A DNA stretch of 64,000 bases from Siphonodentalium dalli (Eukaryota > Mollusca > Scaphopoda > Gadilida > Siphonodentaliidae), in assembly GCA_032622095.1 (NCBI GenBank), contig CP136069.1:48336194-48400193 (forward strand), written 5' to 3'. Made by a program: the position numbers and the translations under genes. Positions 1 to 64,000 of this stretch are shown piece by piece; position 1 is the stretch's first letter, and every line of letters begins with the position of its first letter. The notes beneath the pieces are model-generated. The model was given only the letters and a program-made list of their open reading frames with translations, did no database searches and was not told where the DNA came from.

Positions 1-3000
1 TATTTAAACACTTACAGAAGCATGTTCATATACTTCCAATGAACCAAACCTCGGAACCAAATTATTGGTTACTTCTATGGGACAACATTGAATTATATAT
101 GACACCCATTTCAATTATTCTTGCAATGCATACCTGAGAAAAACAGATGTTACGATAAAGTATTGAAAAATAGCAGACATCCACGTGATAATCACAGAGC
201 CATGCATGGATAACGCGGTATAATAGCGAGTGCTCAGACTGACCATATTTATAAATCCCTTGCCACTTGCATGTAGATTCGTGAGCAACATTTAATGAAT
301 GAAAGAATTCGTTGATATCTATAAGACATTACTAGTACATAAACTTGTTAGTCACCGAGCAGTGTTACTGACCAATTGGGAGCGGAAGCCGATAAAACGT
401 GTGCGAGGTGACCGTGCAGTCACCATAATATCACAAGGCCACAGATAATACACTTAACTTGTCTGTGTCGACTAAACACAATTGAGATATCAGAGGAAAT
501 CAATTCGTCGAATTGAAAAACTGATAACGATTGGATGATATTCTTTACCAACTTTAAAAGTCGGGGCCGCTACGTTATAATGTCGGGATGGAAGTTATTT
601 ATTATATAATATACATCACGATGTTGGGCCACAGAGGTAGAACCTGTCTGGAGGCGATAGACGCTACCCCACCAGCGCTAAATTGTCACGATCTATCGAT
701 TACCGAAGTTCCTTTACGTATAATATTATGTGTATTAAGACTTAGCGTGAGAACAAATTCAATAAACAAAGCTCTTGAATATCAAAATGTTTAATGGAAA
801 ACATCAGCATAGAACTAACTCAATCCAATACATGTATGTTTCTGAATTTTCCTTTTCGATGTAAACATTACTGGCGAAAAAATACCGATATTTCAAGATT
901 GTCTCTGGGTACGTTCCAATATAAGTATGGACATCAAATAACATACTATAGTTTTGCCGAAGAACTAAATCACTGTCATCACATGCATGATTGTGAATCG
1001 ATACAAACATAAATACGTTTGCATTCCAGGGAGCGTCAAGAAAACAAGTAGAATATTTAAGCAACGATATGCATATTAATTTGCTCCCATGCATATCATG
1101 TGCAGATTATAGACCCCCCACAATATTATAAGCTGCTGAAATTAAATTTCATATTGACTTCCAAACGTGTACGGGTAATTTCATCGTCGTAGCATGTAAG
1201 GATGGATATGCCCATCTGCTTTGCTGTTCTACGCATGTTTTGCAGATATCCATCACAGACACACCGAACATCTAGTTTGGTCGCAACCGATGAAAATTAA
1301 GCCACCAAAGCAGCTGCCACGGGTTGACATTTAATTTACCCATACACGTTTGCACGTCAAGTTAAAATAATGTAGTATTGTAAACTTCTATAACCTAAAC
1401 GCTCCCAGCACTTTAAGTTGGACTTATCACTAATACGTCCAACCATTTATGATGTAACATATTTGCACGAGGATAGTTCAACCGTGGAAGTCAATGGAAT
1501 TTTGTATGGATGCTCACCACCACGTGTATGTTAATAGGATTTTTTGCGAGTTTGCTTGTTAGTTATAATTACATGTATTTATCACTGGGACGATGGGGAG
1601 AGGTGTGGGGTTTGTCGCAATGACGATGGGGAGATGGGCGGTTTGGTGAGATACCTTGGTCAAAATTATCAACAGTGAAATTTCATGCCTGACACAACAA
1701 TAATTATATCTTTTAGACTATACATTGGTTGAAACTGAATAGAATGTAAAAGTTATCTAAAACGACGGTTATTTAACACAAATCCAAAATCATCAAACTG
1801 TGTACCGTGTAGCGGTCCCAGTCTGGTTTCAATCAGAACTGGAACCATACCGGAATGTTACACAATGTTAAGTTGAGGCTTCAAATCATCAGGGACTTTA
1901 AATAACTGTCCACTGGTGATACATGTACGTTAGTCGCATACACTCATTTAAGGTCTAGATCACACTCATTGTCAACTATATTACAATGTCTATCAATAAT
2001 CGTCGTATGTCAGTTTCGTCAGTTGGACATACGAATTATACGATCGCTGGTGACACTTATTGCTATTAAAACGTGACCGGGGTTGACCGCATCATAATTG
2101 TTTAAACTAGTTTTGTCTGACCATTTTGTCTCTTCCGGACAGCTCTCGCTTTAGGACATGCTTGGTCGTGTGATGTCCCAAGGAATCCCCATGACCAGGA
2201 AAATAACAGGAACAAATTTAAGACACATGTACCACAGACGATGAACACATGAATTGTTCTCACAAAAATAAATGTCTGGGCGCACACTCGGCAATCGATA
2301 GTTCATGAGTGACAATGATCTCAACCCCACCCCCCCCCCCCACAAAATAAGGCTAAATTGTATCACAAGCGACTGTCGTGGAAGAGTTCGATCTTACTTT
2401 TATTCCAGCGCCAGGTTGATAATCTGGTTTGATCTAAAGAAAAACCCAGAGAAATACGACTAACAAATAAATTTCACATGCATATACTCCGCAAATTGTT
2501 GGATCCCGTCAGCTTTACATTGCACAATTTTTGCGACTGTGCCAATATAACAATTCAAGTGGTACAGCAATAACAGTACCAACCGATTTGAGTACCAGTT
2601 ATAGTTTTAGTTGAGCTACAGTGTATTGGTGTTTAAATTTTAATATTCGGTTCGCTGTCGATACTGAATTATATATGTATGACCGTTAGAAGTATGCGAG
2701 TGCATACGTCATTTGTGTCTATCGTTCAGCAACTTCGGCCTCAAAGAAACGATGGCTGTTTTCACCTATTATAGCTGAATTTTAACATTTCCCGGACCCG
2801 ATAAGGTCACTCACGAAGTGGTCATAATTCACGCTGTCGTTGGCCAAATTGGATATTTTTTGTTGAAAATGGTCAAATATATTTCACTTTTATACCAAAA
2901 TGTTTCAAAGAAATAGTCATCAATCACGTCACAATGTATAACTCCCCGAAAGCCTTAATTCGTTAACATATAAACAACGAAGTCACACAATGAAGTCACA

Positions 3001-3044
3001 CGAAGTCAGAACAATGATGAATAACAAACATATCCTGTCGCAAA
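1..3044. other. AT-rich non-coding stretch, nothing recognised
   Basis: All open frames here are short (under about 100 codons), lack recognisable domains and overlap each other on both strands, so none is called a gene. A C-rich tract lies near 2330-2341. I see no convincing transposon ends. It may be intergenic sequence or an intron of a gene lying outside the window. Confidence 0.5.
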
Positions 3045-3385
3045 TACGCACATACTAGTAATCGACCTATAACTTGAAATAGGTACATACACATAGTGTG
3101 TTTATTTTATTCTGAAATAAGCAGATACTGGACTTACGCGTTATTAGTTTTATTGCGCGGGCCAAAGTGAAAACACATGTTAAAGAGCGTACACCTGAAA
3201 TGTCATGAGTTAGCTAATTTGTGTCATTGTCCGCACATAATCTGCTTATAATTGCCTCCTTATGAGTCGATAATTTTACTAAACTGTTCTCATTTTCAGC
3301 ATATTATCTATTCAAAATTAGGCAATTCTAAGCAAATTTTATTATAAGCAGATTATGTGCTGTTTTCGGAAGAACCGGCTGGAAT
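3045..3385 (+). repeat. Dispersed repeat, possible MITE, with internal inverted ends
   Basis: This stretch is related over most of its length to 6410-6735 and 54835-55165. Shared landmarks in the same order are a 'GCAGATAxTGGACT' segment, 'GGGCCAAAGTGAAAACAC', 'TTTGTGTCATTGTCCGCAC', and a closing 'AATGTGCGG'-like segment. Within this copy 'CACATAATCTGCTTATAAT' (about 3234) is matched by its reverse complement near 3342, so the 3' part can fold back. It has no coding capacity. The fold suggests a MITE, but no clean target duplication was found. Confidence 0.55.
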
Positions 3386-4897
3386 AACTGTTAGAACGAT
3401 GTACTGTCTTAATCAAGGGTTTCAAAATAAGACAACATAGGGGAATAATCGGTGCTAATATCTGTTGATACTTTTGGCGGTCAAACATTTTTCAGTGTTT
3501 GCGGTTACCATCGGTGCACATTTTCATTATCTTTTCAAACTGTATCAGTTATTTGTGTACGAGTTTCTTCTTAGTTTGTTTTATTTTCGTTTTTGTTCGA
3601 TGATCACGATATTTTCGGTTATCAGTTTGGTCAAACTTTCTGACATAATGCCAAATATATTCTGAAATGGCCAAACAATTGGCCAAATGAATTAACCGGC
3701 CAGCGTGAATATACAAAGATATAAACTCAGAATATGAGAGCTGACAGAATGAACCCGGTCCATACACCGCCCAGTTTTGTATGCAAGGGGTAATTAATAA
3801 ATTACGTTGTTTATGATAGCACTTCACGAGGTTATGCTCATTCTCATAGTCACCGCTCTTCAGTTGCTTTAATATTACAAAATGTACGGACCTTCGATGC
3901 TAGTATATCATCCGTCATTTGATCCGCGGTAATCTACAATGTCGCTAGATAAGGTCAGCTTCTGGAGTATCTTTTCACTTTTCACACTGTGTATACGTAG
4001 TCTCACAAGTAGCGAAAGTTCGTTCACCTTTGCGTAAATAGTTTTGTGACAGTCCAGGGACGTTTCCTGTCAAGTCGTCGGGCATTAACTGCGACAATGA
4101 TTGACGAACTTGTCGTGTAAACAAATTATAAGATGCGATAATGATATGACCCTCGTGTAATTGATCATCTGTTTACGAACATAAAAATACGCATATCTTC
4201 CTATATTCTATAAATAAGTTCCCGCGCCAACAAAAGGGGTTTATGGGGTTTATGGAGTGTATACATTGCATATGGGCTATTTGGGTTTTTGAGTTTAAAC
4301 CAATAAGACTTTGTGTTCAATGCCATATTAACTGTTGTTCATTCAAACATAACTTTCTAAAAAACACGAAACACTGGACAAAGTCGATGTCCATAATGTC
4401 CTTGCTTACTGGACAACCTGATTGATGTCTTAACCTCATTAACCCTGGACTTTCTTAATCATATATAAACTTCCGTTCCATGGCCTTCCCAGTCAGGTGA
4501 CATTTTACCCTCGTAAGCGGACATATCCTTTCTGAATATTGTTATACACCATTGTGGCCATACTGATCAGAATGTCTGGTCGAATGTTGCGCCAATGTTT
4601 CTAAGTGAGTCGGTTGAAGATATAACACATCCACCGATATTTATATTTGATCAAGGAACAATTCGAAATCCCAAGTTTTTTGGAACGATAAGTTCAGATT
4701 TTGGCATCATTAATTTTTTTTTTATTTATTAACGCACACCCAGTTCTTTATGTCAATGAACACAACTTCAAACATTTTCGTGCATCTTGGTCTTTTATAG
4801 AATAATTCATCAACTTGTGTATCATTAGAATTATGGTGTTACTTTCAATCAAAATTTCAAAATAGTTGACGCATATAACGCAAACAGAGCAGTGGGT
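3386..4897. other. Non-coding stretch, nothing recognised
   Basis: Only short overlapping open frames without domains are present. No paired repeat or transposon end was recognised up to the start of the large duplication at 4898. Confidence 0.45.
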
Positions 4898-5576
4898 GAT
4901 AATCTATCTTTGCTGAACACCGACATAAAGTCTTGATAACATCGATGATATAACACCCAAATTCACTTTCTGGTATTTTTCATTTAAATTTGAGCAGACC
5001 CATATAATTGCAACTCCTCCAATTCCAATGTTCTTATCCAGTTGCAACAACATTTCATGAGCAAACTCTACATCCCGCATCTTTCATCTTATCGTCACCA
5101 AACTTCATACGGATATTCTGTGTGACCATAGAAAGGTGCAAGGGGAATAATCCAATTGTCTATACTATACTCCAAGTTTCTCCTCAACATAATCAACAAC
5201 ATATGTGGCATACAGTGGTCATATTGTCACACGGTAACTCATCTTTATCGTACGCCGCATTTGTTACATTAGCAATGCTTATCATCCGCGCTAACACGTA
5301 TGCGAACAATATTGGAAACTTGGAGTATTTGATATGAATCAAATTATCGAAAGTCAAAAGAACATAACTGAGGAGAACATATTATGTTTTACCCATTGAT
5401 TTGCTAAATTGAGCAAGGACAAGAATCGGGAAAGTGGTCTCGTTGCTACGCCAACACGACAGCGAGCATTCCGAGCTACAGACTCAATTATATGCAGCCA
5501 TCTCATCTCTCAACTTCGCAGACACACTTCTCTATTCCTCTATCGGTATCTTGATGACCAGAGTATGATAACTTAA

Positions 5577-5933
5577 CCCTTTACCCAACAGAAGGGCCCT
5601 GTGCCAATGCATTCTCTTATATATGCGAGTCGACCATAGGTCGCCTCGCATATATAAGAGAATGCATTGGCTTAACACATATTAAAGAAAAAATGGTAAA
5701 AAGTGTTAAAAAAAAGTTTTTTTTAGGCCAATGCATTCTCTTATATATGCGAGGCGACCTATGGTCGACTCGCATATATAAGAGAATGCATTGGCACAGG
5801 GCATAACTGTAACTATCACAATGTGCTCAATGAGCCGGTTCCAATGATACCCATATTTCCATGGTTTTATTGAGACAGACCGAAGATAATTTAGGCTGTT
5901 AGGGCGTTTCTGGGCGTTCTGTTGGGTAAAGGG
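5577..5933 (+). mobile_element. piggyBac-like MITE with TTAA duplication (copy 1)
   Basis: The element begins CCCTTTACCCAACA and ends with the reverse complement TGTTGGGTAAAGGG, and lies between TTAA at 5573-5576 and TTAA at 5934-5937. Block B shows the unoccupied site with a single TTAA at 54359-54362 in the same flanking sequence, so the TTAA duplication is directly demonstrated. Inside are two near-perfect ~68-bp hairpins that are reverse complements of each other, built on arms containing GCCAATGCATTCTCTTATA. There is no transposase. TTAA targeting and CCC-start ends are typical of the piggyBac superfamily. Confidence 0.9.
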
Positions 5934-6409
5934 TTAAAGTGATGTGAAACACTCCAGCCAGGTGTTCAGAACGGTATAACAAAGACTCAAAAATGAGCTA
6001 TTTTCATAAATTTGATATCAAAATAGACAAAACACTGTTATTTTTATATACGAATTACATGCGGTGAATAGTGTTGGTGGAATCATTGCCGTAATATTAA
6101 TGTCCAATAAATCGTCCCGAATAAAGTAGAGCTTATATACATTATGCGTAGTTCAAACGGTGTGTCCTCTGAGATGGCACATTCGATGTGGTTGGAATTG
6201 TCGATAATCTTGCAATGTACATGTAGTTGATTGCGACATTCTCTCAGCGAACATAGCGTTTGGCTACTAACTGATCGGATTATTCACCGAAGTACATCCA
6301 TATCCTATGTCTTTAAATTGCAAAGTTTGCTGAAGATTTATCCATACTCTTACTTCACAACTGCATGTACATCGCCTTAAGACTAAGAGTACAACGTGTC
6401 CTAGAGCAA

Positions 6410-6735
6410 ATACTCACATAAATCGACCTATAGAGTATGCAAATTTGATTTGAAATTTTGATTTGATTATGACATACGCAGATAATGGACTCATATCCGT
6501 TATTCCGTTTTATGGCGCAGGCCAGTGAAAACACCTGATAAGTCGTGAGTTTGGTTTATTTGTGTCACTGTCCGCACATAATGAACCTATAGTGAAGTCA
6601 TAATGAGCCGACAACATGACTAAAACGCTCTCATGTTCATTTCATTGTTGACTCAAAATGCGGCGATTCTAAGCAGATTATCGACCTAAAACAAATTATA
6701 TTATAAACAAATAATGTGCGGATTTTCGGGAGAAC
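6410..6735 (+). repeat. Dispersed repeat related to 3045-3385 (second copy)
   Basis: This copy shares the ordered segments described for 3045-3385, with about 15-25 percent differences by eye. Its block B partner is 54835-55165, so it was in place before the segmental duplication. It has no coding capacity. Confidence 0.55.
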
Positions 6736-7005
6736 AAACTGAACAGTAATATTCTTAGGTTTATATATTAGTCTTCTTCAATTTAATTGTTATTTCCATA
6801 TAGATCTATCGCGTACTAAGTACATAAGTATATACATGTATATGTCAAGAATATGCCCTAACTTTATAAATATTTAACTGTATAAGGTACAGTCAGGTAT
6901 CCCACGCGGAGGAAATCTGAGATGACCAGATACTTTAACTATTCTTATCCTTGTTGTCATGACGAGTTATGCATCTATCTAGTTACGCGTGTTACTTTGT
7001 TTTAA

Positions 7006-7398
7006 CCCTTTACCCAACAAACCGGCCAAAACCGGCCAAATAAAGCTTCAACAGCCTAAAATATCTTCGGTCTGTCTCAATAGAACCATACACATATGGA
7101 TATCATTGGAACCGGCTCCTTGACCACATTGTGATAGTTACAGTTATGCCCTGTGCCAATGCATTCTCTTATATATGCGAGTCGACCATAGGTCGCCTCG
7201 CATATATAAGAGAATGCATTGGCCTAAAAAAAAAAAAAATTTAACACTTTTTACCATTTTTTTCTTACATTCTTTAACAATTTTATAATTTTTAATGTGT
7301 TAAGCCAATGCATTCTCTTATATATGCGAGGCGACCTATGGTCGACTCGCATATATAAGAGAATGCATTGGCACAGGGCCCTTCTGTTGGGTAAAGGG
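7006..7398 (-). mobile_element. piggyBac-like MITE with TTAA duplication (copy 2, opposite orientation)
   Basis: Same family as 5577-5933 but inserted the other way round: the end carrying the GGGCCCT box is on the right. TTAA lies at 7002-7005 and 7399-7402. The equivalent place in block B (55395-55398) has one TTAA and no element, with matching flanks (TTACTTTG before, ATATATATGTCC after). It contains the same pair of ~68-bp hairpins separated by a T/A-rich linker. It has no coding capacity; the open frame across its right end is a by-product of the palindromes. Confidence 0.9.
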
Positions 7399-7677
7399 TT
7401 AAATATATATGTCCACCCACAAGCATGTACATACGTTGAAGATCAGTTATGTTTGCGATCTACTACACAGTATTATGTATTTGTTCGGGTGGGTGAAATT
7501 GATAAGTTAGTACTCCGGAGCTGTGTCAACGTGGGTAATGTAGCATTCTACTAACATCGCCGAAAATTTCTAAGAAATCGACCGAAACACCGTCTGAACT
7601 ATACTCTGAATTATTAATGTTCACATCTCGACTAGGGACGCAACTATTGGCGATAAACTGTATAATTACTAGCACAA

Positions 7678-8127
7678 ATGATTGCTTCGTCGAGATGCAT
7701 TGCATTTTTATTAATATATAAGAATGACGGTGTGTGTGGTCAATTTGGATTAATAAATAACTACTTGGAACAAGATTATTCTCAATTTCTATTTGACCAA
7801 AGTGTTTCACATCGCTTTAATTGGGATTGGATATTTTGTTTCCAATACAGTAGCTTTTAATACAACATTCAAAGGCAAGTGACGTACATCGGGTGTTTCA
7901 ATATCAAAGGCCCACCACTTTGAGAATATTCAGGATTGCAGCGCCGGCATTCGGGAATGTCCTCACCACGGATTGCCTCATTTGATCTTTTTTTCTTCAG
8001 AAAATTATTAGGTTAATAATATACGAAGGGCCGATTTACGACATCCATTAAACGTGTGTGTTTTACTGTCAGTTCCCTTATCCGTTCACAAGGTCACAGG
8101 CACGTGTCACTTTCTCCAAAACAGTTG
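7678..8127 (+). pseudogene. Broken counterpart of the unrecognised open frame at 55655-56128
   Basis: The DNA matches the 157-codon open frame of block B at 55655-56128 but is interrupted here by stops and frameshifts, for example a stop at 7858-7860 and a changed frame after about 7890. The start is an arbitrary in-frame ATG. It lies immediately upstream of the peptide gene promoter at 8210. No family is recognised in the translation. It could be a former exon, a transposon scrap, or simply non-coding DNA that happens to be open in block B. Confidence 0.3.
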
Positions 8128-8209
8128 ATATATTGCGTAGTGATGAGATGAATGCATGGTCCGGTGCAATTAAAGAGGTTAGTTGAGGTCAGTCCACAAA
8201 CTGAGAGGA

Positions 8210-8217
8210 TATATAAA
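8210..8217 (+). promoter_or_regulatory. TATA box of the secreted peptide gene, copy A
   Basis: TATATAAA lies 68 bp before the ATG at 8285, which would put transcription start near 8240 and give a 5' UTR of about 45 nt. The TATA-to-ATG stretch is conserved in block B (56287-56361) with only a few base changes. Upstream, a shared GGTCCGGTGCAATTAAAGAGG-like segment at about 8158-8178 is also conserved and holds a CAAT motif. Confidence 0.7.
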
Positions 8218-8284
8218 CTCAATAATCACAGTAAAACTCCACACCAGCAGCCAACACGAAGTGAACGAGTGCCACTGAAACAAA

Positions 8285-11200
8285 ATGCAATCTGTATTTT
8301 TATTCTTACTGGTAAGTGTATTACCTCTATTACTTTAACCTTTACTATACTAAATACTCATTGACGAGTAGGTCTCTTATGCAATGTTCAGATAATAAGT
8401 TCAACAAACGACTGTTGAACTTATTATCTAATATCTAAACATTTCCCTTCAATGAATGTGAATTCTTCTGAACCTCCGTTATCTGTTCGACTGTCTGTCT
8501 GTTTGCTAATTTTCACGAACACATCTTCAAATAAATAATAGAACACTCCATGTTAATAAATTCTAACTGGGTGGCTAATCCATTTAGTATAGAGAGGGTT
8601 TATGTTGTGTGGAACACAACGCTGATGTGACTGAAAGATAATTAAGAATAAAGTACTCAAATCTCCTAAATTGTATATCTAAATTGATAGCACACAACTT
8701 GGTTCTTATGAATACATTACATGTTTGCGCAGCGACTCTAACTGGAGAAATCAATTGTTTGTTTTTCGGCGAAATTTCGTCCCGAACTGAATAGTATATG
8801 TTTACATTTGTGCGTACGATAGACGTTATGTATTCTGAAATTGTACGATCGGCATAGCTGGAATTTTCGGTAATATTAGTTTATTGCTATATATATATTT
8901 GTACAGTTGTCAAATTGCATGAATGATCCACTAAAATAAGTGCATACAATGTTTTTAAAGTTTTGACTCCGAATTAATGTTAATATTATCAGGCAAAATA
9001 AGTATGAAAAATACATGCAATCAAATTAGTCATCATTCGTATGGTATATGCAGTGCGAAGATACAAAACAACAGAGACATTTTGCAAAATCACTGTTACG
9101 GTTACGGATATGATATATTGTCCTAGTAAGGTGGGCACAATCACAACTTCCATACGGTGGTTAATTTGTGAGACAGCATACGCCCCACTATATTCAGTTA
9201 CACATTTATTTGATGGAAAAAGTAATGCGTGTCTCTTTAAGTCCCCATGTTCTCATCCTTGTGTTATACACAATACGAATGATGTCAGAGCGTCCCCAAG
9301 CAGGACCGATGGCACATCCTTGACATAATTAAGCTGCGTGGGGTATATTTCGTCTCACATAAGAACTCCCGTGCGTAAAGATAATGTTTGGTCGTATACT
9401 GGCAAGGCATTTTCCATGGATATCCGTAACCATAATTTTGCGAAAGGTCTCTGCTATCAATTAGCAATATGTAACGGAGAGCGAGCTTTATTATTTACTC
9501 CTTTTATGAAATAAAAACATGGACACTCTTTGCGATAAACAGAACTTTCAACGCCGTGGCATTTTTTTTGGGAGAGTGATTCATAGTGACCCACTCAAGT
9601 GTCTCAACACCAAAAGCTTGAGTGGCCAGAATTACAGAGCGATATGTTGTAATCAACTCTCAGTCTCCATGATTTGTAACGAGTCACATTAATCCGTTCA
9701 ACGCAAGCTCACTGAAAACACCGCAAGTTCACTGTATAACACCGCAAGTTCACCGTGAATCCTGCTCACACACATTGGGCTCGGTGGGCTCCTCCGGTGT
9801 TGAGCGCTTGATTATTGCGCACTCATTGCGTACTGAATGTTAACCACAAATACGCGACAACCAATCTAAATTGAGCCACGAAGAATAGGAATCGATATCA
9901 ATTCGTTACCACACCCCAGTAAAAGCTTCAGCTCAAAATAAATACATATATGGACTATTAGTGAACGCACGCTTTAGGTCTGAAAAAACTCACTGACGTT
10001 ACAAAATATATCGCCTCACAAGAAAACATGGATCCATTTTTAACTCAAGTCGACAATGCTATATGGGTTGGTGTCCGTGGTGCGTGCGTCCGTCAACAAG
10101 TTCCATTGGCACACCCTACAGGAATTTCGTTGAAAAAAATCGGCACACCATGCAGCCCACATTTATCGAAGTAATTCTTTGGAATATTACAGGCATGTTT
10201 AGGATCACATTGTTTAGGATCAGTTCTAGATGGGAGCTATCGAATGCGAACGGTTTTTGGTTAAATAAATGACCGCCGGCAGCCATCGTCGGTTTTACTA
10301 TTTGCATGACTAATACCTTCGGCACGCCCAACAACCACTAGTTCCCATCCAATTCGTCTAAAACAACATTCGGATGTTCATGTGACCTTCATATGAGAGC
10401 TTTCTAATTAGATAGATTGTTTTTATCGAAAAAGCAAAAATATGGCCGTTGGCAGACATCTTTGATATTCATTTTTGCAAGACTAAATCCTTTGGTACTA
10501 TGCTTATCCTTTTTATCACTAGACGAGTTATGCATCTATCTAGTTACGCGTGTCACTTTGTTTTAAATATATATGTCCATCTACAATCATATACACATGT
10601 TGAATATCAGTTATGTTTGCGATATGTATGTTTGCATCTGATTTGTCCAAAATTGCATATGAATATTCGGGGTTTCCTCTAGATGGGAATTATCATTTTT
10701 TTCCTCCGATTTCCAATTGACTATTTCTTGCGCGAGCAAACAACGTATATGTACATGAAACGTCATCGCATGTCTTTGAGAAGCCGATGTTAGTTTCACG
10801 TCACATTTGTTGATTTGAGTATGCTTTAACGAGGTTTTGGATCATGTAATAAATAGATTCTATAACTCGTCCCCAGTTTATAGCGGAATTTACAAAACTC
10901 GTCCAGAAAATTAGGTAGGGACCTTGTCAAAGGCTGGGTCAAGACCTAATTTTCTGGACGAGTTTTGTAAATTCCGCAAAAACTGAAGATTCGTTGTATA
11001 TCCTCTATGTATAATATACAACTGACATTCAAGCTGGTTGATATGCTAGTCAATGATCTAATCTGCATAACATGTTGCTATCTGAAACAAAAAAAAGTTT
11101 ACTCCGCGATTGCATTGTTAGTTCATATACATATATATTTTCAGTTGGGGCTAGGATGCCTATTATACCTCACAGCGGTGACACAGGCACGCTTCTTTGG

Positions 11201-14200
11201 CGGCGGCGGCTGGAGCGATGACTGCGACGACTGGTCCGGCTCGCGTAAGTACATTAACCCTTCTATGACTGGAGTTCCTGAAAATTTGCGAACACCCAAT
11301 GCCAATTAATTATCATATATATGTTAGTCTCCCAAAGGGAGCCTCGAATAAGAGAATGCATTGGCCTAACAATATTTACATGGACTGTGTAAGCCAGTGC
11401 TTTCTCTTATATATGCCAGTTTCCCTATGGGAGACTCGCATATATAAGAGAATGCACTGGCACATGGTCTTTAATGCTGCACCAGCGCAGCTCCCGTCGC
11501 GAACTGGTTATGTCCCCAAATACATTACTTATCGGTGTATCATTATCCTCGAATGGTTTTGACAAACGATCGCGATATTCAGGTAAGTCACATACTGGAT
11601 TTACCTTTTGTTATATTCAACTACAGTAGTTACATTTCACATTTACACTGTGTTTTGCGTTTTGTGTGAATCGCGCATCCCAGTCCGCAACCATGTTGCA
11701 CTCTTAGCAATACTGAAGCAAATTAACATATACCCAGATATAATTCGTTGTACAAGTTTTAATTTTACGCCAACTTATTTCATTTAAAAATCGCTTCTCA
11801 ATTGAATGCTAATTGACTTCCTCATCATATGCGACGATGTGTAATCACTGACATGGATATATATGCGACGATGTGTAATCACTGACATGGATATATATGC
11901 GACGATGTGTAATCACTGACATGGATATATATGTTATTTTGTCACAAACACAAACATGGTACCAATCTAGTAAGACACTATTTTTAAATCAATTTTGACA
12001 GGTATGATATTGGATTGTGCTTCTTCGATCGCATTCACAAAACCATGATACCCATATTCACAATTTGTAGATGAATGTAATTATTTCATGTACATCCACG
12101 ATGTATGTGACCAGCTGATGCCACGGGTTAGCATATAATGTAAATCTGACGCCCTTGATTTATTCATTCATGAGAATTAGGCGACATGTATATTTTTATA
12201 CAACAACATTATTTCTTCTAAAAGACACTCTATTAAATCAAAATGTAACTGAAATCTTAAGAAAATCACGCACAAAAAGTTAATATTGTAATCTAGTACA
12301 CTCACTGGTCTAAAAGTTTTGTCACTTTCATAGTGAACATAGACTGTCAACAATTACTTTAACCCTTTCTATACTAAAGCATCATTGGTAAGTGGTTATC
12401 TTATAGAATATGTTGAGATAATAAGTTTAACAAACGAGCATAGGTATACCAATGGACCATTCCGATGTACACTTTTAACTGACTGAATGTATCCATTTAT
12501 TAGATAAAGGATTAATAAGATATTTCCCGCAACACACATATATACAAGTTGTCTAGCTTTTCACTTCTGAAAAATTGTCCATGACCATCAACGAAGAAAA
12601 TTGTCCAACCAATCTGTGTTTGTATCTTATTGTATTACAACGTTAAATCTTAATACACAATTGATATGCGAGAAAAAACATTCAGTTTGGATGGGGCCTT
12701 ATCTGTAAAGACATAGTTATGAAATATTAATACATTTTTAGCTCAACTTTACAACGTAACGGCCATCTTGGAATTTACTCTTTGTATGCTTAAATCCGTT
12801 GGCACACCCTACAGAGCGCATCCATCATCTGATGATCAACAAACTTCATACTAATCTTCGGGGTGGCCTCTGGATGGGAGCCTCCTATTTTTACCGAAAT
12901 TCGTTTAAAAACACGGTGGCCAGTGGTCATCTTGGAATTTACTCTTTGTATGACTAACAATTAATCGGCACACTCTACAGACCACATTCCTCATCCGATC
13001 ACCACCAAACTTCATATGGATCTTCGGGGTGACCTCTAGATGGGAGCCTCTTATTTTGACCAAAATTCCTTGCAAACGATGGCCACCAGCCGCCATCTTG
13101 GAATTTACTCTTTTTATGACTAAATCATTTGGCGCACCCTACAAACCACATCCCTCATCCGATCATCACCATACTTGATACGGATCTTCGACGTGACCCC
13201 TAGATGGGAGCCTCCTATGTTGACAGAAATTCGTTGAAAAATATGGCCTGCCAGCGGAATTTACTCTTTACGTGGCGATATAATTTGGCGCACACTACCG
13301 ACCATATGCCTCAACCGATCTTGATCGAACTTTATATGGATATTCAGTGTGACTTCTTTATCATTATTCAGCAAAAAAAAAATCATCCCAAGTTGAAATA
13401 CAGTGGCATTGACACTTTCATTTTTAACCCTTTACCCAACAGAAGGGCCCTGTGCCAATGTATTCTCTTATATATGCGAGTCGACCATAGGTAGCCTCGC
13501 ATATATAAGAGAATGCATTGGCTTAACACATTAAAAATTATAAAATTGTTAAAGATGTAAGAAAAAATGGTAATTTTATTTTTTTATTTTAGGCCAATGC
13601 ATTCTCTTATATATGCGAGGCGACCTATGGTCGACTCGCATATATAAGAGAATGCATTGGCACAGGGCATAACTGTAACCATCACAATGTGGTCAATGAG
13701 CCGGTTCCAATGATATCCATATTTGTATGGTTCTATTGAGACAGACCGAAGATATTTTAGGCTGTTGAAGCTTTATTTGGGCGTTTTTGGCCGGTTTGTT
13801 GGGTTCATTTTACGGCTGGATAAACTGATATAGATCTTCAGCGTGACTTCTTCTTTATCATTCTTTTCATTGCTCAGCAAAAAATTTACTTCTCCCCAAG
13901 TTGAGCTACAGTGTCATTGACACTTTCATTGTTATTCTCTATTATCACAACACGTATATGTTCATTGACGCATGCACTAAGATCTTGTGACATTACCCAT
14001 CAAACAGTATGTGTAATGCCCGTTGTCGTATGGGGTCGGATTGTGAATCTCTCTCGCTAGGAAGTTACATGCATACTCCACACGAAGTCGAACATCGATT
14101 GGCATACCTTTCACATATATATGTTGAAACTATGTTTTATGAATTTGAACAATACCACTATATTCATGGTTTCTTTCTAAATTCAAATTGTATAACTGTC

Positions 14201-14758
14201 GCCTATATTCGCGCCCTGTTGCAATACGTTGTCGTATGGGGTCGGACTGTGAATCTCTCGCTCGGAAGTTAAATGTATACTCCGCACGAAGTCGAACATA
14301 GATTGGCACACCTTTCACATAATAATCGATTTATTGAAACACAATAATGCCTACCACTATCAACTATGGTATCAAATTTTCCAAAACTTGATTTTTGAGT
14401 TATCCATCTTCATCAGCAATTTTGTCCGAGACCCTCCGTTTGACGAAGTGTTTCTGGGGCACATATTATTACACATCTGGAGAAATAACAAAATTCAAAA
14501 ATTGATATCTGATCACTCTGAGCTTTGATTGGTGGGTTCCTCGACTCGAATAAGATATTTGATACCACCGCCAATGAAATAGTAATTTAGGAGCGTCTGA
14601 TAGGATTGAGTACCTTTAAGCAATGTTGGGAATATGTTTTTTGACTTAAAATTTGTATTTTTCCAGGTGAAGATAGTTGGGAGCGTGATGACTGGTATGA
14701 CGACGACTGTTATGGGCGTAGATGGGGGCGATGGGGCGGAGGACGTGGGGGTTGGTAA
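8285..14758 (+). CDS. Small secreted Gly/Trp/Asp-rich peptide, three exons, copy A
   Basis: Exons: 8285-8311, 11145-11244, 14667-14758, with stop TAA at 14756-14758. All junctions fit GT-AG: donors GTAAGT at 8312 and 11245, acceptors TTTTCAG before 11145 and TTTCCAG before 14667. Intron phases are 0 and 1. The 72-residue product starts MQSVFLFLL, has a hydrophobic core through residue ~20 and a good signal-peptidase site after TQA (24/25). The predicted mature peptide has 48 residues: RFFGGGG start, an acidic middle with WSDDCDDW and WYDDDCYG, then an Arg/Gly/Trp tail ending GGRGGW. It has 7 Trp, 12 Gly, 12 Asp/Glu, 7 Arg and exactly two Cys, which could form one disulfide. The product is probably secreted. 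Extracellular matrix, shell-matrix or antimicrobial roles are possible, but nothing in the sequence decides between them. I recognise no family. The gene structure is well supported because copy B keeps every splice site and the reading frame. Confidence 0.82.
8390..8429. repeat. 16-bp perfect hairpin in intron 1, copy A only
   Basis: AGATAATAAGTTCAAC (8390-8405) is followed after 8 bases by its exact reverse complement (8414-8429). In block B the corresponding bases are AGATAATATGTTCAAG and the right arm is missing, so the hairpin is specific to copy A. Function, if any, is unknown. Confidence 0.6.
9180..9524 (+). other. Intron-1 segment, open in block B but interrupted here
   Basis: Translation near 9210-9522 resembles a 116-codon open frame in block B (57177-57527) but has a stop around 9326. 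High DNA identity between the blocks here is explained by the duplication alone. No family is recognised, and the segment lies within intron 1 of the peptide gene. Not called as a gene. Confidence 0.25.
10063..10690 (+). repeat. Degenerate tandem repeat units, intron 1 (block A)
   Basis: About three diverged units of roughly 185-200 bp recur here. Each has a 'GCCATC/GGCAGAC' start, a 'TGACTAAATCCTTTGG-CACxC' segment, and a 'CTAGATGGGAGCT' type segment. They are related to the better conserved units at 12766-13252 and 17630-17822. Block B has the same units at 58068-58690. Confidence 0.55.
10883..10977. repeat. 34-bp-arm foldback in intron 1 (block A)
   Basis: A 34-base arm starting GCGGAATTTACAAAACTC (10883-10916) is followed after 27 bases by its perfect reverse complement (10944-10977). 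The partner in block B is 58887-58980, with one arm-end base changed. The arms would form a strong hairpin in DNA or in the pre-mRNA intron. It is probably a small foldback element. Confidence 0.8.
11258..11530 (+). mobile_element. TTAA-associated MITE of the CCCTTCTATGACTGG type, intron 2
   Basis: TTAA (11254-11257), only ten bases after the exon-2 donor, is followed by CCCTTCTATGACTGG and then by two hairpins with CATATATAAGAGAATGCA arms like those of the piggyBac-like MITEs. A more diverged relative starts at 24978 with the same opening and shares 'ATCTTTAATGCTGCACC' and a GTCCCC segment. The right end is not resolved, so the end given is approximate. Block B carries the same insertion (from 59263), so it is older than the duplication. 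Confidence 0.6.
11829..11930 (+). repeat. 34-bp unit repeated three times, intron 2 (block A)
   Basis: Three identical head-to-tail copies of a 34-bp unit beginning ATGCGACGATGTGTAATCAC. Block B has the same three copies at 59838-59939 without a visible difference. The unchanged copy number suggests recent duplication or conversion of this part of the blocks. Confidence 0.9.
12766..13252 (+). repeat. Tandem ~160-bp repeat units, intron 2 (block A)
   Basis: Three units start with CCATCTTGGAATTTACTC (near 12762, 12937, 13096), followed by a TATGACTAA segment, 'GGCxCACxCTACA', 'CTCATCCGATCATCACC', 'CGGATCTTCGG-GTGACC' and 'CTAGATGGGAGCCTC'. A partial fourth unit follows at about 13255-13350. 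The block B partner is 60771-61262. Similar single units occur at 17630 and 5070, so the unit is a dispersed genomic repeat. Confidence 0.75.
13428..13803 (+). mobile_element. piggyBac-like MITE, right end lost (copy 3)
   Basis: After TTAA at 13424-13427 the element begins CCCTTTACCCAACAGAAGG as copy 1 does and contains both hairpins. On the right it stops at GGTTTGTTGGG without the final TAAAGGG and second TTAA, and continues directly into TTCATTTTACGG. Block B lacks the element and reads CATTTTACGG through the site (about 61311). A short repeat of TTCATTTT on both sides suggests that the right end was lost in a later rearrangement. Confidence 0.75.
14018..14325 (+). repeat. Two diverged direct copies of a ~110-bp unit, intron 2
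   Basis: Units at about 14020-14125 and 14228-14325 share GTTGTCGTATGGGGTCGGA, a TGTGAATCTCTC segment, a CGAAGTCGAACAT segment and 'GATTGGCA-ACCTTTCACAT'. The open frames here are by-products of the repeat. Block B has both units at 61520-61815, the second shortened. Confidence 0.75.
14385..14616 (+). mobile_element. Truncated MITE of the TTAAAGGTACTCAATC family just before exon 3 (block A)
   Basis: The right end GGATTGAGTACCTTTAA (14600-14616) and the interior (GGTGGGTTCCTCGACTCGAA, ATAGTAATT) match the complete elements at 34702-35104 and 38330-38736. The left terminus is missing. The element ends 50 bp before exon 3 of the peptide gene, so the branch-point region of intron 2 lies just downstream of it. 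Block B has it at 61812-62054. Confidence 0.7.
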
Positions 14759-15237
14759 TCTTGATTTGTCGAACTGAACCATTGTGCAAGACATAGACAG
14801 TGCTGACGAGAATCTACGTCGAGCTTCTCTTTGGAAGGACAGTGGACGGTATGTGCCAAATGGAAGGAGCAAGTTCAACACTTTTTATGAATATATGTAA
14901 TCGGATGACGATGACTTCGATCTGGCATGCCGCGAACATCAGCTGAAATACAACACCGCATGTCAGCTCTACAGACCGGATTACAGGACTTCAGAAACAT
15001 CAGAGTGCACGTGGTAGAATCGTTCGTTACCATATTCTGGATTGGAGTCATCAACGAACCATCACATGCATGCGAAAATACTTCCTTGTAAAAATACAAA
15101 TCAGCAAGTGTGTCAATCCACCAGTAAATGTTGGTGTAAACTGTAACTATCAATCAGAACAGTTAGTTGCCTATGGCTCACAGATCGACTCTGGCTCAAC
15201 TCTCTCTCTATACATTTTCTTGTTATTTTGTGTTGGC

Positions 15238-15243
15238 AATAAA
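15238..15243 (+). terminator. Polyadenylation signal AATAAA, peptide gene copy A
   Basis: AATAAA 480 bases after the stop codon, conserved in copy B at 62674-62679. A second AATAAA lies at 15306-15311. Which is used cannot be told from sequence. The 3' UTR between stop and signal is nearly identical in the two copies. Confidence 0.55.
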
Positions 15244-16324
15244 AGTGAGTTTTCGATAGAAGTGAAATATCATTTGAATGAGTGAATATTACATTATATT
15301 ATATTAATAAAATTAATGTCACCGTTAACGTTATTTGTTCATTTTATAATTGAGCGGCTGTAATAGTTACGGCTGGATAAAACATGTCTTTTGCATAATA
15401 GGGACTGGGCTTGTGGCTGCCGTGTGGCTCCGTAAGCTCAGACCGTAACACATCTATATACGTTGCGTATGCTTTTTTTTCTTCTCCAACCCACCTGATC
15501 AACTTCCGATTAAGTTCGAATTTGGGTCCTGAACGACAATGCAATTATTCCGATATGACACCATAAAAATACTGTATGTATGTGCTCTATATTAGAATAT
15601 AATTATATCGAACCAGGTGCCAATTAATAGGTTTTGATTGTCAGATATCGACGTTAAAAAGATGACGTTTTTAATAAATTTCAAATTTGCTTCAGCTTTG
15701 CAAAATTTCCAATGCAATTCCCATGTTTGTGTTTGCCTAGTAAGTCACATGGCGGTTTACGCTAAAAAAAATACACCTAATATTCTTCGCTTTAAAATTG
15801 TTCCCGGTATATAAATAGGTCGATAAATACACATGGTGTTTGGGTTCCAAACAAAAACAGCCATGTGCACGGCTTGGAACAAAAAGAGCTTGTTGTTTTA
15901 ATCTATTCCTCATATGGTAGACATAAAGAGCGTTTGCTTCACTTTGTGCGGGGAAAAAAATAAAACAGTTGGAAAATGGACGTGACAATAATGGCAAGTA
16001 TTGTTAGAGCATATGAAGCCGGTATATCAATATTAACAGTATTTATCAACTTGTATAATACCTCCTACCAAAATGGTAATTTTTAAAGCTTGAATGAACC
16101 ATGTCCGTCTAAACACAGGCGAATTGACAAGACACCTTTAAATGAGGCATGGCTTGTCGCTTTGTATTAATATAGGCAATCAATTTGGGACTTTTTTCCA
16201 ATAATTCACACACTCGCAAATTTGCCAGGCCATTATTTTGCAGGTATTTCGGCATAGAAAGCTACAATGATCAATAAACCGAATGACAAAACAATGGTAA
16301 AACAATGCATTTTTCTCACTGTTG

Positions 16325-17629
16325 AATGTGACATATAAACTAGCATCAGCTTGCATAGCAGATAGACTGAAAAAAGTTTTACCGGTAATAATAGACCCCG
16401 ATCAAACAGGCTTCCTCTCAAATAGATTTATTGGAGACAACACCAGACTCATATACGACATTCTTCAAAAACAGAGCAAGAATCAAAACCAGGTATGCTG
16501 CTATTAATATATTTTGAAAAGGCTTTCGACCCTGTATCATGGTCATTCATACATGAGTGCCTAGATTTGTTTAATTTTGGTGAATCAATCAAGTCTTGGA
16601 TATCCATTTTCTACAATAATATATCCTCTTCAATTCTCATACACGGGCATATTTCCCAAAGTTTCAATCTATTCAGAGGCTGTCGGCAGGGTGATCCTAT
16701 TTCACCTTATATTTTTTTAATTTGTGCAGAAATTCTAGGTATCATAATGAGACAAAACACTAAAATTAAAGGAATAATCATCGGCGGTTTAGAATATAAA
16801 ATAACACAGTACGCAGAGGATACAACGCTGATCCTCGATGGCAGTCAGGAATGTCTACTATAATCTGATAGTACATTAGACAAATTCGCCTCGGTGTCAG
16901 GACTGAATATCAACCACAGTAAATGTCAGGCATCGTGGATTGGGGCTCTGAAGGGAAATACACACAACATATGCCCTGAACTACATGTACAATTCACCAA
17001 CTCCTTTACTCTATTATGGATCAAATTTAATACCAACCTTGATAAAATATTAGATAACTATGACTCAAAGCTATCTGATATTAAGACCCTGATAAAATCA
17101 TGGGGACATAGGCTATTGACTCCTTTGGGTAGAATCACGGTAATAAAATCTCTTATACTGCCAAACAAAACCCACCTATTTCAGTCTCTTCTCAACTCGA
17201 CAGCATAATTTGTTTTAAATTTAAAACGATTCTGTTTAACTTTGTTTGGGGAGGAAAACAAGACAGAGTTAAAAGAACCCAACTCTGCCAAAATTTCGAA
17301 GCAGGGAGCCTGAAAATGGTTGATGTCGAAGCTTTCAATTCATCTATGAAGATAACATGGATCAGCCGAATTATACTGAAACGGCCGAAATGGCACCCCC
17401 TTGCGGACACCCCCTATATTTACCAATAGACGAAGATCCACTCTTTCTTGCATATGGAGGCCAATACTTAAAGCTATATTCTGCCCGCATCCAGAATCAT
17501 TTCTGGAGAGATGTCATTATCGCCTGGTCTGAGCTATTGGTAGCAGAAAAAGATACCCTACCCTTATTGTCTTCAATTTTATGGAATAATGAACATTTTA
17601 AAATAAATGGTTCGACACTAAATATATAG
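16325..17629 (+). pseudogene. L1-type LINE reverse transcriptase remnant (5'-truncated, frameshifted)
   Basis: Successive frames give an RT N-terminal part (LASACIADRLKKVLP, DQTGFLSNRF), the palm (FEKAFDPVSW, GCRQGDPISPYIF) and downstream LINE segments (QLCQNFEAGSLKMVDVEAF, W-RDV-AWSELL). There are breaks near 16500, 16863 and 17205 and again after about 17280. The catalytic box reads YAED at 16810-16821 instead of YADD, so a metal-binding Asp is lost. No endonuclease part is present. The piece runs to about 17629, where a dispersed repeat unit begins. Block B holds the start of the same remnant at 63766-64000, which places this insertion before the segmental duplication. Confidence 0.88.
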
Positions 17630-17822
17630 CCGCCATCTTGGAATTTACTCTTTGCATGACTAAATCATTTGGCGCACCCTACAAACCACTTCCCTCATCC
17701 GATCATCACCATAATTGATACGGATCTTCGGCGTGACCACTAGATGGGAGCCTCATATGTTGAAAAGTATGGCATGCCAGCTGAATTTACTCTTTACGTG
17801 GCGATATAATTTGGCGCACACT
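17630..17822 (+). repeat. Single dispersed unit of the CCATCTTGGAATTTACTC repeat
   Basis: This unit closely matches the third tandem unit at 13093-13330, including the 'GGCGCACCCTACAAACCAC' and 'ACGTGGCGATATAATTTGGC' segments, so the two places share a source beyond the tandem array. Confidence 0.75.
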
Positions 17823-18410
17823 ATCCGGACAAAAGTACCCGACAAAAGTACCCGTTGAAATCCGTCTGATTTTACCCGATTTTACCTTGAATTGACCTTG
17901 AATTGACCCATTTGAAGGTCAAGGTTAGGTCGGGATTACGTTTGACCCGTCCAAAACAATCCCCGGAAATAAATACCCTTAGGTATCAAATTTCGTCAAA
18001 ATCTGTCGGGCAGTTTTCCAGGCCATAGCTAACACACACACACACATACAGGCAGAAGTCCCAACCCAAAATATATAGTAGATATATATATATATTAGCG
18101 CCCGCTCTCCAGCGGCGAAGCCGCGGAAGCGAAGCGACCTAGGGTATACGTATGCGAATATGAGATATACTAATCGACTTTTTCAGCCCACTATAAAAAT
18201 AGATTAAATAAACTTGCATTACTCAACCAGTTCCAAACAGCATGAATTGATCTAGAAGACATTTGTGAAAAAATGTTATATTTTCAACTTCCGGTGGCCA
18301 TTTTCGGTTCTGACACTACTTACGAAAACATAAGATTTAATGTCGAATTCCCTGCTAGACAGACATGATTTTTTTGTGTAAACAGTTTCCCAAAATGTCA
18401 ATTTTTCAGA
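17823..18410. repeat. Short simple repeats and a LINE/SINE-like 3' tail
   Basis: Contains short direct repeats (GACAAAAGTACCCG twice, CCTTGAATTGA twice), then a segment 'CGTCAAAATCTGTCGGGCAG' leading to a CA run and 'AAATATATAGTAGATA'. A related ending (AAAATATATAGTAGATA) closes 51241-51335, so this looks like the shared 3' tail of a retroposed family. The remainder to 18410 is unremarkable. Confidence 0.4.
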
Positions 18411-18914
18411 TTTAAAGGCACGTGAGGTCTTAGTTGTCGAAAATATTCATATTTGTTCCAATCACCGTAAACAGAAAAATATTAAAACGCATACACTTTC
18501 GTTCATATATACCATGACCATCGCGTAAACAGCATGTTATCACAAAGACCTACTATATTTTACCTAAGCAAGAGCCTGATTGTGTTACATAATACAGCAC
18601 AATGCTACTGGCTAATCACACACAAATGGCATAAACGCTCTTTATTAGTTCCTTATCAGGAATTCACCAACAAAGAACGCTCTTTATGTTTACCATCATA
18701 ATATAAACAAACACCAGAAAAGTTACTTTTTATGCCTTTGTTTACATAACAATGATCAAACAGATGACAATAACATACTGTTTATGTGATATTTCTTATT
18801 TGTATACGGACAAAGTCTGTCTACATTTTGACGTTCTTTCTGTTTGTGGCGGTTTTTGACGGGTGTAAATATTTTCACAGGATACCCACCGCCAAGGCGA
18901 ACCGTACCTTTAAA
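18411..18914 (+). mobile_element. 504-bp MITE, copy 1 (TTTAAAGGCACGTG ends)
   Basis: Begins TTTAAAGGCACGTG and ends CGTACCTTTAAA. A second copy of exactly the same length, 504 bp, lies at 27185-27688 and matches throughout by eye at well over 90 percent. Copy 2 lies inside LINE reverse-transcriptase sequence, so this is an inserted element. The ends are only partly inverted (TTTAAAGGxACG). There is no coding capacity. Confidence 0.8.
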
Positions 18915-19362
18915 GAAAATTTTGGACCCAACATTTATATTGCCAATACTATACACTAAAACGTTAGCACTGAGGCCTATGGAAAACATTTACACCAGTG
19001 TAACCTAAAAGCCTCCCTGCACCCGATGTTACCAGGATTCCCACTCAATCAATCAGTGTAAGAATGACATTGTGTGTAAGGCATGCAAACAACTGGGGCA
19101 CAAGGCGTCGGATTACCGTTGTCCACTCAACAAACCTAACCAGCGAACTGATCGTAGTTATTACGGTAGCTGTGAGGACCTCTCATCGTTCGGACAACAC
19201 AATGCTGAGCAATCGTCGGATAAGGTCAAAGTCGACCTTGTATCACCTACTCAAGCCACCGAGCCGAACAACGGTAAAAGATCGAAGTTCACCCGTGCAA
19301 TGACGGAAATACACCAATTGACACGCTGATTGTGGGCGCTAGCAATATGCGTCAGTTACCCT

Positions 19363-19879
19363 AATATATTTACACACTAAGTGTTGTCATCACTAAATCC
19401 AGCATTCTGATTGGTCGGCGCCCACGTGGCTAGTTGCAGTTATTTCTCGGTGAATGCGCAAAGCCTAATAACACCAAGCTAATAACACCATCGATACGTC
19501 ATTAGGTTTTGGAAAGACGAATGCGTAATGCTTTGGGCGCATTTTGACTCGAGCAGGATTGACTTAATACATCATCGGGTTTCAATATGAAGAGAAATTG
19601 TTCCTATTAACTTTTGCCAAGGGTGCTATTGGGTATTTTGGGCTGATCTTGTCACGATACACTTTTCGATTTAAATATATTTACAAAAGTGGCTTTTTCG
19701 CTAAATGTATATAAATATAAGGATTAACTGTCATGTGGACTATTTTTATGGAGATGTAACGGTGAGGTAAGTGGACATAACTTGTATCTAAAACCCTTCG
19801 GGTGTTACACAAGTTATGTCCACTTACCTCACCGTTACATCTCCATAAAAACAGTCCACATGACAGTTAATCCTTATAT
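19363..19879. mobile_element. Insertion with a 72-bp-arm hairpin inside LINE ORF1
   Basis: LINE coding similarity stops after MRQLP (about 19361) and resumes at about 19880. The right part is a strong foldback: arm 19714-19785 (containing GGTGAGGTAAGTGGACATAA) and its reverse complement 19808-19879, loop about 22 nt, with one or two mismatches. No target duplication was identified, so the left boundary is approximate. Confidence 0.65.
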
Positions 19880-20096
19880 GAAGCTCGTTTTCCAGTCTGG
19901 AGCGAAAATAGAAGACTCCCCGAACCTTCTAAAAGCAGCAAAGGAAGAGAAAGGTAACACGATAGATGCAAGTGCGCTGAAATATGTGACAATTCACTTA
20001 GGTACAAACAATGTGACCAGTTCTAAAAACAACATCGACAGTGCAAAAGTTAAATTTGCGTCAATGCTTCCAAAACTACCCGCGGCTGTACGTATA

Positions 20097-21115
20097 GGTT
20101 ATAACCCCCTTGGGTGTATGTACAAGGAATATAGACCAAAGCTGCGAAGCAGCTGCGGTCTGTATTCCTTGTACAGACACCCAACGGGGTTATGACAAAT
20201 TTATAAAACGGTTCACACCCCAAGGCAAACACAATTGAGTCAAATTATATTCGATGATTACCTAAACAAAAGTCAATTGAATGGATTCGCTACTCCTGTT
20301 GAATAATCAGTCAAATGTCCGCTGACCATCGGCTCACTTGCATGCGTCTGCATTATATATCAGCATTGATAAACCATTTTGTGTCCGAATTTGAGAACGC
20401 TTTATACTGATAACGTGTTTCTTGATGAAAAAAATATTCCTTGTGACAATAAACTGTTTCAGCTGTTTAGGTTATTTTTCACCTTGTTGCCATAATGGAA
20501 TTATCGTTCAGAACACAGGAGACAATGTGCCGGTTGTGTTCGGACTCGGAAGAAAACTATTCCACATTGCATAAAGTTTGTGTGATGAAATATCACCGGA
20601 ATTCATAACAAAAGACGTAGGCAAATCTGTGTATAGTGCTTGTATTTTCCGCGCACATGCATGTATATGTGAACAGTTTGTGAAATTTTCGCAATGTACC
20701 ATTCAAAAGATCATTAGGTGGTTATTGTGGATTATACATTCGAAACAGGTTTGGATCTCGTTCAGTTTACTTCCAATCACCCGCCCCTCCCGACAAACCA
20801 TAAGATATTCAACCGAAAGTGTTGGGTCCCCCACCCATGCAGACCACCCCCTATACAGGTATGTCCGCTAATAATGGAATGATCCGTGTCTTAACTTCCC
20901 GAGTGACTGGTGCGATCATTATCATGGCGCATTGTTAGAATTTCACACCTATCGCTCCGATCTCCTTTCAGCTTACTATCCAATTAATGTCAATTTATGT
21001 GTGATATTTAGCTCAAGTCTGTATTTTGGCCCCGTTGAAATACAGATTCATACAAGAAATATTGTTCATGAATTGGAGCAATTTGATTGGCCGAGGGGTG
21101 TGAACCGGTTTATAA
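20097..21115. mobile_element. Second insertion in LINE ORF1, with inverted ends and a hairpin
   Basis: LINE similarity is lost at about 20096 and resumes near 21100. A palindrome lies at 20098-20195 (arms ~46 bp, tip GAAG). Just inside, 'AAACGGTTCACACCCCAAGG' (about 20207) is matched by the inverted 'GAGGGGTGTGAACCGGTTTAT' at about 21093-21113, in keeping with a roughly 1-kb inverted-ended element. The exact ends are not resolved. Confidence 0.5.
20495..20735 (+). pseudogene. Possible ZAD-like zinc-finger fragment, frameshifted
   Basis: An ATG at 20495 opens MELSFRTQETMCRLCSDSEE, whose C-x2-C start resembles ZAD-type N-terminal zinc domains. The frame closes at 20606-20608. A two-base shift at the GTGTG near 20579 leads into DEISPEFITKDVGKS and later ICEQFVKF, the place where the second Cys pair would be expected, but only one pair-like Cys remains. 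It lies inside the insertion at 20097-21115. The similarity is weak and seen by eye only; it could be chance. Confidence 0.3.
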
Positions 21116-21957
21116 CGAATGCTACAATTAACGTGTGCAGTATACCTCCACGGAAAGGCACCGGAATGCACATACAGGAGCGGAATGAAGCGACTGATAA
21201 TCTGAACAGATTTGTTTGTGAGTTCATTTCTAATGAGATGGTGGGAGCGGACGTGAAATTCGTTGACAATACTGAAATATTCACACAAGACGGACGCGTA
21301 GTGAAATCGTTGTTCCAGAAACAGGACTCAAGCGGTGTTCACCTCAGCCCGGACGGGAAAGGCCGTCTTGCTGAGAAAATGGAGGACATCAGTGAGGGTG
21401 ACGCAGGCGCAAGGACGACGCCTGATTAGAGACTAATTGTTGTACAACCAATTATTGTTTTACTACCTGCCATGTGTATTGTGTTTGTAACGGTGTCTGT
21501 GACCCTACAGTGCATGTGGGCGGGCCCGATAACTACCCAGCTAATGAAACTCCGCGAACCTGTGATGTTGACACAAACAATACGTCAATCAACTGCGGTC
21601 GCACTGACCAGGCGGTGACAGGCGTAAATTCTATCCCAATTATTAATTCTCTTGGTAACCCGCTACTGTGTGATCTCGAATATGATCTTGAGCGTAATAG
21701 TGCTCGCCCCCAATCAACCGATAACAACGGAATTGAATTTGGTCAAACTCTAACACTGGTTTCGTTAAACTTATGTGGTCTTGAAAAAAGACTACAGTAT
21801 CGCGAATTTGTTGATATGTTCAGGGAAGGATCCAGGGCTCTTTTGATACCTGTTACAGGTTTGGGCGCCCAAACTCTGGTGGCCTAAATGTCCCCAAATT
21901 GCAAGTGGATAGTTTTATTAAAGCTGAATTTTCTATATTTTGAAGGAAATCTTCTAC

Positions 21958-22288
21958 AGTAAAAGTACATTTATTCGTGGGGGTCCAATTTTCGTGGTTT
22001 TCGTGGTTGCTGCTAACCACGAAATTAAAAACCCCACGAAAAATTAATCTTCGAAACTAGATCGATTTTGAGAAATAAGAAATGTCACGTGAGAGGTAAC
22101 TCTATTGTCCCAATGTAAAATCAAAGCCTAGGGAGGTAACTCTATCAAACTGGGAGTACATTAATGAAAGAGTATAGCTACGGTCTAATTACAATGTTTA
22201 ATCACATACTCGCCATGTTTTCTTTTTCGAGATTGTTGACGGGAATTGGATCCGAGTTTGTTGTCAACAGAATCATTAGCTACTTGCA
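21958..22288. repeat. ACCACGAA-type repeat, left part
   Basis: 'ATTCGTGGGGGTCCAATTTT' and 'CGTGGTTGCTGCTAACCACG' followed by 'CCCCACGAAAAATTAA' form a short imperfect inverted repeat. Related inverted text (CCACGAATTTACGAACCCATG, GAACCACGAAAATTGAT) occurs at about 24800-24860, after the LINE insertion, so both may be ends of one element inside the hAT-like insertion. Repeats of this kind are common in mollusc genomes. Confidence 0.5.
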
Positions 22289-22682
22289 TAAGTAGAGCAG
22301 TATCATGATCCGAACTATGGTTCGTGTCAGGTAATCCAGGAGTTGTAGGAGGACGAAAATCAATCTTACCACTTTGTAACCAGCTTTGAGAGACATATTT
22401 GCATTATGCAGTTGACCATTTGGGGTTGTATTTCATATGGTGCAGACTAATAGATGTTGGCTTCGGTAAATAATACCCAGTCTCACACTCATTGTGTTGA
22501 GAATTAAGCGAGTACTTTCATCTAGCTTTTGTATGTAATACAATCCCGTCGTTAATATTCTCGATAACCGACAACAAAAGCTTATACACGGGACGTGCTA
22601 ATTACGCCTGCGGTGCGGATGCGCAATTACCGACGGCTCGTCGAGGTGTCTACACTTCTATCAGTTCGATTTGATTGTTTTT
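22289..22682 (+). repeat. 394-bp direct repeat, left copy
   Basis: This is identical to 24369-24762 except for three bases (G/A at 22300 and GG/TT near 22329), with no indels. The two copies exactly bracket a 5'-truncated LINE (22683-24368). The repeats do not begin TG or end CA and have no primer-binding site or polypurine tract beside them, so they are not LTR-like. Confidence 0.95.
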
Positions 22683-24368
22683 AACGTCAACTGATGAATC
22701 TTCTTTTATCAACGATGTTATATCCATACTAAAACGGTATAATTTATATTCATATCTTCACAACTACGCCACACATGGTAATTTCCCATCCAAAGGTGAA
22801 TGGAAAACAATCACCACACAACATATTAACGATATACAAAATCGTGAATGTGAAGAGCGCATGAGAAGCTCTGAATCACTAACAACGTTCGCACAAAATC
22901 ATAATATAATGTCAAAATCTATTCTTTGGAGATCTTGTAGATCACATTCACAGGAAAAACATAAATTCTTGCTTGCTGCAAAGCTTCTGGCCCTGCATAC
23001 ACGTACCTCCCCAGAATGCGGACATTGCAAACTGTGTGGCAAAGTTTATGTTGATATTGTGGAGCATGCCTTACTGGATTGCTCTTCGACTTCAGAGTCT
23101 AGAATCCAAATGTGGTTTTCATTAATTGATATTTTCGGCATACCATGTTTTTTATTCATTGATGCTCTCACACAGAAGGACCAAGTGATGGTATTTCTTT
23201 CTATCCTGTCTGACGATATCAGGAGACAAATACTCAACCTGAACGAATTTTCGCTCTTTGTGGTGAGGAATTCATACGGAATGTGGTCCCAGTATACAAA
23301 GGAGATCAATCTCGTCGTAGATAGCAATCTGCTTGTCAATCCTTAACTGGACTCCCTTTACATGTGCCCTTTTATTATCCATATAGTTGTAACGCTAATT
23401 TGCTTGGAACATTCTGTAAATAACAACCTTCAAGCATATAATTTTATATTTGTTGACAATCAATTTGCGAGACACTCTACAACCACAATTTTTGCATTAC
23501 CTGTTCAACTTCTTAGTGATACATTAGCTGATGTACAAATAAAGTGGCCCCACACCTTGGGGGACCTTCGTTTGTCACATCGGGTAAGTACCTCGCTCCA
23601 AAGTTGGATCATTGATATCGTCTCCAGATAGACTCAGGCATATTCGTGTCAATACCAACTGAAATTAAACACAAGCTAGGAAAACTTGTGATTAAATGAA
23701 AGTTTGCACCCGAGTGTGAATACTCGTATGCACGGCCTTATACATGCAGTGAATTATTATATGATCGTATGCGTGCATGTTTGCTTTTGTGTGCTTGCCC
23801 TGTCCACATTTATATATGTGTATATATGTGTATGTGTATTGTATGTGTATGTGTGTATGTATATGTATGTGTGTGTGTATGTATGTATGTATGTATATGT
23901 ATATGTATATGTATATATATATGTATATGTATATGTATGTATGTGTATATATGTATATATATATGTGTATATGGCTATATATATATATATGTATATATAT
24001 GTATATATATGTATGTATATGTATGTGTATGTGTATGTATGTGTGTGTGTATGTATATATGTATGTATATGTGTGTGTGGGTGCGCGTGTGTGTCTATGA
24101 CTGCGTACATGTCTGTACACCCGTCCGCTCGTCAGTGTATGTATGTATATCTGTTCGCCTGCATGTGTCCGCATTCCTGCCAATCGGCATAGCTGTCTGC
24201 GTATATGTACATTGTATGTCTGTCGCTCTGACTTTGATTTCTGTCTGAATTTGTATTCATTTGTATATGTCTTCTTCACCTGTTCATCCCACTTGTGTAA
24301 ATATTTGTATTATGATGTTTAATGTTTGATAAGCTCTTCGTGTAACGGAGGAAAATAAAGGATATATA
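22683..24368 (+). mobile_element. 5'-truncated LINE with intact C-terminal coding region
   Basis: It starts within coding sequence, directly after the left 394-bp repeat, and runs open to the stop at 23344-23346, about 220 codons. The translation has the C-terminal zinc motif of CR1-like LINEs, C-x2-C-x9-H-x4-C (CKLCGKVY...HALLDC, about 23026-23082). No ATG starts the frame, as expected for a truncated copy. A long 3' UTR includes a (TATG)n-type microsatellite and ends AATAAAGGATATATATA, a short-repeat tail. The undamaged frame and nearly identical flanking repeats suggest a recent insertion. The RT domain is missing, so this copy cannot move on its own. Confidence 0.82.
23812..24085. repeat. 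TA/TG microsatellite (TATG, TATA, TGTG variants)
   Basis: An alternating pyrimidine-purine tract of TATG/TGTA units, about 270 bp, in the 3' UTR part of the truncated LINE. Open frames of up to 195 codons on either strand here encode only alternating Tyr/Ile/His/Thr or Tyr/Val/Cys and are artefacts. Such tracts can form Z-DNA or slip; copy number is probably variable. Confidence 0.95.
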
Positions 24369-24762
24369 TAAGTAGAGCAATATCATGATCCGAACTATGG
24401 TTCGTGTCATTTAATCCAGGAGTTGTAGGAGGACGAAAATCAATCTTACCACTTTGTAACCAGCTTTGAGAGACATATTTGCATTATGCAGTTGACCATT
24501 TGGGGTTGTATTTCATATGGTGCAGACTAATAGATGTTGGCTTCGGTAAATAATACCCAGTCTCACACTCATTGTGTTGAGAATTAAGCGAGTACTTTCA
24601 TCTAGCTTTTGTATGTAATACAATCCCGTCGTTAATATTCTCGATAACCGACAACAAAAGCTTATACACGGGACGTGCTAATTACGCCTGCGGTGCGGAT
24701 GCGCAATTACCGACGGCTCGTCGAGGTGTCTACACTTCTATCAGTTCGATTTGATTGTTTTT
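24369..24762 (+). repeat. 394-bp direct repeat, right copy
   Basis: Partner of 22289-22682, joined directly to the GATATATATA tail of the LINE on its left. On its right it continues into ATTGGGGATTTGGAGG, sequence not present after the left copy, which marks the end of the duplicated stretch. Confidence 0.95.
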
Positions 24763-24977
24763 ATTGGGGATTTGGAGGTGACATTTAGCACCGGCGGAAC
24801 CACGAATTTACGAACCCATGAAAAAGTCATAAATGGCTGAACCACGAAAATTGATACCAACGAATTTAAAGCCATTCACAGTATTATAATTCAACAACAT
24901 GCCATGCAAATCATCAATATACAGTTGATATAGAGCCTTTATTTGCTTAATCAAGTGTCCAGTGAGAAATATTTTAA

Positions 24978-25240
24978 CCCTTTCATGACTGGGGCTTCTT
25001 GAAATTTTGCAAAAATCATGTGAGAATATAAAATATAAATGAGAGTCTCCCATCTAAGGAGCGTCGCATATATAAGATAATACATTGGCCTTTATCTTGA
25101 CTTTGTAGCCAGTGTGTTTTCTTATGCGGGATCTTTAATGCTGCACCTAAGGGAGTGGTGCGACCCCCTCCCGTACCTACCCCCATCTTGGGCCGTAGGC
25201 CCTCGGGATATGCCTTCGGCATATCATGGTCCCAAAACAG
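24978..25240 (+). mobile_element. TTAA-associated MITE, diverged relative of the intron-2 element
   Basis: TTAA at 24974-24977 followed by CCCTTTCATGACTGGGG, then 'GAGAGTCTCCCATCTAAGG', 'CATATATAAGATAATACATTGG', 'ATCTTTAATGCTGCACC' and, in order, a GTCCCC segment, as in 11258-11530. The right end is not resolved. It lies within the hAT-like insertion. Confidence 0.5.
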
Positions 25241-25881
25241 GTGTCCCCAAAAAATCCCTGGAACCATCCCTGGATATGTTAAACAACTACGATATTTTAT
25301 GTTTGGGTGAAACCAAAGCTTTTATAGAAGATGATATCAGTATACCGAATTTTGACATTTGTGTAACCAAGGGAAAACACATTGGAACCGGTGTACGTTG
25401 TGGTGTTATGTTAATAGCCGCAAAAACGCAAATTTTAAAATATATCACAGTAGTTGAATCGGAAGCTAAAAATATGGCCTGGGTACGTGTGGATTCGGAT
25501 CGCGAATTGAACGCACGAAGCTTACTTATAGGTGCGGTGTAAATTCCACCGATAAACACAAGGTATTGTAACGATGATTGGCCAATTGAGTTAGAAACTG
25601 ATATACGCCGTTTGCGTCGCGATGACGAGCTACTTCTGATTTGCGGAGATGTGACGCTCCCTCAAACAACATGTGCGAACTTAACAATTCAATTAACTTC
25701 ACTGAGTTACAACACATTACGGACGCCACGAATACTCAATCACCTTTTGACTATATACACCTCGATGGCGACAATGAATCTCAATCAAATTGTATTCCTA
25801 TAAATAAACGCTGCTCCGAGGATAAGGGGAAAATTAACAGCTACGGGTATAAATGGATTAAGTTCTGCGAATCGACATTTA

Positions 25882-25967
25882 GGGGTTAAGGGGAGGACCA
25901 ATCGGTCATTCCGAGAATCCCGGGGCTAGCCCCCCCCCCCCCCAAATCACTCTCCCAAAAAAAAAAA
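25882..25967 (+). mobile_element. Short poly(A)-ended retro-insert with target duplication in LINE endonuclease
   Basis: TCGACATTTA (25872-25881) and TCGACATCTA (25968-25977) flank 86 bp that begin GGGGTTAAGGGGAGG, contain a run of C, and end CACTCTCCC plus eleven A. Skipping the insert and one flank leaves the LINE endonuclease frame open (KFCEST before, SIFIVNGRFGEDN after). A poly(A) end with a ~10-bp duplication is the mark of LINE-driven retroposition. The source RNA is not recognised. Confidence 0.75.
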
Positions 25968-27184
25968 TCGACATCTATATTTATTGTTAACGGACGATTT
26001 GGGGAAGATAATGGCCATGGTAAACTTACGTCATCCGATAAGAGTGTAATTGATTACGCTTTGGGCAATATTAATCTATTGCGAACAATAGAGAATGTTC
26101 GGGTGGACGAGTTTTCTCCCCTATATTCAGATATACACAACGCACTCCATTTAGAATTGAAATTTGACGCTAGTCACGATGTGGGAGCCCATGGTCCTCT
26201 CATAACTACAAATGTGGATCCCGAAACAAATCGTAAAATAAAAAAATGGGATACTGACAAGAGAAATGATTTCGCTGTGAATCTTGATCACAATAAAATT
26301 AATCAAGTAATTGAAAAATTAGAACAATGGCGACCTGAAACTGGGTCTGCGTGTAATCAATCCATAGTGGATGAAATATGCGAGGATGTAACATGTATTT
26401 TATTTGATTCCGCAAAAAAACACATTTGGAACTTACAATCCAAATCACAGGAAAACAATACATAAACCACCAAATCAAACTTGGTTTGACGATGAATGTA
26501 AGTCAAAGAGACAAGCTTTTCACAAGGCAAAACGACTATATAATAGAGAAAAATCATTATCAAATAAACAACATATGAAAAACGCTGGAACTCTTTATAG
26601 AAAAACTATGGATTCGAAAATAAAACATCAGCGAGATGCAGATATTTCTGAACTGAAGAGTTACAGCAATAGTTCCAGCAAGGCATTCTGGGATAAACTA
26701 AATAAATTGTCCAATGATAATAGATTTCAAAATAACACCACGAACTTAGATCTGGAGATATTTTCTGATTATTTTAAAAGCTTAAACGACTCAGACGAAT
26801 CTGATAATCTAGGTAATTACATATATGAACCGAAGAAGAAATTAAATCTGTAATTTTCAATTTGAAAAACATTAAAGCCGCTGGTCACGACGGGCTTTTA
26901 AATGAATATCTGAAGGCTTCTGTTGAGAAAATGATGCCCATTTATTCCTTACTTTTCAATTTAATCTTGGAATCTGGAAACTACCCCCGGGAGTGGGCCG
27001 TTGGGATGATAAAACATATATATAAAAAGTCTGGTGGCCGAACTAAGCCGGACTCATATCGGGAATTACACTTTTAAGCTGTCTTTCTAAAGTATTTACA
27101 GCCATTCTAAACAATAGAATGGTTTCTTTTTCAGATGATCATGAACTAATTAAAAAAAATCAGACGGGATTTAGAAAATCCCAC

Positions 27185-27688
27185 TTTAAAGGCACGTGCG
27201 GCCTTAATTGTCGAAAATATTCATATTTGTTCCAAACGCCGTAAACAGAAAAACATTAAAACGCATACAGTTCCGTTCATATATACCATGAACATCGCGT
27301 ACACAGCATGTTATCATAAAGATCTACTATATTTTACGCAAGCAAGAGCCTTATTGTGTTACAGAAGAGAGCACAATGCTACTGGCAAGTCACACACAAA
27401 TGGCATAAACGCTCTTTATTAGTTCCATATCAGGTATTCACCAACAAAGAACGCTCTTTATGTTTACCATCATAATATAAACAAACACCAGAAAAGTAAC
27501 TTTTTATGCCTTTGTTTACATAACAATGGTCAAACATATGACCATAACATACTGTTTATGCGATATTTCTTATTTGTATACGGACAAAGTCTATCTACAT
27601 TTTGATGTTCTTTCTGTTTGTGGTGGTTTTTGACGGGTGGCGATATTTTCACAGGATACCCACCGCCAAGGCCAACCGTATCTTTAAA
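27185..27688 (+). mobile_element. 504-bp MITE, copy 2, interrupting LINE reverse transcriptase
   Basis: Begins TTTAAAGGCACGTG directly after RT sequence (GFRKS) and ends TATCTTTAAA. Same length as the copy at 18411-18914. RT similarity does not resume after it, so the element either landed at a deletion or the LINE was truncated in the same event. Confidence 0.8.
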
Positions 27689-28702
27689 CTTTGTTCTCCC
27701 AGCCAATGTACTCTCTGCAAACTACTGTGTAGGTAGAATGCCATTGGCACTGGACACATGGTGTGTACCTCCAATATCTATACAGTATTGTATACATGTG
27801 TATACACATGTTGTGTATGTTTGTCTATATTTACACATATATGTGTAAACACTTGAACATATATGTGTATCGAGTACCGGTATTGGCCAGGCATGCGCAC
27901 TGATAAACTCCATCTGCACGCGTTGTATCATGGTAGCCATATTGGTCTGTTGGTGTTGATCACAGTTTCGACTCCAATAAGGACCAAGACCACTGAATTT
28001 GAGCCGTTATACAAGAAGAATATTTTTAGTAAAGGTGAGAATATTTATGCAAACATACGAAGAACGTAATTAGATACTTCGTACAGAATGTTGATTGAAG
28101 GTAAATTCGACGAAACAGTAGGCTAATGCTAATTCTGGAATTTACACGCGACTCATCATCAATTGGTAATGTTATTTTATACTAGTTGGAACTAATAACT
28201 ATATATCCAAATTTCAAAAGTTATTTAGTCTAGTATGGAAGCCGGAATCCGGTAAATGTATCGAACAAATGTGTCCGGAAATTACCTTTCCCTGCGACCG
28301 GAAACCTTGACCTTTCTATTTCTGCCGTTAAAATTCGCATAATTTCGTGTTCGATAACACGTATACTGCACTTTCTGCAGTATTATTCCTTAAATTATAC
28401 TCAATTCTCAACAATGTGAAGTATGCTTACATATTCATTTTTCTAAATGAAAAAAACTCCAACAGGCTGTCACTCACTGACTGTGTAAAGTGTGTTCACT
28501 GGCAACCTGCACGCACAGGCATTCTGAAACTTTCACTGAAAGTTCTGAACAGTGAGTGATAAATAGTTAAAATATATTTATATTATTTATTAATATCTGC
28601 CTATAAGTGAACATTCAGACGACCATGATACAATCGTATATGACAGCTGACTGATGTAAGTGGAGGAATCGTGGCCCGATGAGATCATGATTCCGATGTT
28701 GA
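27689..28702. other. Non-coding stretch, nothing recognised
   Basis: A short TATA/CACA-rich segment near 27780-27860 is the only visible structure. No domain-bearing frame is present on either strand. Confidence 0.4.
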
Positions 28703-30753
28703 CATCATGTTGTCGTGGCTTCTAGACGTTTCGTACCTTGGTCGTTTCGTACACTTTTGTCGTTTCGTACCATTATTTTGGTTGTTTCGTACCAATCTTT
28801 TTGGTCGTTTCGTACCATCGAAAAAACAATATTCTAGCGTAATTTTTTCAAGTTTTATTATTATATAACGAAATAAAAGTCATACATGAATAAAAGTATA
28901 AACTAGAAATTTTAAACTTCCAATTGGAAGTTTGATACTTCCATATAATTATCATATATATTCCTATCCAAATCCCCTCTTAATCATTACCTTTCCCATA
29001 ACCCAAACCTTAATCATAACCATACATATCGGCAACCCGTACCATGTCCCAATACTAAATGTTTCTATAAGCATAACCATGCTCTAGTCGTAACCATAAC
29101 CACAATAATTATAACTATATCTATAACTTTAAAAAGTCATGGAATATAAGTAGTGGCTCACCTTTTCGATCGTAATTTTGTTTATCTCGATTAATCCGTC
29201 CCACAACTATTGAAGTATTTATTTAGTTACAACCATGGATACTTCAGACCTTATATTATGATACATGAACATCATAAACATATCAGTTCGCAAAAAATAC
29301 CGTAAAAGATGAAGAATGACGCTACTTTTGAAATTATATTTTTCGTAAAACGTTACCCCTAGTAGACCCCTTTGGTATCATCTAGATGGTCTCCTGTAAT
29401 TTTTATAGAAGAAAGACACAGGCAGACAGACAGAAATTCGGAAATATACAGTAATGCCCTATTTAATCGACCCCTTAAACACAGCAGAATTATGGGTAAC
29501 TTTTCGGGATTCAGGAGAGCTTTCGGATGAATGTCAACAGGCTATATTTCCCACTAAATCCTGAAATGTTACCCATAATTCTGCTATGTTTAATAACAAA
29601 TTTTTGTTTGTCATGATCCAACCGGTTGGTCACCAATAGCAGGTCAGACCGACAAACAAATGAACACACACGCACACAGTTCGGTTTAACTTTTATTAGT
29701 ATACATACACACATGTGTACAATATATATATTTAATTGGCAACTGGAATAAAGAACATGCACGGGTTCCACATACACGCATGTGTCTATCTCTTGTGTCT
29801 ATATTCCAAATTAAAGACTTGAGATGTTTAAAATTATAACTGCAATGGGATGGTATATTCTCGTGAAAGATACGGATAGTTATAGTCTGTCCACAATGAA
29901 GTGCGAAGTTTTAAATCAATGCCGATCTGTAATTTGCCAAGTGTTAAGTCTTGGTTTATCAGTTTGTCGGGTCAGTGATTTCAACGGCCAGTAATATAAG
30001 TGACGGTTTTTTCTACGTGCAGCGGATATATTTATTTATGAAATAATTATGCGCGAATGGCAATCACTCACACAACTGATAACACATGTCTTGATTACGT
30101 CTTATTATAAAATTAGTAACATGCTAAAAACGAGCCCAAATTTATCACCAGAATGGGACAACCACGAATATGTTTTATTTGAAGTTCTATCATGCTCGGG
30201 AACGCTCTAGAAAGATCACTGAAATGTCACTATATATGTGTATCAGGAATCAAGCATTAAATATAATTCAGAAACATATCAATATAGCATAACAGGTAAT
30301 GCTGTCAAGACACGTTATGTCATTACAAACGTTTATACCGATTGTACTGACTGTCCAAGATCGCGAAATTTTCCACAGCTTGTGCGAATTTTGTAAACGG
30401 TGACACATCAGCAAAGTGTGAAATCACTGATGAGCACTTCTAAAGACTAATCAGTGATCGGCAACCCTTCGCTGTAACAACATACCAAGTGTACTGAACA
30501 AACCTGGTACCGCCGATTTCATGATTACTAGCTAGTATATACACATATATTAATACAGAGATAAAACAATGGTAATAGACATGTTTCATACAACACTAGT
30601 AATTACAATATTTTTTTTCGATGGAACGAAACGACCAAAACGTTTGGTACGAATCAACAAAAATAATGGTACGAATCGACCAGAGTGTACGAAACGTCTT
30701 TGTACGAAACGACCAATGTACGAAACGTCCAGCACCCGTTGTCGTACATGATG
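28703..30753. mobile_element. ~2-kb element with long inverted ends built from GGTCGTTTCGTACCA repeats
   Basis: The left end (28725-28834) consists of four to five diverged tandem copies of a GGTCGTTTCGTACCA unit and runs to ATCGAAAAAACAATATT. The right end (30608-30729) is its reverse complement over the full length (about 110-120 bp, roughly 80-85 percent). A further outer CATCATGT/ACATGATG pair suggests the ends are at about 28703 and 30753. The interior has no transposase and includes a separate foldback at 29475-29593. It is probably a non-autonomous DNA transposon; no target duplication is evident. Confidence 0.7.
29475..29593. mobile_element. 119-bp foldback element (TTAAACA ends)
   Basis: TTAAACACAGCAGAATTATG (29475 onward, 26-bp arm) is matched inverted at 29568-29593 with one mismatch, and a second inner pair (CGGGATTCAGG / CCTGAAATG) extends the stem. 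It is short and TTAA-bounded, so it is likely a small MITE inside the 28.7-30.75 kb element. Confidence 0.65.
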
Positions 30754-30814
30754 ATATCGAACTAGTACTCGAACCCGCTGGACTTTCAGACAAAACAATT
30801 TGCACCACGTTGTA

Positions 30815-31072
30815 TTTGCCGTTCGGCCGCAGAGTCGAATAGTTTGTAACTGTAGCAGTTGAGCACTGCAGCTGAACGGCAAGTGAACCGCGGCCGAACG
30901 GCAAGTACACCACGGCCGAACTGCAAGTATATACACTGCGGCCGAATGGCAAGGCCGAATGGCATGTACAACATGGTTATATTTCTAGTTTGTATCGTCT
31001 TTTTTCAGTTTAATGAACGTACACCGTGGCAACTACATGTACACCATGGCCGAATGGCAAGTACACTGCGGC
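30815..31072 (+). repeat. Minisatellite of GGCCGAATGGCAAGTACAC-type units
   Basis: About seven irregular ~20-27-bp units of the form (C)GGCCGAACGGCAAGTACACCG occur, the first inverted (GCCGTTCGGCCGC at about 30819). An unrelated insertion-like gap lies at about 30970-31020. The last unit supplies the ACTGCGGC duplicated by the hAT element that follows. The right neighbour of that element begins with the continuation (CCCAACTG) of such a unit. Confidence 0.7.
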
Positions 31073-31381
31073 TAGGGTCCTGCGAATTGGATATTTTGAT
31101 CGAATCGAATTCACGAAATCGAATCGAATATAGAATCGAATATCGAATCGAATCATATATGCGTGTTGCTTCTCAATTAGGCATGTTTTGTTAACGATTT
31201 GTGAAACGTTCTATGAACTACATGCATGAAGTTCCATCACAACTTATGTGGCGATGAACCGTCGTTTGAGATACTATTAACTTTGATTTATAATTGTCGA
31301 GAAAAAAAAACAAATTAAAACGTCCATGCTGCCATCACAACAATTAATATATTACCACTAAACGGATTATCGGAACTAAAA

Positions 31382-31603
31382 TCACGCAAAATTTATATAG
31401 TCTGCATGTACATGCAAAATTGCAATTCGGCATTCGGAAACACTCGTTGTTATAAACTTGAAGACGCAACAACAGTCGCAGGGTAGATGATTCCATAGAT
31501 GGGTAGTTGTCCCAGATGCTTGCGTTTTATACACCATGTTGCATTCATCACACGTGTAAGTCCCTGCACTGCCTGAAGCTTTATCATGTTTAAAGGTACT
31601 CAA
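31382..31603 (-). pseudogene. BED-type zinc-finger fragment of a hAT transposase
   Basis: The minus-strand translation has TYTCDECNMVYKTQASGTTT followed by HLWNHL: C-x2-C-x13-H-x3-H, the BED-finger pattern usual at the N-terminus of hAT transposases. Codons before ASGSAG come from the terminal repeat of the MITE that cut the gene on its 5' side, and no RNase H/hATC region follows. The ATG is thus not native and the fragment is dead. Confidence 0.7.
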
Positions 31604-32606
31604 TCCAAACAGAGGGTCCCCATCTCAACAGATTCCAACAACAACAATCCGATCAGAGGGTCCTATACAGCCCTGTGAATTAGCCTAGGCAATAGGCAAT
31701 GCCTAGGTAAAAGCAGAGGCAAAATCGGTTTGCCTAGGCAATAATATTTCCTAGGTAAAACAAGTTCATTGGGTTACTAAAATTGATTTGTGTATATCAG
31801 AAATAGAACCTTTTTAGCCAAAATGATTTCCTTAAATAACTCATTACATATATTGTCCTACAATTGTTTCCATGGCACTGGGCCACTAACTAGCTACCCG
31901 TTATAAGGACACTTATTTTGGAGATTATTTGTGGAATTGTACATATATGTTGAGTAATGGCCTGGAAATAATGTTCCGCAAAATAACTAGGCAATTCTGG
32001 GCAATTCATGTTATTATTGAATCATATTGATTTGAGATGGCAATATTGTTGCAAAATTACTTAGGTAAAATCTGTTTTTGCCTAGGCCGATTTCTTTCAC
32101 CTTGGCAAATATATTGCCTAGGCAAATTTTCCTTAATTCCCAGGGCTGCCTATATTACTATTTCTTTGGCTTTGGGGGTAAAAAATATTTGATTTGAGTC
32201 GAGGAACCCATCAAACAAAGCTCATAGTTATTAGATATTGATTTTTGAAATTTGTTATTTACTCGAGATGAGTAGGTTTTGAAATTTGTTATTTACTCGA
32301 GATGAGTACTAATAATTGCCTTCAACTGCCGTAATCTGCTCGGGATGTGTACACCAAAATCTATTCAAACAGACAAGGATGGATAACTCTAAAATCAAGA
32401 GGTAATAATAATGCAATTTTGACTGAGTTCTGTGACAGAAAGTATTCCCGGTAATGAAAAATAATAGATTTCTAAAATCGATATCTAACAAATCTGAGCT
32501 TTGACGGGTGACTTCCTCGACTCGAATCAAATATTTTTGACCCCCCCCCCCCGAAGCCATTGAAATAGTAATTGAGAGGAGTTTTATCGGATTGAGTACC
32601 TTTAAA
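31590..32606. mobile_element. MITE with TTAAAGGTACTCAATC ends, split by another MITE
   Basis: The left end TTAAAGGTACTCAATCC (31590) and right end GGATTGAGTACCTTTAA (to about 32605) are inverted copies. The interior matches 34702-35104 and 38330-38736 (GGGTCCCCATC, TTACTATTTCTTTGGCTT, GAGTCGAGGAACCCA, CTCGAGATGAGTA). It lies in the BED-finger region of the hAT element. Confidence 0.85.
31668..32148. mobile_element. 481-bp MITE with CAGCCCTG ends and GCCTAGGCAA repeats
   Basis: It starts CAGCCCTGTGAATTA and ends TAATTCCCAGGGCTG. CCTATA flanks it on both sides (31662-31667 and 32149-32154). The host MITE reads across the site as in its other copies (GAGGGT before, TTACTATTTC after). GCCTAGGCAA palindromes and variants recur inside, mostly near the two ends. 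It is the third and youngest level of nesting here. Confidence 0.85.
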
Positions 32607-33170
32607 ATAAACATGAATGACTGTCGACATTTTGTCCAGTGTAAACGAAAGCTCAGAAACTGAAAGACAACTTCAAAGAAAACACCGCCAAAATGCTCTT
32701 TTCAAAACCGGGAACACGTGTTGTTTACAGTCTCAACGATATTACATAACGCGGAATCTGAGACGGATAGACGATGGATAACGCTATCGGTTGCTCAGTC
32801 TCATAGCAACCGATAGCTACTCGCGTCGTCGGTCCATCGGCAATCTCCGAGCTTTTGCTACCATTTTAAAGCTATAATTCCCGTCGTATTTAGTCATCCT
32901 ATAGTGGCTAATTGCTGGCTATAATTATATTTAATAGCATGCGAACATCCGCGATGTAGAATAAGAATTATTACAGTAGGTGTATATATACATAATTGTC
33001 TGGAATTAAATGCCACAAAAACAGCTAAGATCGACATGTGTACTTGTCCGTAAACAGCTTACGTTTCCGTCAAAGTATATTCAAAATTTCGAGTGGGCAA
33101 TTTCGACTTGAATTCGAATCGAATTCGACTTTCGAATCGAATCGAATATTCGCAGGAGCCTAACTGCGGC

Positions 33171-34480
33171 CCAACTGTAGTTAGTAGGTTGAGCATCGGT
33201 GTAGAAGGTTTTCCATTTTGGCCGCGGTAGCAACGCTAACCACACCACGGTTAAGTAGTGGAGACTTGTTTTGTCCAGCTGAGTAGGTTGTTTGTATAGC
33301 ATCATCAAAAGCCAAAATTAGTTTTTGCACCTTTTATAGCTCGAACAAGTTATTACAGACCACAGTTGTTGGAAACTTGTGTCGAAACCTCGAAAGAATA
33401 AATATCTCCACCTCTACTAGTACTTATAATACTGTCAATAGCAAGCCCACGGGTAGCCATGGGGCTTCGTACCCTTTGAACGAACTACCCTTTTTACTGC
33501 AAGTGCCCGGTGGTGGTGATCGCCATTCAGGTGAACATGTCATGTGCAGCATTTGCTGAGCGGCAATGACCTCTCTTCGAACGAAAGATGTATATTCGTA
33601 CCAGTATATAAATATGGTCACATGTACTTAATGCAGACTTAGTCTCGACAGAGACTGGTGCACACAAATTCAATAAATACAAATGTATAGACTGCCAACC
33701 CATGTCGGTATAAAGCTGCTATTACAGACATGCGGTTGATGCATGAGGCTACATGTAGATGGGTTTTTATATATAGGCACAACGTTTCAAATCATATATA
33801 TTATATAAATCACTGGGTTTGTGGCTGATGCAGTTAAGCACATATTTAAATCGAATGAGTTTAACTGCATCAGCCACAACCTCAGTTGTCGCACGCGTCA
33901 GTCGCAGGTCTGTGAAAACAGGAATTCAACTTGCATAAAGTAGCCTGACAGAATCACTGGATATAAAGACCAATGTATAAAGCAAAAGGGTATCGTGTAA
34001 ACTATATCCTTCGAATGTCCGGCGAATATCATATTAGCCTATAGCCGGGGCAAAGAATGGTAATGCTACAATTAACCTATGTCCATCCGTGGTCAAAATT
34101 TTCAACTGTTCTAAATATCGTTGAATTCCAGACATGTACTAGTACATTTATAGTCGGAAATTTCACAAGAAACAATAGGTTGAAATCTTTTTGTAGATTG
34201 ATTATCAAACAATCTATTAGTGTGGAATAATTTGTGTTAGACCAACAGATCAGGTCTGATGTTTCTAAAACCTTGAGGCTACTCAATAGATGCTATAGGA
34301 TTTTGCAATTTGTATGTTCAAATTTCAAATGTTCTCACACGGCCCAGTGAATTCTGTGTCACCGATCACACAAGGATGGAGTTGTATTAATAATAATAAC
34401 ATGCATGAGCGTTATGTTTTATTAACAGCCCTTGGACCTATTTGTGGTCCTTGACTGTCGGGACATTATTTAATGCCCTC
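33171..34480. other. Non-coding stretch with one foldback
   Basis: The only clear structure is a hairpin, TGTGGCTGATGCAGTTAA at 33820-33837 and its exact reverse complement at 33861-33878. Remaining open frames are short and without domains. Confidence 0.4.
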
Positions 34481-35160
34481 CAAAATTATTATTATACCCC
34501 CCCCCCTGCAAGTTGTGGGGGGTTATACTGGAAACATCTTAGCCCTCCTTCTGTCCATGGACACAAATTTGTGCAGAGTATTTCTCAGTCATTTTTAATC
34601 ATTTTCCATGAAACTTGGCACAGACAGCAACCACAATGATAACCTGTGCACCTGTGATTATGAAGTCTGTCCAATTGTTTTTAGTTATCCCCCTTTTTGA
34701 CTTAAAGGTACTCAATCCGATCAGAGGGTCCCCATCGCAACAGATTCCAACAACAACAACATTTTATCAAAGGTCACTTTAGTTATCAGAATCAAATAAT
34801 TATCCAAAAATAATGCTAACGACTGTGAACTATCGTATATAATTGCCCAAAATCTGTTGTATAGCAACATTTTGTTCAATGGAATTTAGTATCGAGAGTA
34901 TGTCGGTCGGCTTTTTCGGGAAACTTCTGTGACAGAAAGTATTCCTGATAATGAAAAATAATAGATTTCTAAAATCGATATCTAATAAATCTGAGCTTTG
35001 ATGGGTGCCTTCCTCGACTCGAATCAAATATTTTTTACCCCTGAAGCCAGCGAAGCCATTGAAATAGTAATTGAGAGGAGTTTTATCTGATTGAGTACCT
35101 TTAAGAAATGTTTTAATATATTATACAGGGGTATTACTTTGAGCTTTTGTTCCTATAATT
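34481..35160. repeat. Dispersed 'CCCCCC...GGGGGTTATAC' repeat interrupted by a MITE
   Basis: A 'TTATACCCCCCCCCCTGCAA' and 'GTGGGGGGTTATACTGGAAA' opening, 'CATGAAACTTGGCACAGA' and 'CTGTGCACCTGTGATT' look like a known style of dispersed repeat. A diverged second run of the same words (ATCTGTGCACCTGCGATTTT at about 35271) follows the MITE, so the MITE at 34702-35104 probably landed inside this older repeat. Confidence 0.45.
34702..35104. mobile_element. 403-bp complete MITE, TTAAAGGTACTCAATC family
   Basis: Ends TTAAAGGTACTCAATCCGAT and ATCTGATTGAGTACCTTTAA are inverted repeats. The interior includes CCTCGACTCGAATCAAATAT and GCCATTGAAATAGTAATT, as in the copies at 14.4, 31.6 and 38.3 kb. No coding capacity. 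Confidence 0.88.
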
Positions 35161-35544
35161 TTTGGTCAATTGTTTCAAAACTTTCAGACATTTAGTACCA
35201 TGGGAAACTGCATTATTCCTACATTTTTTGTTAATTTTTTTTAAATGGCACAGATATTTATTACCATGGGAATCTGTGCACCTGCGATTTTAAAGTCGGT
35301 CAGAGTGCACTTGCACTTTACTTGCTACCAAAGCTCATATACAGAGAATACTCTTTTTTATTTTATCTTCTTTTTTTCCCGTTTCATGCTGAACATAACT
35401 CAACATTTGAGTTGAGTTGCTATGGATGCTTGCGACAAAAATGGCCAAGATAAGTTCATCATAAGTTATTGTCGTTAAAGAGACTGTTCAGCAGACATTC
35501 TACTTGTACTTATGTTCCAATTCACAATTTTAACTGGCTCCAAC

Positions 35545-35815
35545 TTGATTGGTTTGGTTTATTAGGGTTTATCGTCATTCTAGCCGCTAGGCCACACATG
35601 ATGTTGTCAATTTTTCTGGTGGAGGAAAGACCACACAGAGGCTTGATTTCAACAAGAAATCGTCCCACTGCGTGTAGAAACCACCAACCCCCAGAAAGCA
35701 ACTGACAAAACTTGCCCAGATACATGATTCCAGTCACCCTTCCTATGACGGGGTTCGAACCAGCTTCGTCAGCGCTGGACGGCCTGTGACCGGGGGCTCC
35801 TGCTCCAACTTGAAA
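35545..35815 (-). mobile_element. tRNA-derived SINE
   Basis: On the minus strand a pol III B-box-like GGTTCGAACCCC lies at 35750-35761, preceded by GCCCCCGGTCACAGGCCGTC. A body follows (GTGACTGGAATCATGTATC, GTGGTTTCTACACGCAGTG, CCTCCACCAGAAAAATTGAC), ending GACGATAAACCCTAATAAAC near 35560. The B box, length of about 270 bp and AAACCCTAATAAACCAA tail are those of a mollusc-type tRNA SINE. The 174-codon minus-strand frame across it is not a gene. The A box is not clear. Confidence 0.7.
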
Positions 35816-35819
35816 ACAA

Positions 35820-37560
35820 ATTTGACTTCTTGTCTGATATAATACAACATGTGTTGGATATTTTAGGAGGTGGGTGTGGGGAAGGGTGGCTTTATACATT
35901 TCAAATTCAAGGTGCATCCCTCCCCAATGGAGACGCTCCATCCACGTCCCTGATGAATGTTGGTGAAGTACATATGCGATTTTATAGCCCTGGAAGTTAT
36001 TGCTGTGGCCAATTTTCAGATTCCATGTGTATGTATACAATTGCAATTAAATAACTAGTCTGAGTAATAGCTTTTTCTGATGAAAACAATATTGTAATAA
36101 GTGTTTACTAATTTTTGCAGATAACCTCAGCTTATCGTAAGAATGAGTGATGTGATCCTCTGAATTTGCTGCAAGATAACTTCGCCATAATTCTGGAATT
36201 TGTGAGAGGACAAAACATTTCCAATGGCAGTCTGTGTCTGTGAGTAAAATATAATGATGTTACTTTGCATTTCAACTAATCTTTTAATTTTGCATTGGGG
36301 CTACATGATCGGACTCACATGTATCACAACCTACATGCACATGTACAGTCGGTCAGGATGCTGAAATCAATCATCCAGATGAACTACTCTCATAATGAGG
36401 GGGTGCTTACGACTCTACGGCAATGCCATCGATGTGTGCTTCTTAAGGAACACTCATTTTAGCACTGCGAAGCTCAACAGGGATATTATATAGATATATT
36501 CTTCGCTGATGTTGAATCAAATATGAATCATATACTCATGCAGCAGCATGTTTAATTGAATATGATTTTTTTAATATTTGCAGGATCCTAAAATTAAGTT
36601 ACCCCTAGTGTCATTGAGTTGCAGAAGGTGCATGGATATATTTTGCGACAGCAAAACTCGAGCAGAATGTAATTATGCACTGTCCACCATGATTTTGATA
36701 AAATATTCGAGATTATGGTACAAGTTGTGTTCTGTATTTATTCTACACCATTGTGTGAATCCATGAGTCAGCTACCTTTATTGTGATTTAAGTCTGATGG
36801 ATAACCGGTTATGATCGGGACATCACCTGAAGCTGATTGTTGACATACTAAATGTACCTATAATAGCTGTTTGTCACCTTTCTTGGTGACAACATCAACA
36901 AAAAATAGTTCCGGCTTCTATTCCACTAGAGGCATACAATAATAGGTATTCAATGGTGAGATTTGGTTGAATAGTCAATAGGTGTGGAATAAAGCTTTAT
37001 TTTATTTTACTTCTAATTACACAGCTGCAATATTTTGGTCTATTTCGTAAATTCAGTTACATTGTTGGTATAATTTTTCAGCTTGTCCACGATAGTGCAA
37101 TCCTGATGTCATTGAGACTCGCAACATATTTGACATCATGCATGACAGCCTATCCAGTACCAGAGAATTAATTTAATTTCTTGCCATGTTCAATATATAA
37201 CTAACTTGCCTAGATAGTGGACAAATATTATTACTTGATTGAATATTGGTGTGTTGTAAATACAAAACCAAACCACACCTGCAAACAATTGTCCACTTAT
37301 CTGTTATGTTAAAGTGTTATGCTGCAAGATGCAATTTGACACTGGCCACTCATGTAATATTTCACGGAACTTGAGCCCCAACAAATTGGTGCAATAACGT
37401 TCACCGCATTGACGGTCTGTATACTAACTATACTCACATGTTTTTTTAATATTTGGAGTGATTATTTATTTTACTTCATTGTATAATAATTATATAAAGC
37501 ATTTCATGTATAATTTAGCGTGCAAACCCTCAAGTTGATTCAATGAACCCCATATATTCA
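35820..37560 (+). other. Unassigned stretch with exon-like scraps
   Basis: Several short open segments follow good acceptor sites: after TTTTTGCAG at 36120, after ATATTTGCAG at 36582 (DPKIKLPLVSLSCRRCMDIF, with several Cys) and after TTTTTCAG at 37081. None has a matching donor and a continuing frame, and no family is recognised. They may be decayed exons of a lost gene, or chance. Confidence 0.25.
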
Positions 37561-37564
37561 GTTT

Positions 37565-37975
37565 CCAACAACATATTTTGAAATGCTGCTTCAGTTATCA
37601 GAATCGATTAATTGCTCAAAAATAATGTCAATTATAGTATAAAATTGCTCAAAATGTGTTATTTATCAACATGTTGTTCAATGAAAATTTTGCCTCATTA
37701 TCAACACAAAGCTACTTGATTTTAGAGTTATCTTCATCCGCAATTTGGTCCAAGACCATTGGCCCGTTGACTTTTTCCCAGGCCACTATTAAGTCTCGAT
37801 GGTGAAAAATAATAGATTTAAAAATGAATATGTAATAACTCTTAGCTTTGGTGGGTGGGTTCATCGACTCAAATCAAATATCCTCCCACCCGAATCCAAA
37901 TTTATAGTAATTGAGCCTTATTGAGGGGCATCTAATCGGATGATGCATACTTAATATTGATTATATTTAAACAGT
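37565..37975. mobile_element. Degenerate MITE of the TTAAAGGTACTCAATC family
   Basis: The interior is recognisable (GTTATCAGAATCGATTAATT, TTAGAGTTATCTTCATCCGC, GGTGGGTTCATCGACTCAAA, TCTAATCGGATGATGCATAC), but both termini have decayed. This is an older copy than those at 34.7 and 38.3 kb. Confidence 0.6.
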
Positions 37976-38329
37976 TTACAGCTCTGTTTGTTCTGAGCAA
38001 TAACTATTTCTAAAAATAGTGACAAATATATGTCCCACAGGGCAACTTGATAGTCACATTATATAAGGAAATCAATATTAATTGATAGTAGTGTTCCCAG
38101 GCAGGTGTTTTTGATTCATTTCTCTTATGTTATACCGAGGAAACTATATACTTGTTGCGGGAACAGATAATTCATCTTTAAATTGAAGCCTGGAAATCAT
38201 AGAGTGTGTCATTTCATGTTTGGGAAATATGATTAACATTGGTACAAGTGACCTAGATAGCTGGAACCTGATTTGTGGATTTTCATCAACAAGTGGGGGG
38301 AGGTGTGTCTGACAATGGTTGGTTAAATG

Positions 38330-38736
38330 TTAAAGGTACTCAATCCGATTAGACCCTCATAAATTACTATTTCTTTGGCTTCTGAGGTAACAAAAATAAT
38401 TGATTCGAGTCGAGTAACCTACCCATCAACCCTCAGAGTGATCAGATATAAATTTTTGAAGTTTTGTTATCTCTTGTTTCTGGCCCAGAACATGCCGTCA
38501 AAAGGAACTTCTCAGTGCTTCATTTTAGAGTTATCCATCTTCGTCCGTTTGAATAAATGTTTCTGTTGCAATTATTAGTACACATCTCGAGAAAATTACA
38601 AATTTAAAAAAAGAATCAATATCTGATCATTCTGAGCTTTGATGGATGGGTTCCTCGACTCAAATTAATTATTTTTAACCCTTGAAGCCGAAGAAATAGT
38701 AATTTAGGGGTGCTTAATCAGATTGAGTACCTTTAA
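38330..38736. mobile_element. 407-bp complete MITE, TTAAAGGTACTCAATC family
   Basis: Ends TTAAAGGTACTCAATCCGAT and AATCAGATTGAGTACCTTTAA-type inverted repeats. The interior has TTACTATTTCTTTGGCTT and the inverted AGCCGAAGAAATAGTAATTT, showing that inversion extends inward for roughly 130 bp on each side. Confidence 0.88.
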
Positions 38737-38829
38737 GATCCATGCTATAATAGATTTTTTTCAGTCACAAATCATGACATACATAAAAAATATTTGAAAA
38801 TTCTGACTTCATATATTTATTTTTTCAGG

Positions 38830-39054
38830 ATGACTACAGAATCAGATATACAATGTGCTATATGAGGAAGTAGAGGTCTACCATACAGTAATGATATGTT
38901 ACTACTTCTAGCTTCAAAATGCCATGAGTTGAATTTCCCATTCAAGGTGGATGACAAACAGTATTTATGGAACAGTTCTCAAATGTGTGACAATCTTCAG
39001 CCGTGTAATATCATACACATGCTTTGTAAATTACCATGCAATATGTTATTGTGA
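38830..39054 (+). pseudogene. Exon-like open segment with one in-frame stop, unrecognised
   Basis: An ATG two bases after a TTTTTTCAG acceptor opens 74 codons with a single TGA at codon 13. The TGA sits where the pattern CAI-x-GSRG would accept a Cys, so Cys-to-stop is a plausible single change. The translation (LLLLASKCHELNFPFKVDD, MCDNLQPCN) is Cys-containing and protein-like but matches no family I know. It lies about 0.8 kb before the triplicated unit at 39865-40660 and might be part of the same decayed gene. Confidence 0.3.
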
Positions 39055-39864
39055 AGGAGGATTGATGATAAGTCACATTATTGTAATTGATGATCTGACA
39101 ATCTTCAACTAAGGAATGTTCTGTTCTCTGTTCATTAAAATCATGGTAAAAGAAGCCTTGATTTTGGCTAACTACAGGATTGGAGCAGTGGTCATACTAT
39201 TATTCCTCTAATTTATTAACTGACTGAAACAGCTGAAGTGGACTATCTAATAACATTTCTCCAGTGAACATGTCTGCTTGTGCCTCAACTGTTACTGTAG
39301 TGTCAACCAGAGTTTGAAGGCTCCTGCAGCACATGAAATATGAATTTTCAGCTTCATTTGTTGGATATATAGTTATATACCATTAAAATAAAGTTCATGT
39401 AAAATAATTATACTCTTTGAGAATAAACTTTCCTCTATCAAAGTAATGGTGGTAACATTGTATTGAAAAACGATGTCAGTTTAATATAATATGAGTTTAT
39501 TTATCTACTGAAAATAGGATAAGTCAGTGGGGTGTACAATTAAATAACATCAAAGAGACCATATTTTATCTTGGTGTTTGGTGTGATGACACCTTATCAG
39601 TGTTCTGTGTATTCTGCTTCTGAATTGTAATGTAAGCATTGATACTGAATCTTAATTGCCATGATACACCATGAAAGTAATAGAGAAGTGATTCCTGTTC
39701 AATGACTGGTGGTATCCTAACTACAGTATATGTAACGCAACAGAAATTGCTGGTCCCACTTTTACTTGTAACTTCTTTCGTAAATTTTAACAGTACTTAT
39801 CTGACAGTGCTGTCTCGTCAAAAGTTCAAAACAGATAAAAACGATAAATTTAATATATGCTCAG

Positions 39865-40660
39865 TTTTCGAAAAATCCTCATGTCATTGATGCGGGAGAG
39901 GTGGCTTGGAATTATTCCAAAGATCCTCATGCCCTGTCAATTGAAGAGGTGACTTCGATGCTGACTCCACAATAAGAGCAATTATTAAAATGCATGTAAC
40001 ATGCATGTAACTCTATTCATAATAGCATTGTTTGTATTGTCATTGCCATTTTATTGTACCGGTATATATGAATTTCAATGCCAACTTTCTCTGAAGTTAG
40101 TTCCATTCCACAAATCCGTTATACATGTATATGATAACTAATGGGTTGATACTTTTTGGAGAGTGTTGTGTCCTCTTGTCAAAACTTATCAAAATGATAT
40201 TTTCATGCTCACTCAGTTTTTGAAAAATCCTCTTGTCATTGACAAGGGAGAGGTGACTTGGAGTCATTCTAAAGATCCTCATACCCTGTCAATTGAAGAG
40301 GTGACTTCGATGCCTTATCCTGGATGCAAGCAATTAAAATATAAACTTGACTGCATCTAACTTTTCCGGTTCAATATAATTGTTTAATTGCCAATTTATT
40401 TTACAGGCAAATGACAATGCCAACTATGGGTGATGTTCGATCAATTAAGCGTACTGGATGTATATCTAATAGCACATTCCTCGGGATTTTATTCTGGGTA
40501 ACATTTTTCTGACAATGCTGTGTTTTCTCAACAAAATTTATGAATATGATACTTTCATTCTCAGTTTTTGAAAGATCTTCATGTCATTGACATGGGAGAG
40601 GTGGCTTGGAGTCAACCCGAAGATCCTCGTGCCCTGTCAATTGAAGAAGTGGCTTCAAAA
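39865..40660 (+). repeat. Triplicated exon-like unit (32 codons each, ~350-bp spacing)
   Basis: Units at 39865-39960, 40217-40312 and 40565-40660 each begin right after CTCAG and stay open in the same frame for 32 codons. The shared pattern is VID-x-GEV-x-W, a variable four, DP-[HR]-x-LSIEEV-x-S. The spacings are 352 and 348 bp, and sequence between units is related but less similar. Substitutions within the units preserve the frame in all three, and many are conservative or silent. No donor GT follows at the same place, so splicing is unproven. This may be a repeated exon of an unknown gene or of an expanded non-coding repeat. Confidence 0.5.
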
Positions 40661-40730
40661 ACTGAGAATGAAAGTATCATATTGATAAATTTTGTTGAGA
40701 AAACACAGCATTGTCAGAAAAATGTTACAT
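40497..40730. repeat. Large inverted repeat enclosing the third exon-like unit
   Basis: GTAACATTTTTCTGACAATG and the following ~55 bases (40499-40572) reappear inverted at about 40653-40727, with few mismatches. Most of the third unit (40573-40652) is the loop. The first two units are not enclosed in this way, so the inverted copy of the unit's own upstream flank is an added rearrangement. Confidence 0.75.
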
Positions 40731-40789
40731 GTGTACCAAATATGCACAATACTGGGTACTATATACTACAAAATTGTGTAGGTTGTTAC

Positions 40790-41135
40790 ACAGATGTGTA
40801 TCAATAAAGTACACACTACTGTGTACTATGTACACAAATGTGTATAAATAAAGTACACACTAACTGTGTATTATCTGTGTACTAACTGTGTAGTAACTGT
40901 CTACCAACTGTTTACTACACACAAGTGTATAGCGACTACACATACATGTGTGTATAGAGCTACACATATTGTGTGTACCAAAAATTGCTCTATACACATA
41001 CATGTGTGTATAGAGCTACACATATTGTGTGTACCAAAAATTGCTCTACAGTTTCTACACATAATTGTTGGAGAGCAGATGTTACACATATATGTGTACA
41101 AAGTGTGTAGCGTTTCTACACAGTGTTTTTTAGAG
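40790..41135 (+). repeat. ACACAxxTGTGTA-rich tract with a 57-bp tandem duplication
   Basis: Dense alternating TACACA/TGTGTA words form many small palindromes. A segment with ACATACATGTGTGTATAGAG and CCAAAAATTGCTCTA occurs twice in tandem (about 40938-40992 and 40994-41048). Open frames here are artefacts. Confidence 0.75.
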
Positions 41136-41342
41136 AGTACATGGTACGGAGACAACGGAATACATAAAACAATACCTACCCCGCGTCAAGTGCGGATGGA
41201 CGATGGTTAACGTAATTAGTTAATTAATCATATTCAAGTTAATGTTGCCATCATGACGTAACACGGGGTTTGACAAATAAGAATAGAAAATGTGTTATGG
41301 CAGTTTACAGGCTGCCGCCCTGTGAGGTGGAAGCTACCTGAT

Positions 41343-42590
41343 TTAACCTGGAGAACAGGTAGCTAGGGAAATTTGAATATCTTTGATCATTTTGCACGTT
41401 TTCTTTAGAACAGATGGTCGTGTGCTCCTTAAAAGCATTTTCAATTGACCAAGACTGTATGTACTTTTCGAAAAGACAGGAAATAATGATTCCCTCAAAT
41501 CGGAGAAGATTGGGCAATCAATCAGGTAGTGTATTTCGTCGCCGATTGCATTCCGATTACACAAGGTACATACACGCTGCTCTCTCGGAACATTGTTCCA
41601 ACTTCCCGATTCTACTGGCAGTTTATGATTTCTGGTTCTGAATCGAGCCAAAGTGAATACGTTATTCTGATTACTAGAATTTAGGTAGTTTTCGAAAGTG
41701 AATTCTGTCTTAACCAAGGAATAAAACATGCCCTTTCTGGAAAGTGATATATCGATTTGCCACCCGTGTATAAACTGATCTTTTAAAATGTTTGTGACAT
41801 CCTTGAGAATGCACATCGTGTTGATGAGTGAATATTTGTTCGCCCAAACATCAGACACCCCGCAACAATCAATTATTCCTTTAACTGCGTAAATCCACGG
41901 TGAAAATAATATCCCATTTGTGTAATGATTATACAGCAATGTGCACGTGTAGAGCGATTTTGAAATTTTGCCATGTGTATTTGTGACAAGCGAAACCCAG
42001 AATTTTAGCAATCTATTATTGAATGTAACTTCTATGGGTATGTACCTGTTTCGCCATAAACCATATATGTTGGAGTTGACTTTTTGAGGTTTAGAATAAT
42101 CTTACAAAACTTTAAATGTACTCGTTCAATAGAACTTATGTCACCAAGCCCCCATATCTCACAGCCGTATGTAAGTATTGGTACCACCATTTGATCAAAC
42201 AACGTGAACATGCATTTAATAGAGAGGTTATTCCGTTTTCCGATCTTAATAAAATCATATATCGCTTTGGTGGCTTTGTTACAAGTGTATTGTTTCATAG
42301 CTTTGAAAGAACCTGTTCTACCGAAATTAATACCAAGGTAGTTAAAAGCATCGACATATTGTAGTTGGTTTCCAAGGAGATTTATTGCTGGGTAATGTTT
42401 TGGCTTTCGTTTTGCGAAACAGACTAACTTTGTTTTTGAGATGTTTACCCGAAGGTGCCAAATATTACAATAGTCAGCAAATAAATCAAGTGAATATTGC
42501 AGTGCATGTGGGGATTCTGCCATTAGAACCGTATCATCCGCATAAAGCATGATAAACAGCTTCACATATATTTCCAATGTTTCAAGTTCG
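41343..42590 (-). pseudogene. CR1-like LINE fragment: RT C-terminal half and zinc tail
   Basis: Minus strand: catalytic YADD at 42533-42544 (LYADDTVLMAESPHALQY), then DYCNIWHLRVNISKTKLVCF, YLGINFGRTGSF and PILTYGCEIWGLGD, down to about 42032. A frame change follows, then a C-terminal part with FTLARFRTRNHKLPVESGSW and a C-x2-C-x9-H-x4-C motif (CTLC...HYLIDC, about 41514-41570). The N-terminal palm with the first catalytic Asp is missing on this strand, so it is 5'-truncated. It meets a second, oppositely oriented fragment at about 42590. Confidence 0.9.
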
Positions 42591-43410
42591 TCAACCGTAG
42601 ATAACATATTTGTTTTACACAGTATAATCAACCTATACCTAACAAGTGGGAAAAAATTATATTGCACATTTATCGATTTTAGAAAAGCCTTTGATACCAT
42701 ATGGAGGGATGCAATATGGCTGAAATTAGCCCAATGCAATATTAACTGAAAAATACTTAATGTCATTAGAAATATGTACGGTAAGATAAAAACATGTGTA
42801 AAAGAGAGTCACAACATTTCAGACTTTTTTGTTAGTAATGTGGGACTTTTTCAAGGGGAAATAATGTCACCTTTTTTATTTTCCTTGTACATTAACGACA
42901 TCCAAGATTTTATGAATGATTGTGTAATACAAAATTTGAGTTATTTAGATGAACTATATATTGAAAATGTGGGATAAAATTGTTTTGTATTCTTTATGCA
43001 GATGACACAGTATTAATGTCTGATACAGAAGAAAATATGCACCGTTCTCTCCAAGCATTTGCAGATTATGCAGATGCTTGGAAGTTACACGTGAATACAA
43101 AAATAAACTAAAGTCATACTATTTAGTAATAAACTACCCAAACCAATTCCAACGTTCAGATATCGAGGTCAAGAACTCGAGACAGTTAAAGAATTTGTAT
43201 ATTTGGGAGTAACCTTTTTTTACAATGGAAGATTTTGTCAAAATTTGAAAAAATTTGTTACAATCGGCACAAGAGCAATGTATGGATTACTAAACAAGTG
43301 AGATATCTCAAGCTTCCAATCGATATTATGTTAAACTATTTGACTGTATGATAGTACCCATCCTATTATATGGGAGTGAAATTTGGTGTCAAGAAAATTA
43401 AAATATGACT
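42585..43410 (+). pseudogene. CR1-like LINE fragment, opposite strand: RT core
   Basis: Plus strand: STVDNIFVLHSIINLYL, FIDFRKAFDTIWR (first catalytic Asp), a stop near 42747, VSNVGLFQGEIMSPFLFSLY (usual GxxQGxxxSP), then after a frameshift a YADDTVLMSDTEENMHRS block (about 42999-43055), LGVTFFYNG and ILLYGSEIW. At least three breaks. It is related to, but not a mirror image of, the minus-strand piece, because both contain a YADD block. The coding similarity ends near 43410. Confidence 0.87.
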
Positions 43411-44260
43411 GAGCCGATTATTCCAAATTTAAAAACGTGTGATTAGGTGCATTATTTATGTTAGTTAATAATTATTTCAGGCCAAATATTATGATATTAT
43501 AAAGGTTTAAAGTATAATATAATATATATAAGATATTATAATACATATTACGATTTATCATATGACTCAATCATTATTTACGTTGGAAAGTATATCATAA
43601 ATCAATTTCATATGAACTACTAGTTCATATCACCTTCCGATAATTTGATTGGTTTGTTGACAAAAAAGTGTGTTCTGATAGGCTGAATGGCAGCCTGGGC
43701 CGAGCCGCATCTCTAACTAAATGCAGGTCAAATTCGCGCGTATCAATCAACGCGATGCCGAAATTCTCGCAATTATAATCTTGAAATATATAGTTTTGGA
43801 CATTGTTATACGATAAATAGAATATGTAATTCGTATTTATCTAATAAACATACGATATAATGTCACAAACTGAGAAAAGAATAGCGCACTATATCTTCGC
43901 GTGCATATTATTTCTGCTAGTTCACCAGGTGTAATTGGGCTTCCGGTGCAATGAAGTGACGTCACATTAACCTTTTGCTGCCGATGTCATATAGCTATTT
44001 AGTGATTTGTGTGCGTTTTGGACATCATAATCAATTTATAGGTGTCATATGATAAATATAATATGAAATTCGTGTTATCTCATATGATATTTATGAAACT
44101 CTTCACGAATTTTCAGTTTTCTCTCGCCGGAGGCTCGAGAAAACTGAAAATTCTTAGACTCGTTTCATAAATATCATATGAGAGAAACACTCATTTCATA
44201 TCCTCTATATATTTATACATTTATCATATTATATATTAATATATGCATGATTGTGTAACA
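43411..44260. repeat. AT-rich palindromic region with a 100-bp hairpin
   Basis: TCATATGATA-type words recur in both orientations. The best structure is 44081-44180: CATATGATATTTATGAAAC and AATTTTCAGTTTTCTC on the left, and their inverted copies on the right, around CGCCGGAGGC. It could be the 3' part of a foldback element; coding capacity is absent. Confidence 0.5.
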
Positions 44261-47200
44261 ATTGTTTTTTGTGACCTATTGTAAATATTTGTATATATGT
44301 TATAGCATGTTTCGCCTTAATTGACGACTTTGCAATAAACAATCAAAGGAGACAAGCACCTGGTTTTCAACGACTTCAAATTCCATATCAAATCACGTCG
44401 ATAAGAAAATGTCCACTGGTTGTATTGTACGAATGAATTTGGTGCCCCATGAACACAAATAACGACATAGAATGTTCTGCAAAGAATCAACAATCATCTA
44501 GCCGATTCCGACTAGATACAACACACGTAAGAGGACAAACCATTAACACCCCAAAAGAAACGAGGAATATACTATAAGCGGCAAATGATTGAACTAAATG
44601 ATTATCGACAACTCGTGCAGGTACCCCCGGAAACAATAGCCGTCGGCAGATCGAGATGCTCCAGTAGGTTTTTACACGTGGATGATATTGGACCGCGGTG
44701 CACACACCATTGTTAGTTTTAATTCCGTGTGTCATTTCGTTGCAAATGTTCCATCTTGTTGATTTGTCTGGTTACTTGTGCACTGAATATTAGCATCTAG
44801 TACGGTTAGTTTCAATAGTCATACCCGAAGGAATTATGATGCCAATTGCCATGTTAAATGGTTTGGAAGTATCAAACAGTTTATATGTAGTAGTACATTT
44901 TTTAGGCACGCGGTATAGGCGTGGTCTCTCGGTGCTGTTGTCACTTTTGTAGCGGGAAACGTAATTAAGAAATTTTGGTTATCGAGAAATAACAAAAATG
45001 GCAAAGTCTGTCAGCAAATTGTTTTACGTATTCCGTGGATTGACACCTCACCTCAATATTACATTATAACGCGATAACTTGAACAAACGTCAACAAATTT
45101 CCATCATATTTGTAATATGGATCTCTCAACAGTATATCGATCGAGTTCGAAAACCAGGTTTGTCCGAATATCTTTACCTGCGTTGCGGCCTTTTAGTTCG
45201 TCGGTTTTAGCAATTCTAGGACTCTTAGCGCGATAACATGAACACACAAATTTCATTCATATTTGGTATTTGGATATTTTACATCTCGAAAGAGTTCGAA
45301 CACCAGATTTGTCCGATCCTTTTACCTGAGTTTGTCCATGTGTACCAATTTTAAGACCGTTAGCGCAACAAATGTCAACCGTTTCCATTCAAGTTATACG
45401 AATTATCAGATAACATCAGATGCCGTTTATTCTAATTTATCAGATAATTGACCCCCAAACGCGGCCTCAAATTGTATATGTTTAGTAAGACACCCGTGTC
45501 TTGTGATATCGAGCAATGTTATTATTATGTTAATTATAATATAATTATGATATTCCATTTGAATAATTTCGTGTTGATTGTGAGATAAACATGGGTGATA
45601 TGTGTGGTCGAACAATTGTCTCAACATGAACAAATGCATTTAAAATGCAACTATTTTGTCTTGAATGTGTTTTTACTTACTTTTTGGTTGTGATAAGCAA
45701 ATCAATAGTATTGTTTTAATCCCAGCCGTTTCGATATCGTTTTTCCTTGCTAAAATGTGAGTAAAAGTAAAAAAAAAGTATTTCAAATTCGTCGCAATTC
45801 TATACGCATTGTATTAATCTCGTCCGCTAAATTCGATTAATACATTTCGTATATAATATCCACTCGTTAGAGAACCCCATTCTATGAACTTGTTCCAAGT
45901 TATACAGTAACTTTTCGGTCATCTATGTATTAATAATACATGCAACTTTTGTTTTCTGTTGACTGAAGTTTCACTTCCATTTCTTCTACATCACACAATT
46001 CGTTCAGGGGAAAGTTAATCCCATCCTGGAATTTCGAAGAGACCGGGTAACGTTGTCCCTTCAGATTCATTAATTAATCGAAGCTTCTTGTTCTGATCAA
46101 CCTTCTCAGCGAGGTCCATCATCAAACTTGATGACTGTGGTGTGGGCCACTGATCGAGATGAATACCTAAGGGCACTCCGCAAGATCACTGTTCCTGGAA
46201 ATTTCCTTCCGTCGCAGCCTCCAGGATCAAGTTAACACAGGCACATTCCTCCCCGTGCGCCTAAGGCCAGGATTCCCCCAGCACGGACACCCTACAGATA
46301 CAGATCATTATAATAATGTGTCACCCAACAGTTGGAAGGAATGAAATAAGTAAATTTTTTCCCAATTGTGCGGCTCAAACTACAGGCTGTTTTTCTATGA
46401 TATGTGTGTCTGTTTGGGCTTCTAGGTGTTTGTATTGAGTTGCAATTTGAGAAGTCAACATGCGTAGTATGCAATTCCTGGCAGCGATTTTATACTGAAC
46501 TATATATTATAATAGTCTTCTGCGTTTTAGTACAAATACAGTCCTTGGTGTGTCTATCTGTAGAAATTGTTTGACCATTGGCGCAAAAACTTGAACAATT
46601 GTCAACCGATTACATTCATAATTGATGTGGATCTTTCACAGCAATATCAGGATCTAGTTCAAACACGAGATTTTTCTGATTTAATTTACTGGAATCAGCA
46701 TGTCCGTCCGTGCTCCCGAGAGGACGCTTACAGGATACTTTTTATGCCCAATTGATCATTGTTGGGTTTTTTCGCTTGTCCGGTATACCCAACAGTAAGA
46801 ATGTCTGTGGTGTGTCTAGCACCAATATTGGGTGTTTAAAAGTAGGTACTCAACAAGCAATTGGACTGCAAATTGTCCTTAAAAACGTCCAACTCATAAT
46901 TTTCAAGCCTGATTGTAACAATAGCCGTGAGCGCCTTCGCTTTATCTCGGCTACTTCCGGTTGATTCCGTTTTTTATGATTATTCACTGCGCATGCGCAA
47001 ACGTCGGCATCAACATTATTGACTCGGACACTGCTGTGAGCGGATAAAGCCATTCAAGGGAACGGTAGGTATAATTAAATTGATTGTATACATTTAACTT
47101 CAACATTGGTCTATACAAATATAACACATGCATATGTTAAATTCCTTCAGAACCAACACACTTGTATTAATCTCTACAACTATTTCGACAAGGTCAGAAC

Positions 47201-47477
47201 ATATCGTGGCCGGTCTCGGCAAAATCCCCCACTGTGGAGTGGATTCTTGAGACTGAGTGCAGGGTTCTGGAAACTATTGTGTTAAGACATCCGTAGACAT
47301 GTAATTTCCTAGTTTTCTTTGTCTCATTGAACGTAAGTGTTGCTTTCCTCCACGATGTCTCATATCTCACATTAGTTTAAAATAAACCGATCCTATGCTG
47401 CGTTTAAGAATCTGTCGTTCAAATTATTGATGAAAATTCGTACCGGGGACAGGGGATTTGTTTTTCGCCTGAAAAGC
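44261..47477. other. Non-coding stretch with degenerate ~165-bp repeats
   Basis: Related segments begin near 45068, 45230, 45358 and 46573, sharing 'GCGATAACTTGAACA', 'GTCAAC-ATTTCCAT', 'GGATCT-TCA' and 'GAGTTCGAA-ACCAG-TTTGTCCG'. These are old direct repeats. No gene or transposon domain was recognised. Confidence 0.4.
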
Positions 47478-48058
47478 TTAAAGGGGTAGGGTACGCCAAA
47501 TGTTGTTGTTGGTTTCTATAGTCGGAGAATAAGGTAACAATTTTTTAATTATTTGAAAGTCTGTTGAGTACGAAGTAGTGTTGCGGATGACAAATTTACC
47601 CGAATGCAAAAATACAAATTTTCGCTGTCGAGTAATTTTTGTACAGTTTTCAAGCAAATGAATCAAATAAAAGTTATATTATAGGCATACTAATCCCATA
47701 TAATCATTTAAGTTATTGTATCGTCGCTAGTCAGTGAGTGGCTTGAGTGTTCTCCTCGTATCATCATAATATTTTAAGCGATCGTGTGTGCGATCGGTTT
47801 AACAATCCAGTATCCCTCAATTACTTTGTTTGATTACGGAAATTCGTAATTTAATTGACGCCATTGTATGGCTCCAGTCATAAATTCAATTTATATCAAA
47901 TTATTAACTTTTAAATTATTAAATTTTAAGATAGCCTATTAACCTGAGCGTTTACAGAATACATCTTCGACTCAAATTACTTGTTTCTATATATTATCGA
48001 TATTAGATCGTTGTTGTCACCGGCAATTTAATGAAAATTGCGTACAGTACCCCTTTAA
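47478..48058. mobile_element. ~580-bp MITE-like element with TTAAAGGGGTA ends
   Basis: TTAAAGGGGTAGGGTACGCC at 47478 is matched by the inverted GCGTACAGTACCCCTTTAA ending at 48058 (about 16 of 20 bases). There are no open frames of note within. The outermost TTAA may be the target duplication, but no empty site is available. Confidence 0.65.
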
Positions 48059-50130
48059 AATACAACAACAAAATTCGTAAGTAATATTTTCTAGTCAAAG
48101 AATTCATTTAAGACATTTTAAGTGCCGTTTTGAGATCGTCACTGAGATAAAGTTTAAGATACTTTCGATATGGAAAATAACAAATGGCCGACATTATAAC
48201 TTAAATAGAGCAGCATATCAAAGATTTCAAATCTGTATTAATCTCATTAAAATAACAACCATCGAAGTTGATCTTTATTTATTTTTAACTAATCTCCCAT
48301 GTAAAACCATCCTTAATTACCCGAAACGTCGATCGATTAAAGCGACTCAAATCCATTCCGTTTCATCAGTCACCCAAGTGTTCCTCCCCTTCTTCAATTT
48401 ATCTGTCATGCGCATATCATTTAAATGGCGCCCAAAGATCGCATCAGTTTCATGGAGTAACAGTACACAACGAAGAGAACGATATAAAGCTTGAAAGGTA
48501 TCAATAAACAGAAATACTAAAGCCGGCAAATTGTTCTTTTAACGCGGACAAGATGAATTGTACTGCCGGATAAACCTTGTCATTTGTCATTTTGTGGAAT
48601 CCGAAATCAGTTATCATTTAATCATATATACTCATTACTCGATTCATAGGCTGTTTAGCCATGCGACGTAATTTGTTGTCTTTCGTGCAATTTGAGCATT
48701 TTGCGCATAACTGATAAATTTAATATGATGTTTTAGTTCAGATATTAGTTGATAACTCTTCAAAATTTCAGCTCAATTGAGTAAGTATTGGCAGAGTTTT
48801 TAACAGTCGAATTACGTTGTCGGCAATGACCCCATTATCTTTAGCGCGGCACGTGTTTTTAATGTTATTGCTTAACAATGGGGAGAAATGGTTTTCGTGT
48901 GACATGACTCAATTTCTCGGCATTTTTGAAGTTTTTATATGCCGTTTTTCGGGGAAAAGTTTACCTAATTCAAAAAGAATACGGTACCTCGAAATTAGAC
49001 AATATTAGACCTGCTCTATCGCGGCTTTATATGATTTCGTTGTGAACTGTAACCCGCAAATTGCTTCAAATGTTACACACACATACACCCAATTCACATA
49101 GGATGCAATGTAAATAATAAAGCTTAATTCAAGGCGATGTCGCAAGAATTGTTCATAACGACTTAACGTCGCCGTGGTTTTACGCAAAGCCAACAAAACA
49201 ATTACTTATGTATTTACCAATAAATTTAATTGTTTCTTGTCCACGACAGACCCTAAAATTGTTATTGGAATTTCCATTTTTTTTAACAATTTGGCCAACA
49301 TTAGCTGAAATAGTAGACAAACGACAACACCATGTCAACTAAAATCATAGATGAAATTGAAGCAACTAAAGGTCCTACTACCATTCGTGCTAAAACCACT
49401 GTCAATTGTGACATGCTTCGGTTGAAATGTGCTCAATTGTTGCACAGTTCTTCTAAACGCTTCCAATAACGTATACATAACAGTTTATTAACAATATTAT
49501 ATTATAAACATATATATAGTTAAGCAACGTGTCGCCATTTTTAATTTCATATATTTTAGATTAAAAAAATAAAATAAATCAAAAGTCATATTCATTTAAA
49601 CATGCGCATACCTGGGATGGGTGTAATTATCCGATTAAGATTCTGTTGTCGAAAAACATTGCTGCATGTTATCTAAAGCATATTAAAAATATGCCCATGT
49701 CCGAACGCCTCTACAAAGCTCAGTGAATATTCCCATGAATTCAGTGTTACAGGATTAAAAATGGCAATCACATATCCACTTTTGTTCTTAATCTCCCAGT
49801 TTAAAAACTATCATAGAGTATAGAATAGACTATATCGACGTACGAGAACTGATCTATAGGTAATTGTTTATCTTTATTGACTAGAGTTTGAAGAACTGTA
49901 CCCAAACTGTATACACCCAATCTTTGATAGGGAATGGTGAATATTTGGTATAGATATGGTCTATATCTGCTATCCTCCGAAATATGACCTCTATATATAG
50001 GACAATATAACACAGCAACACACATTGGACCTATCTTGCAAGCAATGCCCGATACAAAATATTATATATTACATGTAGTATAGATACTACTATATATATT
50101 AGTATAGATACTAATATATAGTACACTGAA
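48059..50130. other. Non-coding stretch, one tiny Kozak-like ORF
   Basis: The only point of note is a 45-codon frame at 49332-49469 starting in the context ACACCATGT (MSTKIIDEIEATKGPTTIRA...), unsupported by any homolog or splice signal. Otherwise nothing is recognised. Confidence 0.35.
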
Positions 50131-51240
50131 TAACTAATGTAAAATATATTCCATGTTCAGAGATTGAAAATAATATATGTCCTTACGCTATTTGGTTGGA
50201 TAAGCAGTCCGTAATAATCTTGGGCAAATAAAATATACTCCATGTTCGGAGATTGGAGAAAAAGATGTACTTATACCAGTTGGGTACACAGTCCGTAATA
50301 ATATTGGGTAGATTGTCCATCGCATTGATGAGTACATGTAGTTCGTTGCAACAAATAACATATATTCCATGTTCGGAGATTGAATTTTTTTTCCCCTACA
50401 CTAGTGTGTACTCAGTCCGTAATAATCATGGGTATATTGTCCATCACATTGATAAGTAGTTCGTTGCAACAAATAAAATATATTCCATGTTCGGAGTTTG
50501 GAGAAAAAGATGTCCTTACACTAGTTGGGTACACAGTCCGTAATAATCTTGGGTAGATTGTCCATCACATTGATGAGTAGTTGGTTGCAACAATTTATAT
50601 ATATTCCATGTTCGGAGATTGGGAAAAAAGAATGTCCTTACACTAGTTGGGTACGCAGTCCGTGACAATCTTGGGTAGATTGTCCATTGCATTGACGAGT
50701 AGTCCATTGCAACAATAAAAAATATTTTCCTTGTTCAGAGATTGAAACAAATATATGTCTTACACTAGTTGGGTACGCAGTCCGTAATAATCTTGGATAT
50801 ATTGTCCATCACATTGATGAGTAGTTCGTTGCAACAAATAAAATATAATTCCATGTTCGGAGATTGAACACAAAATCTACTTACACTAGTTGGGTACTCA
50901 GTCCGTAATAATCTTGGGTAGATTGTCCACCACATTGATGAGTAGTTCGTTGTAACGAATAAAATATATTCTATGTTCGGAGATTGGAGAAAAATGTCCG
51001 TACACTAGTTGGGTACGCAGTCCGTAATAATCTTGGGTAGATTGTCCATCACATTGATGAGTAGTTCGTTGCAACAATTAAAATATATTCCATGTTCGGA
51101 GATTGGGAGGAAAAATGGCCTTACACTAGTTGGGTATGCAGTCCGTGACAATCTTGGGTATATAGTCCATCGCATTGGTGAGTAGTAGTTCATTAAAACA
51201 ATTGGAATATTTTCCACTTCCCGTGGATTTTTACCCTTAG
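50131..51240 (+). repeat. Minisatellite, ~120-bp unit, about nine copies
   Basis: The landmark CCATGTTCGGAGATTG recurs at 50155, 50244, 50371, 50490, 50610, 50733, 50855, 50975 and 51094, mostly 119-127 bp apart (one short step of 89). Each unit continues with ACACTAGTTGGGTAC, CAGTCCGTAATAATCTTGGG and GATTGTCCATCACATTGATG. Units differ by about 5-15 percent. Short minus-strand frames through it are artefacts. Confidence 0.93.
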
Positions 51241-51335
51241 ATAGCAAGTTTGGGCTCAATCGGTCGAGCCGTTTTCGAGTCTATAAAGGACATATGGATA
51301 TATATACGGAAGTCTCAAAATATATAGTAGATAAT
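51241..51335 (+). repeat. Retroposon-like 3' tail after the minisatellite
   Basis: 'GGGCTCAATCGGTCGAGCCG', TTTTCGAGTC, GGACATATGGATATATATAC and AAAATATATAGTAGATA follow directly on the last unit. The same closing words occur at 18065-18085. The minisatellite may thus be the expanded interior of a retroposed element. Confidence 0.45.
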
Positions 51336-53170
51336 GTGCCATGTAATCAGAGATAAAATCAGACCAAAAAAGAATCACTCAGAACACATATTTGTATTTT
51401 TTAACTATACCATCATCGTACCATATCATTGATTTATGCAATGTTACTTTCTCTTATTATATGACAGCTGTCAATTTTCACTTGAAATCCACACAAATGG
51501 ATCTGTTATTGTCATAGCCAAGCCTGTAGAGCATGATTAAACCAATGATAATGAAATACATTTTTTTATTCCGAACAGTATCTAAAACAATATTCCGTGA
51601 TTCTGTTACTAATGTTTGTGTCACTCCTGTTACCAAGACAAATAATAGCCACTGCATCCATAATTATCTGGTCTAAAATGAACTTTTGTTTGTCTAATTC
51701 TGGTCAGCACACATATATTTTAGAAAAAGTCAGAATAGTCATTGTTTCAGTTTGTGTATTGAAGGTATGGGGGAATAATTTTAGAAAAATACAATGAGTA
51801 GATTTATTGTATGTCACTCCTGTTACCTCAATAATAGTTAACATCTCAATTGGAAAAGCATACAAATGACATTATTGTTTTCACTATAGTCAGTTGAAGA
51901 TAATTGGAAGGTTTAGAACAAAAATCCTTAAACTTGTTTGAGATTCGAAACAAAATCCCTCCATTTGTCACTCCTGTTACCGTCATTCCTGTTACCACAT
52001 AATAGTAACATGAGTGACCTCACTGTACCGAAATTTATCACTCTGTTTGTTTCATCAGTTATAATTTTGGATTGCACTGAGATCACATACAATGAAAAAC
52101 AAGGCATAAAATACAAAGTTATGAATGGGGGATATATAAAAGTCTTCGAAAATCTCTTTCTACTAATTCCCTAAAATTCATGTATGACCCAGAATCATTC
52201 ATTCAATACACGCTGAAGATTTTTCAAGGTCAAACGGTCCAAGGAATTCACACTTTTTATAGGATATGAAAAACTTCTGATTTGTCTGTTTTTAATTAAA
52301 AGAAAATTGAGCACATTGATGAGCATGGGATCAGGAGTAACGTCCCCAACGTTGATTGTCGACAAATTTCTTCTGGTTTAAAAAAATAACTAATGGAATT
52401 TCAACTGTGTGGGTATATGGTCTATCAATTTTATGATAGTCCTGGTAAGTAGGGATGTGTTTTTTTATGGAGGATTTTATGGGGTGGGCCCTTTTTCATC
52501 TTTCACTGGGGAGTTATGGCTCGTCGGTTATTTTAGATAAGATCTGCGTTTTTTAACGTGACCGAGCTAACCTTTAGTACAACTTCTTGCAAGTAAAGTC
52601 GAAAAGTTGATGTTCATAGGTTTAGTATGACACGGGTTAGCAACTTGCAACTGATGAAGATCTTATTGACATTTTCTTTTTCTTCTTTGATGATCTCAGT
52701 TATAAAATAAAAATTTTGACTTTTGGATTTCATTCATTGAGATATTTTGGTGCGTACGTTCAAAATTATTTTCCAAATTTGTAAAACCGCTCCAGGCCAG
52801 TGCTCTCCATCCTAAAATTATGACAAGTGAACGAGGAATCAGGTATCTGCACACAATCGGGTCACTGTTCCCTTATTTTTTTACCCCCTGTTTTCATGTG
52901 CTTTGCAGATTCCCTCTTCTTTCACTTGTTATCCATACATTTGGTACCAACTTCACTTTGTGATTAAATGTATATGACTAATTGATTTCAGGCCGTTTTT
53001 CTTTCAGCTTATCCTAATTTGACTTATCAAAAAGCCTTCGGGCCGTCAGCCAGTATTTCATTTTGACATTTTACTGTCATCCCGGATTGCTAGGTGTGAT
53101 TTTCGCTAACCCTACATGATGTGTTACCTGGTCAGACACCCACTTACCTATTATTGGTTACCCATTAAAC
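51336..53170. other. Non-coding stretch with four CACTCCTGTTACC words
   Basis: CACTCCTGTTACC or a one-base variant occurs near 51620, 51814, 51970 and 51984, with inverted-like AGTAAC words nearby (52005, 52330). This clustering suggests a small unidentified repeat. Otherwise nothing was recognised before block B begins. Confidence 0.35.
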
Positions 53171-54834
53171 GATAATCTATCTTGCGGAACACAGACATAA
53201 AGTCTTGATACCATCGATGATACATCACCCAAAATCCCTTTCTGGTAGTTTCCATTTGAATTTGAGCAGACCCATATAATTGCAACTCCATCAATTCCAA
53301 TGTTCTTATCCAGTTGCAACAACAACATTTCATGAGCAAACTCTACATCCCGCATCTTTCATCTTATCGTCACCAAACTTCATACGGATATTCTGTGTGA
53401 CCATAGAACGGTGCAAGGGGAATAATCCAATTGTCTATACTATACTCCCAAGTTTCTCTTCAACATACTCAACAACATATGTGGTATACAGTGGTCACAT
53501 AGCCACACGGTAACTTATCTTAATCATACGTCGCATGTGTTACATTAGCAAAGCTTATCATCCGCGCTGACACATACATGTATGCGAACAATACTGGAAA
53601 CTTGGACTGTTTGATATGAATCAAATTATCGAAAGTCACAAGAACATAACGGAGAACATATTTTTTTTACTCATTGATTTGCTAAATTGAGCAACGGTTT
53701 CTAAATTGTTTTTTTGTCGAAATACATTTTAATGTTTCAGCACTATATATGGCCATATTATTTGATCGATCACTATGATTTCTCCAACTGTATTGACCCA
53801 TTCACTGTAACTGTTAGTCGCCTGAATCCGAATAATATCCATTCAGGCAAGGACAAGAATCGGGAAAGTGGTCTCGTTGCTACGCCAACACGACAGCGAC
53901 CATTCCGAGCCAAGGACTCAATTATATGCAGCCATCTCATCTCTCAACTTTGCGGACAGAGACTTCTCTATATATGCATGATATGGTAGATATAAAGAAT
54001 TGCTGTGAGAAAGATTTAAATCATTTGGAATACGGCTGTGACCCTGGATATTATTTTTCAGAGCATATGAATTCGGTATATCACTATTTGGTGTATTTGT
54101 CAGCATATCTTATACCTCATTCCAAATTATGTAAACAACATTTGGAAGCTCGAATGAGCCATCTTCGTTCAAATAGTAAAAACAAAAGCAATGAAACAGC
54201 GGTCGACATTCTGGCATTCCATGAAATGCTGTACATGAATGTGATTCTTCACAACTAAGACAATAAGGGTGCATATAGTTGCAATCTGACTATGGCTTTT
54301 GGCTGAGAGTGTTCTACGCTCTGTGGTATCAGTATCTTGATGACCAGAGTATGATAACTTAAAGTGATGTGGAACACTTCAGTCAGGTTTTCAGAACGGT
54401 ACAACAAAGACTCATGCAAAAATGAGTTAATTTAATAAATTTGATATCAAAATAGGCAAAACACTGTCATTTTTATAAACGAATTACATGCAGTGACTAG
54501 TGTTGGTGGAATCATTGCCGTAATATTAATGTCCAATAAATCGTCCCGAATAAAGTAGAACATATGTACATTATGCGTAGTTCAAATAGAGTGTCCTCTG
54601 AAATGGTTCATTCGATGTGGTTGGAATTGTCGATAATCTTGCAATGTAGTTGATTCCTACATTCTCTCATCGAGAATAGTGTCTGGCTACTAACTGATCG
54701 GTTTATTCACTAAAGTACACCACACTATGTCTTTAAATTGCAAAGTTTGCTGAAGATTTATCCATCACCACTCTTAGTATCAACTGCATGTACATCGCCT
54801 TAAGACTAAGAGTACAACACATCCTCGCGCCGTA

Positions 54835-55165
54835 AATACGTACATAATCGACATATGGAGTGTGCAAATTTGATTTGAAATTTTGATTTGATTCTGACAT
54901 ACGCAGATAATGGACTGATATCGGTTATTCCGTTTTATGGCGCAGGCCAATAAAAACACCTGATAAGTGGTGAGTTGGTTTATTTGTGTCATTGTCCGCG
55001 CATAATGCACCTATAAAGACGTCATAATGAGCCGATAACATGACTAAAACGCTCTCATGTTCAGTTCATTGTTGACCCAAAATGCGGCGATTCTAAGCAG
55101 ATTATCGACCTCAAACAAATTATATTGTAAACAAATAATATGCGGATTTTCGGAGAACAAACTTA
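54835..55165 (+). repeat. Dispersed repeat, block B partner of 6410-6735
   Basis: Same ordered segments as at 3045 and 6410, including 'GCAGATAATGGACT' and 'TGTCCGCGCATAATGCACC'. It is the direct duplicate of 6410-6735. Confidence 0.6.
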
Positions 55166-55654
55166 ACAGTATTATTCTTAGGTTTATATATTAGTTTTCT
55201 TCAAATTAAAATGTTATTTCCATATAGATCTTTCGCGTACGTAAGTATAAACATGTATATGTCAAGAATATGCCCTAACTTTATAAATATTTAACTGTAT
55301 AAGGTACACTCTCGTATCGTAGATACTTTAACTATTCGTATCCTTGTTGTCATGACGAGTTATGCATCTATCTAGTTACGCGTGTTACTTTGTTTTAAAT
55401 ATATATGTCCATCCACAAACATGTACATATGTTGAATATGTAAATTAATGACGCTCCCACGAGGGGGCAATACACCATATCTCGGGTGTGTGAAATTGAT
55501 AAGTTAGTACTCCGGAGCTATGTCAACGTGGGGAATGTAGTATTCTACTAACATCGCCGAGAATTTCTAAGAAATCGACCGTACCACTCCATAGAAACAC
55601 AGTCTGAACTACGCTGAATTATAAATATTCACATCTCGACTCGGGACGCATCTA

Positions 55655-56128
55655 TTGACGATAAACTATATAATTACTATCACAAATGATTTCTTCATCG
55701 AGATGCATTGCATTTTAGTAATATATAAGAATGACGGTGTGTGTGGTCAATTTGGATTAATAATTAATTACTTGGAACAAGATTATTCTCAATTTCTATT
55801 TGATCAGAGTGTTTCACATCACAGTAATTGGGATTGGATATTTATTTCCAATACAGTAGCGTTTAATACAATATTCAAAGGCAAGTGGCGTGCATCGGGC
55901 GTTTCAATATCAAAGGGCCGCCACTTTGAAAATAGATTGCAGCGCCGGCATTCAGGAATGTCCTCACCACGGATTGCCTCATTTGATCTTTTTTCTTCAG
56001 AAAATTATGAGGTTAATCATATACGAAGGTCGGGTTTACGATATCCATTAAACGTGTGTGTTTTGCGGTCAGTTCCCTTGTCCGTTCACAAGGTCACAGG
56101 CGCGAGTTATTTTCTCCAAAACAGTTGA
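55655..56128 (+). CDS. Unrecognised 157-codon open frame upstream of peptide gene copy B
   Basis: The frame runs from an arbitrary ATG to TGA at 56126-56128. Protein-like stretches include YKNDGVCGQFGLIINYLEQD, FNTIFKGKWRASGVSISKG and SGLRYPLNVCVLRSVPL. The block A counterpart (7678-8127) has stops and frameshifts, so either A decayed or neither is coding. It ends 159 bp before the TATA box of the peptide gene on the same strand. No signal peptide, membrane segment or family is visible. It could be a transposon fragment or the last exon of a gene. Confidence 0.3.
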   Translation: MTINYIITITNDFFIEMHCILVIYKNDGVCGQFGLIINYLEQDYSQFLFDQSVSHHSNWDWIFISNTVAFNTIFKGKWRASGVSISKGRHFENRLQRRHSGMSSPRIASFDLFSSENYEVNHIRRSGLRYPLNVCVLRSVPLSVHKVTGASYFLQNS

Positions 56129-56286
56129 TATATTTCGTAGCGATGAGATGAATGCATGGTCCGGTGCAATTAAAGAGGTTAGTTGAGGTCAGTCCACAAA
56201 TTGAGACACGTTTCGTCATAAAGAAGATGTTGACAAAACTCCTGATGTTGATGAAGGTCGTGTCCTTCACTTGACGGGAATGAGAA

Positions 56287-56294
56287 TATATAAA
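56287..56294 (+). promoter_or_regulatory. TATA box of the secreted peptide gene, copy B
   Basis: TATATAAA 75 bp before the ATG at 56362. Downstream bases match copy A closely (AATCACAGTAAAACTCCACA, CAGCAGCCAACACG). Directly upstream, copy B has about 77 bases (56206-56282) absent from copy A, separating the TATA box from the conserved GGTCCGGTGCAATTAAAGAG region. Confidence 0.7.
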
Positions 56295-56361
56295 CTCAGT
56301 AATCACAGTAAAACTCCACACCAGCAGCCAACACGACGTGAACGAGTGCCTCTAAAACAAA

Positions 56362-59300
56362 ATGCAATCTGTATTTTTATTCTTAATGGTAAGTGTATTG
56401 CCGCTATTACTTAACCTTTGTTATACTAAATACTCATTGACGAGTAGTTCTCTTAGGAAATGTTCAGATAATATGTTCAAGAAACCTCCATTAATTTTCG
56501 ACTGTCTATCTTCTGCTCATTTTCATCAACACGTCTTCAAATAAATAATAGCACACTCCATGTTAATACATTCTAACTGGGTGGGTTAATCCATTTAGTA
56601 TAGAGAGGGTTTATGTTGTGTGGAACACAACGCTGAGGTGACTGAAAGATAATTAAGAATAAAGTACTCAAATCTCCTAAATTGTATATCTAAATTGATA
56701 GCAACTTGGTTCTTAGGAACACATTACATGTTTGCGCAGCGAATCTAACTGGAGAAATCAATTGTTTGTTTTTCGGCGAAATTTCGTCCCGAACTGAATA
56801 GTATATGTTTACATTTGTGCGTACGACAGACGTTATGTACATGTATTCTGAAATTGTACGATCGGCATAGCTGGAATTTTCGGTAATATTAGTTGATTGC
56901 TATATATATTTGTGCAGTGGTCAAATTGCATGAATGATCCACTGAAATAAATGCATACATTGTTTTTAAAGATTTTGACTCCGAATTAATGTTAATATTA
57001 TCAGGCAAAATAAATATGAAAAATACATGCAATCAAATTAGTCATCATTCGTATGGTATAGGCAGTGCGAAGATACAAAACAACAGAGACATTTTGCAAA
57101 ATCACTGTTACGTTTACGGATATGATATATTGTCCTAGTAAGGTGGGCACAATCACAACTTCCATACGGTGGTTAATTGGTGAGACAGCATACTCCCCAC
57201 TATATTCAGTTACACATATATTTGATGGAAAAAAGTAATGCGTGTCTCTTTCAGTCCCCATGTTCTAATCCGTGTGTTATACACCACACGAATAATGTTA
57301 GAGCGTCCCCAAGCAGGACCAGTGGCACATCCTCGACATATTTAAACTGCGTGGGGTATATTTCGTCTCACATAAGAACTCCCGTGCGTAAAGATAATGT
57401 TTGGTCGTATACTGGCAAGGTATTTTCCATGGATATCCGTAACCATAATTTTGCGAAAGGTCTCTGCTATCAATTAGCAATATGTAACGGAGGGCGAGCT
57501 TTATTATTTACTCCTTTTATGAAATAAAAACATGGACACTCTTTGCGATAAACAGAACTTTCAACGCCGTGGCATTTTTTTTAGGAGAGTGATTCATGGT
57601 GACCCACTGAAGTGTCTCAACACCAAAAGCTTGAGTGGCCAGAATTACAGAGTGATTTGTTGTAATCAACTCTCAGTCTCCATGATTTGTAACGAGTCAT
57701 ATTAATCCGTTCCACGCAAGTTCACTGTATAACACCGCAAGTTCACCGTATAACACCGCAAGTTCACCGTGAATCCTGCTCACACACATTGGGCTCCCCC
57801 GGTGTTGAGCGCTTGCTTATTGCGCACTCATTGCGTACTGTATGTTAACCACAAATACGCGACAACCAATCTAAATTGAGCCACGAAAAATAGGAATCGA
57901 TATAAATTCGTTGCCACACCCCAGTAAAAACTTCAGCTCAAAACAAATACATATATGGATTATTAGTGAACGCACTATTTAGGTCTGAACAAACTCACTG
58001 ACGTTACAAAATTTATCGCCTCACAAGAAAACATGGATCCATTTTTAACTCAAGTCGACAATGCTATATGGGTTGGTGTCCGTGGTGTGTGCGTCCGACA
58101 ATAAGTTCCATTGGCACACCCTACAGGAATTTCGTTGAAAAAAATCGGCACACCATGCAGCCCACATTTATCGAAGCAATTCTTTGGAATATTACAGGCA
58201 TGTTTAGGATCACATTGTTTAGGATCAGTTCTAGATGGGAGCTAGTGAATGCGAACGGTTTTCGGTTAAATAAATGACCGCCGGCAGCCATGGTCGGTTT
58301 TACTATTTGCATGACTAATACCTTCGGCACGCCCAACAACCACTAGTTCCCATCCAATTGGTCTAAAACAACATTCGGATGTTCATGTGACCTTCATATG
58401 AGAGCTTTCTAATTAGATAGATTTTTTTATCGAAAAAGCAAAAATATGGCCGTTGGCAGACATCTTTGATATTCATTTTTGCAAGACTAAATCCTTTGGT
58501 ACTATGCTTATCCTTTTTATCACTGGACGAGTTATGCATCTATCTAGTTACGCGTGTCACTTTGTTTTAAATATATATGTCCATCTACAATCATATACAC
58601 ATGTTGAATATCAGTTATGTTTGCGATATGTATGTTTGCATCTGATTTGTCCAAAATTGCATATGAATATTCGGGGTTTCCTCTAGATGGGAATTATCAT
58701 TTTTTTCCTCCGATTTCCAATTGACTATTTCTTGCGCGAGCAAACAACGTATATGTACATGAAACGTCATCGCATGTCTTTGAGAAGCCGATGTTAGTTT
58801 CACGTCACATTTGTTGATTTGAGTATGCTTTAACGAGGTTTTGGATCATGTAATAAATAGATTCTATAACTCGTCCCCAGTTTATAGCGGAATTTACAAA
58901 ACTCGTCCAGAAAATTAGGTATGGATCTTGTCAAAGACTGGGTCAAGACCTAATTTTCTGGACGAGTTTTGTAAATTCCACAAAAACTGAAGATTCGTTG
59001 TATATCCTCTATGTATAATATACAACTGTCATTCAAGCTGGTTGATATGCTAGTCAATGATCTAATCTGCATAACATGTTGCTATCTGAAGAACAAAAAA
59101 AGTTTACTCCGCGATTGCATTGTTAGTTCATATACATATATATTTTCAGTTGGGGCTAGGATGCCTATTATACCTCACAGCGGTGACACAGGCACGCTTC
59201 TTTGGCGGCGGCGGCTGGAGCGATGACTGCGACGACTGGTCCGGCTCGCGTAAGTACATTAACCCTTCTATGACTGGAGTTCCAGAAAATTTGCGAACAC

Positions 59301-62194
59301 CCAATGCCAATTAATTCTCATATATATGTTAGTCTCCCAAAGGGAGCCTCGAATATATAAGAGAATGCATTGGCCTAACAATATTTACATGGACTGTGTA
59401 AGCCAGTGCTTTCTCTTATATATGCCAGTTTCCCTATGGGAGACTCGCATATATAAGAGAATGCACTGGTACATGGTCTTTAATGCTGCACCAGCGCAGC
59501 TCCCGTCGCGAACTGGTTATGTCCCCAAATACATTACTTATCGGTGTATCATTATCCTCGAATGGTTTTGACAAACGATCGCGATATTCAGGTAAGTCAC
59601 ATACTTGATTTACCTTTTGTTATATTCAACTACAGTAGTTACATTTCACATTTACACTGTGTTTTGCGTTTTGTGTGAATCGCGCATCCCAGTCCGCAAC
59701 CATGTTGCACTCTTAGCAATACTGAAGCAAATTAACATATACCCAGATCTAATTCGTTGTACAAGTTTTAATTTTACGCCAACTTATTTCATTTAAAAAT
59801 CGCTTCTCAATTGAATGCTAATTGACTTCCTCATCATATGCGACGATGTGTAATCACTGACATGGATATATATGCGACGATGTGTAATCACTGACATGGA
59901 TATATATGCGACGATGTGTAATCACTGACATGGATATATATGTTATTTTGTCACAAACACAAACATGGTACCAATCTAGTAAGACACTATTTTTAAATCA
60001 ATTTTGACAGGTATGATATTGGATTGTGGTTCTTCGATCGCATTCACAAAACCATGATACCCTTATTCACAATTTGTAGATGAATGTAATTATTTCATGT
60101 ACATCCACGATGTATGTGACCAGCTGATGCCACGGATTAGCATATAATGTAAATCTGACGCCCTTGATTTATTCATTCATGAGAATTAGGCGACATGTAT
60201 ATTTTTTTACAACAACATTATTTCTTCTAAAAGACACTCAATTAAATCAAAATGTAACTGAAATCATAAGAAAATCACGCACAACAAGTTAATATTGTAA
60301 TCTAGTACACTCACTGGTCTAAAAGTTTTGTCACTTTCATAGTGAACATAGACTGTCAACAATTACTTTAACCCTTTCTATACTAAAGCATCATTGGTAA
60401 GTGGTTATCTTATAGAATATGTTGAGATAATAAGTTTAACAAACGAGCATAGGTATACCAATGGACCATTCCGATGTACACTTTTAACTGACTGAATGTA
60501 TCCATGTATTAGATAAAGGATTAATAAGATATTTCCCGCAACACACATATATACAAGTTGTCTAGCTTTTCACTTCTGAAAAATTGTCCATGACCATCAA
60601 CGAAGAAAATTGTCCAACCAATCTGTGTTTGCATCTTATTGTATTACAACGTTAAATCTTAATACACAATTGATATGCGAGAAAAAACATTCAGTGTGGA
60701 TGGGGCCTTATCTGTAAAGATATAGTTATGAAATATTAATACATTTTTAGCTCAACTTTACAACTTAACGGCCATCTTGGAATTTACTCTTTGTATGCTT
60801 AAATCCTTTGGCACACCCTACAGAGCGCATCCATCATCTGATGATCAACAAACTTCATACTAATCTTCGGGGTGGCCTCTGGATGGGAGCCTCCTATTTT
60901 TACCGAAATTCTTTTAAAAACACGGTCGCCAGTGGTCATCTTGGAATTTACTCTTTGTATGACTAACAATTAATTGGCACACTCTATATACCACATTCCT
61001 CATCCGATCACCACCAAACTTCATAAGGATCTTCGGGGTGACCTCTAGATGGGAGCCTCTTATTTTGACCAAAATTCATTGCAAACGATGGCCACCAGCC
61101 GCCATCTTGGAATTTACTCTTTTTATGACTAAATCATTTGGCGCACCCTACAAACCACATCCCTCATCCGATCATCACCATACTTGATACGGATCTTCGG
61201 TGTGACCCCTAGATGGGAGCCTCCTATGTTGACAGAAATTCGTTGAAAAATATGGCCTGCCAGCACAAAAAAAACTCATCCCAAGTTGAAATACAGTGTC
61301 ATTGACACTTTCATTTTACGGCTGGATAAACTGATATAGATCTTCAGCGTGACTTCTTCTTTATCATTCTTTTCATTGCTCAGCAAAAAATTTACTTCTC
61401 CCCAAGTCGAGCTACAGTGTCATTGACACTTTCATTGTTATTCTCTATTATCACAACACGTATATGTTCATAGACGCATGCACTAAGATCTTGTGACATT
61501 ACACATCAAACAGTATGTGTAATGCCCGTTGTCGTATGGGGTCGGATTGTGAATCTCTCTCGCTAGGAAGTTACATGCATACTCCACACGAAGTCGAACA
61601 TCGATTGGCATACCTTTCACATATATATGTTGAAAGTATGTTTTATGAATTTGAACAATACCACTATATTCATGGTTTCTTTCTAAATTCAAATTGGATA
61701 ACTGTTGCCTATATTCGCGCCCTGTTGCAATGCGTTGTCGTATGGGGTCGGACTGTGAATCTATCGCTCGGAAGTTAAATGTATACTCCGCACGAAGTCG
61801 AACATCGATTGGCACACCAAAACTTGATGTTTGAGTTATACATCTTCATCAGCAATTTTGTCCGAGACCCTCCGTTTGACCACGTGTTTCTGGGGCACAT
61901 ATTATTACACATCTGGAGAAATAACAAACTTCAAAAATTGATATCTGATCACTCTGAGCTTTGATGGGTGGGTTCCTCGACTCGAATAAAATATCTGATA
62001 CCACCGCCAAAGAAATAGTAATTTAGGAGCGTCTGATAGGATTGAGTACCTTTAAGCAATGTTGGGAATATGTTTTTTGACTTAAAATTTGTATTTTTCC
62101 AGGTGAAGATAGTTGGGAGCGTGATGACTGGTATGACGACGACTGTTACGGGCGTAGATGGGGGCGATGGGGCGGAGGACGTGGGGGTTGGTAA
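56362..62194 (+). CDS. Small secreted Gly/Trp/Asp-rich peptide, three exons, copy B
   Basis: Exons: 56362-56388, 59150-59249, 62103-62194, with stop TAA at 62192-62194. All GT-AG signals are the same as in copy A (GTAAGT at 56389 and 59250; CAG before 59150 and 62103). Exon 2 is identical to copy A. Exon 1 changes codon 9 from CTG to ATG (Leu to Met, within the signal peptide, so still hydrophobic). Exon 3 has one silent change, TAT to TAC. The mature 48-residue peptide is therefore the same as from copy A. Two intact genes with identical mature products suggest dosage or expression differences rather than new function. The family is not recognised. Intron 2 again contains a truncated MITE ending 49 bp before exon 3. 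Confidence 0.82.
57177..57527 (+). other. 116-codon open frame within intron 1 of copy B, unrecognised
   Basis: Protein-like words occur (CLFQSPCSNPCVIHHTNN, NHNFAKGLCYQLAICNGG), but the counterpart in block A (9180-9524) has a stop near the middle. It lies in the intron on the sense strand. No family, signal or splice support. Confidence 0.2.
58068..58690 (+). repeat. Degenerate tandem repeat units, intron 1 (block B)
   Basis: Partner of 10063-10690, nearly identical, with only scattered substitutions (for example near 58103-58107 and 58184). Confidence 0.55.
58887..58980. repeat. 34-bp-arm foldback in intron 1 (block B)
   Basis: Partner of 10883-10977. The last base of the right arm is changed (ATTCCA for ATTCCG), and the loop differs at a few bases. 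Confidence 0.8.
59263..59535 (+). mobile_element. TTAA-associated MITE in intron 2 (block B)
   Basis: Partner of 11258-11530, with TTAA at 59259-59262. It keeps 'GAATATATAAGAGAATGCA' where copy A has lost six bases, so copy B shows the more complete hairpin. Right boundary approximate. Confidence 0.6.
59838..59939 (+). repeat. 34-bp unit repeated three times, intron 2 (block B)
   Basis: Partner of 11829-11930, with the same three units and no visible change. Confidence 0.9.
60771..61262 (+). repeat. Tandem ~160-bp repeat units, intron 2 (block B)
   Basis: Partner of 12766-13252, with three units. The partial fourth unit of block A is missing here: after GGCCTGCCAGC the sequence goes straight to an A run and CATCCCAAGTTGAAATACAG-like text. 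Confidence 0.75.
61520..61815 (+). repeat. Two diverged direct copies of a ~110-bp unit, intron 2 (block B)
   Basis: Partner of 14018-14325. The second unit stops after GATTGGCACACC, where about 70 bases present in block A are missing. Confidence 0.7.
61812..62054 (+). mobile_element. Truncated MITE, TTAAAGGTACTCAATC family (block B)
   Basis: Partner of 14385-14616. The right end GGATTGAGTACCTTTAA is intact, the left terminus missing. Confidence 0.7.
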
Positions 62195-62673
62195 TCTTTA
62201 TTTGTCGAACTGAACCATTGTGCAAGACATAGACAGTGCTGACGATAATCTACGTCGAGCTTCTCTTTGGAAGGACAGTGGACGGTATGTGCCAAATGGA
62301 AGGAGCAAGTTCAACACTTTTTATGAATATATGTAATCGGATGACGATGACTTCGATCTGGCATGCCGCGAACATCAGCTGAAATACAACACCGCATGTC
62401 AGCTCTACAGACCGGATTACAGAACTTCAGAAACATCAGAGTGCACGTGGTAGAATCGTTCGTTACCATATTCTGGATTGGAGTCATCAACGAACCATCA
62501 CATGCATGCGAAAATACTTCCTTGTAAAAATACAAATCAGCAAGTGTGTCAATCCACCAGTAAATGTTGGTGTAAACTGTAACTATCAATCAGAACAGTT
62601 AGTTGCCTATGGCTCACAGATCGACTCTGGCTCAACTCTAGCTTTATACATGTTCTTGTTATTTCGTGTTGGC

Positions 62674-62679
62674 AATAAA
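62674..62679 (+). terminator. Polyadenylation signal AATAAA, peptide gene copy B
   Basis: Same position relative to the stop codon as in copy A (480 bases). Bases just before it differ slightly from copy A (ATGTTCTTGTTATTTCG in place of ATTTTCTTGTTATTTTG). Confidence 0.55.
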
Positions 62680-63765
62680 AGTGAGTTTTCGATAGAAGTG
62701 AAATATCATTTGAATGAGTGAATATTACATTATATTATATTAATAAAATTAATGTCACCGTTAACGTTATTTGTTCATTTTATAATTGAGCGGCTGTAAT
62801 AGTTACGGCTGGATAAAACATGTCTTTTGCATAATAGGGACTGGGCTTGTGGCTGCCGTGTGGCTCCGTAAGCTCAGACCGTAACACATCTATATACGTT
62901 GCGTATGCTTTTTTTTCTTCTCCAACCCACCTGATCAACTTCCGATTAAGTTCGAATTTGGTTCCTGAACGACAATGCAATTATTCCGATATGACACCAT
63001 AAAAATACTGTATGTATGTGCTCTATATTAGAATATAATTATATCGAACCAGGTGCCAATTAATAGGTTTTGATTGTCAGATATCGACGTTAAAAAGATG
63101 ACGTTTTTAATAAATTTCAAATTTGCTTCAGCTTTGCAAAATTTCCAATGCAATTCCCATGTTTGTGTTTGCCTAGTAAGTCACATGGCGGTTTACGCTA
63201 ACAAAAATACACCTAATATTCTTCGCTTTAAAATTGTTCCCGGTATATAAATAGGTCGATAAATACACACGGTGTTTGGGTTCCAAACAAAAACAGCCAT
63301 GTGCACGGCTTGGAACAAAAAGAGCTTGTTGTATTAATCTATTCCTCACATGGTAGACATAAAGAGCGTTTGCTTCACTTTGTGCGGGGAAAATAATAAA
63401 ACAGTTGGAAAATGGACGTGACAATAATGGCAAGTATTGTTAGAGCATATGAAGCCGATATATCAATATTAACAGTATTTATCAACGTATATTATACCTC
63501 CTACCAAAATGGTAATTTTTAAAGCTTGAATGAACCATGTCCGTCTAAACACAGGCGAATTGACAAGACACCTTTAAATGAGGCATGGTTGTCGCTTTGA
63601 ATTAATATAGGCAATCAATTTGGGACTTTTTTCCAATAATTCATACACTCGCAAATTTGCCAGGCCATTATTTTGCAGGTATTTCGGCATAGAAAGCTAC
63701 AATGATCAATAAACCGAATGACAAAACAATGGTAAAAAAAATGCATTTTTCTCACTGTTGAATGT

Positions 63766-64000
63766 GACATATAAATTAGCATCAGCTTGCATAGCAGATA
63801 GACTGAAAAAAGTTTTACCGGTAATAATAGACTTTATTGGAGACAACACCAGACTCATATACGACATTCTTCAAAAACAGAGCAAGAATCAAAACCAGGA
63901 ATGCTGCTATTAATATATTTTGAAAAGGCTTTCGACCCTGTATCATGGTCATTCATACATGAGTGCCTAGATTTGTTTAATTTTGGTGAATCAATCAAGT
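63766..64000 (+). pseudogene. L1-type LINE reverse transcriptase remnant (block B, cut by window end)
   Basis: Partner of 16325-16594: LASACIADRLKKVLP, then GDNTRLIYDILQKQSKNQ and FEKAFDPVSW. Compared with block A about 27-30 bases (the DQTGFLSNRF region) are missing at about 63832, between short TAGA repeats. The element continues beyond the window. Confidence 0.85.

Follow-up and report, generated by a model that had tools for sequence, protein, structure and literature searches.

Secreted shell matrix peptides of molluscs, such as the aspein, shematrin and KRMP types, are of low complexity and either acidic or Gly-rich. Mussel fp-3 is basic and rich in Dopa and has neither an acidic block nor cysteines. 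In PMC4275877 it is described as a small peptide at the substrate interface which contains glycines and hydroxyarginine and has a zwitterionic variant that coacervates by itself (PMC4275877). The chiton tooth protein RTMP1 has a signal sequence, is Gly-rich and includes a part rich in Trp and Phe; it is reported to have had no similarity to known proteins when it was described (PMC6351634). In Hydra, finally, the arminin, periculin and HyCWR peptides are presented as small, with a signal peptide and opposite charges in two parts, encoded by clustered paralogues and restricted to one lineage (PMC10945409).

Here we describe a gene family from the scaphopod Siphonodentalium dalli which can be compared to each of these systems. 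The window, that is, the whole analysed stretch of 64,000 nucleotides (contig CP136069.1, positions 48,336,194 to 48,400,193), contains two of its members, copies A and B. The predicted products resemble fp-3 in being very small and secreted (PMC4275877). By description, however, copy A differs from fp-3, as it has a pI of about 4.1 and its mature part contains 10 Asp and two Cys. The signal sequence, the glycines and the Trp/Phe-rich part are shared with RTMP1, but an identity with this protein was set aside, RTMP1 being given as 539 residues long with Gly/Ser repeats and a His-rich region (PMC6351634), whereas the product of copy A has 72 residues and a mature part devoid of His. With the Hydra peptides the family has in common, as judged from the sequence, a signal peptide followed by a bipartite acidic/basic mature peptide, and at least six complete genes (A, B, C and E1-E3) cluster within about 240 kb on contig C9, which holds the window. 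A complex cysteine pattern is absent, as the peptides have two Cys only, and for this reason we do not file them as Hydra-type antimicrobial peptides. Also unlike the Hydra peptides, again compared by description, they have Asp-Trp/Tyr repeats and a Gly-Arg tail. The shell matrix types resemble the family in their general description as low-complexity, acidic or Gly-rich secreted peptides. To our knowledge, no peptide of these types combines a block of Asp and Trp with a tail of Arg and Gly in so short a chain (48-71 residues) with two Cys at fixed places.

The earlier note on this DNA knew no named family with such a layout, and our searches agree. No Pfam match was obtained for A or for the distant paralogue F, and E1 gave one meaningless match (E = 6.1). 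Among the PDB sequences the best hit of A had E = 0.5 and E1 had none at E ≤ 1, and a search of the PMC full text by four peptide motifs found no paper. Thus, the predicted family matches nothing in Pfam, in the PDB sequences (queried with A and E1) or in the PMC text.

Gene model, copies and diverged paralogues

The earlier note had proposed a three-exon gene, and when we checked sequence and translation its exons, junctions and frame were found exactly where it had placed them (Table 1). The coding parts add up to 27 + 100 + 92 = 219 bases including the stop codon and encode 72 residues, namely a 24-residue signal peptide, predicted to be cut after TQA-24, and a mature peptide of 48 residues. 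All junctions are of the GT-AG type with GTAAGT donors and acceptors ending in ...TTTTCAG and ...TTTTCCAG. A recount of the mature peptide gave the claimed composition of 7 Trp, 12 Gly, 12 Asp/Glu, 7 Arg and 2 Cys. The two related acidic-Cys motifs are present as WSDDC and WYDDDC, and the asserted segregation of charge holds, with a net charge of -9 in the acidic part and +4 in the tail.

Copy B spans positions 56362-62194 of the window and copy C lies about 40 kb downstream of B. Both are near-identical to A. The label "copy A" was apt, and the family is bigger than the earlier note could see. Compared to A, exon 1 has one difference in B and none in C, the Tyr codon after the second Cys in exon 3 is TAT in A and TAC in B and C, and the region 14759-15260 is 98.4-98.6% identical to B and C. 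Since the reading frame and all four splice-site stretches of A are kept in B and C, the gene model is more than chance. We consider the model confirmed at the sequence level, and copy A is supported as a real-looking spliced gene for a predicted secreted Trp/Gly/Asp-rich peptide with segregated charge. That gene and family are real appears near-certain to us. A, B and C sit inside duplicated segments. The window also contains RVT_1 reverse-transcriptase fragments (16426-16860 and 42035-42808) and palindromic repeats, and no Rfam match in it reached the gathering score.

Table 1. Positions of the features of copies A and B, counted from the first base of the window
Feature	Position	Strand	Content and basis
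Promoter-loss junction, copy A	8204..8205	+	74-77 bp missing relative to C and B; alignments
TATA box (TATATAA), copy A	8210..8216	+	68 bases 5' of the ATG; aligns with B, C and E1-E3
Copy A exon 1, coding part	8285..8311	+	MQSVFLFLL, phase-0 end; translation and alignment with B and C
Copy A exon 2	11145..11244	+	Remainder of signal peptide, N-terminus, first Cys; LGLGCLLYLTAVTQA/RFFGGGGWSDDCDDWSGS + 1 nt
Copy A exon 3, coding part with stop	14667..14758	+	Acidic W/Y-Asp block, second Cys, Arg/Gly/Trp tail
Probable 3' UTR, copy A	14759..15243	+	Ends at AATAAA 15238-15243; read from the sequence
Copy B exon 1	56362..56388	+	MQSVFLFLM; alignment
Copy B exon 2	59150..59249	+	Identical to A; alignment and genome search
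Copy B exon 3	62103..62194	+	One synonymous change relative to A; alignment and genome search

Three further complete paralogues, E1-E3, are located about 87-143 kb upstream on the same contig. Like A they have three exons, with an exon 1 of the same length and introns at the same places, and their TATA promoter is homologous to that of A. Their nine-codon exon 1 (located in E2 and E3 by a DNA search) encodes MRTSVALLL. All six complete genes thus have a TATA box and a nine-codon exon 1; their exon 2 completes the signal peptide and contributes the first Cys, and the acidic aromatic block, the second Cys and the Arg/Gly tail are all encoded by exon 3. The more distant paralogue F is also on this contig, but 152 Mb away; only its exons 2 and 3 were found, with no exon 1 in about 8.3 kb upstream. 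The diverged exon 2 and exon 3 paralogues are in the right order, at similar spacing and on the same strand of one contig, and the diverged exons 2 have conserved AG/GTAAGT ends. In addition there are two orphan exon 3s, at C9:48284326 and C9:48307806, which share an early stop. No exon 2 belonging to either is among the matches listed, nor is there one in the 11.6 kb preceding the orphan at 48307806, and we treat both as probable remnants. The genome searches give lower bounds, as the query with A missed the exon 3s of E1-E3 and the query with an E-type exon 3 missed those of A-C. Taken together, the predicted genes form a tandemly duplicated family for small, presumably secreted peptides, and this family is probably restricted to one lineage. 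The exons are short enough to slip past ordinary searches for open reading frames, and the family could be absent from gene sets. A very small gene whose three exons lie far apart, recognised by eye in the bare sequence, has in this case turned out to be very probably real.

The promoter of copy A deserves separate consideration. Alignment of the proximal promoters yields 77 gap columns between A and B and 74 between A and C, but only 3 between B and C, and the block of 96.7% identity between A and C begins at position 8205. The segment immediately 5' of the TATA box is kept in B and C, is partly alike at the same place in E1-E3 and is gone in A. Copy A could thus have ceased to be properly expressed after a promoter loss, with B, C and E1-E3 as the working members of a real family. 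We regard this as rather unlikely, because the TATA box, the 5' UTR, the coding region, the splice sites and the 3' UTR of A are intact, with 93-100% identity to B and C.

Peptide layout and possible functions

The layout of the mature peptide is kept across the family: DDCDDW/F, repeats of Trp/Tyr and Asp, the dipeptide CY and an Arg/Gly tail which ends in W, YF or WF. The Asp runs, interspersed with Trp and Tyr, are 2-6 residues long, and in E and F the Asp block contains WY pairs that follow each other five residues apart (WYDDDWYDDD), while A has one such pair. The mature peptides vary between 48 and 71 residues (variants of 48, 49, 68 and 71). The net charges of acidic part and tail are -9/+4 in A, -18/+9 in E1 and F, and -18/+8 in E2 and E3; the whole mature peptide has a net charge of -5 to -10 and, in A-C, E1 and F, a pI of about 4. 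A charge split of about 2:1 acid to base in net charge, calculated for the predicted peptides of only three subfamilies, is therefore maintained despite the change in length. Low-complexity tracts of Asp, Gly and Arg can lengthen by slippage.

With a rough probability of 0.4 we slightly prefer a self-associating extracellular polyampholyte over an antimicrobial precursor. The mature peptide would be mostly disordered and might be tied around its acidic loop by one disulfide or by cross-linking. As a polyampholyte outside the cell, it could bind Ca2+, other metals or mineral with its Asp blocks. The same blocks could pair with the Arg/Gly-aromatic tails of neighbouring molecules by charge and cation-pi interactions, so that the secreted peptides would condense into a matrix, a glue, mucus or a tooth or cuticle layer. 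The acidic pI suggests that such a matrix role fits better than direct killing at membranes. Self-coacervation is described for the zwitterionic fp-3 variant, and the cement granules of the sandcastle worm are said to hold polyanions together with polycations (PMC4275877). One may go further and propose a new class of one-molecule coacervates. In these a polyanion, made of Asp with interspersed Trp/Tyr and bracketed by the two Cys, and a polycation, made of Gly and Arg with an aromatic residue at its end, would be united in one secreted chain 48-71 residues long. The net charges of the two would stand at a nearly constant ratio of 2:1, the peptide would condense unaided into an extracellular material, and selection would act on the ratio more than on the sequence; this extension is speculative and quite unlikely. 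Should self-association be true, the family would offer a small zwitterionic peptide that is genetically encoded and exists in natural variants, suited to probing how charge ratio and aromatic spacing determine condensation. Tandem families with bipartite charge are, as a counterpoint, also known among the Hydra antimicrobial peptides (PMC10945409).

The antimicrobial precursor is a possible, though tentative, alternative. In such a precursor the acidic, Cys-bracketed pro-region would mask the cationic tail of Arg, Gly and Trp until the tail is set free, or until the acidic part is neutralised and the tail can act. The tails of 15-36 residues carry +4 to +9 together with Trp, Phe or Tyr and, by eye, differ more from one subfamily to another than the acidic block does; the tandem copies are near-identical. 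Hydra antimicrobial peptides share the signal peptide, a mostly bipartite charge and the clustering of paralogues, and the HyCWR set is described as rich in Cys and Trp, with a positively charged C-terminus and no cleavage site of the usual kind (PMC10945409). However, a conserved processing site is not seen in our family, where an Arg pair comes after the second Cys in CYGRR of A-C and in CYYRR of F, whereas E1-E3 have a single Arg there (CYYGRGG). The net acidic charge of the whole mature peptide and the presence of two Cys only also speak against a defence role, and the acidic block is well conserved, although a function as a mask would not by itself require this. If the defence reading is nevertheless true, a bipartite peptide family lies outside the libraries searched here.

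A peptide of the shell, sclerite or radular tooth matrix that acts solely through its Asp block, by binding mineral or metal, while the tail anchors it to chitin or another matrix, agrees with the Asp runs among Trp and Tyr and with the acidic pI. This appears improbable, as no matrix family was found in the Pfam and PDB sequence searches and the chiton tooth protein RTMP1 is of a different build with 539 residues, Gly/Ser-rich and WF- and His-rich regions (PMC6351634).

The Arg pair directly after CY in A-C invites a comparison with neuropeptide or hormone precursors, in which CYG-RR would resemble an amidation and cleavage site. This is very improbable and was set aside: a conserved dibasic or amidation site is missing, since GRR is lost in E1-E3 (GRGG) and its Gly is absent in F (YYRR), and there is no repeated active peptide.

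Coding constraint

The reading frame and the splice ends of the exons are preserved, but the introns have diverged; the intron comparison covered the surroundings of exon 2 in A versus E3 and F, and those of exon 3 in A versus one orphan. A shares a conserved exon 2 with E and F, whereas about 490 bases on each side align no better than shuffled sequences. The exon-3 peptides of A and a diverged copy match at E = 1e-8, although blastn between the region of gene A and 30 kb that include a diverged exon 3 finds matches only in repeats elsewhere. Exon lengths differ by multiples of three among A-C and among E1-E3. In all four comparisons, which are not independent and of which that of exon 3 was made against an orphan remnant, pS exceeds pN (Fisher p = 0.005, 0.0006, 0.005 and 0.0001). 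Judged from these alignments, the coding sequence is under purifying selection. Among the young copies E1-E3, by alignment, exon 3 varies no less than its flanks.

It is barely credible that there is no gene and that the exons are open frames which arose by chance or were carried along within a repeated segment or mobile element; the duplicated segments around A, B and C and the RVT_1 fragments and palindromic repeats of the window would allow it, but it is at odds with the conservation of exon 2 and of the exon-3 peptides amid DNA that fails to align, with the multiples of three and the excess of pS, and with the finding that the exons among the matches listed in the genome searches form ordered sets on one contig, save for two weak matches on C4.

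Other gene families in the genome

Hemerythrin is not among the matches listed in the genome search, in which the responding controls were prokaryotes, and the same holds for the hemocyanin beta-sandwich, for which no control responded. C1q yielded at least ten matches; large C1q expansions are a feature of bivalves, and the count speaks weakly against a bivalve. Genome searches gave at least 23 matches to globins and at least six to tyrosinase. The closest PDB entry of one globin exon is the myoglobin 1dm1, presumably that of Aplysia, and one exon from the tyrosinase search is closest in the PDB to hemocyanin entries.

Copy A and its relatives

By its sequence copy A, a three-exon mini-peptide gene, is a member of a gene family. 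The earlier note had claimed its three exons; all were located by sequence reading and alignment, with consensus ends (Table). The predicted product is 72 residues long, and the N-terminus is a predicted signal peptide which fits the usual rule in hydropathy (10-residue maximum 2.8, computed on the product) and in residues -3/-1 ahead of Arg25 (T and A). The composition claimed for the 48-residue mature peptide agrees with the computed one. Palindromic MITE-like repeats with CCAATGCATTCTCTTATATATGCGAG or close forms lie at window 11340-11460 and 13460-13660 and also upstream of the distant paralogue F.

Table. Coordinates of the family members (window positions unless marked C9, the contig holding the window)
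Feature	Position	Strand	Evidence or remark
Copy A	8285-14758	+	alignment
A, TATA box	8210-8216	+	sequence read
A, exon 1	8285-8311	+	donor GTAAGT next
A, exon 2	11145-11244	+	acceptor stretch ...TATATTTTCAG before; donor GTAAGT after
A, exon 3	14667-14758, TAA included	+	acceptor stretch ...TTTTTCCAG before
A, AATAAA	15238-15243	+	sequence read
Copy B	56362-62194	+	alignment
Copy C	95837-102273, outside window		alignment
Triplicated segment	4898-18046, 53171-65463, 92635-104166
Diverged exon 2s	C9:48204739, 48223715, 48253035, 200636805	+	protein search, E = 3e-4 to 1.4e-3
Diverged exon 3s	C9:48208459, 48227431, 48257245, 48284326, 48307806, 200639873		among 8 listed with diverged exon-3 query

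We searched the genome (2.23 Gb, nine contigs, the window sitting on C9) with the exon-3 DNA of copy A. Three places were listed, 99-100% identical, and A, B and C were aligned from 200 kb surrounding the window. Relative to A, B carries L9M and a single synonymous change; C has Q23H, an additional Gly (3 bases) and likewise a single synonymous change. Donor and acceptor stretches do not differ among the three. Since their introns are 96-98% identical, these copies are young and by themselves weak evidence on constraint.

The first sign of paralogues was the diverged exon 3 at C9:48307806 (local tblastn, E = 1e-8). A whole-genome protein search with A listed 10 places: exons 2 and 3 of A, B and C account for six, and diverged exon 2s for the other four. 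With a diverged exon 2 as query seven were listed, these four and the exon 2s of A-C. Two weak C4 matches to the diverged exon 3 (E = 0.36 and 9.45) lie in long open frames and are regarded as chance. All paralogue counts are lower bounds, as the A query missed the exon 3s of E1-E3 and the diverged exon-3 query those of A-C.

Three of the diverged exon 2s are each followed, 3.6-4.1 kb further downstream on the + strand, by an exon 3. A 246-base promoter/exon-1 stretch upstream of the first of these exon 2s, used as DNA query, listed three places, one ahead of each. E1, E2 and E3 are thus complete genes of 95, 92 and 92 residues, identical in exon 1 (MRTSVALLL, nine codons as in A) and in exon 2. 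In F the exon 3 at 200.64 Mb lies 3.0 kb downstream of its own exon 2 on the + strand, and no exon 1 was recognised in about 8.3 kb searched upstream. For the exon 3s at 48284326 and 48307806 no exon 2 is among the places listed for the diverged exon-2 query, and for the latter none was found in the preceding 11.6 kb; both end early, at the same stop. They are probably remnants, and as such would point to a probable birth-and-death evolution of the family.

Sequence constraint on the coding exons

Constraint on the family is shown by comparing the sequences of the diverged paralogues. For exon 2, dN and dS are 0.23 and 0.91 between A and E, 0.38 and 2.0 between A and F, and 0.23 and 1.02 between E and F; for exon 3 of A and the orphan at 48307806, pN is 0.22 and pS 0.77. 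In these four comparisons pS exceeds pN (Fisher p = 0.005, 0.0006, 0.005 and 0.0001, from rounded counts and shared sequences, hence not independent). Exon 2 alone aligns better than shuffles (scores of 50 for A with E3 and 28 for A with F, where shuffles reached at most 18 and 22), whereas the approximately 490 bases on each side do no better than shuffles in either pair. With blastn, only repeats elsewhere matched between the whole A gene region and 30 kb containing the orphan exon 3. Exon lengths differ by multiples of three within A-C and within E1-E3. Against constraint speaks, however, that exon 3 of the young E copies (96.9-98.1% identity) varies no less than the sequence flanking it (98.5-100% for the preceding intron, 96.6-99.3% after). 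Such variability is expected with a slippage-prone Gly/Arg tail.

The peptide and its putative role

A-C, E1-E3 and F have one layout in common. The signal peptide, whose start is not seen in F, ends in T-E/Q/H-A; an aromatic/Gly N-terminus (RFFGGGGW, RYWGG or QRWFGFG) is followed by DDCDDW/F, by acidic repeats with W/Y next (WERDDWYDDD, RYDDDWYDDDWYDDDDDD, RWERDDDDWYDDDWYDDDD), by C-Y and by an Arg/Gly tail ending in GGW, GYF or GWF. Net charge through the second cysteine is -9 in A and -18 in E and F, and that of the tail +4 in A, +9 in E1 and F, and +8 in E2 and E3. The calculated pI of the whole mature peptide is about 4.0-4.1 in A-C, E1 and F.

We suggest, at a probability of roughly 0.42, that the mature peptide would be a self-associating extracellular polyampholyte. 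We prefer this mechanism because both charges reside within one net acidic peptide with no conserved cleavage site, the Asp block and its aromatics are well kept, and the charge split persists across subfamilies of differing length. As precedent, excerpts of PMC4275877 describe zwitterionic fp-3, which self-coacervates, and cement granules combining polyanion and polycation. The strongest rival, an antimicrobial precursor, appears only somewhat less likely to us. In its favour, the Hydra antimicrobial peptides described in PMC10945409 share the general layout of our peptides; one set of them, rich in Cys and Trp, has a positively charged C-terminus but lacks a conventional cleavage site.

The earlier note knew of no named family with this layout, which is borne out within Pfam, PDB sequences and PMC full-text motifs. 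Pfam gave no family for A or F and a single match for E1 (E = 6.1); among PDB sequences A had no match better than E = 0.5, and E1 none at E <= 1. Four peptide motifs were sought in PMC full text, one of them the DDWYDDD shared by A, E and F, and none occurs there. Outside these three sources, relatives may be present among unnamed predicted proteins, and the family is probably lineage-restricted. It is a new form of bipartite secreted peptides, as a kind already known.

Promoter, homogenisation and surroundings

In the approximately 100 bases upstream of its TATA box, B has spaced blocks in common with E1-E3, in the order TTGATG.AG, CCTTC or GTCCTT, TTGA, ATGAG and TATATAA. At window 8204-8205 copy A is missing 74-77 bp of this proximal promoter; C and B retain them, and E1-E3 have a partly similar stretch. 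Given this shortened promoter and the identity change there, A may be the least expressed copy. The triplicated segments are 88-91% identical in the upstream flank and 96-98% in gene body and downstream, with a sharp boundary at the promoter. This jump in the duplication of A suggests that gene conversion homogenised the gene body.

LINE-like fragments lie at window 16426-16860, 19009-19326 and 42035-42808, and at 50225-51186 a 121-base unit is tandemly repeated in about eight copies (84% matches). Scanned against Pfam, two of ten window ORFs gave RVT_1, one zinc knuckle, and seven no family at E <= 0.01.

Genome-wide, neither hemerythrin nor a hemocyanin beta-sandwich was listed (for the latter no control match either). 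There are at least 10 C1q matches and at least 23 to globin exons; among the 23 listed, eight cluster at C1:38.1-38.5 Mb and four at C6:104.2-105.0 Mb. One globin exon is closest in PDB to myoglobin 1dm1, which we take to be from Aplysia, and one tyrosinase-type exon to hemocyanin entries, KLH among them. Judged by these marker searches, a chiton or other lophotrochozoan source is possible, and from its multiple globin and tyrosinase-type exons the sequence is of animal origin.
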